Assembly (NCBI GenBank): GCA_015058275.1
Contig: SVCQ01000015.1
Span: forward strand, 1-49,670
Length of the DNA: 49,670 bases
Direction of reading: 5' to 3'
Source: Clostridiales bacterium
GTDB lineage: Bacteria; Bacillota; Clostridia; Peptostreptococcales; Anaerovoracaceae
Shown here: positions 1 through 49,670 of the stretch, in pieces
Layout: every line of letters starts with the position of its first letter
Numbering within the stretch: the first letter of the stretch is position 1
Notes under the pieces: model-generated
The model's database searches: none
What the model was told of the DNA's origin: nothing
The model's input: only the letters and a program-made list of their open reading frames with translations
Position numbers and translations under genes: made by a program

Positions 1-123
1 GACAACGTCGTAATGGAGATCGAGCTGATCACACCGATCGCTATCGAGGAAGGACTGAGATTCGCTATCAGAGAGGGTGGCAGAACAGTAGGTTCGGGCG
101 TTGTTACCGAGATTATTGAGTAA
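1..123 (+). CDS. tuf: Elongation factor Tu, C-terminal 40 residues (partial)
   Basis: The window opens inside a reading frame that ends with the classic EF-Tu domain III tail, including [19 protein letters not shown] and [10 protein letters not shown] before a TAA stop. EF-Tu is the GTPase that brings aminoacyl-tRNA to the ribosome. Only the last 40 codons are present, so the GTPase domain cannot be judged. Its place just ahead of an S10-type ribosomal cluster fits the usual str-S10 order, although an unrelated cassette of about 6 kb separates them here. A hairpin repeat begins within the stop codon and a terminator follows at 271. Confidence 0.97.
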
Positions 124-245
124 CGGCTCGACAATTCGCGCATGACTTTGTCAGAGGTCGCTCTTGTGTACTCACGTACTATCAGGTACGCTCCGTGCAC
201 GCGAGCGACCTCTTTCGCGTCCTGCATCGAATTCTCTTCGCCGTT
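122..245 (+). repeat. Long hairpin element, family B, copy 1 (after tuf)
   Basis: This imperfect palindrome of about 124 bp starts in the tuf stop codon. The outer arm AACGGC (122-127) pairs with GCCGTT (240-245), AATTCG pairs with CGAATT further in, and the perfect 11-bp arm AGAGGTCGCTC (153-163) pairs with 203-213. The loop contains ACGTACT-ATCAG-GTACGC. A second copy of almost equal length lies at 18990-19112 after rpmJ and shares the loop motif but has different arms. It would be transcribed as the tuf 3' end ahead of the terminator at 271. I do not recognise a named family. Confidence 0.7.
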
Positions 246-270
246 GTAATCTATTTTAAAGGTAATTAAG

Positions 271-297
271 AGGCATCGCTTCGGCGGTGCCTTTTTC
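271..297 (+). terminator. Intrinsic terminator of tuf
   Basis: A 9-bp stem (AGGCATCGC with GCGGTGCCT, one G-U pair) is closed by a stable TTCG tetraloop and followed by a T run at 292-296. This is a textbook rho-independent terminator that ends the tuf transcript, and so probably the upstream str operon. Confidence 0.9.
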
Positions 298-315
298 GTG
301 CGCAAAAGTGGCTTC

Positions 316-412
316 GGGGACAGGTCCCTGGGCCAACACTAAGAGGGTGGAGCCTCCGTCTCACGACATAACCTCCCTGCTCAAAACCAAAGTAGCCCAG
401 GGACCTGTCCCT
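316..412. repeat. REP-like inverted repeat pair
   Basis: GGGACAGGTCCCTGGGC at 317-333 has a perfect 17-bp reverse complement at 395-411. Each arm also contains its own small palindrome (GGGAC-AG-GTCCC). Two short palindromic units facing each other over about 97 bp resemble REP doublets (REPINs), which RAYT transposases mobilise in many bacteria. The spacer of about 60 bp shows no ORF. No transposase gene is in the window. Confidence 0.65.
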
Positions 413-618
413 TGAGCCGGTAAACGGATAAGGGGTTATTGGAGGAAAAATCGAGGACTAAGTCCTTCAAAAAGGGGAAATCAAAAAAGTCGGGGATTTA
501 ATGTCGAAAATAGTGCATTTTTTGTTCGACAAGTTTTTTTGTACAGGGTACCATCTTGGCACATCAAAGCTGCAGCGATGTTTAGGAGAAGGTAGGCTGC
601 AGCGGAAAGGAGAACAAA
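413..618 (+). other. Intergenic leader before the PC4 gene
   Basis: No gene is seen here. The stretch is A/T-rich with poly-A and poly-T tracts at 513-540 and no convincing full sigma-A promoter. GCTGCAGC occurs twice (569-576 and 596-603) and could form a short hairpin just upstream of the ribosome binding site AAAGGAG at 606-612. The promoter of the following two-gene unit is probably here, but I cannot place it. Confidence 0.4.
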
Positions 619-954
619 ATGGCTAATACTCAGTACAACACTCAGAGGAGAAACAACAACAATGATGACGAGGTTCGCTTCGATCTGTTGGAGCATATCG
701 GAATCATCGGCAAGAGGAAGGATTCAGGCTGGACAAGGGAGGCAAACATCGTTGCGTGGAACGGGGGAGCCGCCAAGGTGGATATCCGCGACTGGGATCC
801 CGATCACGAGAGAATGTCCAGAGGAATCACGCTTTATGAGTCGGAGGCTGAGGATCTCGCAAAGGTCCTCTGCAAGAGGTACGGACTCAGGATCGTGTCA
901 GGTGATGATGCGACAGAGGAGAAGTCCGGAGAGGATTCGGGAGGTCTGGCATGA
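619..954 (+). CDS. PC4/YdbC-family single-stranded DNA-binding protein
   Basis: This is a 111-residue soluble protein. Residues 18-90 (EVRFDLLEHIGIIG through AEDLAKVLCKRYG) match the pattern of bacterial YdbC proteins, which have the PC4/p15 transcription coactivator fold: a curved beta sheet plus one helix that dimerises and binds ssDNA without sequence preference. The N-terminus is Asn/Gln-rich and disordered-looking, and the tail is acidic. AAAGGAG lies a few bases ahead of the ATG. Its stop overlaps the start of the next gene as ATGA, so translation of the surface protein is probably coupled to it. YdbC-like genes are often seen on integrative elements of gut Firmicutes, so the pair may be acquired cargo; that is inference. 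Confidence 0.75.
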   Translation: MANTQYNTQRRNNNNDDEVRFDLLEHIGIIGKRKDSGWTREANIVAWNGGAAKVDIRDWDPDHERMSRGITLYESEAEDLAKVLCKRYGLRIVSGDDATEEKSGEDSGGLA

Positions 955-3671
955 TCAGGACGGGCAAGACAAGAAGAAGTCTCTCTGTCCTGCTCAGTCT
1001 CATGACAGCGCTCATGCTCATGGCAGGCGCGTCCGCAACCGGAGCTGATGCTGCTGCCGAGACCGTTACCATTAAAAACGGCGGCATCCAGTATTACGGC
1101 TCCGGCTCTGCCGGCACTCACCTCAGGTGGATCACGCATATCAACGGGGAGCCGGTCGATCTCGGCGATGTGCCGGGAGTGACCACATCCTACGCATACT
1201 GCGTCCAGCCTTATCTGGATACTCCCAAGGCGGGCACCTACAACGTTGTCGTCGTCGAAGACGACGGCAGCGGCAAAGTAGCCGCGATGAGGAAGATGGT
1301 CTACTATCTGCCGGGAGCGTACGGATTTACAAAGGTGACCGGGAGCAGGTGGTTCGGGAGCAACAACAAGACGGGCGCCACGGACTACGCCATCGGCCAC
1401 ATGGTCCTTTCATATATCTATGAGGGCTACCCGGACAGCGGCAAGATCTGGTCCGGGGTCAGGGCGAACGTCAGGGCCAAGGTCCTTGAGATAGCCGCGG
1501 ATATCGGGAACCTCCCGGACCCGCCGAAGGACTTTGAGATATTCTGGGTCAGGGTCGAAGGCAAGCAGGACACCTTCGGCGCCTTCTACAGGGAGGAGGT
1601 CGGCAGCCTGAATGTCAGGAAGGACTCGGCCAACACTCTCATGACGGGAGGCAACGTGAACTACAGCCTCGAAGGAGCGCAGTACACGGTCTATGATGAT
1701 GCAGGATGCACTTCGGTGTCCAAAACGACATCGGGTGCGGATGCAGTCATCACTGTAGGCGTCGACGGTACATCCGGAAGCGTTGAACTGACTTCCGGCC
1801 TCCACTATCTCAAGGAGACAAAGGCTCCGCCGGGCTACGCCCTGGATACGGATGTACACTCCGTGGAAGTGGGTGCAGGGACGACCACGACCTACAATGC
1901 GACAGACAGGCCTAAGTGCAATCCGGTCGACATCCTCATACAAAAGACGGACATGGAGACCGGTAAGCCGAAGCCTCAGGGCGGAGCAAGCCTCGAGGGC
2001 GCGGAGTACACCGTGACCTTCTACGCCGTTAAGACAAGCCCCGGCATGAGCGATGCCGCCATGGAAGCTGCCGTAAGCGGGAAGGCCCCGGCTAAGATCA
2101 ACGGCAAGGATGCCGTATGGGTCTTCCGCACGGACAAAGAGGGACGCATCAGGATGAGCGATCCTGAGACATATATGATCAAGGACAGGAGCGCGCCGCT
2201 TTACACAAGCTCATCCGGCAAACCGGTATTTCCCCTGGGCGTGATCACCGTAAAGGAGACGAAGGCACCTGAGGGATACGAGATCGACAAGGACACTCAC
2301 TATGCGGCGGTAACGGATGCCGGCACGGCCGAGAACCCTGATACGCTGAAGGTGTTTACCGGCAGCAGGGCGCTTAAGGAGCAGGTCATAAGGGGCGATG
2401 TGCACTTCAGCAAAGCTGCCGAGGGAAGGCATAAGCTCGCGGGAGTCAGGTTCAGATTCACATCTCTCACGACCGGCGAAAGCCACATACTTGTGACGGA
2501 CAGGAACGGCTTCGCTTCGACGGCTGCGGACTGGAATCCTCACAGCCAGTCGACCAACGAAGGTCTGACGGCCCGCGACGGAATCTGGTTCAACGGCTAC
2601 GACGATGAGGAGGAAGGCGCTCAGGTCAACGATTCCTTGGGAGCTCTCCCCTACGACACGTACAAATTCGAGGAGATCAGGAGCGAGGCCAACGAAGGCT
2701 ACGAGCTGATCAGCGATGTCATCACCATCGAAAGACCGAGGGTCGATGTGGACCTGGGGACATACGATGACGAGAAGTCGCCGGATCCGCTGATCGAGAC
2801 AAAGGCCAGGGACGATGAGAGCAGGACCGGGACCGCGGTCGCGGACGGCAAGGTCCTGATCGTGGACGAGGTCAGCTACAAAGGGGTATCTGCAGGCAGA
2901 TCATATACCGTGGAGGGAATACTCATGGACAAAGCAACAGCCAAGCCTGTCAGAGACGACAGCGGCAATGAGGTCAGGGGCAGCACAGACTTCTACGCGG
3001 ACGCTCCGGACGGTACTGTCGAGGTGAAGTTCAGCATGAGCGCGGAGACCCTCGCCGGAAAGGATGTCGTTGTATACGAGTATCTCAGGCAGGACGACAG
3101 GCTCGTGGTGGCCCATGCGGACATCAACAATAAGAAGCAGACGGTCAGACTCGCCGAAGCGCCAAAGCCTGAGCTTGCGACTGATGCGAGAGACGCCGAA
3201 AGCGGCAGCGGCAAGGCCGTGGCTGACAGGGACGTGACCATCATAGATACTGTCGAGTACAGGAACCTCAAGGAGGGCGTGCTCTATACGATCGAGGGCA
3301 TACTGATGGACAAGGATACAGGTAAGCCTCTGATGGACGACTCGGGAAGTGCGATCACCGCAAAGGTCTCGTTCACGGCGAAGACCATGAGCGGCTCCAT
3401 CGAGGTGCCTTTCCGCTTCAGCGGCGCAAAGCTTGCCGGCAGGGATGCGGTCGTATTCGAATATCTAAAGGTAGACGGCGAGACCGTCGCAAGCCATGCG
3501 GACATAAAGAGCAGAAGCCAGACCGTGAGGCTGGTGAAGCCGAGGACCGCGGGGAAGTCTCCGGATACAGGCGATTCACACATGCAGCTTCTGTACTGCC
3601 TGGCGGTGATGGCCGCAGCGGCGGAGCTGCTGATATTGACCCTCAAAAGCAGGAATGATAGACTCAACTGA
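951..3671 (+). CDS. Sortase-anchored VaFE/SpaA-repeat surface protein
   Basis: This is a 906-residue cell-wall protein. Residues 1-34 form a signal peptide (basic RTGKTRR start, long hydrophobic core, A-x-A site). Residues 35-205 look like a thioester-type adhesion domain: YCVQP has Cys84, and later comes TDYAIGHMVLSYIYEG. SpaA/Cna-B-like beta domains follow at about 215-325 and 326-470, each ending in a KETKAP-x-GY motif, then a less clear one at 490-620. Two VaFE repeats (about 630-745 and 746-865) each carry ILMDK, a V-V-[YF]-E-Y strand and AHADI. The C-terminus has SPDTGD, one membrane segment and a short basic-ended tail, as expected for sortase anchoring. It is likely an adhesin or pilin-like stalk stabilised by isopeptide bonds. 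No sortase or pilus partner is nearby. GGGAGG precedes the ATG, which overlaps the PC4 stop. Confidence 0.85.
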   Translation: MIRTGKTRRSLSVLLSLMTALMLMAGASATGADAAAETVTIKNGGIQYYGSGSAGTHLRWITHINGEPVDLGDVPGVTTSYAYCVQPYLDTPKAGTYNVVVVEDDGSGKVAAMRKMVYYLPGAYGFTKVTGSRWFGSNNKTGATDYAIGHMVLSYIYEGYPDSGKIWSGVRANVRAKVLEIAADIGNLPDPPKDFEIFWVRVEGKQDTFGAFYREEVGSLNVRKDSANTLMTGGNVNYSLEGAQYTVYDDAGCTSVSKTTSGADAVITVGVDGTSGSVELTSGLHYLKETKAPPGYALDTDVHSVEVGAGTTTTYNATDRPKCNPVDILIQKTDMETGKPKPQGGASLEGAEYTVTFYAVKTSPGMSDAAMEAAVSGKAPAKINGKDAVWVFRTDKEGRIRMSDPETYMIKDRSAPLYTSSSGKPVFPLGVITVKETKAPEGYEIDKDTHYAAVTDAGTAENPDTLKVFTGSRALKEQVIRGDVHFSKAAEGRHKLAGVRFRFTSLTTGESHILVTDRNGFASTAADWNPHSQSTNEGLTARDGIWFNGYDDEEEGAQVNDSLGALPYDTYKFEEIRSEANEGYELISDVITIERPRVDVDLGTYDDEKSPDPLIETKARDDESRTGTAVADGKVLIVDEVSYKGVSAGRSYTVEGILMDKATAKPVRDDSGNEVRGSTDFYADAPDGTVEVKFSMSAETLAGKDVVVYEYLRQDDRLVVAHADINNKKQTVRLAEAPKPELATDARDAESGSGKAVADRDVTIIDTVEYRNLKEGVLYTIEGILMDKDTGKPLMDDSGSAITAKVSFTAKTMSGSIEVPFRFSGAKLAGRDAVVFEYLKVDGETVASHADIKSRSQTVRLVKPRTAGKSPDTGDSHMQLLYCLAVMAAAAELLILTLKSRNDRLN

Positions 3672-3721
3672 CGACACGAATACTATTGGAGCACACACGA
3701 CGTGACAGTCAGGAGAGATAT

Positions 3722-5080
3722 ATGAAGGCAGCATTTCATACACTGGGATGCAAAGTCAATCAGTACGAGACGGAGGCCATCAAAGAGGCCTTCGTTTCCC
3801 GTGGGGCAGATATCGTCGGCGAGGATGAATTCGCCGACGTTTATGTTATCAATACATGCACGGTGACAAACATCGCCGACAGGAAGTCCAGGCAGTTCAT
3901 CAGGAGGGCCAAAAAGATCAACCCGGATGCGGTCATGATAGTGACCGGATGCTACGCTCAGACTTCGCCTGAGGAGGTGGCCGGCATGCCCGAGGTCGAT
4001 GCCGTCATAGGCAACAGCCTCAAGACCGAAATAGTAGGCAGGGCATTCGAGCTCGCAGAGCAAAGGACAAAGGGTATGCATGAGGATGTCTTCCACGTCC
4101 TCGCTTATAATGAGCTCAGAGACTACGAGGACATGGGCATAGTCACTGCCGATGAGTCATCTATGAGCAGGGCGTATATCAAGATACAGGAGGGATGCAA
4201 CCGCTTCTGTTCGTACTGCCTCATACCTTATGCGAGGGGCAGGGTCAGGAGCAGGCAGCCTGATGAGATCATCAGGGAGGCCCGGGGCCTGATCGAGCGC
4301 GGCTGCCGCGAGATAGTGCTCACCGGCATCAACACGGCGCTGTATGGGACGGAGCCGGAGTTCGCCTTTGAACACGAAGCGGATGAAGAGGGACTGTCAG
4401 GTCTTGAGGCCGTCATCAAAAGGCTCGATGCTCTTGACGGCGACTTCAGGATAAGGCTCAGCTCGCTCGAGCCTACGGTGGTCGACATAAACGATGTCCG
4501 CAAGCTCCTGGGCTACGGCAGGCTCTGCCATCACCTCCACCTGTCCATACAGAGCGGAAGCGACCATGTGCTTGAGCTGATGAACCGCCATTACACTGCG
4601 GACGACTATCTTGAGATAGTCAGGGCGCTCAAGGACTTCGATCCGTACTACGGGATCACAACGGATATAATCGCCGGCTTCCCGGGAGAGACTGAGGAGG
4701 ATCACAAAGAGACCCTTGAACTGATCGAAAAGGCGGGCTTCGGCAGAGTCCATGTGTTCAGGTTCTCGCCACGCAAAGGCACCAAGGCGGAGAAGATGAC
4801 AGGAGCCGTGGACGGCGTGACAAAGGCGCGCAGGGGAGCAGAGCTTTCGGATGCGGCAGGCAGAGCCTTTGAGGCTTTCGTAAAGAGCAATAAGGGCAGG
4901 ACGCACAGATTCCTTGCCGAGGAGACTGAGGACGGATACATCTGCGGATATACGGACAACTACATCCGCACATATGTAAAGGAAGGCAGCGCGGGAGCAG
5001 TGCCGGGTGAGTTTTGTGATGTAAGGATCACAGGGTTATTCCGCGACGGAGCTCTTGCTGAGCCGGTGGACATTTCCTGA
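3722..5080 (+). CDS. mtaB: tRNA (t6A37) methylthiotransferase MtaB
   Basis: This radical-SAM enzyme converts t6A at position 37 of ANN-decoding tRNAs to ms2t6A. The 452 residues hold an N-terminal UPF0004 domain with the expected cysteines (Cys10 in GCKVNQYE, NTCTVTN, TGCYAQ). The radical-SAM domain has C-x3-C-x2-C at 159-166 (CNRFCSYC), and a TRAM RNA-binding domain covers the last 60 or so residues. I chose the ATG at 3722 because AGGAG lies just upstream and the family begins here (MKAAFHTLGCKVN); an in-frame TTG at 3686 has no ribosome binding site. It starts 50 bases after the surface protein and probably has nothing to do with it. Confidence 0.95.
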   Translation: MKAAFHTLGCKVNQYETEAIKEAFVSRGADIVGEDEFADVYVINTCTVTNIADRKSRQFIRRAKKINPDAVMIVTGCYAQTSPEEVAGMPEVDAVIGNSLKTEIVGRAFELAEQRTKGMHEDVFHVLAYNELRDYEDMGIVTADESSMSRAYIKIQEGCNRFCSYCLIPYARGRVRSRQPDEIIREARGLIERGCREIVLTGINTALYGTEPEFAFEHEADEEGLSGLEAVIKRLDALDGDFRIRLSSLEPTVVDINDVRKLLGYGRLCHHLHLSIQSGSDHVLELMNRHYTADDYLEIVRALKDFDPYYGITTDIIAGFPGETEEDHKETLELIEKAGFGRVHVFRFSPRKGTKAEKMTGAVDGVTKARRGAELSDAAGRAFEAFVKSNKGRTHRFLAEETEDGYICGYTDNYIRTYVKEGSAGAVPGEFCDVRITGLFRDGALAEPVDIS

Positions 5081-5094
5081 TATAGGTATATACT
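5067..5094 (+). promoter_or_regulatory. Sigma-A promoter for the HIT-family gene
   Basis: TGGACA (5067-5072), a 16-base spacer and TATACT (5089-5094) each match the sigma-A consensus in five of six positions. It lies across the mtaB stop codon and would start RNA near 5101, ahead of two possible start codons of the HIT gene (5121 and 5184). Confidence 0.5.
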
Positions 5095-5183
5095 GAATAT
5101 CAGATACAGGAGTATTTGTTATGGGAGCACTTAACAGATTAGCACAAAGACTGTTTGTAAAGATCAAAAGGAGGATAGGCGAT

Positions 5184-5525
5184 ATGAGTGACTGCATTTT
5201 CTGCAAGCTCGCAAGCGGTGAGATCCCTACGGACATGGTCTATGAGGATGACATGATCGCAGTGTTCAGAGATACCGCTCCGCAGGCGCCGGTACACATG
5301 CTGATGGTGCCGAAGACCCACGTGGCCTCCCTGGACGATCTCGGAGACGAGCACGCTGAGCTTATGGCTCACATGATGCTCAAGATCAAGGAGGTCGCAG
5401 CCAAGGAGGGTCTGGACAACGGCTACAGATGTGTCATCAACACAGGCGAGGACGGACAGCAGACTGTAAAGCATCTGCACATCCACATCCTGGGCAAGCG
5501 CGCCATGCAGTGGCCGCCGGGCTAA
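5184..5525 (+). CDS. HIT-family nucleotide hydrolase/transferase
   Basis: This is a 113-residue HINT-type protein that would hydrolyse nucleoside phosphoramidates such as AMP-lysine. The histidine triad HLHIHI is at residues 97-102, close to the end as is usual, and the N-terminal CIFCKLASGEIP with a Cys pair is typical of bacterial HinT. AAAAGGAGGA precedes the ATG at 5184, which fits the family start. An in-frame ATG at 5121 with its own AGGAG would add 21 basic amphipathic residues (see findings). It stands apart from the ribosomal genes, with its own promoter and a terminator at 5727. Confidence 0.92.
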   Translation: MSDCIFCKLASGEIPTDMVYEDDMIAVFRDTAPQAPVHMLMVPKTHVASLDDLGDEHAELMAHMMLKIKEVAAKEGLDNGYRCVINTGEDGQQTVKHLHIHILGKRAMQWPPG

Positions 5526-5688
5526 GAGGAATTGTCCTGGCGATCGGCGAGCGTCAGCGAAGCCGGAGTCATGGAAATTCCTTTGCCAGGATTGCCCGAG
5601 AGAGCGAGCATAAAATAGAAACGAAGCTCGAGCGGCTGCAATCTACGGCTAGAGGAATTGTCCTGGCGAGTGCCGAGCGTCAGCGAAG
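5525..5688. repeat. Direct repeat pair (38 bp each) with a partial inverted copy between
   Basis: Two 38-bp units, 5525-5562 and 5651-5688, begin with AGAGGAATTGTCCTGGCGA and end with CGAGCGTCAGCGAAG; they differ at only three or four bases in the middle. Between them, 5571-5590 (GGAAATTCCTTTGCCAGGA) resembles the inverse of the repeat start, so the block could fold. The first unit begins in the HIT stop codon. This looks like a dispersed noncoding repeat; no coding capacity is seen. Confidence 0.6.
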
Positions 5689-5726
5689 GCAGAGCCACAC
5701 AGGCAAGGGCAGAATGCCAAAAGGAC

Positions 5727-5767
5727 CGCACACGGTACAGCTTAATGGCTGACCGTGTGCGTTTTTC
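5727..5767 (+). terminator. Intrinsic terminator downstream of the HIT gene
   Basis: CGCACACGGT (5727-5736) and ACCGTGTGCG (5752-5761) form a perfect 10-bp stem with a 15-base loop, followed by TTTTT (5762-5766). It ends transcription about 200 bases after the HIT stop and insulates the ribosomal operon. Confidence 0.88.
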
Positions 5768-5925
5768 TATATATAGTGCCAGCATACATGTCCCGGACAC
5801 TATTTATAGGGATACAGGAAACGCGGGCAAGAGTGTTGGAGGTTAGGCTCGCGAAAGCCCCGAATTTCGGGCATCTGAGGGCTTTTGAACCCTCAAAAAA
5901 ACGCAAAAAATATCTCAAAAAAGTC
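5768..5925. other. Intergenic stretch upstream of the S10 promoter
   Basis: No gene is seen. CTATATATAGTG (from 5768) has a near-perfect inverse, ACACTATTTATAG (ending 5819), giving a 12-13 bp stem. Two further small palindromes follow (CCCCGAATTTCGGG at 5860-5873 and GAGGG/CCCTC at 5877-5894). A-rich runs at 5895-5920 could act as an UP element for the promoter at 5926. Confidence 0.35.
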
Positions 5926-5954
5926 TTGCAATAAAACCGGCCTATGTATATAAT
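5926..5954 (+). promoter_or_regulatory. Strong sigma-A promoter of the S10-spc ribosomal operon
   Basis: TTGCAA (5926-5931), a 17-base spacer and a perfect TATAAT (5949-5954) with A-tracts directly upstream form the clearest promoter in the window. RNA should start near 5961, giving a leader of about 280 bases before rpsJ. Confidence 0.88.
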
Positions 5955-5960
5955 TCAAAG

Positions 5961-6240
5961 GCTTGTTAAACGCGAAGAAGCAGGAAGTTACCGTGCTAGC
6001 GGATAATTTCTGCCGAGAAGTCCTCACCTGATGAGGGCGAAGGGTTTCGCTTGTTTGCTATGCGCTTACCATCAGGAAACGCGCGAAAGAGTGTGAGACA
6101 CCTGAGCGAAGAGCGTAAAAACAGCAAAACGCAGTGATTTCAAGGGATCCCAAAGAGTTGCATGGGTGACCGCGAGGCGCGGCAGGGCGGAGTCCTGTAC
6201 AAGCATAGCGAAAATTAGTACGAATCACAGGAGGAAAACA
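5961..6240 (+). promoter_or_regulatory. Long structured 5' leader of the ribosomal operon
   Basis: The noncoding leader between the predicted start site and rpsJ has several local stems: CCTCA/TGAGG (6022-6036), GCGAA/TTCGC (6037-6050) and CCGCG/CGCGG (6170-6182), plus a GGGATCCC palindrome near 6145-6152. An in-frame GTG at 6166 would extend rpsJ by 25 residues unlike S10, so I treat it as noncoding. Leaders of ribosomal operons often hold an autoregulatory site for one of the encoded proteins. Which one would act here cannot be read from the sequence. Confidence 0.5.
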
Positions 6241-6552
6241 ATGAGCGAATTACAGAAAATCAGGATCAGAATGAAGGCTTATGACCACGCCCTTCTCGAC
6301 AAGTATGCGGCCAAGATCGTAGACACAGTCAAGAAGACAGGCGCTGATGTAAGCGGACCTATTCCACTCCCTACAGAGAAGGAAGTCGTCACGATCATCA
6401 GAGCGGTCCATAAGTACAAGGACAGCAGAGAGCAGTTCGAGCAGAGAACTCACAAGAGACTCATCGACGTCACAAACGCAACAAACAAGACAGTCGAGGC
6501 TCTGCAGAAGCTGGATGCACCTGCAGGTGTAGATATCTACGTCAAACTCTAA
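6241..6552 (+). CDS. rpsJ: Ribosomal protein uS10
   Basis: 103 residues of the 30S head protein S10 (NusE), which also binds NusB and NusG in antitermination. The start [20 protein letters not shown] and the segment [20 protein letters not shown] are typical. CAGGAGG lies just before the ATG. It is the first gene of the ribosomal superoperon; a 100-base gap with a stem follows, larger than the other gaps in the cluster. Confidence 0.98.
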
Positions 6553-6569
6553 TCCGGAGTTATTAGTAA

Positions 6570-6626
6570 GATCACAAGTGAGGCCGCTGCGTCCCAACCG
6601 CAGCACAAAGGCAAACCTGAGTGATC
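6570..6626 (+). promoter_or_regulatory. Stem-loop between rpsJ and rplC
   Basis: GATCAC...GAGG (from 6570) pairs with CCTGAGTGATC (ending 6626) around an inner GCTGCG/CGCAGC hairpin. There is no T run, so it is not a terminator. It could be an RNA-processing site or a ribosomal-protein binding site that tunes rplC and later genes against rpsJ. Confidence 0.4.
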
Positions 6627-6652
6627 CGCTGTAAGAACAGGAGGAAACACAT

Positions 6653-7288
6653 ATGAAAACATTGCTGGGAAAGAAGATCGGCATGACTCAGATCTTCGCC
6701 GAAGACGGTACAGTCATCCCGGTCACTGTCGTAGAGGCAGGCCCGGAGACAGTCACTCAGATCAAGACTGTCGAGACAGACGGCTATGATGCAGTCCAGG
6801 TCGGATTCGAAGATCAGAAGCCGCAGAGAGTCAACAAGCCGCTGAGCGGACACTTCGCTAAGGCCGGCGTTGACACAAAGAAGCACCTCGCTGAGTTCAA
6901 GCCGGGCGAGGGAGAAGCATACGAAGTCGGACAGGTCATCACAGTCGCAGACTTCGAAGAAGGCATGAAGCTCGACGTTACCGGAACTTCCAAGGGTAAA
7001 GGAACTCAGGGTAACATCAAGAGACACGGCCACCGCAGAGGACCTATGACTCACGGTTCAAAGCATAAGAGACTCGCCGGAGCTCTGGCAGCTGGTACTT
7101 ATCCATCCAGAGTATTCAAGGGCAACAAAGCTCCTGGAAGAATGGGCAGAGACACAGTGACCGTACAGAACGTAGTACTCGTAAAGACACTCGCTGACCG
7201 CAACCTCATGATGATCAAGGGTGCTGTCCCTGGTAAGAAGGGCGGACTCCTCAAGATCAGACCGGCGGTCAAGGGTCAGGATAAATAA
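6653..7288 (+). CDS. rplC: Ribosomal protein uL3
   Basis: 211 residues, the usual length for L3, a 50S assembly-initiator protein whose long loop reaches the peptidyl transferase centre. The N-terminus MKTLLGKKIGMTQIFAEDG and the central GTQGNIKRHGHRRGPMTHGS loop are diagnostic. CAGGAGG precedes the ATG. The gene follows rpsJ and precedes rplD in the standard order. Confidence 0.98.
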   Translation: MKTLLGKKIGMTQIFAEDGTVIPVTVVEAGPETVTQIKTVETDGYDAVQVGFEDQKPQRVNKPLSGHFAKAGVDTKKHLAEFKPGEGEAYEVGQVITVADFEEGMKLDVTGTSKGKGTQGNIKRHGHRRGPMTHGSKHKRLAGALAAGTYPSRVFKGNKAPGRMGRDTVTVQNVVLVKTLADRNLMMIKGAVPGKKGGLLKIRPAVKGQDK

Positions 7289-7308
7289 GCGGAAAGGAGG
7301 AACTGAAA

Positions 7309-7932
7309 ATGGCAAAGCTAAACGTAGTAGACGTTAACGGCAAGAAGGTTGGAGACATCACTCTTTCCGATGAGATCTTCGGCATCGAGCCAAATGAATT
7401 CGCAGTTCAGGCTGTAGTCAAGAATTACCTGGCAAACCAGAGACAGGGAACCCAGTCCGCAAAGACCAGATCAGAGGTCAGAGGAGGCGGACGCAAGCCT
7501 TTCAGACAGAAGGGTACAGGCCGTCACAGACAGGGAAGCTCGACAGACCCATCACAGGTCGGCGGCGGAGTAGTATTCGCACCAAAGCCAAGGAGCTACA
7601 GATACTCGCTCAACAAAAAGCTCAAGAGACTCGCTCTCAAGTCGGCGCTCTCCGCAAAGGTCGCAGACAACGAGCTGATCGTAGTAGACGAGTTCAAGTT
7701 CAAGGAGCCTAAGACAAAGGAAATGGTCAAGGTTCTCGAGAACATCAAGGCAGACAAGAAGGCGCTGATCGTCATGGACGAAAAGGATGACAACGTTGTC
7801 AGATCCGCTCACAACATCCCTGGCGTCAGGACAGCACTGGTAAGCACCATGAACGTATACGAGATCGTAAATCACTACACACTCGTGCTCACCAAGGCGG
7901 CAGCCAAGAAGATCGAGGAGGTTTACGCATAA
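7309..7932 (+). CDS. rplD: Ribosomal protein uL4
   Basis: 207 residues. The conserved long loop [20 protein letters not shown] sits at about 60-80 and lines the peptide exit tunnel. In E. coli L4 also represses its own operon; whether it does so here is unknown. AAAGGAGG lies ahead of the ATG. Its TAA overlaps the rplW ATG by one base, so the two are likely coupled. Confidence 0.98.
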
Positions 7933-8222
7933 TGAAGACAGGATACGATGTAATCATCAGGCCTATCATCACTGAGAACACGATGGATATGGCGGCCGAC
8001 AAGAAGTATGCGTTCAAGGTAGCCAAGGATGCCAACAAGACTGAGGTCCGCAAGGCTATCGAGGAGATCTTCGGCGTAGACGTAGCCAAGGTCAACATCA
8101 TGAACGTAAGCGGCAAGAGGAAGAGACTGGGAAGAACTTTCGGAACAACTTCTTCATATAAGAAAGCAGTAGTTACGCTCACTCCGGACAGCAAGGAGAT
8201 CGAGCTCTTCCAGGACATGTAA
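7932..8222 (+). CDS. rplW: Ribosomal protein uL23
   Basis: 96 residues. L23 sits at the tunnel exit and docks trigger factor and SRP. Recognisable segments are [21 protein letters not shown] and VEEIFGVDV-like [18 protein letters not shown]. The start codon shares a base with the rplD stop. Confidence 0.97.
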
Positions 8223-8240
8223 TCAAGGAGGCAGTAGGAA

Positions 8241-9074
8241 ATGGGAATCAGAAAATATAAACCAACGACTCCGGGTCTCAGAGGTATGACAGTCTCCACT
8301 TTCGAGGAGATCACTGCCGACAAGCCGGAAAAGTCTCTTACCGTCACCCTTAAGAAGCATTCGGGAAGAAACGTAAGAGGCAAGATCACCGTCAGACACA
8401 GAGGCGGCGGTTACAGACCTAAGTACAGGATCATCGACTTCAAGAGAGACAAGGACGATATCCCTGCTACAGTAAAGACGATCGAGTACGATCCGAACAG
8501 AACAGCGAACATCGCGCTCGTTGTTTACGCAGACGGAGAGAAGAGATACATCATCGCTCCTAGCAACCTCAAGGTTGGCGATGTCATCGAATCCGGCCCT
8601 AACGCAGATATCAAGCCGGGTAACGCTCTCCCGATCGCAAACATTCCTCTCGGTACTATCATCCATAATATCGAGCTTAAGCCTGGCAAGGGCGCTCAGC
8701 TTGTAAGAGCTGCCGGCAACGGTGCTCAGCTGATGGCCAAGGAAGGTGCTTACGCACAGGTAAGACTTCCGTCCGGCGAAGTAAGAATGGTAAGGATGGA
8801 GTGCAGAGCCACAGTTGGAGAAGTCGGCAATATCGATCACGGCAACATCCACATCGGTAAAGCCGGCCGTAAGAGACACATGGGTTGGAGACCTACCGTC
8901 AGAGGTTCTGTAATGAACCCTAACGATCACCCACACGGCGGTGGTGAAGGAAGAGCTCCGATCGGACGTAAGGGTCCTGTCACTCCTTGGGGTAAGCCGA
9001 CACTCGGTTACAAGACCCGCAAGAAGAACAAAGAATCCAACAAGTACATCGTTAAGAGAAGAAACGGCAGATAG
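8241..9074 (+). CDS. rplB: Ribosomal protein uL2
   Basis: 277 residues, the standard length. L2 is needed for subunit joining and peptidyl transfer. The C-terminal [17 protein letters not shown] segment contains the conserved histidine loop near the active site, and the N-terminus ([15 protein letters not shown]) is typical. A GGAGG sits upstream of the ATG. Confidence 0.98.
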
Positions 9075-9088
9075 AGAGGAGCAAATTA

Positions 9089-9358
9089 ATGGGAAGATCG
9101 CTTAAGAAAGGCCCGTTCGTCGACAAGAAGCTTCTGAAGAAGATCGAAGAGATGAACGCAGCCAACGAAAAACAAGTTATCAAGACATGGTCCAGACCAT
9201 CGACAATTTTCCCTCAGATGATAGGCCACACGATCGCCGTTCACGACGGACGCAAGCATGTGCCTGTATACATCACAGAGGATATGGTAGGACACAAGCT
9301 CGGTGAGTTTGCTCCGACCAGAACATTCAGAGGTCACTCCGGTGACCGTAAGCTCTAA
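9089..9358 (+). CDS. rpsS: Ribosomal protein uS19
   Basis: 89 residues. S19 forms a heterodimer with S13 in the 30S head. [16 protein letters not shown] and the C-terminal [17 protein letters not shown] are invariant family features. It is slightly shorter than the 92-93 residues common in the family because the C-terminal tail stops early. Confidence 0.98.
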
Positions 9359-9389
9359 GCAGTAAGTAACAGAAAGGAGAAGCAATACT

Positions 9390-9794
9390 ATGGAAGCTAA
9401 AGCAGTAGCCAAGTATGTAAGAATGTCTTCGAGCAAGCTCAAGCCTGTTACTGATCTGGTAAGAGGTAAGGACCTGAACGAAGCACTCACTATCCTCAAG
9501 TTCACTCCTGGTAAGGGATCCGAGCTTGTGGAGAAAGTAGTTCAGTCGGCAGCAGCCAATGCCGAGAACAACCACGACATGAACCCTGACGCACTCTATG
9601 TAGCAGAGATCAGCGCAAATCAGGGTCCTACAATGAAGCGCTGGAGACCGGGCGCGCAGGGCAGAGCCGGCATGATCCTCAAGAGGACAAGCCACATCTA
9701 CGTAACTCTCAAGGAGAGAGAAGCCGCTGCAAAGCAGGCGCCTAAGGCAGAAGAGCCAAAGGAAGAAAAATCTGAGAAGGAGGAGGTTCGCTAA
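9390..9794 (+). CDS. rplV: Ribosomal protein uL22 with charged C-terminal tail
   Basis: 134 residues. The core (about 1-112) has the L22 fold with the hairpin that lines the exit tunnel ([20 protein letters not shown]). The last 20 or so residues (about 113-134) are a Lys/Glu-rich tail not needed for the fold. The final codon TAA overlaps the rpsC ATG, so the two are coupled. Confidence 0.97.
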
Positions 9795-10693
9795 TGGGTC
9801 AGAAAGTTAATCCACATGGAATGAGAGTCGGCATCAACAAGGACTGGAGCTCGAAGTGGTATGCCGATAAGACGAACTTTGCGGATCTCCTGGTAGAAGA
9901 CAACCAGATCAGAACATTCGTAAAGAAAAAACTGTATAACGCAGGCGTTTCCAACATCGTGATCGAAAGAAAAGCCGCTGACGAGGTCAAGGTCATCGTT
10001 ATGGCTGCAAGACCTGGTATGGTGATCGGAAGATCCGGTGAGGGAATCGACGAATTCAAGAAGGCGCTCGTCAAGATGACAGGCAAGAAGGTCGAGGTCA
10101 GCATCGAGGAAGTCCGCAGGACAGAGCTCGACGCGCAGCTGACAGCAGAGAGCGTTGCTCAGTCGCTCGAGAGAAGGACTTCCTTCAGAAGAGCCATGAA
10201 GCAGCCTATCGGCAGGACCATGAAGGCCGGCGCCAAGGGCATCAAGATCGTCTGCTCCGGCAGACTCGGTGGTGCCGAGATCGCAAGATCAGAGAAGTAC
10301 AGCGAAGGAAATGTTCCTCTGCACACACTCAGAGCAGACATCGACTATGGTTTCGCTGAGGCTGATACCACTTACGGCAAGATCGGCGTAAAGGTATGGA
10401 TCAACCACGGTGAGATTCTCGACAAGGGCCTCAAGGATGCCGTTCCTAAGGCTGACGAAGGCAGAAGAGACAAGAGGTCCAGAAGGAATGACCGCAAGGA
10501 CAGAAGGTCTGCCGGCAGATCAGACAGAAGAGACGGTAGGAGATTTGACGGTCACGAGGCCAGGCCTGAGGTAAAGCCGGCGACTACAAGAGTCCGCAAG
10601 GCGCCTAAGGCAGCTCCTGCTCCGGTAGAAGAGCCGCAGGTCGAAGCACCGGCTGAGACTAAGGCAGAAGCAGTACAGGAGACAGAAGCATAG
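9794..10693 (+). CDS. rpsC: Ribosomal protein uS3 with long low-complexity C-terminal extension
   Basis: 299 residues against about 210-230 in most bacteria. Residues 1-215 are ordinary S3, with a KH domain around residue 75 ([13 protein letters not shown]), a helicase-associated mRNA-entry region and the [14 protein letters not shown] strand. From about residue 219 a tail of some 80 residues begins with an Arg/Lys/Asp-rich block and ends in an Ala/Pro/Glu-rich block. The tail is probably disordered and exposed near the mRNA entry. There is no frameshift: it ends on a normal TAG before rplP. Confidence 0.97.
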
Positions 10694-10717
10694 TATTAAG
10701 GAAAGGAGAAACTCGCC

Positions 10718-11143
10718 ATGTTAATGCCAAAACGCGTTAAGCGCAGAAAACAGCACCGTGGCAGAATGAAGGGCATCGCTACTAAGGGCAATGCCGTAGC
10801 ATACGGTACATATGGCCTTGCGGCAGAGGGACGCGGCTGGATCGATTCCAAGCAGATCGAGGCTGCCAGAGTCGCAATGACAAGGTCCATCAAGAGAGGC
10901 GGTAAGGTCTACATCAAGATCTTCCCACACAAGCCGGTAAGTAAGAAGCCTATCGGAGTACGTATGGGATCCGGAAAGGGAGCTCCTGAGTACTGGGTAG
11001 CAGTAGTAAAGCCGGGCAGAGTTATGTTCGAGATCGAAGGCGTTACTGAGGAGCAGGCAAGAGAGGCTATGAGACTGGCCGCTCACAAGCTGCCGATCAA
11101 GTGCAAATTCGTAGTTAAAGGTCAGGAAGGAGGAGCGCAGTAA
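10718..11143 (+). CDS. rplP: Ribosomal protein uL16
   Basis: 141 residues. L16 helps place A-site tRNA and organises the 50S centre. [19 protein letters not shown] is the usual start, which supports ATG 10718 over the ATG two codons later. [20 protein letters not shown] is diagnostic. The stop TAA overlaps the rpmC ATG. Confidence 0.98.
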
Positions 11144-11343
11144 TGGACCTGAACAAGATCAGAAAGATGACAGATCAGGAAAGAACTGCTGAACTCGAGA
11201 GAATGAAGCAGGAGCTCTTCAACCTGAGATTCCAGCACGTAACAGGACAGCTGGAGAATCCTGTAAGGATGAGAGAAGTCAGAAGAGATATCGCCAGAGT
11301 CAAGACCATCATGAGAGAGGTCGAGCAGGGCAGGAACGCTTAA
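11143..11343 (+). CDS. rpmC: Ribosomal protein uL29
   Basis: 66 residues of the two-helix L29, found next to L23 at the tunnel exit. [20 protein letters not shown] and [17 protein letters not shown] are typical. It is coupled to rplP by a one-base overlap. Confidence 0.96.
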
Positions 11344-11363
11344 GAAAGGAGGAAGTTTGACAA

Positions 11364-11618
11364 ATGGAAAGAAACAGAAGAAAAACCAGAATCGGAATCG
11401 TAACCAGCGACAAGATGGACAAGACTGTTGTAGTCGCTACCGAAGAGATCGTCAGACACCCTCTGTACGGTAAGGGCGTTAAGAGAACTGTTAAGTTCAA
11501 AGCTCACGACGAGAACAATGAGTGTGGCATCGGCGATAAGGTCATGATCATGGAGACAAGACCTCTGTCCAAGGACAAGAGATGGAGACTTGCCAAGATC
11601 GTAGAGAAAGCTAAGTAA
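11364..11618 (+). CDS. rpsQ: Ribosomal protein uS17
   Basis: 84 residues of the OB-fold primary 16S rRNA binder S17. [19 protein letters not shown] and [19 protein letters not shown] match the family. AAAGGAGG lies about 15 bases upstream of the ATG. Confidence 0.97.
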
Positions 11619-11632
11619 GGAGGCAACGTAAT

Positions 11633-12007
11633 ATGATTCAGACAGAAAGCAGATTAAGAGTTGCCGACAATTCCGGAGCTAAAGAGCTGCTCTGCATCAG
11701 AGTTCTCGGAGGCACAGGCCGTAAGTACGCAAACATCGGTGACGTCATCGTATGCACCGTAAAGGATGCTACTCCGGGTGGAGCCGTCAAGAAGGGCGAT
11801 GTTGTAAAGGCAGTAGTTGTAAGGACCAAGCGCGGCACAAGAAGAACTGACGGTTCATACGTCAAGTTCGACCAGAATGCTGCAGTTATCATCAAGGACA
11901 AGAACGACAAGACACCGGTAGGTACACGTATCTTCGGACCTGTTGCAAGAGAACTGAGAGACTGCGGATTCATGAAGATCGTGTCATTGGCACCGGAAGT
12001 ACTGTAG
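11633..12007 (+). CDS. rplN: Ribosomal protein uL14
   Basis: 124 residues. L14 lies at the subunit interface and binds the silencing factor Rsf[20 protein letters not shown] and [14 protein letters not shown] are signature segments. AAGGAGG precedes the ATG. Only 12 bases separate it from rplX. Confidence 0.98.
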
Positions 12008-12019
12008 GAGGTGCGAGTG

Positions 12020-12325
12020 ATGCAGATTAAAAAAGACGATACAGTAGTAGTGATCGCCGGCAAGGACAAGGGCAAGACAGGCACAGTCCTCAGGACGATC
12101 CCTAAAAAGAACAAGGTAGTTGTCGAGGGAGTAAACATGCAGACAAAGCATGCCAGGGCAACAAGAACATCCGCTTCCGAGATCAAGCACATGGAGGGAC
12201 CTATCGACGCTTCCAACGTCATGTTCTATGACAAGGACGCCAAGGCCGCCACAAGGATCGGTCACGAAGTAAAGGATGGCAAGAAAGTAAGAGTCTCAAA
12301 GAAGACCGGTAAGGCAATCGACTAG
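12020..12325 (+). CDS. rplX: Ribosomal protein uL24
   Basis: 101 residues. It starts 50S assembly, and its KOW motif ([19 protein letters not shown]) is at the N-terminus. I chose ATG 12020 because AGGAGG is eight bases upstream; a GTG at 12011 lies inside that Shine-Dalgarno sequence. Confidence 0.97.
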
Positions 12326-12341
12326 GAAAGGAGGAGCAAAC

Positions 12342-12893
12342 GTGGAAATCAGACTTAAAGACAAGTATAAGACAGAAGTTTTTAAAGCCATGCAGGACAG
12401 GTTCGGCTACTCCAACCCTATGGAGGTACCTAAGCTGACCAAGATCACCATCAACATGGGTCTCAGCGAGGCAAAGGACAACGCCAAGGTTCTCGAGAGC
12501 GCAGTCAAGGAGATCGCTCTCATCGCAGGTCAGAGACCTGTAGTAACCAAGGCAAGGAAGTCCATCGCTAACTTCAAGGTCAGAGAGGGAATGCCGGTCG
12601 GAGCTAAAGTTACGCTCAGAGGCGACAGAATGTACACATTCGCCGACAAGCTGTTCAACATCTCTCTTCCGAGAGTAAGAGACTTCAAGGGTCTCTCCAG
12701 GAACTCCTTTGACGGCAGAGGTAACTACTCCATGGGTCTCAAGGAGCAGCTCATCTTCCCTGAGATCGTGTACGATGACGTTGACACTATCAAGGGCATG
12801 AACATCGTCTTCACAACCACTGCGAAGACTGACGAGGAAGCACAGGCTCTGCTCGAGCTTCTCGGAATGCCGTTTGAGAAGAGCGTTAATTAG
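12342..12893 (+). CDS. rplE: Ribosomal protein uL5
   Basis: 183 residues from a GTG start with AAAGGAGG upstream. L5 binds 5S rRNA and contacts P-site t[19 protein letters not shown] and the [18 protein letters not shown]-terminus are typical. It is followed after 15 bases by the zinc-type S14. Confidence 0.98.
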
Positions 12894-12908
12894 TATAGGA
12901 GGAGACAC

Positions 12909-13094
12909 ATGGCAAAGACTTCACTGAAAGTTAAGCAGACAAGAAAGCCTAAATATTCAACGAGGGCATACACAAGATGTAAGGTCTGCGGAAGACCGCA
13001 CTCCGTCCTCAAGAAGTATGGCATTTGCCGTATCTGCTTCAGAGAGCTTGCATACAAGGGTGAGATCCCTGGTGTCAAGAAGGCAAGCTGGTAA
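12909..13094 (+). CDS. rpsZ: Ribosomal protein uS14, zinc-binding type Z
   Basis: 61 residues. This is the short S14 with C-x2-C and C-x2-C (Cys24, 27, 40 and 43; CKVCGRP and CRICFRE) that binds one zinc. It is the form typical of Gram-positive bacteria, as opposed to the longer zinc-free form used under zinc shortage. A palindromic repeat fills the gap before rpsH. Confidence 0.98.
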
Positions 13095-13116
13095 GATAAT
13101 TTTCGCAGGTCCACGC

Positions 13117-13183
13117 CTGTCATTCTGAGCGCAGCGAAGAATCTCAAAGAGATCCTTCGTCACTGCGTTCCTCAGGATGACAG
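13117..13183. repeat. Dispersed palindromic element (CTGTCATTCTGAG type), copy 1
   Basis: This is a 67-bp imperfect palindrome. The left half runs from CTGTCATTCTGAGCGCAGCG to GAATCTC, and the right half from GAGATCCTTCG to CAGGATGACAG. The left half (29 bp) is identical to the right half of copy 2 at 23705-23792. Elements of this look are scattered through many clostridial genomes and behave as noncoding miniature repeats. It lies inside the ribosomal operon between rpsZ and rpsH and would be part of the mRNA. Confidence 0.75.
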
Positions 13184-13219
13184 CGGGGAAACCGCGTTAA
13201 GAAAGGAGAATTTACTGTT

Positions 13220-13618
13220 ATGTCAATGACAGACCCAATTGCAGATATGCTGACAAGGATCAGAAACGCAAACACTGCCGGTCACGCATCCGTAGAGATC
13301 CCGGCTTCCAAGATGAAGAAGTCGATCGCGGAGATCCTCCTCAACGAGGGATTCATCAGCGCGTACGAGGTAGTTTCTGACAATGCTCAGGGTACAATCA
13401 AGATTGATCTCAAGTACGGCCCAGGCCGCGAGAAGACAATCTACGGAATCAAGAAGATATCAAAGCCGGGCCTCAGAGTTTACGCTAAGGCTGACAGAGT
13501 TCCTAAGGTCCTCGGAGGACTCGGAATCGCTATTCTGTCCACTTCCAAGGGTGTTATCACCGATAAGGAAGCACGCAAGCTCGGAGTAGGCGGCGAAGTT
13601 ATTTGTTACGTTTGGTAG
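13220..13618 (+). CDS. rpsH: Ribosomal protein uS8
   Basis: 132 residues. S8 is the central 16S binder and, in E. coli, the spc operon repressor. [18 protein letters not shown] and the C-terminal [20 protein letters not shown] segment are diagnostic. AAAGGAG lies upstream, just past the palindromic repeat. Confidence 0.98.
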
Positions 13619-13630
13619 GAGGTAGACAAA

Positions 13631-14179
13631 ATGTCAAGAATCGGTGTTAGACCAATAACCATCCCTGCCGGCGTAGAAGTATCGGTAGCAGATGGCAACG
13701 TTGTCAAGGTCAAGGGACCTAAGGGCGAGCTCCAGACAAAGATCGGACCTACTATGAAGGTCAAGATCGAGGACGGAGTCCTCACAGTCGAGAGACCTGA
13801 CGACAGCAGAGAAAACAGATCGCAGCACGGTCTGGCAAGAACTCTCATCGACAACATGGTCGTTGGAGTTACACAGGGATACGAAAAGAAGCTCGTTATC
13901 GTAGGAGTAGGTTACTCCGCAGCCAAGCAGGGCAACAAGCTTGTCCTCAAGCTCGGATATTCACACCCGATCGAGCTCGAAGATCCGCAGGGAATCACAA
14001 CAGAAGCTCCGGATGCAAACACAGTCCTTATCAAGGGAATCGACAAGGCGCAGGTAGGCAACTACGCAGCCGACATCAGAGCATGGAGACCACCTGAACC
14101 ATACAAGGGCAAGGGCGTCCTCTACGATGGAGAAGTCGTTCACAAGAAGGAAGGCAAGAGCGGAGTAGCAGCAGGCTAG
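13631..14179 (+). CDS. rplF: Ribosomal protein uL6
   Basis: 182 residues with two related domains, located near the factor-binding site. [19 protein letters not shown] and the C-terminal [20 protein letters not shown] are typical. TAGGAGG, overlapping the rpsH stop, is its ribosome binding site. Confidence 0.98.
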
Positions 14180-14195
14180 GAAAGGAGGAAAGAAA

Positions 14196-14561
14196 ATGGC
14201 AGATAAGAGCAGAAATGACAGAAGACTCAAGAGACACGCAAGAGTCCGCAAGAACGTTTTCGGAACTCCTGAGAAGCCAAGAATGTGCGTGTTCAGATCG
14301 AACGCAAACATCTCGGTACAGATCATCGATGATGTCAACGGCAAGACTCTTTGCAGCGCAAGCTCGCTCGACAAGGATCTCAAGAAGGGCATCAAGTACG
14401 GCGGCAATAAGGAAGCTGCTGCGGCGGTCGGTAAGGCTATCGGAGAAAAAGCTGTTAAGGCTGGTATCAAAGAGGTCTGCTTCGACAGAGGCGGATATCT
14501 CTTCCACGGCAGAGTTAAGGAACTCGCTGATGCAGCACGCGAAGCCGGTTTGAATTTCTAA
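14196..14561 (+). CDS. rplR: Ribosomal protein uL18
   Basis: 121 residues. L18 binds 5S rRNA together with L5. [20 protein letters not shown] and the C-terminal [20 protein letters not shown] are signatures. AAAGGAGG lies upstream. Confidence 0.98.
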
Positions 14562-14575
14562 GGGAGGATACGTAA

Positions 14576-15079
14576 ATGCATAGTAAAGTAGACGCATCCA
14601 AGCTGGAGCTTACAGAAGAAATCGTAGATATCAGACGTGTTGCTAAGACAGTTAAGGGCGGAAGGAACATGAGATTCTCCGTCACAGTAGTCGTCGGCGA
14701 CGGCGAGGGCCACGTAGGAATGGGCCTCGGCAAGGCGATCGAGATTCCTGAAGCTGTAAGAAAAGCTACAGAAGATGCCAAGAAGAAATTGATATACGTG
14801 CCTACAGTAGGAACTACAGTTCCTCACGAGACAGTAGGCGAGTTCGGAGCAGGCAAGGTCCTCATTATGCCTTCCGCAAAGGGTACAGGTGTTATCGCGG
14901 GTTCATCCGTACGTACAGTACTCGAGGCTGCAGGCATCAAGGACGTTAGAGCCAAGTCGCTCGGAACAAGTAACACCGGTAACATGGCAAGAGCAACCAT
15001 GGAGGGCCTCAAGAACCTCACAACCGTAGAGGAAGTTGCTAAGCGCCGTGGCAAGACACCGGAAGAAATCATCGGATAG
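14576..15079 (+). CDS. rpsE: Ribosomal protein uS5
   Basis: 167 residues. S5 governs decoding accuracy and mRNA unwinding at the entry tunnel together with S3 and S4. [20 protein letters not shown] and [20 protein letters not shown] match the family. GGGAGG precedes the ATG. Confidence 0.98.
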
Positions 15080-15091
15080 GAGGCAAGGGAA

Positions 15092-15271
15092 ATGGCAAAA
15101 CTGAAAATCACATTAGTCAAGAGCCCTATCGCTTGTCAGCCTAAGCAGAGAAAGACAGTTGAGGCTCTGGGACTCAGAAAGCTCCACCACTCGGTAGAGC
15201 TCGAGGACTCCCCTGCTACAAGAGGAGCTATCAACAAGGTATCGCATCTGCTCAAAGTAGAAGAGCTGTAA
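15092..15271 (+). CDS. rpmD: Ribosomal protein uL30
   Basis: 59 residues, starting [19 protein letters not shown] and ending HLLKVEEL before TAA. The single-domain L30 always lies between S5 and L15 in this operon, and AGGAGG is present just upstream. The segment [19 protein letters not shown] is typical. Confidence 0.97.
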
Positions 15272-15286
15272 GGAGGGCTAAAGACC

Positions 15287-15727
15287 ATGAGACTTCATGA
15301 ACTTAAAAAGCCTGAGGGCTCCACAAAGGCGCCTAAGAGAATCGGCCGCGGCCAGGGTACCGGTCAGGGAACAACTGCCGGCAGAGGTATGAACGGTCAG
15401 AATTCCAGAAGCGGCGGTGGAGTAAGACTCGGCTTCGAGGGTGGTCAGATGCCACTCTACAGAAGACTCCCTAAGAGAGGCTTCAACAACAAATGGGCAA
15501 AGGAATTTGCTGAGGTTAACATCAGAGATCTTAACAAGTTTGAGGACGGAGCTGTCGTAGATGCAGCTGCACTCATGGACAAGGGCGTTATCAAGAAGGC
15601 TCTTGACGGAGTAAAGGTTCTCGGCAACGGCGAGCTCGAAAAGAAGCTCACAGTTAAGGCTGCTAAGTTCTCCAAGAGCGCTGCCGAAAAGATCGAGAAG
15701 GCAGGCGGAAAGGCAGAGGTTATCTGA
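15287..15727 (+). CDS. rplO: Ribosomal protein uL15
   Basis: 146 residues with the glycine-rich N-terminus ([18 protein letters not shown]) that threads into 23S rRNA. Its TGA overlaps the secY ATG, so SecY translation is probably coupled. Confidence 0.97.
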
Positions 15728-17007
15728 TGGAACTCGTGAAGACATTCTCTAAAGCATGGAAAATACCGGAGATCAGACAAAAGATCATCTTCACACTTCT
15801 GATGCTGCTGGTATTCAGGATCGGATCCAATATCCCGGTCCCGGGTATCGATAGAGAGTATCTTGCACAGATGTTTTCCGGGGAAACTGGACTGCTTGAC
15901 CTCTTCGACCTGTTCTCAGGAGGCGCATTCAGCAACTTCACTATCTTTGCACTGAGTATCACGCCATACATCACGGCGTCCATCATAGTGCAGCTTCTGA
16001 CCATCGCGTTCCCGTACTTTGAACGTCTGGCACACGAGGGTACAGAAGGCCGCAAAAAGATGGCTACGATCACCAGATACATGACCATAGTCCTGGGTCT
16101 CATCCAGGCTATCGGTCTGACGGTAGGACTCTTCAGGAGAGCGATCGTAGACACAAGCGTGTTCAACACGATCGTTATCGTAGTCGTCCTGACGGCAGGT
16201 ACTGCGTTCCTGATGTGGCTCGGCGAGCAGATCAATGAGTACGGCATCGGCAACGGTATCTCGATGATCATCTTCGGCGGTATCGTATGCAGAATTCCGT
16301 CCGCAATCAGGAGCGTATACGCTCAGGTCAAGGACGGAGCAGTATCCGTAGTAGCGGTCATCGTGCTGCTCATCGGAGCGGTACTTGTGACCATGGTCAT
16401 AATCGAGATGCAGCAGGGCACCAGAAAGATCCCGGTTCAGTACGCAAAGCGCGTTGTGGGACGTAAGATGTACGGAGGTCAGTCGACTCACATTCCTATG
16501 AAGGTGAATGCGGCAGGCGTTATCCCTATCATCTTCTCGATCTCACTGCTGCAGTTCCCGCTGACGATCACATACTTCTTCCCGAACTCGGCATTCACCG
16601 ATTTCGTTACGAAGTACCTCTCGCCATCGGGTAACCCGGGCGTATGGGTCTATGCAGGACTCAACATCGTACTCACATTGTTCTTTACATATTTCTATAC
16701 AGCCATCATGTTCAACCCGGCAGATGTTGCCGACAACATGAGACAGAACGGCGGATTCATCCCTGGTATCAGACCGGGTGCTGCAACCGTAGAGTATCTG
16801 TCCAGGATCATGAGCAGGCTCTGCTTTGCAGGCGGACTCTTCCTGGCGGCTGTAGCTACACTTCCTACTATCATAAGCGTGTTCACACCGTTCAACTTCG
16901 CGTTCGGCGGTACCTCGCTCCTGATCATGGTCGGAGTAGCACTGGATATCGTTCAGCAGCTTGAAAACCAGATGCTGATGAGGAACTATCAGGGCTTCCT
17001 CAAGTAA
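15727..17007 (+). CDS. secY: Preprotein translocase channel SecY
   Basis: 426 residues with about ten membrane segments, the usual length. SecY forms the protein-conducting channel with SecE and SecG. PVPGIDREYLAQMF, the NEYGIGNGISMIIF segment and the cytoplasmic loop VVGRKMYGGQSTHIPMKVN are typical. The stop codon is followed immediately by a large hairpin element, which may protect the upstream mRNA. Confidence 0.98.
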   Translation: MELVKTFSKAWKIPEIRQKIIFTLLMLLVFRIGSNIPVPGIDREYLAQMFSGETGLLDLFDLFSGGAFSNFTIFALSITPYITASIIVQLLTIAFPYFERLAHEGTEGRKKMATITRYMTIVLGLIQAIGLTVGLFRRAIVDTSVFNTIVIVVVLTAGTAFLMWLGEQINEYGIGNGISMIIFGGIVCRIPSAIRSVYAQVKDGAVSVVAVIVLLIGAVLVTMVIIEMQQGTRKIPVQYAKRVVGRKMYGGQSTHIPMKVNAAGVIPIIFSISLLQFPLTITYFFPNSAFTDFVTKYLSPSGNPGVWVYAGLNIVLTLFFTYFYTAIMFNPADVADNMRQNGGFIPGIRPGAATVEYLSRIMSRLCFAGGLFLAAVATLPTIISVFTPFNFAFGGTSLLIMVGVALDIVQQLENQMLMRNYQGFLK

Positions 17008-17159
17008 GAGCGAGCCGCACATATTACTCACCGGAGTACGGCTCTCGCCTCGTTCCGGTTTAACGCAGCGGTACTAAGCTCTGACTTCGCCTTACGGCTC
17101 GTCAATCGCTAAGTGCCGGCTACCGGAAAGCCTCCGATTCGTAATGATGTGCGTCTCTC
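17008..17159 (+). repeat. Long hairpin element, family A, copy 1 (secY-adk)
   Basis: This 152-bp element is bounded by complementary arms: GCACAT-ATTAC near 17017-17027 pairs with GTAATGATGTGC at 17141-17152, and CGGAG pairs with CTCCG. The inner pairing is TTCCGG (17053-17058) with CCGGAA (17123-17128). Two core strings are identical in all three copies: GCAGCGGTACTAAGCTCTG (inside 17063-17083) and CGCTAAGTGCCGGC (17107-17120). The cores pair with each other around a variable loop. No ORF, no T run and no named family that I know. Confidence 0.8.
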
Positions 17160-17187
17160 ACCTTCCGTATTAGGAAAGGAGAAAAAA

Positions 17188-17832
17188 GTGAGAGCGGTAT
17201 TATTGGGACCTCCGGGTGCGGGCAAAGGCACCCAGGCGGTAAGACTCGTTGAGAGGTACAATGTACCTCAGATCTCAACCGGAGACATCTTCCGCAAGAA
17301 CATCAAAGAAGGCACAGAGCTCGGAAGGAAGGCTCAGGAGTACATGAACTCCGGTCAGCTCGTACCGGATGAGCTCGTTGTGGACCTTGTCAAGGACAGA
17401 CTGCTCAAGGATGATTGCAAAAACGGATATCTGCTCGACGGATTTCCGAGGACGATCTTCCAGGCTGAGCAGCTCGACAAATTCCTTGAGGAACAGGGGC
17501 AGCAGCTGGATGCAGTAATCAACTTCGAAGTCGGCTATGACACGCTGATCGCCAGGCTTACAGGCAGGAGAGTATGCAAGTCCTGCGGAGCCAGCTACCA
17601 CGTCGTCAACATGCCTCCTAAGACAGAAGGCCTGTGCGACAGATGCGGCGGCGAGCTCGAACAGCGCAAGGACGACACAAAGGAGACTGCAGTCAACAGG
17701 ATCTCGGTTTACGAAGAGTCGACAGCGCCGCTTATCGACTACTACAGCAAGACAGGCGCGCTCAAGAACTTCGACGGAGAGACAGACCCGGATCAGCTGC
17801 TTGAAGAGATCGTATCCGTTATAGGAGAGTAA
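17188..17832 (+). CDS. adk: Adenylate kinase
   Basis: 214 residues from a GTG start with AAAGGAG upstream. It balances AMP, ADP and ATP. The P-loop GPPGAGKGTQ is at residues 7-16. The LID domain is the zinc-binding type with four cysteines near residues 130-153 (CKSCG and CDRCG), as is common in Gram-positive bacteria. The in-frame ATG-less extension back to 17113 lies in the hairpin element and is not part of the enzyme. Its place between secY and map is standard. Confidence 0.97.
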   Translation: MRAVLLGPPGAGKGTQAVRLVERYNVPQISTGDIFRKNIKEGTELGRKAQEYMNSGQLVPDELVVDLVKDRLLKDDCKNGYLLDGFPRTIFQAEQLDKFLEEQGQQLDAVINFEVGYDTLIARLTGRRVCKSCGASYHVVNMPPKTEGLCDRCGGELEQRKDDTKETAVNRISVYEESTAPLIDYYSKTGALKNFDGETDPDQLLEEIVSVIGE

Positions 17833-17837
17833 TCCGG

Positions 17838-18605
17838 ATGATAATTATCAAATCGAAACGCGAGATCGAGCTCATGAGAGAGCCGTGCAAGGTCACAGCA
17901 GAACTGCTCAGGGATCTCGAGGCTTACATAGTTCCCGGAAGGACAACTATGGATATAAGTGAGTTCGTTGACAAGCGTATCGCAAGTCATGGCATGACAC
18001 CGACATTCAAGGGTTACGGCGGGTTCCCTGCCGCAGCCTGCGTGTCTGTCAACGAGGAAGTCATACACGGAATTCCGACGAAGGCAAGAGTCCTCAAGGA
18101 GGGCGATATTGTAAGCATCGACGTGGGTGCGACCTGCAAGGGCTATAACAGCGATGCGGCCCGCACCTATGGCGTCGGAGCTATCAGCGCCGAGGATCAG
18201 AGACTCATCGACGTAACTCGTGAGAGCTTCTTTGAAGGGATCAAGTATGCCATGGAAGGCTACAGGATCGGAGATATAGGTCACGCGATACAGCAGTATG
18301 TCGAGAGCCGCGGCATGGGCGTAGTCAGAGACTACACCGGACACGGCACCGGCACCAAGCTTCACGAAGACCCGTACATCCCGAACTACGGCAAGCCGGG
18401 CAAAGGCGCAAGGATCGAGCGCAACATGACACTGGCAATTGAGCCTATGGTCACGCTCGGAACTTATGAGGTCAGGACACTGGCCAACGACTGGACGGTC
18501 GTGCCGCTCGACGGCAGGAGATCCGCCCACTACGAAAACACGATACTCGTTACTGATGGCGAACCTGAGATCTTAACTCTGCTACAGGAGGAATCAAATG
18601 GCTAA
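17838..18605 (+). CDS. map: Methionine aminopeptidase, type I
   Basis: 255 residues. It removes the initiator methionine from new proteins. The pita-bread metal ligands are visible: Asp in [18 protein letters not shown] (two), His in [15 protein letters not shown], Glu in [10 protein letters not shown] and Glu in [10 protein letters not shown]. The gene sits five bases after adk and overlaps infA by eight bases, indicating coupled translation. Confidence 0.97.
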
Positions 18606-18816
18606 GAACAACACGATCGAGGCTATGGGCACAGTAGTTGATGCTCAGCCGAATGCAATGTTCAAGGTAAAGCTGGATAACGACTTTGAGATACTCGCCC
18701 ACATTTCAGGCAAGATCAGGATGAACTACATCCGCATACTGCCGGGCGACAGAGTCAAGGTTGAGCTTTCGCCTTACGATCTGACCAGAGGCAGGATCAC
18801 ATGGCGTGAGAAGTAA
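18598..18816 (+). CDS. infA: Translation initiation factor IF-1
   Basis: 72 residues of the single S1/OB-fold that occupies the ribosomal A site during initiation. [20 protein letters not shown] and the C-terminal [11 protein letters not shown] are canonical. AGGAGG lies inside the 3' end of map, and the two reading frames overlap. Confidence 0.98.
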
Positions 18817-18823
18817 TGGTTCC

Positions 18824-18838
18824 TACGGCGCAGCCGTA
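18824..18838 (+). other. Small hairpin between infA and rpmJ
   Basis: TACGGC-GCA-GCCGTA forms a short perfect stem. A very similar hairpin (TACGGC-GTT-GCCGTA) is nested in the family A element near 39570. No T run follows, so it is probably a processing or stabilising structure. Confidence 0.4.
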
Positions 18839-18875
18839 AGACTTGAAGCCGACCAATAACAGGAGGAATACTAAA

Positions 18876-18989
18876 ATGAAAGTAAGAGCATCAGTAAAAC
18901 CGATGTGCGACAAGTGCAAGGTCATCAAGAGACATGGCCGCGTGATGGTAATCTGCGAAAATCCTAAGCACAAGCAGCGTCAGGGCTAA
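18876..18989 (+). CDS. rpmJ: Ribosomal protein bL36, zinc type
   Basis: 37 residues, starting [20 protein letters not shown], with zinc ligands Cys11, Cys14, Cys27 and His32. L36 helps shape 23S rRNA. CAGGAGG precedes the ATG. The position between infA and rpsM is standard. A family B hairpin begins in its stop codon. Confidence 0.97.
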
Positions 18990-19112
18990 CGCAGCTTAAT
19001 AATTTCGCGCGCTGCATCGTTGTTGCTGCGAAAAGACCTCAGTTACGTACTCAGTACGCGCCTTCGGACTTTTCTCGCACGCCTCGCATCGCGTCGAAAT
19101 TCTGTCGCTGCG
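18990..19112 (+). repeat. Long hairpin element, family B, copy 2 (after rpmJ)
   Basis: This 123-bp imperfect palindrome has CGCAGC (18990-18995) pairing with GCTGCG (19107-19112), AATTTCG pairing with CGAAATT, and GCGAAAAGACC pairing with the GGACTTTTCTCGC strand. The loop holds ACGTACT-CA-GTACGC, as in copy 1 after tuf. Like copy 1 it begins at the stop codon of a translation gene, and its arms differ from copy 1. It lies inside the operon, with no T run after it. Confidence 0.7.
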
Positions 19113-19339
19113 CTAAAGAAGCACATTAAAAAATACAATAAAAAGCATTGCAAAAATGCTACTATTAAGTGTTCGCGCGTAACCCAAGGTTTAAGTATGC
19201 CTTGGGCGTTCGCACGCTGACAACTTTATCAATAAGCGCTGCATGTTCCGGGCCTGCAGACCAACGCTTAACAAATCATGGAACACCCGTCTATATCGCC
19301 CCCGGACAAGGCGACGGAAGATGGGAAAGGAGGAACAGC
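19113..19339 (+). promoter_or_regulatory. Leader region before rpsM (alpha operon segment)
   Basis: 227 bases without a gene. Stems seen: AGCATT/AATGCT (19144-19160), CCCAAGG/CCTTGGG (19183-19206) and an AAGCG/CGCTT stem (19234-19269). No clear promoter is present. In E. coli S4 binds the rpsM leader to control this group; a similar role here is only an analogy. Confidence 0.35.
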
Positions 19340-19705
19340 ATGGCAAGAATTGCCGGAGTAGACCTGCCAAGAGATAAGAGGATCGAATACGGTCTGACTT
19401 ATATCTACGGAATCGGTCTCACAACATCCAAAGAGATTCTCGCTAAAGCGGGAGTTGATCCTGACATCAGAGTCAGAGATCTGACAGAAGAAGACGCCGG
19501 TAAGATCAGAAGAGTCATCGATGCTGACTACATGGTAGAGGGTGACCTCAGAAGAGAGGTTTCTCTTAACATCAAGAGACTCATGGAGATCGGATCTTAC
19601 AGAGGTATCAGACACAGAAGAGGACTCCCAGTTAGGGGTCAGAAGACTAAGACGAATGCAAGGACCCGTAAGGGACCTAAGCGTCTTGCCGGAAAGAAGA
19701 AATAA
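19340..19705 (+). CDS. rpsM: Ribosomal protein uS13
   Basis: 121 residues. S13 in the 30S head touches the P-site tRNA and the 50[21 protein letters not shown] and [20 protein letters not shown] are typical. ATG 19340 has AAAGGAGG upstream; the longer in-frame extension to 19169 lies in leader sequence and is rejected. Confidence 0.98.
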
Positions 19706-19724
19706 GGGGAAGGAGGTATAAGTT

Positions 19725-20120
19725 ATGGCAGCTGTTAAGAAAACAGTAAGAAAGAAAAAGAGAGAACGTAAGAACGTTGAAAGAGGCCAGGCTCATATCC
19801 AGTCCACCTTCAACAATACGCTGATCACACTGACCGACATGGACGGAAATGCACTTAGCTGGTCCAGCGCCGGATCGAACGGATTCAGAGGCTCCCGTAA
19901 GAGCACACCGTTCGCAGCGGCAGAAGCAGCTACAGTAGCAGCCAAGGCGGCTATGGAGCACGGTCTTAAGACAGTAGAAGTTTACGTCAAGGGACCGGGA
20001 TCCGGAAGAGATTCCGCAGTCAGAGCACTCGAGACTGCAGGCCTCAAGGTAACCATGATAAAGGACATCACACCGATTCCTCACAATGGTTGCAGACCGC
20101 CTAAGAAGAGAAGAGTCTAA
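19725..20120 (+). CDS. rpsK: Ribosomal protein uS11
   Basis: 131 residues. S11 lines the 30S platform near the E-site m[23 protein letters not shown] and the C-terminal [20 protein letters not shown] are diagnostic. AGGAGG precedes the ATG. Confidence 0.98.
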
Positions 20121-20142
20121 TCGGGAAGGAGGAGCATAATAT

Positions 20143-20730
20143 ATGTCAAGAGATAGAGGACCTGTACTGAAGAGAGCCAGAGCTCTCGGCATCGAGCCTC
20201 AGTACCTGGGTGTAAATAAAAAGTCCAAAAGACATGGCGCTGTAAGACGCCGCAAGAAGAGCGAATACGGAATCCAGCTCACTGAGAAGCAGAAGGTAAG
20301 ATTCACTTACGGACTCAGCGAGACTCAGTTCCGCAACCTGTTCGAAAAGGCATCGAAGAGAGCCGGCGGAGCCGGTGAGAACCTCCTCATCATGCTCGAA
20401 AGCAGACTCGACAACGTTGTATTCAGAATGGGATTCGCAGCTACAAGAAGAGAAGCCAGACAGCTTGTTAATCACGGTCACTTCCTGGTAAACGGCAAGA
20501 AGGCCAACATCCCTTCGATGGAGCTCAAGGCCGGAGATGTTGTATCCGTAAAGGCTAAGTCGCAGTCATCCCCTAAGTTCACAGAGCTTAAGGAAATGAT
20601 CATCACGACTCCTGCATGGATCGATCTCAATCTTGACAAATTCGAGGGTAAGATCGTCAGGACTCCTGAGAGAGCAGACGTTGACCTTCCTATCGAAGAG
20701 CACTACATCGTAGAGTTCTATTCAAGATAG
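20143..20730 (+). CDS. rpsD: Ribosomal protein uS4
   Basis: 195 residues, with the S4 RNA-binding domain around 88-150 (MLESRLDNVVFRMGFAATRR, then VNHGHFLVNGKKANIPS). This is the zinc-free form, without the N-terminal cysteine cluster. S4 starts 30S assembly. Finding rpsD inside the alpha operon next to rpsK and rpoA is one of two arrangements in Firmicutes; in Bacillus it is elsewhere. Confidence 0.98.
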   Translation: MSRDRGPVLKRARALGIEPQYLGVNKKSKRHGAVRRRKKSEYGIQLTEKQKVRFTYGLSETQFRNLFEKASKRAGGAGENLLIMLESRLDNVVFRMGFAATRREARQLVNHGHFLVNGKKANIPSMELKAGDVVSVKAKSQSSPKFTELKEMIITTPAWIDLNLDKFEGKIVRTPERADVDLPIEEHYIVEFYSR

Positions 20731-20793
20731 TAGCTTAGGACCGCATGCTGCGGTCAGAGCAGTCGTTTCAATTGAATATCCAGGAGGAATATA

Positions 20794-21741
20794 ATGATCG
20801 AGATTATTAAGCCAACAATCACCAAAGAAGTTGAAGACAACGGTCGTTATGGTAAATTCGTAATCGAACCTCTTGAAAGGGGCTATGGTACTACCCTCGG
20901 CAACTGCATGAGAAGAGTACTCCTCAGCTCCCTTCCGGGTGCTGCAATCACCAGCGTCAAAATCGACGGGATACTCCACGAGTTCTCGACGATCCCGGGC
21001 GTCAAGGAAGATGTTACAGAGATCATCCTTAACCTGAAGAGACTCGCAGTCAAGGTGGACGGTGATGAGGACAGAAGAGCCATCATCAATGCTGTCGGCC
21101 CATGCGAAGTCACTGCCAAGGATATTCTCGTTGATGCGGATACAGAGATCTTCAATCCTGATCTGCACATCGCAACACTCGCCGATAACGCAACACTGGT
21201 TATGGAGATGAACATCGCCACAGGCAAGGGCTATGTTCCTGCAGAGCAGAACAAAACAGCCGATACACCTATCGCTGTTATCCCTGTGGATTCCATCTTC
21301 ACACCGGTCAAGAAAGTCAACTTTACGGTTGAGAACACAAGAGTCGGTCAGGTCACAGACTTCGACAGGCTTATCTTAGAGATCTGGACTGACGGGTCGA
21401 TCACACCTGAAGAAGGCGTTTCGATCGGAGCCAAGATCATCCAGGAGCACCTTGAGCTGTTCATCGGCCTCGGTGCAGAAGTCAGCGACATGAAGTTCAT
21501 GATCGAAAAGGACGAGGACCGCAAGGAGAAGGCTCTCGTTATGGCGATCGAGGAACTCGAGCTGTCCGTACGTTCATTCAACTGCCTCAAGAGAGCATCC
21601 ATCAACACAGTTGAGGAGCTGACTCAGAAGACAGAAGAAGACATGATGAAGGTCAGGAACCTCGGAATGAAGTCGCTGGTAGAAGTTAAAAACAAACTCG
21701 CTGAGCTGGGTCTTTCCCTCAAGCCGAGCGATGAAGAGTAA
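20794..21741 (+). CDS. rpoA: RNA polymerase alpha subunit
   Basis: 315 residues. The N-terminal dimerisation domain (about 1-230) contains [20 protein letters not shown]. The C-terminal domain (about 245-315) has the helix-hairpin-helix [20 protein letters not shown], which binds UP elements and activators. AGGAGG precedes the ATG. A 63-base gap after rpsD shows no terminator. Confidence 0.98.
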
Positions 21742-21758
21742 TCGAAAGGAGCAGATTG

Positions 21759-22100
21759 ATGAAAGGTTATAAGAAGCTGGGCAGAAATTCTGCACACAGA
21801 AAATCCATGCTGAGAAACCTGGTCACCGATCTTTTCAGAGAAGGCAGAATCACAACAACTGATATGAGAGCCAAGGAAGCCGGCCGTCAGGCTGAGAAGC
21901 TCATCACTATTGCAAAGAAGGGTGACCTTCACGCAAGAAGACAGGTGCTCGAGTACATCTTTGACGAGGATGTTGTGACAAAACTCTTCGATGAGATCGC
22001 TCCGGGCTACGAGGGCCGCAACGGCGGATACACAAGGATCCTCAAGCTCGGACCTAGACAGGGTGATAACGCAGAAGTCGTTTACCTTGAGCTGGTTTAA
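21759..22100 (+). CDS. rplQ: Ribosomal protein bL17
   Basis: 113 residues. L17 lies at the tunnel exit. [20 protein letters not shown] and [19 protein letters not shown] are typical. I chose ATG 21759 over the TTG one codon earlier; AAAGGAG lies upstream. It is the last gene of the superoperon and a terminator follows. Confidence 0.98.
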
Positions 22101-22113
22101 TCAAAGCATACGG

Positions 22114-22140
22114 GAGCGGTACCTCGGTACCGCTCTTTAA
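22114..22140 (+). terminator. Intrinsic terminator of the ribosomal superoperon
   Basis: GAGCGGTAC and its complement GTACCGCTC form a compact GC-rich stem with a very small loop, followed by TTTAATT and, slightly later, TTTTT. It lies 13 bases after the rplQ stop. Confidence 0.8.
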
Positions 22141-22184
22141 TTGCGTTTTTGGGCATTTGTGCATGATTGACCAAGTAATAGGAC

Positions 22185-22212
22185 TTGAAATAAAGGGACA
22201 AAGTGATAGAAT
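22185..22212 (+). promoter_or_regulatory. Sigma-A promoter of the ATP synthase operon
   Basis: TTGAAA (22185-22190), a 16-base spacer ending in TGA and TAGAAT (22207-22212) give a good -35 and an extended -10. RNA would start near 22219, about 40 bases ahead of atpB. Confidence 0.65.
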
Positions 22213-22260
22213 TTGCAGTTGTGAGTGCAGGCTTGATGCCTGCCGAAAGGGACATAGCTT

Positions 22261-23166
22261 ATGACAAAACAGGAAAGAAAAAAAGCGAGCCTGATATTCC
22301 TGATCATAGCCCTGGTGTTCATGGTCGGAGCCATCCTTGCCGATAAGAGCAGCGCAGGAGAGGAAGAGACCATACAGGAGGTCATGAGAGATGCTGTTCT
22401 CCATGACATGAACAAGGTCAGCCTCTTCGGACTGATGGATGTCAATCCGGGACTGATTGCGGGCATCATAGTATCGGGCTTCCTGATCATCTTTGCACTT
22501 ATATGCAGGATATTCTTCATACCGAAGTTCACCATGGTACCGGGGAAGTTCCAGCTTGTGCTCGAGACAGTGGTCGGCCTCTTCGACAACATGGCCAGGG
22601 GGAGTTCAAAAATCAACGGCTTCCTCGGAGCCTACATCTTTGCGGCCGGCAGCTATATATTTACGGGCACGCTGTTTGAGCTCTTCGGCTTCCAGGTGAT
22701 CACGACATCAGGGCTGTCAGTATCGCTGCCGGCTCCGCTGTCGGATATAAACGGAGCCATCATGATGGGCTGCCTCTCATATCTGGTCATCATGTCCGGA
22801 GGCATAGCGGGCAACGGCATCAAAGGCATAGGCAAGACCCTCAAGGAGTATTCGCTCCCGATATCCCTGAGCTTCAGGTTGTTCGGTGCATTGCTCTCGG
22901 GCGCGCTTGTCACAGAGCTTGTGTACTACTACTCAGCCCTCAGCTACGTGCTGCCGGTGCTGGTGGGAGTGCTCTTCACACTGCTGCACGCACTCATTCA
23001 GGCATACGTACTGACCATGCTCACATCCCTCTTCTACGGGCAGGTATCGGATAACACCCCGAAGCCGCCTAAGGAGAAGCGAGACAAACTATCAAAGCAG
23101 GCCAAAGACCCTGTCGGTCCGGCAGGCAAGAGAACTTCGGTAGTGCGCAAACACAGACCTGCTTAG
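22261..23166 (+). CDS. atpB: F-type ATP synthase subunit a
   Basis: 301 residues of the Fo stator protein that carries the ion half-channels. The essential arginine is Arg206 in SLSFRLFGALLSGALV. The segment VGVLFTLLHALIQAYVLTML is the conserved last helix. An N-terminal membrane anchor and outside domain with acidic residues precede it. The C-terminal 40 residues are an unusual Lys/Pro-rich cytoplasmic tail. The gene is first in the operon; there is no atpI before it. Confidence 0.95.
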   Translation: MTKQERKKASLIFLIIALVFMVGAILADKSSAGEEETIQEVMRDAVLHDMNKVSLFGLMDVNPGLIAGIIVSGFLIIFALICRIFFIPKFTMVPGKFQLVLETVVGLFDNMARGSSKINGFLGAYIFAAGSYIFTGTLFELFGFQVITTSGLSVSLPAPLSDINGAIMMGCLSYLVIMSGGIAGNGIKGIGKTLKEYSLPISLSFRLFGALLSGALVTELVYYYSALSYVLPVLVGVLFTLLHALIQAYVLTMLTSLFYGQVSDNTPKPPKEKRDKLSKQAKDPVGPAGKRTSVVRKHRPA

Positions 23167-23241
23167 CAGGCGGGATATATCAAACTGTTAGCAAAGAATT
23201 CCGCTGAAACGAATTCATTAGATATAAAAAGGAGAACTGAA

Positions 23242-23667
23242 ATGCTTAATCTCAACGCAAAGAAACTCACAAGGCTGGCGATCGTACTTGGTGCGATCAT
23301 CCTCATCATGAGTACAGTAGCGACTGTCGCTGCCTTCGCAGACACTGACAAGGGCGCTTCTTCGAACGCCACTCAGACTGTCACAGCTCAGGATTCCGGC
23401 GACGGATACATCGCAGAGGCTTCCGGCGAGGCCGATGGCAACACAACAGGACTCAAGGCTATCGCAGCAGGTATCGCTATCGGACTTGCTTCATGCGGCG
23501 GCGGCATCGGAATGGGTATCTCCGGCGGCAAGGCGGCCGAGGGTATTTCAAGGCAGCCTGAGGCTGACGGCAAGATAAGGACGAGCTTCATGCTTGGCCT
23601 TGTATTCATCGAGACGGCGATCATTTACGCCCTGCTCGTAGTAATACTCATAATCTTCGTACTGTAA
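23242..23667 (+). CDS. atpE: F-type ATP synthase subunit c with N-terminal presequence
   Basis: 141 residues against about 80 in most bacteria. Residues 68-141 are a normal two-helix c subunit (glycine-rich first helix, RQPEADGKI loop, second helix with the ion-binding Glu124). Residues 1-34 look like a signal peptide (KKLTR, hydrophobic core, AFA site), followed by a linker of about 30 residues rich in Ser, Thr, Asp and Gly. At the position of the sodium-ligand Gln32 of Ilyobacter the residue is Met91, while Glu-Thr is kept in helix 2, so ion type is unclear, probably proton. AAAAAGGAG lies upstream. Confidence 0.92.
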
Positions 23668-23704
23668 ACAGCGTAATAGAGCGATTTGAGATAATAGAGC
23701 GATC

Positions 23705-23792
23705 GAGATCCTTCGATGCTTCGCATCTCAGGATGACAGTAAAGAACTGTCATCCTAAAAGAACTGTCATTCTGAGCGCAGCGAAGAATCTC
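23705..23792. repeat. Dispersed palindromic element (CTGTCATTCTGAG type), copy 2
   Basis: This 88-bp palindrome lies between atpE and atpF. The left half runs from GAGATCCTTCG to CAGGATGACAG, and the right half from CTGTCATTCTGAGCGCAGCG to GAATCTC. The same two halves occur in copy 1 (13117-13183) in the opposite order. The centre has a tandem duplication of AAAGAACTGTCAT-[CT]-CT. It is part of the atp mRNA, ending just upstream of the atpF ribosome binding site. Confidence 0.75.
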
Positions 23793-23814
23793 ATCGTATA
23801 TCAGGAGACGTAAA

Positions 23815-24309
23815 ATGACGGGAGTACCACTTAATATAGACTGGCAGCAGATACTGCTCCATCTGTTCAACTTCACGATCCTCTTCGGAGCCCTGTACAT
23901 CCTGCTCTACAAGCCTGTAAAGGACTTCATGGCAAAGCGCGAGGCTCACTATGCCGAGATGGATAAGAAGGCCGAGCAGGCGCTTGCCGAGGCGGAGTCC
24001 GGCAGGGCAGCCTACGAAAAGAAGGCCGAGGAGTTTGAGGCAGAGGCCAGAGAAGAGAAGAATAAGATGACCAAGGAGGTCGAAGCCGAGCGCGAGCGCA
24101 GACTCAGCCAGGCCAAGGACGAAGCTGAGAAGATAGTCGCAGACGCAAAGGCGGAGGCCGAGCGCGAGAAGAGCGAGATAATATCATCTGCGCAAAAGGA
24201 GATAAGCGGCATGGTAACGGGCGCTGTGGAGAAGCTCGCGCTCGAGCAGTCGGCTTCGGATGCCTTCGATCAGTTCCTCGATGCTGCAGAGGAGGCGGAC
24301 CATGAGTAA
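23815..24309 (+). CDS. atpF: F-type ATP synthase subunit b
   Basis: 164 residues: one N-terminal membrane helix (LLHLFNFTILFGALYILLYK) and a long charged coiled coil (about 40-150) that forms the peripheral stalk linking Fo to F1. The usual partner delta gene should follow but does not; the atpA start overlaps the atpF end by eight bases. CAGGAG precedes the ATG. Confidence 0.95.
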   Translation: MTGVPLNIDWQQILLHLFNFTILFGALYILLYKPVKDFMAKREAHYAEMDKKAEQALAEAESGRAAYEKKAEEFEAEAREEKNKMTKEVEAERERRLSQAKDEAEKIVADAKAEAEREKSEIISSAQKEISGMVTGAVEKLALEQSASDAFDQFLDAAEEADHE

Positions 24310-26041
24310 TGAAGAAAAGATCCTCAGCGCAAAGATCTACTCGGCCGTTGAGCCGAGCAAAGAGCAGCAGGCGAGATTCGGGAGATTTCTCAAAAGTAGA
24401 TACGGACAGGACATAGAGCCTGAATGGATCAGATCGGATGCATTTCCGGGAGGATTCAGGATGGAGGTCGGATCCGATGTCTACGACTGGTCAGTCGGAG
24501 GCAGGTTCCGCCAGCTGAGAGATACACTCATAAAGGTACCGACAGACAACGGCAATATCATCCCTCTGCTCAGGGAGTCCATCTCTTCGTGGACGCCTGA
24601 GGCTCTGGCCGAGCAGGTAGGCGAGGTCAAGACCGTGGGAGACGGCATTGCGACAGTTGTCGGACTCGACCAGGCGACATATGGGGAAATCCTCCTCTTT
24701 GCCGACGGCGTCAGAGGAATGGTCCAGGATATCCGTGAGACCGAGATCGGCTGCGTGCTCTTCGGAGATGACGACGACGTTGTCCAGGGCTCGAGCGTGA
24801 AGAGAACAGGCAAGACCGCCGGCACCCCGGTAGGAGAAGGCTTCCTCGGAAGATGCGTGGACGCCCTCGGTACACCGATCGACGGGCTCGGAGAGATCGA
24901 AGCATCGGGCTACATGCCTGTTGAGACTCCGGCTCCGTCCATCATCGACCGTCAGCCGGTAGACACACCGCTTGAGACCGGTATCTTCTCGATTGACTCC
25001 ATGTTCCCTATAGGCAGGGGCCAGCGTGAGCTGATAATAGGAGACCGACAGACAGGCAAGACAGCTATCGCAACGGATGCCATCATCAACCAGAAGGGCA
25101 AGGACTGCATATGCATCTACGTGGCCATAGGCCAGAAGACCTCGTCGGTAGTTCGTATACAGCAGATCCTTAAGAAGCACGGGGCGATGGATTACACCAT
25201 CATCGTATCGGCTTCGGCCAGCGATACGGCACCGCTCCAGTACATAGCGCCTTACGCGGGCTGTGCGATGGCGGAGTACTTCATGAACAAGGGCAAGGAT
25301 GTCCTCATCGTGTATGACGATCTGTCAAAGCATGCGGTCGCATACCGTGCGCTCTCGCTGCTGCTGGACAGATCCCCGGGCCGTGAGGCTTATCCGGGAG
25401 ACGTATTCTACCTGCATTCAAGACTGCTCGAGAGGGCAGCCAGGCTGTCAGACCGCATAGGAGGCGGATCAATCACGGCTCTTCCTATAGTTGAGACCCA
25501 GGCGGGAGATGTATCTGCATACATACCGACCAACATCATCTCGATCACCGACGGCCAGATATTCCTCGAGTCGGATCTGTTCTTTGCCGGACAGAGACCG
25601 GCCGTAAACGTAGGACTGTCTGTATCCCGTGTAGGAGGAGATGCGCAGACCAAGGCGATGAAGAAAGCCGCAGGTACTCTGAGGATCGACCTCGCTCAGT
25701 ACCGCGAGATGGAGGTCTTCACCCAGTTCGCATCCGACCTCGACGACCAGACAAGAGCTCAGCTCGAATACGGTCAGGGACTGATGCGCATGCTGAGACA
25801 AAAGCAGTACAAGCCTAAGTCGCAGCACGAGCAGGTCATCACCCTCGTCATGGCTCTGGCTCATACGATGCAGGGCATAGATCCTGATGATGTCAACAAA
25901 TTCATCGAGGGCCTGATCGGCATGTTCGAGAGCGAGCACAGAGATATCTGCGACCGCATCGACTCGACGGGACAGCTCGATGATGACCTCAAACAGGAGA
26001 TCATAGATATATCGGCGAAATACCGCGAGACTTACAAGTAA
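24302..26041 (+). CDS. atpA: F1 ATP synthase alpha subunit with fused delta-type N-terminal domain
   Basis: 579 residues, about 75 more than a normal alpha. Residues about 10-76 read like the C-terminal domain of the delta subunit (OSCP): SAVEPSKEQ matches the delta pattern SA-x-LT-x-EQ, and GGFRMEVGSDVYDWSVGGRF matches the delta segment ending in DGSV-x-G. From about residue 85 it is ordinary alpha (SISSWTPEALAEQVGEVKTV), with Walker A GDRQTGKT at 247-254 and the arginine-finger region later. The frame is open throughout and ATG 24302 overlaps atpF. The large N-terminal helical domain of delta is missing, and no atpH is in the operon. A separate atpH elsewhere in the genome is not excluded. 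Confidence 0.93.
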   Translation: MSNEEKILSAKIYSAVEPSKEQQARFGRFLKSRYGQDIEPEWIRSDAFPGGFRMEVGSDVYDWSVGGRFRQLRDTLIKVPTDNGNIIPLLRESISSWTPEALAEQVGEVKTVGDGIATVVGLDQATYGEILLFADGVRGMVQDIRETEIGCVLFGDDDDVVQGSSVKRTGKTAGTPVGEGFLGRCVDALGTPIDGLGEIEASGYMPVETPAPSIIDRQPVDTPLETGIFSIDSMFPIGRGQRELIIGDRQTGKTAIATDAIINQKGKDCICIYVAIGQKTSSVVRIQQILKKHGAMDYTIIVSASASDTAPLQYIAPYAGCAMAEYFMNKGKDVLIVYDDLSKHAVAYRALSLLLDRSPGREAYPGDVFYLHSRLLERAARLSDRIGGGSITALPIVETQAGDVSAYIPTNIISITDGQIFLESDLFFAGQRPAVNVGLSVSRVGGDAQTKAMKKAAGTLRIDLAQYREMEVFTQFASDLDDQTRAQLEYGQGLMRMLRQKQYKPKSQHEQVITLVMALAHTMQGIDPDDVNKFIEGLIGMFESEHRDICDRIDSTGQLDDDLKQEIIDISAKYRETYK

Positions 26042-26048
26042 TATAAGG

Positions 26049-26187
26049 AGGCGCTGCTGCTACCTCCGTCAGGCACGCTCGCGCTAAATTTCGGACGCAG
26101 CGGTACTAAGCTCTGTCTGCGCTGACGCTTGCCAGTCGCTAAGTGCCGGCGTCCTCAGTTTGCCTGTCAGAGGTAGCAGCATCGCCT
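26049..26187 (+). repeat. Long hairpin element, family A, copy 2 (between the atpG ribosome binding site and AUG)
   Basis: A 139-bp element. The outer arm AGGCGCTGCTGCTACCTC (26049-26066) pairs with 26170-26187 at 17 of 18 positions. The inner GGACGC pairs with GCGTCC. The invariant cores are at 26095-26115 and 26137-26150. AAGGAG at 26045-26050 lies at its left foot and the atpG ATG lies nine bases past its right foot, so the folded stem would place them at normal distance. Confidence 0.8.
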
Positions 26188-26195
26188 ATAAAAAA

Positions 26196-28501
<2,306 letters not shown>

Positions 28502-28502
28502 G

Positions 28503-28919
28503 ATGGACACATTCAGACTTGAGATACTTGCAAGCGATCATATGGTATTTGACGGTGAGGCGCAGTCGGTATCGCTTCCTACGACAGAGGGAAGCGTAGG
28601 CGTGCTGGCGCATCACTCCAATGTTATCATGGCCGTAGTGCCTGGAGTGGTCAGATACCAGCCGGCCGGAGACAGCAGCATCGATGTTATAGTGTCCGAC
28701 GGTCTTCTCAAGGTCGAAAACGGCGAGGTCCTTGTGCTTGTGGATACGGCAGAGTCGCCTGATGAGATAGACGAGGCCAGGGCAAGAAGGGCCGAGGAGA
28801 AGGCGCGCGAGGACATGAAGAGGGCGCACTCCAACCGCGACATGGCACTGGCGAGCGCGGAGCTTTCGAGGGCCATGAGCCGCCTGAAGGCATCAAAGAA
28901 CAAGCACCACATACGCTAG
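28503..28919 (+). CDS. atpC: F1 ATP synthase epsilon subunit
   Basis: 138 residues. The N-terminal beta barrel (residues 1-84, with EGSVGVLAHHSNVIMAVVPG) binds the rotor, and the C-terminal two-helix arm (about 85-138) can inhibit ATP hydrolysis. The ATG is one base after the atpD stop, so translation is coupled. Confidence 0.96.
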   Translation: MDTFRLEILASDHMVFDGEAQSVSLPTTEGSVGVLAHHSNVIMAVVPGVVRYQPAGDSSIDVIVSDGLLKVENGEVLVLVDTAESPDEIDEARARRAEEKAREDMKRAHSNRDMALASAELSRAMSRLKASKNKHHIR

Positions 28920-28970
28920 AGCGCCATCGGTATTTATTATACAAAAGGCGCATAATCGAAGGCGATTATA

Positions 28971-28979
28971 TGATACAAT
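28971..28979 (+). promoter_or_regulatory. Extended -10 promoter candidate before the YhgE/Pip operon
   Basis: TGA-TACAAT is an extended -10 (TGn motif) without a recognisable -35 at the right distance. RNA would begin near 28986, exactly at the 5' side of the terminator hairpin at 28985. The same TGATACAAT string forms the -10 of the SRP RNA promoter at 35128. Confidence 0.35.
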
Positions 28980-28984
28980 TAGAT

Positions 28985-29015
28985 ACGCAGTGCAGGGCAC
29001 TGCGTAATCTTTTTT
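28985..29015 (+). terminator. Intrinsic terminator of the atp operon
   Basis: ACGCAGTGC and GCACTGCGT form a perfect 9-bp stem with an AGG loop, followed by AATC and six T at 29010-29015. It lies 65 bases after atpC, with two weaker stems before it (28921-28951 and 28952-28969). The next gene's ribosome binding site (AAAGGGA) starts directly after the T run. Confidence 0.85.
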
Positions 29016-29032
29016 AAAGGGACGTTAACAAT

Positions 29033-31099
29033 TTGAGAACAGTTTTCAGGATATTCAGGGATGATGTCAGATCGCTCAGCAAGCGCTTTTTTGCGTCGGC
29101 TGTCATTCTTGCCATATCCGTACTTCCAGCTCTTTACGCGTGGGTCAATATCTATGCCAACGGCAATCCGTACGCCAACACCGGCGGCATCAAGATAGCC
29201 GTGGCTTCTGTAGACCCGGGCCTCGATCTTGAGGACGGCACCCACGCCAACATGGCCGATGAGGTGTGCGAGGACCTCAAAAAGAGCGACAAGATAGGCT
29301 GGCAGTTCCCGGACACAGCCGAGGAGGCCATAGCCGGAGTCAGGTCCGGCGAGTACTACGCCGCCATTATCTTCGAAAACAACTTCACGTATAACATGTA
29401 TCACTTCGAGCAGGCTCTTCTTGATCAGACTGCTCCTATCACCTACTACGAGAATGCCAAAAAGAACGCCGTCGCTTCCAAGATAACGCAGACGGCCGCG
29501 GGCAACGTACAGGAATCCATCAAGACAAAGTATCTTGAGACCGTGTTCGGCATCATCTTCGGCGAGACCAACGATGTCGCAGACAAGCTCAAGGATGGCG
29601 ATACGGTCGACTCCGTCGTTTCCCAGCTCGAGAATGTAAGAGACACGCTGAGGTCGTATGACTCCGCGGTGTCTTCGTTTACAAAAAACAGCGCAGATCT
29701 GAAGGCGGGTCTCAGCAGTACCGGCAAAAAGCTCCGGAAGACAGAGGCTTCGGCCAAGAAGTATGCAAATAAGGCTGAGAACGATCTCACCACGGCGCGC
29801 AGCAGCGTCGAGGCTCTCAGGACAGCTCTCAGCGCGAGGCAGGCCCGGCTTGACAGCCGCATAAACGAGCTCGAGTCCATAGTAAAGCAGATGGACGGTG
29901 CGACGGCTGAGGAGAGAGCAAGGCTCGAAAAGGAAGCCAAGGAGAAGGCGGACAGTCTCAAAAAGGATCTCGAGGATCTGAGATCGATGTTCCCTGACCA
30001 GACAGACAATCCTGCGGTAGAGGCCATCGAGGGCACTCTCGACAGTATGATCACAGATGCAGAGAACATAAAGAACGGCCTGCCGAATCCGGATACGGCA
30101 CTGGCGGATCTCGCCTCGCTCAGAAAGCTCAACGAAGGAGCCCTGACTGAGTCAGTGGACTCCCTCATAGATACAACGGATGCTGCTCTTGAGCAGCTCA
30201 TACCTCTCACAAAGAGCGTTGCTTCGATGCTCGGCAGCATAGACCCTGTCGTTGACGGAGCTGCGCAGACCGTGGGCGCTCTCGACAACTCGCTCGTCCA
30301 GATGCAGAAGGTCTTCAGGGCAACTGCGGACGACGTGGACGACATGATCAAAAAGGTCAAGGCGGCTTCCGATGACGAGAAGCTCGATCTTCTGATCACT
30401 CTGCTGGGAGGCGACCCTCAGGCCTATGCGCAGTTCTTCTCATCCCTCATAGATGTAGAGGTCGAGGAGGTATACTCAGTAGCTTCGTACGGAGCTGCGA
30501 TGGCGCCGTTCTACTCGGTGCTCGCCATATGGGTCGGAGGCGTAATCCTCGTATCCATACTCAAGACACACATAGACAGGAGGAAGTATCCGGATGCCAC
30601 CGAGGCGGAGGCATTCTTCGGACGCTTCCAGCTGTTCCTGTTAATAGGTCAGATGCAGGCTGCCGTTATAGTCGCGGGAGATATATTCCTGCTGCACTGC
30701 AAGCCTGTGCACCCGCTTCTGATGTGGCTGTCGGCTTCGGTCGCGAGCCTGGTGTTCGTGCTACTCATATATGCGCTTACCATTTCCTTCGGCGATATCG
30801 GCAAGGCCATAGTCGTAGTGGTCATGGTGGTTCAGATAGCCGGTTCGAGCGGCTCGTATCCTATCGAGATACTTCCGGTCGTGTTCGGCAAGATATATAA
30901 ATTCTTCCCGTTCCCTTATGCGATCAACGCCATGAGGGAAGCCCTGTGCGGAGTCTACGGATATGATTACGTCAAATATCTCGCAGAGCTTCTCGTATTC
31001 GGTGTGCTGGGAACAGCCATTGGGATATTTGTAAGGAAACCGTTCATAGGCATGAACAATTTCGTATCTGAGAAGATCGAAGAAACGGAGTTGCTGTGA
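29033..31099 (+). CDS. YhgE/Pip-family membrane protein (first)
   Basis: 688 residues from a TTG start with AAAGGGA upstream. One N-terminal membrane helix (about 20-40, VILAISVLPALYAWVNIYAN) is followed by an outside domain with the signature ITYYENAKKNAVASKIT, a long coiled coil (about 185-330) and a C-terminal block of about five membrane helices resembling ABC-2 permeases. YhgE/Pip proteins include a phage receptor of lactococci and proteins near type VII secretion genes; their function is not settled. Its stop overlaps the next start (TGATG). Confidence 0.85.
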   Translation: MRTVFRIFRDDVRSLSKRFFASAVILAISVLPALYAWVNIYANGNPYANTGGIKIAVASVDPGLDLEDGTHANMADEVCEDLKKSDKIGWQFPDTAEEAIAGVRSGEYYAAIIFENNFTYNMYHFEQALLDQTAPITYYENAKKNAVASKITQTAAGNVQESIKTKYLETVFGIIFGETNDVADKLKDGDTVDSVVSQLENVRDTLRSYDSAVSSFTKNSADLKAGLSSTGKKLRKTEASAKKYANKAENDLTTARSSVEALRTALSARQARLDSRINELESIVKQMDGATAEERARLEKEAKEKADSLKKDLEDLRSMFPDQTDNPAVEAIEGTLDSMITDAENIKNGLPNPDTALADLASLRKLNEGALTESVDSLIDTTDAALEQLIPLTKSVASMLGSIDPVVDGAAQTVGALDNSLVQMQKVFRATADDVDDMIKKVKAASDDEKLDLLITLLGGDPQAYAQFFSSLIDVEVEEVYSVASYGAAMAPFYSVLAIWVGGVILVSILKTHIDRRKYPDATEAEAFFGRFQLFLLIGQMQAAVIVAGDIFLLHCKPVHPLLMWLSASVASLVFVLLIYALTISFGDIGKAIVVVVMVVQIAGSSGSYPIEILPVVFGKIYKFFPFPYAINAMREALCGVYGYDYVKYLAELLVFGVLGTAIGIFVRKPFIGMNNFVSEKIEETELL

Positions 31100-31554
31100 T
31101 GAGTGAAAAGCAGGGCCGCCATTACGAAGAGCTGTACAACCGCCTTCTCGAGCGCGGGAAGCTGATGCACATCAACAACAAGAAGAGGATCAGGATCGGA
31201 CTGGTCCTGCTTGCTCTGCTTCCTGCAATACTCATAATCATTCGCAGGCTGACGGACAGCGACAGGGTCGTCTTCCTCATCATATGGGTACTTTGCATGT
31301 TCGCTGTGAGCGTATACCTGATCGGCATCGAGTACATAGATGACAGCCTGCAAAAGACTCTGGAGGACGTTACGCAGCGCGATGCGGATTTCGGCGAGCT
31401 TCTCCCGGATTCCGAGAAGCTCCATGACAGGATCCATGAGAGGATCAGGGAGCGCGCGGCAGAACTCATACGCGACGGATACTACAGCGAGCCGTACGAT
31501 ATGGTCGTGGAGCGCGTGGAATCGGATCATGAAAGCGAGGGTGCAGAGCAGTGA
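31099..31554 (+). CDS. Small membrane protein between the two YhgE/Pip genes, unknown function
   Basis: 151 residues. Two hydrophobic segments (about 34-52 and 62-80, IGLVLLALLPAILIIIRRL and VVFLIIWVLCMFAVSVYLIG) are followed by a charged helical C-terminal domain of about 70 residues. I do not recognise the family. It overlaps both neighbours (TGATG and GTGA), so the three are almost surely made together and may form one membrane complex. Confidence 0.75.
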   Translation: MSEKQGRHYEELYNRLLERGKLMHINNKKRIRIGLVLLALLPAILIIIRRLTDSDRVVFLIIWVLCMFAVSVYLIGIEYIDDSLQKTLEDVTQRDADFGELLPDSEKLHDRIHERIRERAAELIRDGYYSEPYDMVVERVESDHESEGAEQ

Positions 31555-33692
31555 AGAACATCCTCAACATAGCCAAATATGATCTAAAGAAGATAACAGG
31601 GAGCGTAGTCTCCATCATCACGATAATGGGCCTCTGCCTGGTACCGTGTCTTTATGCGTGGTTCAATATATTCTCCAACTGGGCCCCTTACGAGTCCGAT
31701 GCTACAGGCCGCATAGCGGTAGCTGTCGCCAATGAGGACGAAGGAGCCAAAGCGGCCGGGCTTGAGGTGAATGTCGGAGACAAGATAGTCACCGCACTCG
31801 AGGCCAACGAGGATATAGGCTGGGTGTTCGTTTCGGATGAGGAGACCGCCAAAAAGGGCGTGTACGCAAGCGATTACTATGCTGCGCTTGTAATACCAAA
31901 GAATTTCAGCCGCGATGTACTGAGCTTCATGAACGGCAGCCTTGTCAATCCTAAGCTCAAGTACTACGAGAACGAAAAGAAGAACGCCATCGCGCCTAAG
32001 ATAACCGGCAAGGCTCAGGCGGCCGTCAAGGAGCAGGTCAATGCCACCTTCGTGGAGACTCTGGCGGGCTATGTGTCTGACGCAGCATCCATAGCGGATG
32101 CAGGCGGGGCTGATCCTGCGTCAGTGCTGGGCGATCTTTCGGACAAGGCGGATACTCTGAGCCGCGACATGAACAGCGCGATCGCTCTCTCACAGTCAGC
32201 TTCGGCTCTCACCGGTGCTGCAGGAGATCTGATGAATGTATCCGATTCATTCATACTCAGCACACAGGACGTGCTTGACGCCAATGAGAAGCTGCTCGAT
32301 TCGACAGCAAAGAACCTGCCGAGGAGCAAATCGGATACAGCAGCCAGGGATGCCGCATCAAAGCATGCGGACAGGACGGCTGCGACCCTCAAGGCTCTTG
32401 AGAGCAGGACCGCGGAGCTTCTTGCAGCCGATAAAACTGCTTTTGACCTGTATGTGACGACGATGAGAGACAAAAACAAAGCGGAGGTCGATGCTCTTCA
32501 GAGGGAAGCCCTCGAGCATTCAAAGACTCTGAGCGCGGCAGGCTACAGCGTGCTCGCGTCGGAGTACACCCTGCTTGCATCAGACCTCGGCACGATATCC
32601 GCTGACCTTGCGGCCCTGAGTACTGAAATGGACGATACCCAGCGCAAGGCCGCTCTCAACAAGCTCTCGATCGACATAGATGCTGCAAGCAAGAGAGTCG
32701 AGGACATAAAGTCCCTGATCGATTCGGACATAAGGTCGAATCTCGCGACCGCCCTGTCCGGAGCAAGGAACGCTTACGCTTCATACAGAAATGCGCTTAC
32801 CGGAGCGAACAACGACCTCAGCAGACTGAGCGTTCTGATGAGCAGATACGATAAATCACTCGGACAGCTCAAAAAGAGCATAGACGGGACGACGGCGACT
32901 CTCAAATCGATACAAAACGGCACCGATGCCGTATCCGGACTTCTCACAAACGCAGCGGGCAATGCCCTGCTCCGGAGGATAGGCAATCTGCTCGCCAACG
33001 ACGAGGCTGCCGTGGCTGAGTATCTGGCCAACCCAATCAGGATGGAGACAAAGGTATTCTGGCCTATCGAGACCTACGGCTCGGCGATGGCTCCGTTCTA
33101 TACGGTGCTGGCCCAGTGGGTGGGGGCACTGCTGACGGCGGTGCTCATCAAGGCCAAGGTCAAAAAGAGAGACGACCTTGTCGATCTCAAACTGCATGAG
33201 TGGTACTTCGGCAGATACGGTGCATACCTCTTCGTGGGACTTGCACAGGGGCTCGTAGTCTCGCTCGGAGATCTTCTGTACATACACATCCAGTGCCGGG
33301 AGCCGCTGCTCTTTGTTCTGACGGCTCTTGTGAACGGTATGGTATTCATGATGATCAACTACGCTCTTGTATTCGCCCTGGACAACATAGGGCTCGGAGC
33401 TGGGGTCATAATACTCGTGCTCCAGGTCGCGGGCTCCGGCGGTACATATCCGGTGGAGGTCCTGCCTGAGCCGTTCCCGGCCCTGTATCCGTTCATGCCG
33501 TTCCGCTATTCCATGGATGCCATGAGGGAGTGCATAGGAGGGATGTACGACGGTACTTACTGGAAATGTATGGGCATATTGTGTATATTCTTTGTGGTCT
33601 CGGTTTGCCTCGGACTGGCATTGTACAAGCCGGCTCTGTGGCTCAACAACCTGATCGCAGAGAGTAAAGCCAAGAGCGAGATAATGCTCTGA
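31551..33692 (+). CDS. YhgE/Pip-family membrane protein (second)
   Basis: 713 residues from a GTG overlapping the previous stop. It has the same layout as the first: an N-terminal helix (LCLVPCLYAWFNIFSNWAPY), the signature LKYYENEKKNAIAPKITGKA, a coiled-coil middle rich in Ala, Ser and Leu (about 190-490), then five or so C-terminal helices with YPVEVLPEPFPALYPFMPFR. It is a diverged duplicate of the gene two places upstream. The pair plausibly forms a heterodimer. Confidence 0.85.
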   Translation: MKNILNIAKYDLKKITGSVVSIITIMGLCLVPCLYAWFNIFSNWAPYESDATGRIAVAVANEDEGAKAAGLEVNVGDKIVTALEANEDIGWVFVSDEETAKKGVYASDYYAALVIPKNFSRDVLSFMNGSLVNPKLKYYENEKKNAIAPKITGKAQAAVKEQVNATFVETLAGYVSDAASIADAGGADPASVLGDLSDKADTLSRDMNSAIALSQSASALTGAAGDLMNVSDSFILSTQDVLDANEKLLDSTAKNLPRSKSDTAARDAASKHADRTAATLKALESRTAELLAADKTAFDLYVTTMRDKNKAEVDALQREALEHSKTLSAAGYSVLASEYTLLASDLGTISADLAALSTEMDDTQRKAALNKLSIDIDAASKRVEDIKSLIDSDIRSNLATALSGARNAYASYRNALTGANNDLSRLSVLMSRYDKSLGQLKKSIDGTTATLKSIQNGTDAVSGLLTNAAGNALLRRIGNLLANDEAAVAEYLANPIRMETKVFWPIETYGSAMAPFYTVLAQWVGALLTAVLIKAKVKKRDDLVDLKLHEWYFGRYGAYLFVGLAQGLVVSLGDLLYIHIQCREPLLFVLTALVNGMVFMMINYALVFALDNIGLGAGVIILVLQVAGSGGTYPVEVLPEPFPALYPFMPFRYSMDAMRECIGGMYDGTYWKCMGILCIFFVVSVCLGLALYKPALWLNNLIAESKAKSEIML

Positions 33693-33716
33693 CGGGTTTA
33701 GGATGAGAGGTTAATT

Positions 33717-35087
33717 ATGGATTATGATGTGATTATTATCGGCGCAGGCCCGGGAGGCATATTCGCCGCATACGAGCTTACCAGGGAGAGGACTGACCTC
33801 AGGGTCGCCGTATTTGAGTCGGGCAATGAGCTCAGCAAGAGGAAGTGCCCTATCGACGGCAAAAAAGTCAAGACCTGCATAGGCTGCGAGACCTGCTCTA
33901 TCATGAGCGGATTCGGCGGCGCGGGGGCCTTCTCAGACGGCAAGTACAATATAACAAACGACTTCGGCGGCACTCTGTACGAGTACATCGGCAAGGAAGA
34001 GGCCATCAACCTCATGGAGTACGTCGACAGCATCAACGTGTCGCACGGCGGAGCGGGCACAAGGCTCTACACCACCGCCAATTCGACATTCAAAAAGATC
34101 TGCCTTCAGAACAAACTCCAGCTGCTGGATGCATCGGTGAGGCATCTTGGCACGGACATCAACTATGTCGTCCTGGAGAAGCTCTACGCAGAGCTCAGGG
34201 AGAAGGTCGAGTTCAGATTCCGCACACCTGTCAGGCACATAGAGGCAGTGGACGGAGGCTTCAAGGTGGATACCGATGACGGCAGCTATACCTGCGGCAA
34301 GTGCATCGTGTCCGTCGGCAGGAGCGGCAGCAAATGGATCGAGACTGTCTGCGAGGAGATGGGCATCGAGACCGAGTCCAACCGCGTCGACCTCGGCGTC
34401 AGAGTGGAGCTTCCGGCAGTGCTCTTCTCACATATAACGGATGAGCTCTATGAGAGCAAGATCGTCTACAGGACGGAGAAGTTCGAGGACAAGGTGAGGA
34501 CCTTTTGCATGAACCCTAAGGGCCGCGTCGTCAACGAGAACACCAACGGCATCGTGACAGTCAACGGTCACAGCTATGAGGATCCGGCCAGGCAGACAGA
34601 TTACACAAACTTCGCGCTCCTCGTATCCAAGCACTTCTCGGTGCCTTTTAAGGACAGCAACGGCTACGGCGAGAGCATAGCCAGACTCTCCAATATGCTC
34701 GGCGGAGGAGTCATCGTGCAGAGATTCGGCGACCTGATCAGGGGACGCAGGACCAACTACAAGAGGCTGTCATCCAGCTTTGTGACTCCGACTCTCAATG
34801 CTGAGCCGGGAGACCTCAGCCTCGTGCTGCCTAAGAGGATACTCGACGGCATCATCGAGATGATATACGCCCTCGACAAGATAGCTCCGGGTACGGCCAA
34901 CGACGACACACTGCTCTACGGAGTCGAGGTCAAGTTCTACAACATGGAGGTCAAGCTCAATGAGCACCTCGAGACGAAGTACGACGGCCTCTACATGATA
35001 GGCGACGGAAGCGGCGTGACGCATTCGCTCTCGCACGCATCGGCGAGCGGAGTATTCGTAGCCAGGGACATACTCTCGCGCAGCTAA
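33717..35087 (+). CDS. FAD-dependent oxidoreductase of the COG2509 type
   Basis: 456 residues. The N-terminal FAD-binding motif is DVIIIGAGPGGIFAAYEL. A cysteine-rich segment, CPIDGKKVKTCIGCETC, lies at about 42-58 and is typical of this uncharacterised dehydrogenase group. SGFGGAGAFSDGKYN follows. Near the C-terminus GLYMIGDGSGVTHSLSHA closes the FAD site. The substrate is unknown. It is the last gene before the SRP RNA promoter; no terminator is evident between them. Confidence 0.88.
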   Translation: MDYDVIIIGAGPGGIFAAYELTRERTDLRVAVFESGNELSKRKCPIDGKKVKTCIGCETCSIMSGFGGAGAFSDGKYNITNDFGGTLYEYIGKEEAINLMEYVDSINVSHGGAGTRLYTTANSTFKKICLQNKLQLLDASVRHLGTDINYVVLEKLYAELREKVEFRFRTPVRHIEAVDGGFKVDTDDGSYTCGKCIVSVGRSGSKWIETVCEEMGIETESNRVDLGVRVELPAVLFSHITDELYESKIVYRTEKFEDKVRTFCMNPKGRVVNENTNGIVTVNGHSYEDPARQTDYTNFALLVSKHFSVPFKDSNGYGESIARLSNMLGGGVIVQRFGDLIRGRRTNYKRLSSSFVTPTLNAEPGDLSLVLPKRILDGIIEMIYALDKIAPGTANDDTLLYGVEVKFYNMEVKLNEHLETKYDGLYMIGDGSGVTHSLSHASASGVFVARDILSRS

Positions 35088-35104
35088 GTAAGTCAAAAAC
35101 AGTC

Positions 35105-35133
35105 TTAAAGAAAGCAGACTTTTGTGATACAAT
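35105..35133 (+). promoter_or_regulatory. Promoter of the SRP RNA gene
   Basis: TTAAAG (35105-35110), a 17-base spacer and TACAAT (35128-35133) preceded by TGA give a weak -35 with an extended -10. RNA would start near 35140-35147, matching the 5' end of the SRP RNA terminal stem. Confidence 0.65.
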
Positions 35134-35144
35134 AACAATCTAAC

Positions 35145-35282
35145 CGGCGGGTGACTTGCTGTGCGCAGGGGCCCTGCGCAACAGGGCTCCGTGAACCATG
35201 TCAGGACCGAGAGGTAGCAGCATTAAGCGATCGGTCTTGTGTGCCGCAGACAAGCCTCTGCGTACTGCAGGTCGCCCGCCAT
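35145..35282 (+). ncRNA. ffs: Signal recognition particle RNA (bacterial)
   Basis: The conserved apical region GTCAGG-ACC-GAGA-GGT-AGCAGC (35200-35222, around a GAGA tetraloop) is the Ffh-binding site, and the 3' strand contains GTGTGCCGCAGAC. The ends pair as GGCGGGTGAC (35147-35156) with GTCGCCCGCC (35271-35280), with one wobble, enclosing about 134 bases. That is longer than E. coli 4.5S (114) but well short of the Bacillus 6S-size form, so an Alu domain is not expected. ATTTTAT follows. Genes ffs-dnaX-ybaB-recR are a classic neighbourhood. Confidence 0.9.
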
Positions 35283-35314
35283 TTTATGTATGTAAAGATC
35301 CCAAAGGAGTACGC

Positions 35315-36955
35315 ATGCAGCCGGCACTGTACAGAGCTGAGAGACCCGAAATATTCGAGGACATAATAGGCCAGAAGCACATCGTCCGCATACTTCAAAA
35401 TCAAATCAGTACGGGCACGGTGAGCCAGGCTTATCTTTTTGCGGGGACTCACGGTACAGGCAAGACCAGCACCGCCAGGATACTCGCCAAGGCGGTCAAC
35501 TGCACCGGAGACAATCCTCCGTGCGGCAGCTGCGATAACTGCGAGGCCATACGCGAGGGCAGGTTCGTCGATGTCATTGAGCTCGATGCAGCCTCCAACA
35601 ACGGAGTGGATGATCTCAGATCCATCATCGAGATGGTCAAGTACCCTCCGACAGTCGGGAGATACAAGGTATATATAATCGACGAGGTCCACATGCTGAG
35701 TACGGCTGCCGAGAACGCCTTCCTCAAGACCCTTGAGGAGCCTCCTGAGCATGCCATATTCATACTCGCGACCACCGATCCCCAAAAGGTCAGAGCGACC
35801 ATCAGATCGCGCTGCATGCAGCTCAACTTCAGGAGAGTCACCGAGGACGAGCTCATAGAGGGCATGGACAGGATATGCGCCCGCCGAGGAATTACAGCCA
35901 CAAAGGACGCTCTTGCGACCATAGCCTCGAGAGCCGACGGTTCTGTCAGAGACGCACTCTCCATACTCGAGCAGTGCACGGCGGCCGGAGACAAGGAGCT
36001 CAGCAGGGCTGCGGTGCTCGAATACACGGGGGCTGCGGGTGAGGATTTCTTCCTGGCTCTTACCGGAGCGGTCATCGCCGGGGACGCCGGTAAGGCCCTT
36101 GTATACATAGATGAGATAGTAAGGCGCGGCAAGGACACCAGACAGATACTCAAGGACTGGCTCAAGCACTTCCGCGACCTCATGATAGTCAAGTACGTAG
36201 GCAAGGCTGAGCGCATCGTAGGAGCATCGGCCGAGAACATATCAAGGCTCAGGGACCAGGCGGCCCTGATGGATGCAGCCTTTATAGAGAGTGCCATCAG
36301 GCTGATATCCGAGTACATCAATATAGGAAGGTATTCGGAGAGACCGAGGATACTCCTTGAGACGGCGGCGGTCAGGCTGGCTGCACCGTCAGGCAGCATA
36401 TCCGTATCGGTACCGGCTCCGGCAGCCGCAGCGGCCCGCCCTGCGAGGACTGAGGCAAAGCCGGCAGGAGAGGAGAGACCCGCAAGGCCGGCTCCGGCCG
36501 CAGAGCCTGAGACGGATGACAGGCCTGCAGGCGAGGCTCTCGCCGAGATGATAGCCACTGCTCCGAGGGAGCGAATCGGAAGCCCTGAGGAGATGTGGGA
36601 CAGGATAGTCCAGGAGATCTCGCTCGGAGACCGCTCATTCTCGAGCATCTTCGGACGAAGCTCCAAAGGCACTTCCTACGAGGACGGCGAGCTCACTGTC
36701 ACAGTGAGACCGGGCAAGCTCCAGCTCGTGGAGGAGAGGGCATCCGAGATAGTAAATACAGCCAAGCAGCTCTTCGGACCGGACGTGTTCGTTGTGCTGA
36801 GGGGCGGTGAGATCGGGAGATCATCCGCAGCGCCTGCCAACGCAGGGAGCTCAGAGGATGAGACTTCCCGCATCATAGACGAAGACATAAGCGTTAACGA
36901 AGTTATAGAGGACGTACAGGATCTCTTCGGCATCAAACCCGTCGTAGAGAACTGA
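35315..36955 (+). CDS. dnaX: DNA polymerase III subunit gamma/tau
   Basis: 546 residues. This is the AAA+ clamp-loader ATPase: Walker A GTHGTGKTS, a zinc cluster (CTGDNPPCGSCDNC), IIDEVHML and the sensor TIRSRCMQLNF. An Ala/Pro/Glu-rich linker (about 375-430) joins the ATPase to a C-terminal domain. AAAGGAG precedes ATG 35315; the longer in-frame version from 35198 reads through the SRP RNA and is rejected. I saw no obvious slippery site for a gamma form. Confidence 0.95.
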   Translation: MQPALYRAERPEIFEDIIGQKHIVRILQNQISTGTVSQAYLFAGTHGTGKTSTARILAKAVNCTGDNPPCGSCDNCEAIREGRFVDVIELDAASNNGVDDLRSIIEMVKYPPTVGRYKVYIIDEVHMLSTAAENAFLKTLEEPPEHAIFILATTDPQKVRATIRSRCMQLNFRRVTEDELIEGMDRICARRGITATKDALATIASRADGSVRDALSILEQCTAAGDKELSRAAVLEYTGAAGEDFFLALTGAVIAGDAGKALVYIDEIVRRGKDTRQILKDWLKHFRDLMIVKYVGKAERIVGASAENISRLRDQAALMDAAFIESAIRLISEYINIGRYSERPRILLETAAVRLAAPSGSISVSVPAPAAAAARPARTEAKPAGEERPARPAPAAEPETDDRPAGEALAEMIATAPRERIGSPEEMWDRIVQEISLGDRSFSSIFGRSSKGTSYEDGELTVTVRPGKLQLVEERASEIVNTAKQLFGPDVFVVLRGGEIGRSSAAPANAGSSEDETSRIIDEDISVNEVIEDVQDLFGIKPVVEN

Positions 36956-36978
36956 CGCAGGAGATACAGGAGGAAGAC

Positions 36979-37350
36979 ATGGGTAAAGGTATGAAAGCCG
37001 GCAAGAAGCCTAAAAACAGACAGGGCGGAGGCGGCGGAGACATGCAGAAGCAGCTCAGGCAGCTTCAGGCAATGCAGGCCGAAATGGAAAAGACTCAGGC
37101 AGAGCTTGAGGAAAAGGAAGTCACCACGACTGCCGGCGGCGGAGCCATCAAAGTCACAGTCAACGGCAAGAGAGAGATCGTTAAGCTAAGCATTGACAAG
37201 GACGTTGTTGATCCTGATGATGTTGAGATGCTCCAGGATCTCGTCATCGCGGCCGTCAACGAGGCTCTCAGACAGATCGCGGAGCTCGAAGAGACTGAGA
37301 TGGGCAGAGTCACAGGCGGCATGGGCGGACTCGGCATACCGGGATTCTAG
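36979..37350 (+). CDS. ybaB: YbaB/EbfC nucleoid-associated protein
   Basis: 123 residues. The N-terminus is Lys/Gly/Gln-rich, followed by the helix MQKQLRQLQAMQAEMEKTQA and the family strand TVNGKREIVKLSIDKDVVDP. The protein is a small DNA-binding dimer often found between dnaX and recR. AGGAGG precedes the ATG. Confidence 0.95.
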   Translation: MGKGMKAGKKPKNRQGGGGGDMQKQLRQLQAMQAEMEKTQAELEEKEVTTTAGGGAIKVTVNGKREIVKLSIDKDVVDPDDVEMLQDLVIAAVNEALRQIAELEETEMGRVTGGMGGLGIPGF

Positions 37351-37386
37351 ACCGGGATCGCTTTTGATTAAGGACACAGATCGCCA

Positions 37387-37989
37387 ATGAAACAGTATCC
37401 GCGTTCTTTGAACAAACTCATAAACGAGCTCAGCAAGCTGCCGGGCATCGGTGGCAAGACAGCACAGAGACTTGCGTTCCACGTGCTGAGTCTTAGCGAC
37501 CGCGAGGCGGAGGCTCTGGCGGAGTCCATAGTCGAGGCTAAGCGCTCGCTTCACTACTGCAGCGTCTGCGGCAATCTCACCGACAGAGAGGTCTGCGGCA
37601 TCTGTTCCGACCCGTCAAGAGACAGGAAGGTCATCTGCGTGGTCGAGACACCTCAGGATGTCATGGCGATGGAGAGGATACGTGAGTTCAGAGGCACCTA
37701 TCACGTGCTGCACGGAGCTATCTCTCCGGCCGAGGGGATAGGCCCTTCGGACATCAACCTAAAAAGCCTCATTGAGAGACTCCAGAGCTCGGACGAGGTA
37801 GAGGAGGTCATCATCGCTACCAACCCCAATATAGAGGGTGAGGCGACAGCGATGTATGTGGCCAGGCTGCTCAAGCCTGCCGGCATCAGGGTCACCAGGA
37901 TAGCACACGGCATACCGGTCGGCGGCGACCTCGAGTACGCCGACGAGGTCACCCTGCTCAAGGCTGTCGAGGGCCGCAGAGAATTGTAA
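37387..37989 (+). CDS. recR: Recombination mediator protein RecR
   Basis: 200 residues, the standard length. A helix-hairpin-helix ([17 protein letters not shown]) is followed by a zinc finger (CSVCG and CGIC, about 58-72) and a Toprim domain ([16 protein letters not shown]). With RecO and RecF it loads RecA at gaps. It is the last gene of the ffs-dnaX-ybaB-recR group. Confidence 0.97.
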
Positions 37990-38050
37990 TATTACGAAAA
38001 GTATAAAGATATTACGATATACGACGTAAAAGGTATTGGAAGGTATTATA
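37989..38050 (+). promoter_or_regulatory. AT-rich direct repeats upstream of brnQ
   Basis: ATATTACGA occurs at 37989-37997 and again at 38009-38017 (20 bp apart, two helical turns), and AGGTATT at 38031-38037 and 38041-38047 (10 bp apart). Repeats on one face of the helix look like operator half sites. TATTAT at 38044-38049 could be a -10, but it would then overlap the ribosome binding site, so the promoter position is unclear. Confidence 0.3.
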
Positions 38051-38063
38051 AGGAGGATCAGCA

Positions 38064-39431
38064 ATGAAAAAGAACAAACTGACGATGAGAGAGACCATCG
38101 TTGTTGCGAGCACTCTGTTCGGAATGTTCTTCGGAGCGGGCAACCTCATATTCCCGGTCCACCTCGGACAGATGGCAGGCAGCAATTCATGGCCGGCAAT
38201 AATCGGATTCTGCATTACGGCTGTTACGATCCCTATCCTTGCGGTAGCGGCTATCGGCAACACCCACAGTGACGACCTCCTCCATCTTTCGAGCAAGGTA
38301 TCCGGCTGGTACGGCGTGCTGTTCACCGCGCTGCTGTATCTGACGATAGGACCGTTCTTCGCCATCCCGAGATGTGCATCCGTATCGTTCACCACGGGCA
38401 TAGCACCTCTCGTAGGCGAGTCGCACTACAAGCTCTGGCAGCTGCTGTTCACATTCGTGTTCTTTGCCTTTGTAATGTACTTCTCGCTGAGGCCGGGCAA
38501 GATCACCACATGGATCGGACGCATCATCAACCCGATCTTCCTGGTGTTCCTTGCGATCCTGGTCATCGTATCGCTGATCAACCCGGGCGCACCGATGTCT
38601 CAGGTAGAGCCTGTTGAGGCTTATCAGAGCGGAGCTCTCTTCAACGGATTCATTGAAGGCTATGGCACAATGGATGCCATCGCGGGACTCGCATTTGGTA
38701 TCGTTATCATCAACGTAGTAAGAGACCTCGGCATAGATAAGGATGAGGACGTGGCCAGAGAGACCCTCAAGTCAGGAGTGTTTACAGGACTTCTGATGGC
38801 TCTCATCTATGTACTGACCATCATCATGGGCGCTCAGTCAAGAGGACTCTTTGAGCTCTCCGACAACGGCGGTATCGCGCTGACTCAGATCTCGCACCAC
38901 TATCTCGGAGGCTTCGGCAGCTTCGTGCTCGCAGTGACCATCACGTTCGCATGCCTCAAGACTGCCATCGGTCTTGTTACAAGCTGCGCAGAGATGTTCC
39001 TCAAACTCGTTCCGGGCAAGCTCAATTACAGAGGATGGACCATGGTATTCACGCTCTTCTCGTTCGCAGTATCGAACGTCGGATTGACTGCCATCATCAC
39101 ATACGCTATCCCGGTACTGATGCTTCTCTACCCGCTCGCTACGGTGCTCGTCATCATGGCGCTTTGCGAGAAGGCATTCGGCAAGAGCAAATACGTATAC
39201 GCATGGGTCACTCTCGGTGCATTCATCCCTGCGGTATTCGACTTCTGCAAGACCATGCCTGAGGGAGTGCAGAACGCACTCAACATCCCTGCGATGACAG
39301 CTCTCGGACAAAAGATCTTCCCGTTCTTTGACCTCGGTCTCGGCTGGGTCGTACCGGCTCTGATCGGACTGGTGATCGGCGTTATCCTGACACTTGCCAA
39401 CAAAAACAAAGGTGAAGCTAAGGCTGCATAG
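38064..39431 (+). CDS. brnQ: Branched-chain amino acid carrier, BrnQ/LIVCS family
   Basis: 455 residues with about 12 hydrophobic segments. The start TIVVASTLFGMFFGAGNLIFPVHLGQ is the family signature. It imports Leu, Ile and Val using a sodium or proton gradient across the cell membrane. AAGGAGG precedes the ATG. The gene stands alone, with direct repeats upstream and a family A hairpin downstream. Confidence 0.95.
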   Translation: MKKNKLTMRETIVVASTLFGMFFGAGNLIFPVHLGQMAGSNSWPAIIGFCITAVTIPILAVAAIGNTHSDDLLHLSSKVSGWYGVLFTALLYLTIGPFFAIPRCASVSFTTGIAPLVGESHYKLWQLLFTFVFFAFVMYFSLRPGKITTWIGRIINPIFLVFLAILVIVSLINPGAPMSQVEPVEAYQSGALFNGFIEGYGTMDAIAGLAFGIVIINVVRDLGIDKDEDVARETLKSGVFTGLLMALIYVLTIIMGAQSRGLFELSDNGGIALTQISHHYLGGFGSFVLAVTITFACLKTAIGLVTSCAEMFLKLVPGKLNYRGWTMVFTLFSFAVSNVGLTAIITYAIPVLMLLYPLATVLVIMALCEKAFGKSKYVYAWVTLGAFIPAVFDFCKTMPEGVQNALNIPAMTALGQKIFPFFDLGLGWVVPALIGLVIGVILTLANKNKGEAKAA

Positions 39432-39457
39432 GGCTAACCGTTTCAATATGTAAAAAA

Positions 39458-39677
39458 CAGTTCAAAATTCCGCATCCGGGAGTACGGCTCGCGCCTCGTT
39501 GCGGCTATACGCAGCGGTACTAAGCTCTGTCTGCGCCTGCGGCTTGCCAATAATGCTATCTATGATGGTACGGCGTTGCCGTAAGGTAGATAGCATTGAC
39601 CTCCGGAGACTAGGCTCCTCCGGTAACCGCTAAGTGCCGGCTACCGCAAAGCCTCCCGTCTCCGCAATTATGAACTG
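39458..39677 (+). repeat. Long hairpin element, family A, copy 3, with nested hairpins (after brnQ)
   Basis: A 220-bp element. The outer arm CAGTTCAAAATT-C-CG (from 39458) pairs with CG-C-AATTATGAACTG (to 39677). CGGGAG pairs with CTCCCG, and TTGCGG (39499-39504) with CCGCAA (39644-39649). Invariant cores are at 39509-39529 and 39628-39641. In the terminal loop, where the other copies have a few bases, it carries two extra hairpins: AATGCTATCTA/TAGATAGCATT (39552-39597) and CCGGAG/CTC-CT-CCGG (39603-39623). Confidence 0.8.
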
Positions 39678-39698
39678 ATCAGTAAAGGACTAGATAAA

Positions 39699-40178
39699 AT
39701 GTCTATAGAGATCGCGAGAGAGTATCTTAAAGGATACGGCATGGACAATCGCATCAGGGAGTTCGATGTGTCGAGCGCGACAGTCGAGCTGGCCGCGAAG
39801 GCGGTCGGCACAGATCCTGCCAGGATATGCAAGACCCTGAGCTTCAAACTCAGGGACGGAAGCGGCGTGCTCGTGCAGGTCGCCGGCGATGCCAGGGTGG
39901 ACAACAGGAAGTACAGGGAGTACTTCGGCGAGAAGGCCAGGATGCTCTCGCCTGAGGAGGTACCTCAGTACACCAACCACGAGATCGGCGGAGTCTGCGC
40001 CTTCGGAGTTACGAGGGATGATGTGAAGATCTACTGCGACATGTCGCTGCAGAGATTCGACACTGTCTTCCCGGCATGCGGCTCGAGCAATTCCTGCGCG
40101 GAGTTCACACCTGATGAGCTCTTCGAGGTATCAAAGTCTCTTGAATGGATAGATGTCAGTAAATTACCCGAAGACTGA
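39699..40178 (+). CDS. YbaK/ProX-type aminoacyl-tRNA deacylase
   Basis: 159 residues of the single-domain editing fold that clears mischarged tRNAs (Cys-tRNA-Pro and similar). Family features are the N-terminal helix, KTLSFKLRDGSGVLVQVAGD with a likely catalytic Lys, and the GGVCAFG segment before the C-terminal strands. AAAGGA lies upstream of the ATG. The exact misacylated substrate cannot be told. Confidence 0.85.
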   Translation: MSIEIAREYLKGYGMDNRIREFDVSSATVELAAKAVGTDPARICKTLSFKLRDGSGVLVQVAGDARVDNRKYREYFGEKARMLSPEEVPQYTNHEIGGVCAFGVTRDDVKIYCDMSLQRFDTVFPACGSSNSCAEFTPDELFEVSKSLEWIDVSKLPED

Positions 40179-40204
40179 TGATTCAAAATGTTTTGATAAG
40201 AATA

Positions 40205-40240
40205 CAAAAGAGGTGTTGACGCAAAGCACCTCTTTTGTTA
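40205..40240 (+). terminator. Intrinsic terminator after the deacylase gene
   Basis: CAAAAGAGGTG (40205-40215) and CACCTCTTTTG (40227-40237) form a perfect 11-bp stem with an 11-base loop; the T run is part of the 3' arm. The loop holds the -35 box of the next promoter. Confidence 0.8.
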
Positions 40241-40244
40241 TTAT
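40216..40244 (+). promoter_or_regulatory. Sigma-A promoter of the amino-acid ABC transporter operon
   Basis: TTGACG (40216-40221), an exact 17-base spacer and TATTAT (40239-40244) match consensus well. The -35 is the first six bases of the terminator loop and the spacer is its 3' arm. RNA would start near 40251. Confidence 0.8.
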
Positions 40245-40250
40245 TGCTTT

Positions 40251-40412
40251 GTCAGTTTAGCGCTTTAGCACGCTAAAGTAGAAAAGCAAAGGAAAGAAGA
40301 GGGTATAAGCAATGCAGAGATCGACATTATTCCGACATTGAGGGACGGTAACGATCATATCAGTAACATCTGCCGTATCCGGAAATCGAAGGAAAATGAA
40401 AGGAATATAAAA
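40251..40412 (+). promoter_or_regulatory. Leader of the ABC transporter operon with hairpin and short ORF
   Basis: A leader of about 160 bases. TTTAGCG/CGCTAAA (about 40256-40278) forms a 5' hairpin inside a weaker CTTTG/CAAAG pairing. A nine-codon ORF follows at 40312-40341, then a weak GGACGG/CCGTATCC stem (40343-40380). There is no T-box or known riboswitch motif that I recognise. Confidence 0.4.
40312..40341 (+). CDS. Possible nine-residue leader peptide
   Basis: ATG to TGA encodes MQRSTLFRH, with AAGAGGG about nine bases upstream. It contains two Arg and ends in His. The position, between promoter and substrate-binding protein, is where an attenuation or uORF control peptide would sit. 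It may equally be chance. Confidence 0.3.
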   Translation: MQRSTLFRH

Positions 40413-41234
40413 ATGAAGAAGAGAATCACAGTACTTGCACTTGCATTCGCAATGGTATTCACGATGATAGTCGCTACATCCTGCGGAGGCGGAGGCGACG
40501 ACAGCACAGCCGCAAAGGACTATGGTGAGGGCTACGAGTTCAAGCAGGGCTTCGACCTTGACTACAGACCTTACTCCTATGTAGACGACAACGGCGAGAA
40601 CGGAGGCTTCGACGTAGAGATGGCTCAGGCCGTATGCGACTACTACGGATGGAAATACACAGCAGTTCCGTTCAACTGGGACAACAAGGACGCTGAGCTC
40701 AACGCAGGCAGCTGCGACTGCATCTGGTCAGGATTTACCATCAACGGAAGAGAGGATGACTACTGCTGGTCCAAGCCGTACTCCGACAACACTCAGAAGA
40801 TCATGGTCAAGAAGGACAGCGGCATCGCTGCTCTCGCAGATCTCGCCGGCAAGAAGGTCGGCGTACAGACAGCCACTTCGGCTTATGACCTCCTGAATGA
40901 CGAGGAAGGCCAGAAGGAGCTCGCAGACACATTCGCATCCCTCGAGGTATTTGATACTTACACTATCGCCATCACTGACCTCAAGGCCGGCGCTATCGAC
41001 GCTGTAGCAGTAGACGCTACAAGAGCTGCCGAGGCCATGGCTGCAGACGACAGCCTGGTATGCCTGGATGAGAATCTCGGTTCCGAGCAGTACGGCATCG
41101 GCTTCCGCAAGGACGACACAGAGCTCTGCGAGAAGGTCAACGAGGCTCTCGACGCACTCGCTGCTGACGGTACAGTTGCAAAGATCGCAGCCAAGTATCC
41201 TGAGATCGAAGAGTACATCACTCTCGGAAAGTAA
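40413..41234 (+). CDS. Amino-acid ABC transporter substrate-binding lipoprotein (family 3)
   Basis: 273 residues. A lipoprotein signal (KKRITVLALAFAMVFTMIV, then lipobox ATSC with the Cys at about 25) is followed by a Gly/Asp linker and the SBP_bac_3 fold: GFDLDYRPYSYVDDNGENGG, GFDVEMAQAVCDYYGWKY, CDCIWSGFTINGRED and GKKVGVQTATSAYD. It would bind a polar or charged amino acid outside the membrane. ATG 40413 has AAAGGAA upstream; the longer frame from 40338 is leader. The genes for permease and ATPase follow. Confidence 0.95.
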   Translation: MKKRITVLALAFAMVFTMIVATSCGGGGDDSTAAKDYGEGYEFKQGFDLDYRPYSYVDDNGENGGFDVEMAQAVCDYYGWKYTAVPFNWDNKDAELNAGSCDCIWSGFTINGREDDYCWSKPYSDNTQKIMVKKDSGIAALADLAGKKVGVQTATSAYDLLNDEEGQKELADTFASLEVFDTYTIAITDLKAGAIDAVAVDATRAAEAMAADDSLVCLDENLGSEQYGIGFRKDDTELCEKVNEALDALAADGTVAKIAAKYPEIEEYITLGK

Positions 41235-41267
41235 TATTACAAAAGCCATTTTGAAATAACGATTGCC

Positions 41268-41312
41268 TGTAAAGCGCCTGCCGCCCGGCTCGCGCTTTAC
41301 GAGCGTAATGAA
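41268..41312 (+). other. Hairpin between substrate-binding protein and permease genes
   Basis: GTAAAGCGC and GCGCTTTAC (9 bp) face each other across a GC-rich loop; no T run follows. Such stems often protect the 3' end of the binding-protein message so that it is made in excess over permease and ATPase. Confidence 0.5.
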
Positions 41313-41330
41313 AGAAACGAAGGAGTTTAA

Positions 41331-41978
41331 ATGACCTTTACAACAATGCTCTCAACGATGAGCGCCGGCATGTGGAAGACCTTCCTGATCTTTGCACTGA
41401 CGCTTATCGGATCACTGCCTCTGGGCATGGTAGTCGCGCTTCTCAAGAAGTCGAGATTCGCGATAGTGCGCGGCATCATCAGTGTATATATCTCGATCAT
41501 GAGAGGCACGCCTCTGATGCTGCAGCTCGTGGCGTGGTACTTCGGCCCGTACTTCCTCTTCGGATGGAACATCGGCAACTGGAGATTCCCTGCCATTATC
41601 GTGGGCTTCGTACTCAACTACGCGGCATACTTCGCCGAGATCTACCGCGGCGGCATCGAGTCGATCCCGGTCGGCCAGTACGAGGCGGCCGAGGTGCTCG
41701 GATACACGAAGTTCCAGACATTCATGCGCATTATCCTGCCGCAGGTCATCAAGGTGATCATGCCGTCCATCACGAACGAGGTCATCACGCTGGTCAAGGA
41801 TACATCGCTGGCATTCACGCTGGCCTATCAGGAGGTCTTCTCGCTTGCCAAGCAGATATCCGCTTCCCAGACTTCATTCATGCCGTTCCTCATTGCAGGA
41901 GTCTTCTACTTCGTCGCCAATTATGTGGTCGAAGTGGTGATGGCAAAGATAGAGAAGTCCATGGATTACTACAAGTAG
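41331..41978 (+). CDS. Amino-acid ABC transporter permease
   Basis: 215 residues of the HisM/GlnP family with about five membrane helices. The EAA loop that docks the ATPase is [20 protein letters not shown] at about 118-137, and the typical RGTPLMLQL motif lies at about 59-67. AAGGAG lies before the ATG. Confidence 0.95.
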
Positions 41979-41992
41979 AGGGAGGAAGCACA

Positions 41993-42751
41993 ATGATCCT
42001 TGAGATGAAAAACATAGAAAAGAGCTTTGGAGGACTTGAGGTCCTTAAGGACATAAGCTTCGGCGTTGACAGCGGAGAGGTCGTCAGCATCATCGGGCCT
42101 TCGGGTTCGGGCAAGTCCACGCTCCTGAGGTGCGCGACCTTCCTTGAGACGATAGACGGCGGAGAGATAACATATATGGGAGAGAAGGCGGCCTGGACTG
42201 ATGAGAGCGGCAATGCGGTCTACGCGGGGCCTCACCAGATGAAGAAGTTCCGCACATACTGCGGCCTTGTATTCCAGCAGTTCAATCTCTTCCCGCACTA
42301 CAGCATTTTAAAGAACATAATCGACGCGCCTATGCACGTGCTGGGCATGAGCAGGGAGCAGGCCGAGGGAGAGGCCCTGAACCTGCTTCGCAAGATGGGC
42401 ATTGCCGACAAGGCGAGCGCCTATCCGTACCAGCTGTCCGGCGGACAGCAGCAGAGAGTAGCCATAGCAAGGGCGATGGCGATGAAGCCTGAGATACTCT
42501 TCTTTGACGAGCCTACTTCGGCTCTCGATCCGGAGCTCACCGGAGAGGTCCTTAAGGTCATACGCCAGCTCGCCGAGGAGAAGATGACCATGGTGGTCGT
42601 TACTCACGAGATGCCGTTCGCAAAGGCAGTCAGCAACCGCGTCATATTCATGGACGGCGGGGTAATAGTCGAGCAGGGCGATCCGCGTGATGTCTTTGAT
42701 GACCCGCAGGAGGAGAGGACAAAGCAGTTCCTGAGCGTATTTGAAAGGTAA
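41993..42751 (+). CDS. Amino-acid ABC transporter ATP-binding protein
   Basis: 252 residues of the GlnQ/HisP family. Walker A is [12 protein letters not shown] (about 36-47), the Q-loop is [10 protein letters not shown], the signature is [14 protein letters not shown] and Walker B is [20 protein letters not shown] precedes the ATG. It works with the permease and binding protein just upstream; the epimerase gene follows four bases later. Confidence 0.97.
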
Positions 42752-42755
42752 GCCT

Positions 42756-43625
42756 ATGGACAGCAGGATAAAGGAAGTCGAATACTGCATATTCGATCCG
42801 ACAGGCAATATAACCGCGCTTGTTGAGACTGAGGTCGATGTACCGTCGCAGCCGGAAGTCGCAGCCGAGATAATGTGCAGGCACAGCGATGTCGAGCAGG
42901 TGGGTTTCGTCCGCATGTATGCCCCGGGAGAGGGACCGGACGGCGCATCTGTATACCTTCGCATGGCCGGAGGAGAATTCTGCGGCAATGCGACCATGAG
43001 CAGCGCAGCCCTGTTTGCAAAGAGGAACGAAGAGCACTTCGGGGATATCGGATATGCCGGAGTAGAGGTCGACGGCATCAGCCAGCCCTTCAGCGTCCAG
43101 CTCAGAAGAGAGGATGCATCGAACTGGGCTGCGGGTGTCCTTATGCCTCCTGCAAAGAGCATAGATGAACTCAGGATGACGGCCGAGGATTATCCGGCAG
43201 CTGAGCTGGGGACCCTGCCTGTTGTCAGGATGGAGGGCATCGATCACATCATGATAGAGGAGAAGTCATTCTACTACAATCTGAAGGACAACAGGGAGCT
43301 CACGGAGTCTCTGATCAGGAAGATATGCAGGGTACTTGATTCGGAGTGCCTGGGCATGATGTTCCTCGCAGACGGAGAAAAGGAGCGCGGGCTTACTCCT
43401 CTTGTGTTCGTCCCGGGAGCCGATACCATGTTCTGGGAGAATTCCTGCGCGAGCGGGAGCGTCGCGGTGGGTCAGTATCTCGCTGCGAAGGCCGGAGAGA
43501 AGGTCGAGGCCGCCCTCAGAGAACCGGGCGGGACCCTTGTCGTCAGGAGCGATCCGGACAGCGGAGAGACATGGCTTTTCGGCAGCACAAAACTTTGCAG
43601 CCAGCTCAGCCTTAAATTGACATAA
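42756..43625 (+). CDS. DapF-fold amino-acid epimerase/racemase
   Basis: 289 residues. The two active-site cysteines of the PLP-independent diaminopimelate-epimerase fold are seen in MAGGEFCGNATMSSAA and WENSCASGSVAVG. The overall sequence differs from true DapF (which has GNG-x-R-C and ACGTG). It is closer to the broader group that includes histidine racemases of CntK type. Placement directly after the ATPase of an amino-acid importer suggests it acts on the imported amino acid. The substrate is inference; DapF itself is less likely. AAAGG lies just upstream of the ATG. Confidence 0.7.
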   Translation: MDSRIKEVEYCIFDPTGNITALVETEVDVPSQPEVAAEIMCRHSDVEQVGFVRMYAPGEGPDGASVYLRMAGGEFCGNATMSSAALFAKRNEEHFGDIGYAGVEVDGISQPFSVQLRREDASNWAAGVLMPPAKSIDELRMTAEDYPAAELGTLPVVRMEGIDHIMIEEKSFYYNLKDNRELTESLIRKICRVLDSECLGMMFLADGEKERGLTPLVFVPGADTMFWENSCASGSVAVGQYLAAKAGEKVEAALREPGGTLVVRSDPDSGETWLFGSTKLCSQLSLKLT

Positions 43626-43646
43626 GCGACATATAAATGATAAAAT
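43617..43646 (+). promoter_or_regulatory. Sigma-A promoter before the acyl-CoA ligase gene
   Basis: A perfect TTGACA (43617-43622), an 18-base spacer ending in TGA and TAAAAT (43641-43646) make a strong candidate that overlaps the end of the epimerase gene. RNA would start near 43653, within the 5' arm of the next terminator. Confidence 0.7.
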
Positions 43647-43648
43647 AC

Positions 43649-43691
43649 CGTGCGAGCCACCGTATATATCAGGTGGCTTCACGATTTTTTT
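43649..43691 (+). terminator. Intrinsic terminator after the epimerase gene
   Basis: CGTG-(C)-GAGCCACC and GGTGGCTT-CACG form an 11-12 bp stem with one bulge, followed by seven T at 43685-43691. It ends the transporter-epimerase transcript, but it also lies directly downstream of the promoter at 43617. Confidence 0.85.
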
Positions 43692-43722
43692 ATGTATCAA
43701 AAAAGAAAGAACGCTGGAGCTA

Positions 43723-45612
43723 ATGGATAATTACAAGGAGATACTGGATAAGTACGCATCGGCAGATCTCGATGCGATGACAGAAGAAGAGTACAGGGAA
43801 TTAAAAGAAGCCGAGATGGCAGACATGAAGTACTATGTTGACGCCATCACGACAAGCAAGGTACCGGAGGTCATGTACCGCATCGGCAGACCGATCACTG
43901 ACCTCAAGATGATGATGGAGTCCGGCGCAGACGAGTACGGATACGATAAGGTGCTCTATCACCAGATAATGCCGGGAGACGATCACTATACCGAATTCTC
44001 CTACGGACAGGTCCGCAGGGATGTAAGGAGCCTGGGTACGGCTCTCATGGGGCTCGGACTCAAGGGAGCTCACATAGGTGTGATCGGAGCCAACTGCTAC
44101 GAGTGGGCGGAGTCATACTTCGCGATCACCGGCGGTGTCGGAGTTGTCATCCCGCTCGACAAGGAGCTTTCCCCTGAGGAGCTTGCCAACCTCGTCGACA
44201 TGGGCGACATCAAGGCCGTCATCTGCTGCCAGGACAAGTACTACGAAATATTCAAAAAGATAAAGTCTGACAGGCATAACGGACTCAATATAGTAATAGG
44301 CGTCAATAAGGAGTCTCATGAGGACCGCAGGCACGGACTCTACTCGTGGAATCTCCTCAGAGAGGAGGGTCTCAGGGCGATCGAGTCCGGAGACCGCAGC
44401 TATCTCGATGCCAGAGTCAGGGCATCTGACATGGTCTCGATAGTGTTCACATCAGGCACTACCGGAGTCAGCAAGGGAGTAATGCTCTCGCACCGCAACC
44501 TCTGCTGCGACGTGCTGATAGCTCAGACATACCTCGAGGTAGTACCGAGCGATGTATTCTTCAGCGTACTGCCTATTCACCACACATACGAGTGCACCTG
44601 CACCATGATCGAGGGGCTCTTCATGGGAGCATCGATGGCATTCTGCAGGGGTCTCAAATACATAACAAAAGACATGCAGATGGTGCACCCTACATTCCTG
44701 CTGGCGGTACCTCTGATCTATGAGAAGTTCTACAACACGATCCAGAGGACCCTCAAAAAGCAGGGCCAGGACAAGCTGGTCAACGCACTCTTTGCAGTCA
44801 ACAACGTGACAAGCAAGGTCGGTGTACATGTTGCAAAGCCGATCGCCAACAAGATCATGGCGCAGTTCGGCGGCAATATAGACATGTTCATCGCAGGCGG
44901 AGCGAGAGTGGACCCTAAGGTCCTCGCGTTCTTCCGCAGCATGGGAGTGCCGTGTCTCCAGGGATACGGACTGACAGAGACTTCCCCTATGGTCGCGCTC
45001 AACCCTGACCAGTGGAAGTACATGCGCAACGATTCCGCAGGCAAGCTCTTCCAGTTCACGGAGTGCAAGATAATCGACAAGGACGAGGACGGCAACGGGG
45101 AGATCTGCTTCCGCGGTCCGCAGGTCATGATGGGTTACTACAACAACCCTGAGGCCACCGCAGCCTGCATGGAGGACGGATGGTTCCACACGGGGGACAT
45201 CGGATACCTCGATGATGACAATTACGTATACATCACAGGCCGCAAAAAGAACGTCATAATCGCAGCCAACGGCAAGAACGTCTTCCCTGAGGAGCTCGAA
45301 GAGAAGATCGGACGCAGCCCGTACGTCGACGAGTGCATGGTCTGGGCCGATGAGGACAGCGAGGACAGACAGCAAAGAGGCATCTACGTCACTCTCAGAC
45401 CTGACATGGAGAATGTAAGGGAGGCTCTGGGCGACCGTGCAGGCGACGAGGGCGCTGTGAGGGCCCTTGTCAGCAGCGAAATCGACAAGCTGAATGCCCA
45501 CTGGCCTGACTGGAAGAGGGTCAAGCACATTGTGATCAAAAAGAGCGAGTTCAACAAGACGACCGGCATGAAGATAAGAAGGTTCGTCGAGGAGAACAAA
45601 CTCGCCGACTGA
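43723..45612 (+). CDS. Long-chain acyl-CoA ligase (AMP-forming, ANL superfamily)
   Basis: 629 residues. The adenylation signatures are SIVFTSGTTGVSKGVMLSHR (P-loop), GYGLTETSPM, DGWFHTGDIGYLDDD and the C-terminal Lys motif KTTGMKIRRF. The enzyme activates a fatty acid as acyl-AMP and then acyl-CoA at the membrane face. An N-terminal 60-residue helical stretch is extra. The ribosome binding site (GGAG three bases from the ATG) is poor. Chain length cannot be told. Confidence 0.9.
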   Translation: MDNYKEILDKYASADLDAMTEEEYRELKEAEMADMKYYVDAITTSKVPEVMYRIGRPITDLKMMMESGADEYGYDKVLYHQIMPGDDHYTEFSYGQVRRDVRSLGTALMGLGLKGAHIGVIGANCYEWAESYFAITGGVGVVIPLDKELSPEELANLVDMGDIKAVICCQDKYYEIFKKIKSDRHNGLNIVIGVNKESHEDRRHGLYSWNLLREEGLRAIESGDRSYLDARVRASDMVSIVFTSGTTGVSKGVMLSHRNLCCDVLIAQTYLEVVPSDVFFSVLPIHHTYECTCTMIEGLFMGASMAFCRGLKYITKDMQMVHPTFLLAVPLIYEKFYNTIQRTLKKQGQDKLVNALFAVNNVTSKVGVHVAKPIANKIMAQFGGNIDMFIAGGARVDPKVLAFFRSMGVPCLQGYGLTETSPMVALNPDQWKYMRNDSAGKLFQFTECKIIDKDEDGNGEICFRGPQVMMGYYNNPEATAACMEDGWFHTGDIGYLDDDNYVYITGRKKNVIIAANGKNVFPEELEEKIGRSPYVDECMVWADEDSEDRQQRGIYVTLRPDMENVREALGDRAGDEGAVRALVSSEIDKLNAHWPDWKRVKHIVIKKSEFNKTTGMKIRRFVEENKLAD

Positions 45613-45678
45613 TGTGATACACCGTCCCGGGGCGCTGTGCCCTGAGGACTTCACAGCTTATACAGAAAGGTAACAGGG
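45613..45678 (+). other. Structured spacer between acyl-CoA ligase and racemase genes
   Basis: TGTGA/TCACA, GTCC/GGAC and GGGGC/GCCCT can nest into one stem (45615-45656). No T run follows, so the genes may still be co-transcribed. Confidence 0.35.
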
Positions 45679-46776
45679 ATGAAAAAGAGACCTACGCTTG
45701 TAGTCGACCACTCTGCTCTCAGAGAGAACATGAGCATGGTGACCGGATGGTGCCGGGATGCGGGCATAGACGTCGCCGGAGTTGTCAAGGCGACGACAGG
45801 AATGGCATCCGTTGCGCTCGACTACGAGAGCTGCGGCGCCAGATGGATCGCATCCTCGAGGCTCGAACAGCTCGCAAGGGTAAAGGACGCCGGAGTCAAA
45901 GTTCCGCTTCTCATGATAAGGGTGCCGATGATATCGGAGCTCGATGAGATGGTCAGGATATGCGACTACAGCCTCCAGAGCGAGCTCGATACGCTCAAGG
46001 CCCTCGAAAGAGCGGCGCTCAGCGCAGGCGTGACCCACAACGTGATACTCATGGCCGACCTCGGAGATCTGAGAGAGGGCTGCTTCGAAAAGGAAGAGCT
46101 CGTGGATCTGGCGAAGTACGTCGAGGACAGGCTCGACGGCATACACCTTGCCGGCATCGGGACCAACCTCGGATGCGTCGGATCGGTCAAGCCGACCGAA
46201 GAGAAGATGCTGATGCTCGCTGACCGGGCGGAGGCTGTAGAGCAGGCTATAGGCAGACCCCTCGAGATCGTGTCCGGTGGAGCCACCTCCAGCCTGATGC
46301 CGCTGTTCGACGGAGTGATGCCTCCTAAGATCAACATGCTCAGGATAGGAGCGATCGTCTTCTGCGGACCGAACGAAGACCTCTTCACCTGCTACGGCAG
46401 ACAGGAAGTCTCAGAGATGCGCGATGATGCGTTCGTGCTCGAGGCCGAGGTCATAGAGACCAATACCAAGCCTACGCATCCTATAGGGGAGCTCGGCGTG
46501 GACGCATTCGGCAAGAAAGCCGTATACACAGACAGAGGCAGGCGCAGGCGCGCCATCCTGGCGATAGGCAGGGCCGACTACGGAGACATCGACGATCTCA
46601 TACCTCAGCTCGAGGGTTCGGAGGTGACGATGGCATCCGGAGACCACACGATACTCGACATTGAGGACTGCAAAGAGATCCTCAGGGTAGGGGATATAGT
46701 AAGATTCAAGCTCAAGTACTCAGCGATACTGAGACTGACTGCAAGCGAGAATGTAACAATAGAGGAAAGGAACTAA
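45679..46776 (+). CDS. PLP-dependent ornithine/alanine racemase-like enzyme
   Basis: 365 residues of the fold-III (alanine racemase N-terminal) barrel. The PLP Lys is probably Lys36 in VAGVVKATTGM. Other family features are RWIASSRLEQLARV, GIGTNLGCVGSVKPTEEK (phosphate loop) and the SGGATSSLMPL segment. The pattern GV-x-K and the GTNLGC motif resemble ornithine racemase (Orr) of Clostridia more than biosynthetic Alr. The substrate is therefore inferred. AAAGG lies upstream and greA follows two bases after its stop. Confidence 0.75.
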   Translation: MKKRPTLVVDHSALRENMSMVTGWCRDAGIDVAGVVKATTGMASVALDYESCGARWIASSRLEQLARVKDAGVKVPLLMIRVPMISELDEMVRICDYSLQSELDTLKALERAALSAGVTHNVILMADLGDLREGCFEKEELVDLAKYVEDRLDGIHLAGIGTNLGCVGSVKPTEEKMLMLADRAEAVEQAIGRPLEIVSGGATSSLMPLFDGVMPPKINMLRIGAIVFCGPNEDLFTCYGRQEVSEMRDDAFVLEAEVIETNTKPTHPIGELGVDAFGKKAVYTDRGRRRRAILAIGRADYGDIDDLIPQLEGSEVTMASGDHTILDIEDCKEILRVGDIVRFKLKYSAILRLTASENVTIEERN

Positions 46777-46778
46777 CA

Positions 46779-47258
46779 ATGGCAGCACAGAAATCCAATG
46801 AAATGACAAGAGAAGGCTATGATAATCTTAACGCCGAACTTGAACATCTTATCACCGTAGTACGTAAGGAGAACGCAGAGAGACTCAAGGAAGCCATCTC
46901 GCTCGGAGATATCAGCGAGAACGCAGAGTATGATGCAGCCAAGGACGCTCAGGCAGAGACTGAGGAGAGGATCTCCGACATCGAAGAGATCCTGCGTACG
47001 GCAGTTATCGTAGAGGAGACGGATGAGAGCGACGATTCCGTACAGACGGGCCGCACAGTTACCATCCAGGACCTCGACACAAAGGAGAAGATGACATACA
47101 AGATCGTAGGTACTACCGAGGCTGATCCGCTCAACGGCAAGCTCTCAAACGCATCGCTGGTAGGCCAGCACCTGCTCGGACATCACGCAGGAGACAAGGT
47201 TGAGTTCCCTGTACCGGACGGCATGGCCAGATATAAAGTCGTGGAGGTCAAGAGATAA
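46779..47258 (+). CDS. greA: Transcription elongation factor GreA
   Basis: 159 residues. The N-terminal coiled coil reaches into RNA polymerase with the acidic tip GDISENAEYDAAKDAQ, and the FKBP-like C-terminal domain has LSNASLVGQHLLGHHAGDKV. It rescues backtracked polymerase by RNA cleavage. Its TAA overlaps the lysS ATG; greA-lysS is a common pairing. Confidence 0.97.
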   Translation: MAAQKSNEMTREGYDNLNAELEHLITVVRKENAERLKEAISLGDISENAEYDAAKDAQAETEERISDIEEILRTAVIVEETDESDDSVQTGRTVTIQDLDTKEKMTYKIVGTTEADPLNGKLSNASLVGQHLLGHHAGDKVEFPVPDGMARYKVVEVKR

Positions 47259-49216
47259 TGGCTGATAACAAAGAGACCATGAACGGAGCAGCTCCGGGTC
47301 AGGTCGAGGAAAAGGAACTCACCGAAAAGGAAATCGGCGAGCAGAGACAGATCAAGAGGAAGAAGCTCGAAGAACTCAGAGAGATGGGCAGAGACCCGTA
47401 TCTCGAAGAGACCTTTGATGTTACTGCCCACTCCGGAGATATCAAGGAAAACTTCGAGGCCATGGAGGATCAGGAAGTCAGAGTCGCAGGACGTATCATG
47501 GCTTTCAGACGCATGGGCAAGGTAGCCTTTGTCGATCTCCAGGACAAGCAGGGCAGGATACAGATCTTCGTGGCCAGAGACAATATCGGCCAGGACGAGT
47601 ACAACGTATTCAAGACATATGACACAGCCGACATCATCGGCATCAGCGGCGTGGTCTTCAGGACCAAGACAGGTGAGATCAGCGTAAGGGCCATGGAGGT
47701 CAAATTGCTGTGCAAGTCGCTTCAGGTACTGCCAAACAAATGGCACGGCCTCAAGGACACAGACCTCAGATACCGCCAGAGATATGTCGACCTCATCATG
47801 AACGAGGACGTAAGAGACGTCTTCATGAAAAGGGCAAAGATCATCAGCACCATGCGCAAGGTGCTCGAGGATGATTACGACCTGATCGAGGTAGAGACAC
47901 CGGTGCTCGGCAATATCGCCGGAGGCGCTGCTGCCAGGCCTTTCATGACGCACCACAACACTCTGGACATAGACATGACACTGAGGATCTCCCTCGAGCT
48001 TCACCTCAAGAGACTCATCGTCGGAGGACTCGACGGAGTATACGAGATCGGCAAGGTCTTCAGGAACGAAGGCATGGACAAAAACCACAGCCCTGAGTTC
48101 ACTTCGATGGAGGCTTACAAGGCCTACGTCAACCTTGAGACCATGATGGATCTCATGGAGCAGGTCACATACAAGTGCGCTATGGCAGTCAACGGAACTC
48201 CGATCATCAAGTACGGTGACAAGGAATTCGACGTGACTCCGCCATGGAACAGGATCGACATGACAGAGGCTGTCATCAAGGTCACGGGCATCCCGTTTGA
48301 CAGGATCGACAGCGATGAAGAGGCTATCGAGGCTGCCAAAAAGTACGGCATGACCTTCGAGAACGAAGACGACTGGTCGAGAGGCAAGATCATTGCCGAG
48401 ATGTTCGAAGACTACTGCGAGGACATCCCGGGCTTCCTGGACGGACCGTGCTTCGTCTGCGGACATCCGCTCGAGGTATCGCCTCTTGCCAAAAAGGACC
48501 CTAAGGACCCTCGCATCACAAGAAGATTCGAGTCGTACATCAACGGCTGGGAGCTGTCCAATGCATTCTCCGAGCTGAACGACCCGATCGATCAGTACGA
48601 GAGATTCGCCGAGCAGCAGAGACAGCTCGACCTCGGCATCGACGACGAGGCCCATCCGATGGATACCGACTTCGTCAATGCTCTTGAAGTCGGCATGCCG
48701 CCGACAGGAGGCATCGGCATCGGAGTCGACAGGCTCGTTATGCTGCTCACAGACAGCGCGACTATCCGCGACGTCCAGCTCTTCCCGACTATGAAGCCGG
48801 AAGGCAGGGGAGCAGGCGCTAAGAAGGAGCGCGTTGAGATCGACTTCAGCAAAGTTAAGGTGGAGCCTCTCTTCGAAGAGGAGGTCGACTTCGATACATT
48901 CAGCAAGTCTGACTTCAGAGCGGTCAAGATCAAGAGCTGCGAAGAGGTCAAGAAGAGCGACAAGCTGCTGAAGTTCACTCTGAACGACGGATCGGGCGAA
49001 GACCGCATCATCCTGAGCGGCATCAAGAAGTACTATGACCCTTCCGAACTCGTAGGAAAGACAGCGATCGCGATCGTGAACCTTCCTCCGCGCAAGATGA
49101 TGGGCGAGTACTCAAACGGCATGCTGATCAGCGCCGTCAACGAGTATGACGGAGACGAGATGCTCAATCTCCTGCTCGTGGACGACAGGATCCCTGCCGG
49201 CGCCAAGCTGTACTAG
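47258..49216 (+). CDS. lysS: Class II lysyl-tRNA synthetase with C-terminal Trbp111-like domain
   Basis: 652 residues against about 500 for a normal LysRS. An N-terminal OB anticodon domain (about 70-165, VRVAGRIMAFRRMGKVAFVD) is followed by the class II core with motif 2 (FRNEGMDKNHSPEFTSMEAY) and motif 3 (GMPPTGGIGIGVDRLVMLLT). From about 543 an extra domain of some 110 residues (DFDTFSKSDFRAVKIKSCEE, then GIKKYYDPSELVGKTAIAIV) is the EMAP/Trbp111 tRNA-binding fold usually fused to MetRS. Two CxxC-like cysteines (CFVCG) lie in the core. It is coupled to greA by a one-base overlap. Confidence 0.95.
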   Translation: MADNKETMNGAAPGQVEEKELTEKEIGEQRQIKRKKLEELREMGRDPYLEETFDVTAHSGDIKENFEAMEDQEVRVAGRIMAFRRMGKVAFVDLQDKQGRIQIFVARDNIGQDEYNVFKTYDTADIIGISGVVFRTKTGEISVRAMEVKLLCKSLQVLPNKWHGLKDTDLRYRQRYVDLIMNEDVRDVFMKRAKIISTMRKVLEDDYDLIEVETPVLGNIAGGAAARPFMTHHNTLDIDMTLRISLELHLKRLIVGGLDGVYEIGKVFRNEGMDKNHSPEFTSMEAYKAYVNLETMMDLMEQVTYKCAMAVNGTPIIKYGDKEFDVTPPWNRIDMTEAVIKVTGIPFDRIDSDEEAIEAAKKYGMTFENEDDWSRGKIIAEMFEDYCEDIPGFLDGPCFVCGHPLEVSPLAKKDPKDPRITRRFESYINGWELSNAFSELNDPIDQYERFAEQQRQLDLGIDDEAHPMDTDFVNALEVGMPPTGGIGIGVDRLVMLLTDSATIRDVQLFPTMKPEGRGAGAKKERVEIDFSKVKVEPLFEEEVDFDTFSKSDFRAVKIKSCEEVKKSDKLLKFTLNDGSGEDRIILSGIKKYYDPSELVGKTAIAIVNLPPRKMMGEYSNGMLISAVNEYDGDEMLNLLLVDDRIPAGAKLY

Positions 49217-49232
49217 AGTACTAGGGGGGTCA

Positions 49233-49466
49233 ATGCAGATGAGCGGAAAAAAGTATCTGATATTCGGTGTGATTTTTCTTGCTATAGGAATAACCATGCT
49301 TATGACCGGTTCAGGCTCCAGGACCATGGCCTATGGCGATTTCGTACTTGCATTCGCATTCTTTGCCCTTGCCGTAAAGGCTGATAAAAAGAACGAGGAT
49401 GACAAGAAAGACAACGATCACATAGAAGATAGCGAAGATTCAGACAAAAACCAAAAGGACGAATAG
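49233..49466 (+). CDS. Small membrane protein of unknown function
   Basis: 77 residues. Two hydrophobic helices (about 6-22, KYLIFGVIFLAIGITMLM, and 30-46, GDFVLAFAFFALAVKA) are followed by a strongly acidic/basic tail with many Asp, Lys and Glu. GGGGGG lies seven bases before ATG 49233; ATG 49239 is an alternative. The longer frame from 49146 overlaps lysS and is rejected. A terminator follows. Confidence 0.6.
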   Translation: MQMSGKKYLIFGVIFLAIGITMLMTGSGSRTMAYGDFVLAFAFFALAVKADKKNEDDKKDNDHIEDSEDSDKNQKDE

Positions 49467-49521
49467 AAGAAACACGACGACCATAGTGAAATCAAATCCA
49501 ATATGGTTGAAGCTGTATGAG

Positions 49522-49561
49522 AAGGCATGCTCTGCTGTGACCGGCAGACCATGCCTTTTTT
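49522..49561 (+). terminator. Intrinsic terminator of the greA-lysS transcript
   Basis: AAGGCATG (49522-49529) pairs with CATGCCTT (49550-49557) around an inner CTGC/GCAG stem, followed by a T run to 49561. Confidence 0.87.
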
Positions 49562-49602
49562 CGTGTCCGGGATAACACAAATATGTACGTATGGAGGTCA
49601 CC

Positions 49603-49642
49603 TGCCAAGGTAAATGCAACATTGCCAAAGTAAATGCAACAT
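49603..49642. repeat. Tandem 20-bp repeat at the right edge
   Basis: TGCCAAGGTAAATGCAACAT (49603-49622) is followed at once by a second copy with one change (A for G at the seventh position, 49623-49642). The end of the window is 28 bases later. Closely spaced repeats of this kind are found at the tips of IS21-like elements, among others, so this may be the start of a mobile element cut off by the window. Confidence 0.45.
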
Positions 49643-49670
49643 TTTGAGGAATTTGGGTTCGAAAGACCGG

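Follow-up and report, generated by a model that had tools for sequence, protein, structure and literature searches.

A delta-alpha fusion in the F-type ATP synthase of a clostridium related to Mogibacterium: a candidate multi-stalk enzyme

An F-type operon in which alpha carries part of delta

The window, by which we mean the whole 49,670-nucleotide stretch of DNA that was analyzed, holds the genes for the alpha, beta, gamma, epsilon, a, b and c subunits of an F-type ATP synthase in one operon on the forward strand (beta being identified by its translation). The order is atpB-atpE-atpF-atpA-atpG-atpD-atpC, without atpH. The Fo genes come first: atpB for the a subunit (22261..23166, 301 aa), assigned by PF00119, alignment, hydropathy and lengths; atpE for the c subunit (23242..23667, 141 aa), with PF00137 matching residues 74-137; and atpF for the b subunit (23815..24309, 164 aa; PF00430). 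After atpA (24302..26041) follow atpG for gamma (26196..27095; PF00231), atpD for beta (27116..28501), recognized by sequence from gene order and translation, and atpC for epsilon (28503..28919; PF02823 and PF00401). The FRLFGAL motif of atpB aligns with canonical a subunits and atpE contains FIETAIIY; we take the arginine of the former to be the essential arginine of a, and the carboxylate of the latter to be the essential residue of c. A profile derived from atpD finds beta genes at the matching place in related loci. At the beta start in L118 and L122, purine-rich stretches are present at the position of a ribosome site.

The atpA gene is a single open frame of 579 codons, with an ATG at 24302, a stop at 26041 and AGGAGG upstream of the start, and it begins eight bases before atpF ends at 24309. 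Its product falls into three parts, all encoded on the forward strand. Residues 1-78 (24302..24535) form a delta/OSCP C-terminal domain, supported by PF00213 and by an AF2 model of residues 1-100, with a predicted order of beta-alpha-beta-beta-beta-alpha. A linker and a retained alpha N-terminal helix follow (residues 79-99; 24536..24598), and then the alpha core (24599..26038), in which PF02874, PF00006 and PF00306 identify the beta-barrel, nucleotide-binding and C-terminal domains. When residues 1-86 alone are searched, PF00213 matches with E=2.8e-10 and 41 bits (gathering score 22.3), residues 2-76 lying on profile positions 97-172 of 172, which is the C-terminal half of OSCP only; the whole protein gives E=9.2e-9. 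The alpha model TIGR00962 scores 725.7 bits over residues 85-577, as for an ordinary alpha. The original prediction, made from the sequence alone, held that AtpA opens with the C-terminal part of delta and continues as a normal alpha, in an operon that lacks atpH and in which atpF and atpA overlap by eight bases; the profile searches and coordinates bear this out.

Comparison with known structures leads to the same domain assignment. With residues 1-86 as a phmmer query against the PDB, delta chains score best at E=0.001 and 9jc1, an engineered delta-alpha fusion, at E=0.013. A profile of 28 proteins of the window's own type (type I, described below) matches 210 PDB sequences at E<=1e-10; among the best 60 of these 210 only 9jc1, in which the fusion chain occurs in three copies, is matched over the whole length (profile 7-573 to chain 4-576), and in the other 59 the alignment starts at position 75 or later. 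The AF2 model of residues 1-100 has a pLDDT of 67.5, with residues 11-60 at 80-88, and its top PDB matches include the delta chains 9itj_S (E=6.3e-5), 9o19_W and 6n2y_I. The model of the whole AtpA is poor (pLDDT 61.7, pTM 0.46). Foldseek with this model ranks 9jc1_I first over 575 columns, with a TM of 0.42 and 25 A rmsd; the VIA alignment of this model gives hardly any coverage ahead of residue 85, and the 50 matches listed there do not include 9jc1. Because the whole-protein model is poor, the match between AtpA and 9jc1 rests on sequence and local structure and not on geometry.

Purifying selection acts on the delta-like part, whose mean dN/dS is 0.13 (10 usable of 11 pairs), and that of the alpha core is 0.057 (11 pairs), both being rough values since most dS exceed 1. 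The window gene contains no in-frame ATG, GTG or TTG within residues 72-108 from which an unfused alpha could be made, and we reject a mixed alpha population by internal start for the window gene. Among type I relatives 52 of 68 rows have some ATG, GTG or TTG in this interval (16 of 68, the window included, have none), and in near kin a GTG at 79 and an ATG at 102 are frequent, so that internal starts may yield unfused alpha there.

The same fusion occurs in a same-genus genome (G135, 97% complete) whose AtpA is 88% identical to that of the window, and all 71 named loci that were retrieved have a delta C-terminal match within the AtpA frame, contig ends truncating a few of the frames. Because fused N-termini served to build the query, which thereby selects for fusion, the latter count is not a frequency. 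Together, these occurrences argue that the fusion is not an effect of chance or assembly. The window comes from a draft genome, where an assembly or annotation artefact or a decaying gene might be suspected, but we consider this extremely improbable given an open frame, the same layout across many independent genomes and purifying selection. We confirm that the window AtpA is a true delta-alpha fusion that lacks the delta N-terminal domain.

Search for a separate delta

If the missing N-terminal domain, or the whole of delta, were provided in trans by another gene, the result would be an ordinary one-stalk enzyme. We rejected a separate delta elsewhere in the window genome, since a whole-genome PF00213 search at E<=10 returned the fused AtpA as its sole match. 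This genome comprises 1.82 Mb in 36 contigs at 82.8% completeness, and its missing sequence could contain a separate delta; none was found in G135 either, at 97% completeness. TIGR00962 at E<=1e-120 finds one alpha in the window genome and no second, unfused F alpha. The window thus combines an in-frame delta C-terminal domain on the alpha N-terminus, no N-terminal domain, no separate delta found in a genome of the stated completeness, and no other F alpha. A normal atpH elsewhere in the genome would have spoken against the original prediction, and none was found in these two genomes.

The wider sample gives a similar picture. In 17 of 22 type I genomes the fused gene is the sole OSCP match above the gathering score, G810 having a further weak match at E=0.06, and the fetched stretches of the 71 named fused loci contain no separate delta frame (0/71). 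Supply in trans draws its support from the remaining five type I genomes (G003, G369, G553, G586 and G781), which do have a separate full delta. Where the second operon was fetched, for G553 (L142) and G003 (L094, cut by a contig end), it is canonical, and the same holds for the second operon of two genomes of family f4, G543 (L114) and G874 (L141). In f4, each of the eight genomes whose fusion is either short (type II) or full-length also encodes a complete delta of its own. Two genomes (G780 and G884) were considered as cases of a separate delta without an N-terminal domain and rejected, the domain being present. Weighing the five type I genomes against the window genome and the other seventeen, we regard supply of delta in trans as very unlikely.

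The Fo subunits of type I operons

Type I was recognized in 22 checked genomes, that of the window included, and is spread over many families. The a and c subunits of the window operon are unusual, a feature absent from the original prediction. The window atpB has an N-terminal extension with an extra hydrophobic segment and has lost about 13 residues before the arginine helix, where its motif reads FRLFGALLSG; its atpE has a signal-peptide-like N-terminal extension ahead of the usual hairpin. Both traits extend to the type I family, where the c extension resembles a signal peptide (a hydrophobic segment, then AFA-D), the a extension contains one extra hydrophobic segment, and the roughly 13 residues before the arginine helix are absent. 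Median lengths for 20 type I loci are 119.5 aa for c (range 106-158) and 279.5 aa for a, in comparison with 83.5 and 233.5 aa in 12 unfused loci and 78 and 230 aa in 24 other fused loci outside type I, where all lengths are counted from the first start codon of each frame and some are consequently too long. The 158-aa c frame of G019 departs from the family pattern past mid-length and may therefore hold a frameshift. In known enzymes the C-terminal end of b meets the delta socket, and type I b subunits retain a recognizable C-terminal end.

Distribution and origin of the fusion

The nearest named fused relatives of the window belong to Mogibacterium sp. and uncultured Clostridiales genomes, many of them from goat or sheep gut. 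Farther named loci come from Ca. Crickella, Ca. Gallimonas, Ca. Ornithoclostridium, Ca. Alloclostridium and Ca. Avimonoglobus, and from Lachnospiraceae and Acholeplasmatales/Anaeroplasmataceae genomes. A survey of relatives had been suggested along with the original prediction, and the fusion recurs in G135, in other genomes of the family and in wider samples of the class and phylum. Within the window's family (148 genomes) a short fusion with an unbroken frame from near residue 1 is present in eight: G000, G135, G102, G040, G019, G003, G091 and G026, where the contig of the last ends at residue 530. Two others (G107 and G143) have a full-length delta on an otherwise canonical alpha, giving proteins of 688 and 691 aa in which the delta N-terminal domain is detected at E=6e-22 and 1e-20, respectively. 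G105 yielded a 745-aa frame of ambiguous make-up in the fusion search. An unfused member of the window's own genus (G082) has a canonical operon (L097).

An F alpha is present in 217 of the 391 genomes sampled from the class, and at least 35 of the 217 are fused. This lower bound counts search matches at E<=1e-8 without a stop across the junction; 31 of the 35, the window included, were checked in fetched sequence and four (G558, G588, G724 and G863) are fused by search match alone. One genome with a type I alpha lacking the delta domain (G779) is left out of the fused and unfused counts and stands among the fused rows on the tree. The 35 genomes span 23 genera and 16 family codes. In the phylum sample (398 genomes), checked short fusions occur outside the class in G425, G229, G470, G168, G315 and G212, and a further short fusion, in G340, is cut by its contig.

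In family f4, six genomes have short fusions (G289, G708, G750, G908, G729 and G874) and two have full-length fusions (G543 and G838), all with ordinary a and c subunits. A type I operon is present in G369 of the same family, and the enzyme of G769 is unfused. In all, the delta N-terminal domain is kept in the fused AtpA at seven loci, and fusion itself therefore does not require loss of the domain.

To place these forms we used an alpha-core tree of 84 rows, which includes 18 of the 71 named loci; L100 was dropped as a long branch, the near-duplicates L139 and L144 and the partial L138 were omitted, and L132, in which the domain is absent, was scored as fused. Type I forms one clade (97/99). 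The state changes between fused and unfused at least seven times, and a tree constrained to keep the 63 fused rows in one group is worse by 367 log-likelihood units, so that a single origin of all fusions is rejected (AU p=2e-49). A clade uniting type I with the f4 fusions is compatible with the tree (p=0.50), and type I may therefore share the f4 origin. Full-length fusions of family f1 nest within unfused canonical rows (100/99), and in f4 full-length and short fusions group together (99/93). The latter grouping suggests that fusion came first and that loss of the delta N-terminal domain followed. Fission in unfused rows may lie behind part of the pattern.

Comparison with known ATP synthases

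The closest known counterpart is man-made. Ueno et al. 2025 (PMC12229609; PDB 9jc1) modified the Bacillus PS3 enzyme by deleting delta residues 2-104 and joining the remainder, residues 105-178, to alpha through a short linker. The window AtpA has the same domain order, likewise lacks the N-terminal domain, and aligns with the engineered chain over the whole length. Unlike the window enzyme, this construct also has the epsilon C-terminus deleted and the Fo of Bacillus PS3; the window epsilon is complete, with both Pfam domains, and its a and c subunits are extended. The Discussion of the same paper names natural fusions in Acidaminococcus fermentans and in UniProt G4Q3K6 and A0A1I2C5T3 as likely multi-stalk, and by that description they resemble the window in being natural fusions without the delta N-terminal domain. 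Natural fusions are thus already predicted there to be multi-stalk, and the window fusion is a further candidate. What we add to the literature found is the fused clade with its unusual Fo, together with the intermediate forms and the association with a second ATPase. Among the titles and abstracts of the matches listed, no natural delta-alpha fusions beyond that paper appeared, and no direct test of a natural fused enzyme was found.

Other enzymes share single features with the window. PDB entries for Chloroflexus aurantiacus (9itj and kin) contain 36 a and 72 b chains in 18 entries and 12 delta and 18 alpha chains in 6, that is, two delta, two a and four b per three alpha. These chain counts imply a two-stalk enzyme and a natural case of more than one stalk, although no fusion is present here, delta being a chain of 157 aa and alpha another of 522 aa. 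In the mycobacterial b-delta fusion (7jg5_d and kin) a delta domain is likewise joined to a neighboring subunit, but that subunit is b and not alpha, which is present in three copies. The window has no b-delta fusion, its 164-aa atpF passing only the gathering score of the b model and its delta part lying on alpha. N-ATPase operons, which we take to lack a separate delta, resemble the window operon in this respect. They differ in that the window alpha scores 594.2 against a cut-off of 750.5 for the N-ATPase model (TIGR03324 and kin) and well over the cut-off of TIGR00962, and in gene order, which in the window is B-E-F-A-G-D-C and not led by beta and epsilon with extra genes (N-ATPase order from PMC5709465). 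The passages of that paper on gene order that were consulted mention the b-delta fusion and not a delta-alpha fusion.

A candidate multi-stalk, low-gear enzyme

We propose that the natural fused enzyme carries more than one stalk and works as a synthase with a high H+/ATP ratio, a reading to which we assign a probability of roughly 0.6. Each alpha carries at its N-terminus the C-terminal domain of delta, to which the top of the b2 stalk is normally attached. Gone is the N-terminal domain of delta, whose position on the threefold axis limits canonical enzymes to a single stalk. As F1 has three alpha chains, all of them fused and without the N-terminal domain, it would present three equal stalk sockets. 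Up to three b2 stalks could then assemble, so that one c-ring would be served by an a subunit from every stalk, and the H+/ATP ratio might rise two- to threefold. A higher ratio would allow ATP to be made at low proton (or sodium) motive force, presumably at lower speed.

The engineered enzyme shows that such an arrangement can be built. The original prediction had supposed that fusion to alpha could replace the grip of the delta N-terminal domain, and had seen a stoichiometry puzzle in three delta-like domains per F1; the Bacillus PS3 construct demonstrates the former, and for the latter the proposed answer is up to three b2 stalks, each binding with an a subunit once the N-terminal domain is removed from the threefold axis (PMC12229609). 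In cryo-EM 0, 1, 2 and 3 stalks were seen in 15, 51, 26 and 8% of particles, on gels a and b were present at 2.2 and 1.8 times the wild-type amount, and the H+/ATP ratio was 5.8 as opposed to 3.0 (PMC12229609). We infer, by analogy, that the natural enzyme would behave in the cell like the engineered one.

The fusion might instead simply tie the socket to alpha, with one b2-a stalk, an ordinary H+/ATP ratio and the remaining two delta domains empty or touching neighbors. Consistent with this, atpB and atpF are single genes between their usual neighbors, and supply of the three a and six b subunits per F1 that three sockets would call for would need strong translation. Half of the engineered particles (51%) had one stalk and 15% had none, together 66%, but the gels and energetics of the same enzyme gave about two stalks (PMC12229609). 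Conservation cannot separate the two readings, because under either one every copy necessarily has a conserved delta domain. We know of nothing that would prevent stalks from binding at two of the three identical sockets after loss of the N-terminal domain. On balance we consider a single-stalk enzyme unlikely.

A further question is the direction in which a multi-stalk enzyme would be used. In a fermenting cell it could serve mainly as a proton (or sodium) pump at low motive force, hydrolyzing ATP and moving many ions per ATP against a small gradient, and this is compatible with multi-stalk anatomy. The lineage is an anaerobic one of the gut, judged from its named kin, and under the half-channel model a geometry with several a subunits should run both ways. 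Against this, the engineered multi-stalk enzyme pumped worse than wild type (PMC12229609), and the window genome encodes RnfC, a component of a redox pump able to establish the gradient, as well as a subunit of a V-type ATPase, an enzyme that could do the ATP-driven pumping. Use mainly as a pump therefore seems somewhat doubtful to us.

The H+/ATP ratio is generally taken as set by the size of the c-ring, according to the introduction of PMC12229609, and in the relation published there the H+ moved per turn equal the number of c subunits times the number of a subunits. If several a subunits are present in natural fused enzymes, stalk number as well as ring size would set the ratio; by this arithmetic a ring of ten c subunits with three a subunits would move 10 H+ per ATP and need about one third of the usual minimum force, and anaerobes may then subsist on a smaller motive force than the accepted threshold. 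A gut bacterium related to Mogibacterium would be one possible owner of such a naturally low-geared ATP synthase. The survey turns the remark of one paper into a large candidate set with natural intermediates, and several of the candidate genomes also have a canonical enzyme, which provides an internal control.

Association with a second rotary ATPase

Of the 35 fused genomes in the sampled class, 32 have a V-type subunit I (E<=1e-5) or a second F alpha, as do 96 of the 181 unfused genomes with an F enzyme (Fisher p=9e-6), where the test ignores phylogeny and the composite category was formed after the data were seen. The same holds for the variants of this test: by genus the counts are 20/23 and 68/111 (p=0.03), with fused-row V-type matches restricted to those over the gathering score 30/35 are positive (p=3e-4), and without the fused f4 rows 23/26 (p=5e-4). 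The three fused genomes without a second rotary ATPase are G852 (71% complete), G743 and G636. The V-type enzyme as the partner was rejected, as it is not enriched alone in the class sample (21/35 fused vs. 88/181, p=0.27). A second F alpha is more frequent in fused genomes (12/35 vs. 15/181, p=2e-4), but this excess is due to f4 and vanishes without its fused rows (3/26 vs. 15/181, p=0.48).

The association fits a cell with two gears but is no more than suggestive. In a broader scenario, hypothetically, delta was repeatedly fused to alpha and then lost its N-terminal domain, giving multi-stalk, multi-a "low gear" synthases; the Fo of type I, with its extra a helix and exported c tail, would have been rebuilt around three a subunits; and most carriers would keep a second, conventional rotary ATPase, so that one gear makes ATP from a weak gradient and the other builds a gradient from ATP. 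We offer this scenario tentatively, the odds being against it as a whole.

At the level of the window's family a comparison for any second enzyme (8/8 vs. 13/34) was set aside, since second F alphas were uncounted in the unfused genomes. The unfused G082 of the window's genus has no V-type match. RnfC, which scores over its cut-off in the window genome, was rejected as a distinctive trait; it is present in 8/8 fused and 24/34 unfused family members (p=0.16) and in 19 of 22 type I genomes. A V-type match at E<=0.001 is found in 7/8 fused and 13/34 unfused genomes of the family (p=0.02), with 6/8 fused over the gathering score (p=0.11), and the window's own genome is among those with a V-type subunit.

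Variation in the fused alpha genes

The fused operons compared here differ in how much of delta is joined to alpha. At L098, L099, L113, L121, L127, L139 and L140, delta is fused to alpha at full length, N-terminal domain included, giving proteins of 669-691 aa. Because this domain sits on the threefold axis of F1 in canonical enzymes, the three copies that each such enzyme would carry could hardly all fit there. In Chloroflexus aurantiacus, where delta and alpha are separate chains, the chain counts of the structures (PDB 9itj and its kin) imply a natural ATP synthase with two copies each of a and delta and four of b.

Within the type I clade, the fused operons with extended a and c subunits, the alpha of genome G779 (L132, about 1998-3590) has lost its delta domain and retains linker-like residues; this genome encodes a separate full delta on a different contig. 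The 745-aa alpha frame of genome G105 (L100, 3683-5920, reverse strand), a very long branch in the tree, begins with an unrecognised part, followed by a delta C-terminal match at residues 160-238.

Other subunits of type I operons

Two type I operons have a single open frame that runs from gamma into beta without an intervening stop codon (L118 of G658, 6064-8454, 797 aa; L122 of G781, 6091-8496, 802 aa). The result is an apparent rotor-stator fusion that, unless cut, would stop rotation. In both, purine-rich stretches precede the beta methionine, and beta might therefore have an independent start.

The N-terminus of the window's c subunit (atpE, 23242-23667) resembles a signal peptide, and a long run of polar residues lies ahead of the hairpin; type I operons have both features in common.

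Other features of the window

The lysyl-tRNA synthetase-like protein encoded at 47258-49216 carries a tRNA_bind domain (PF01588, E=1.5e-21) at its C-terminus, an arrangement like that of MetRS. A bacterial small SRP RNA match (35165-35264; RF00169, 60.1 bits) falls at the start of a frame that resembles dnaX.
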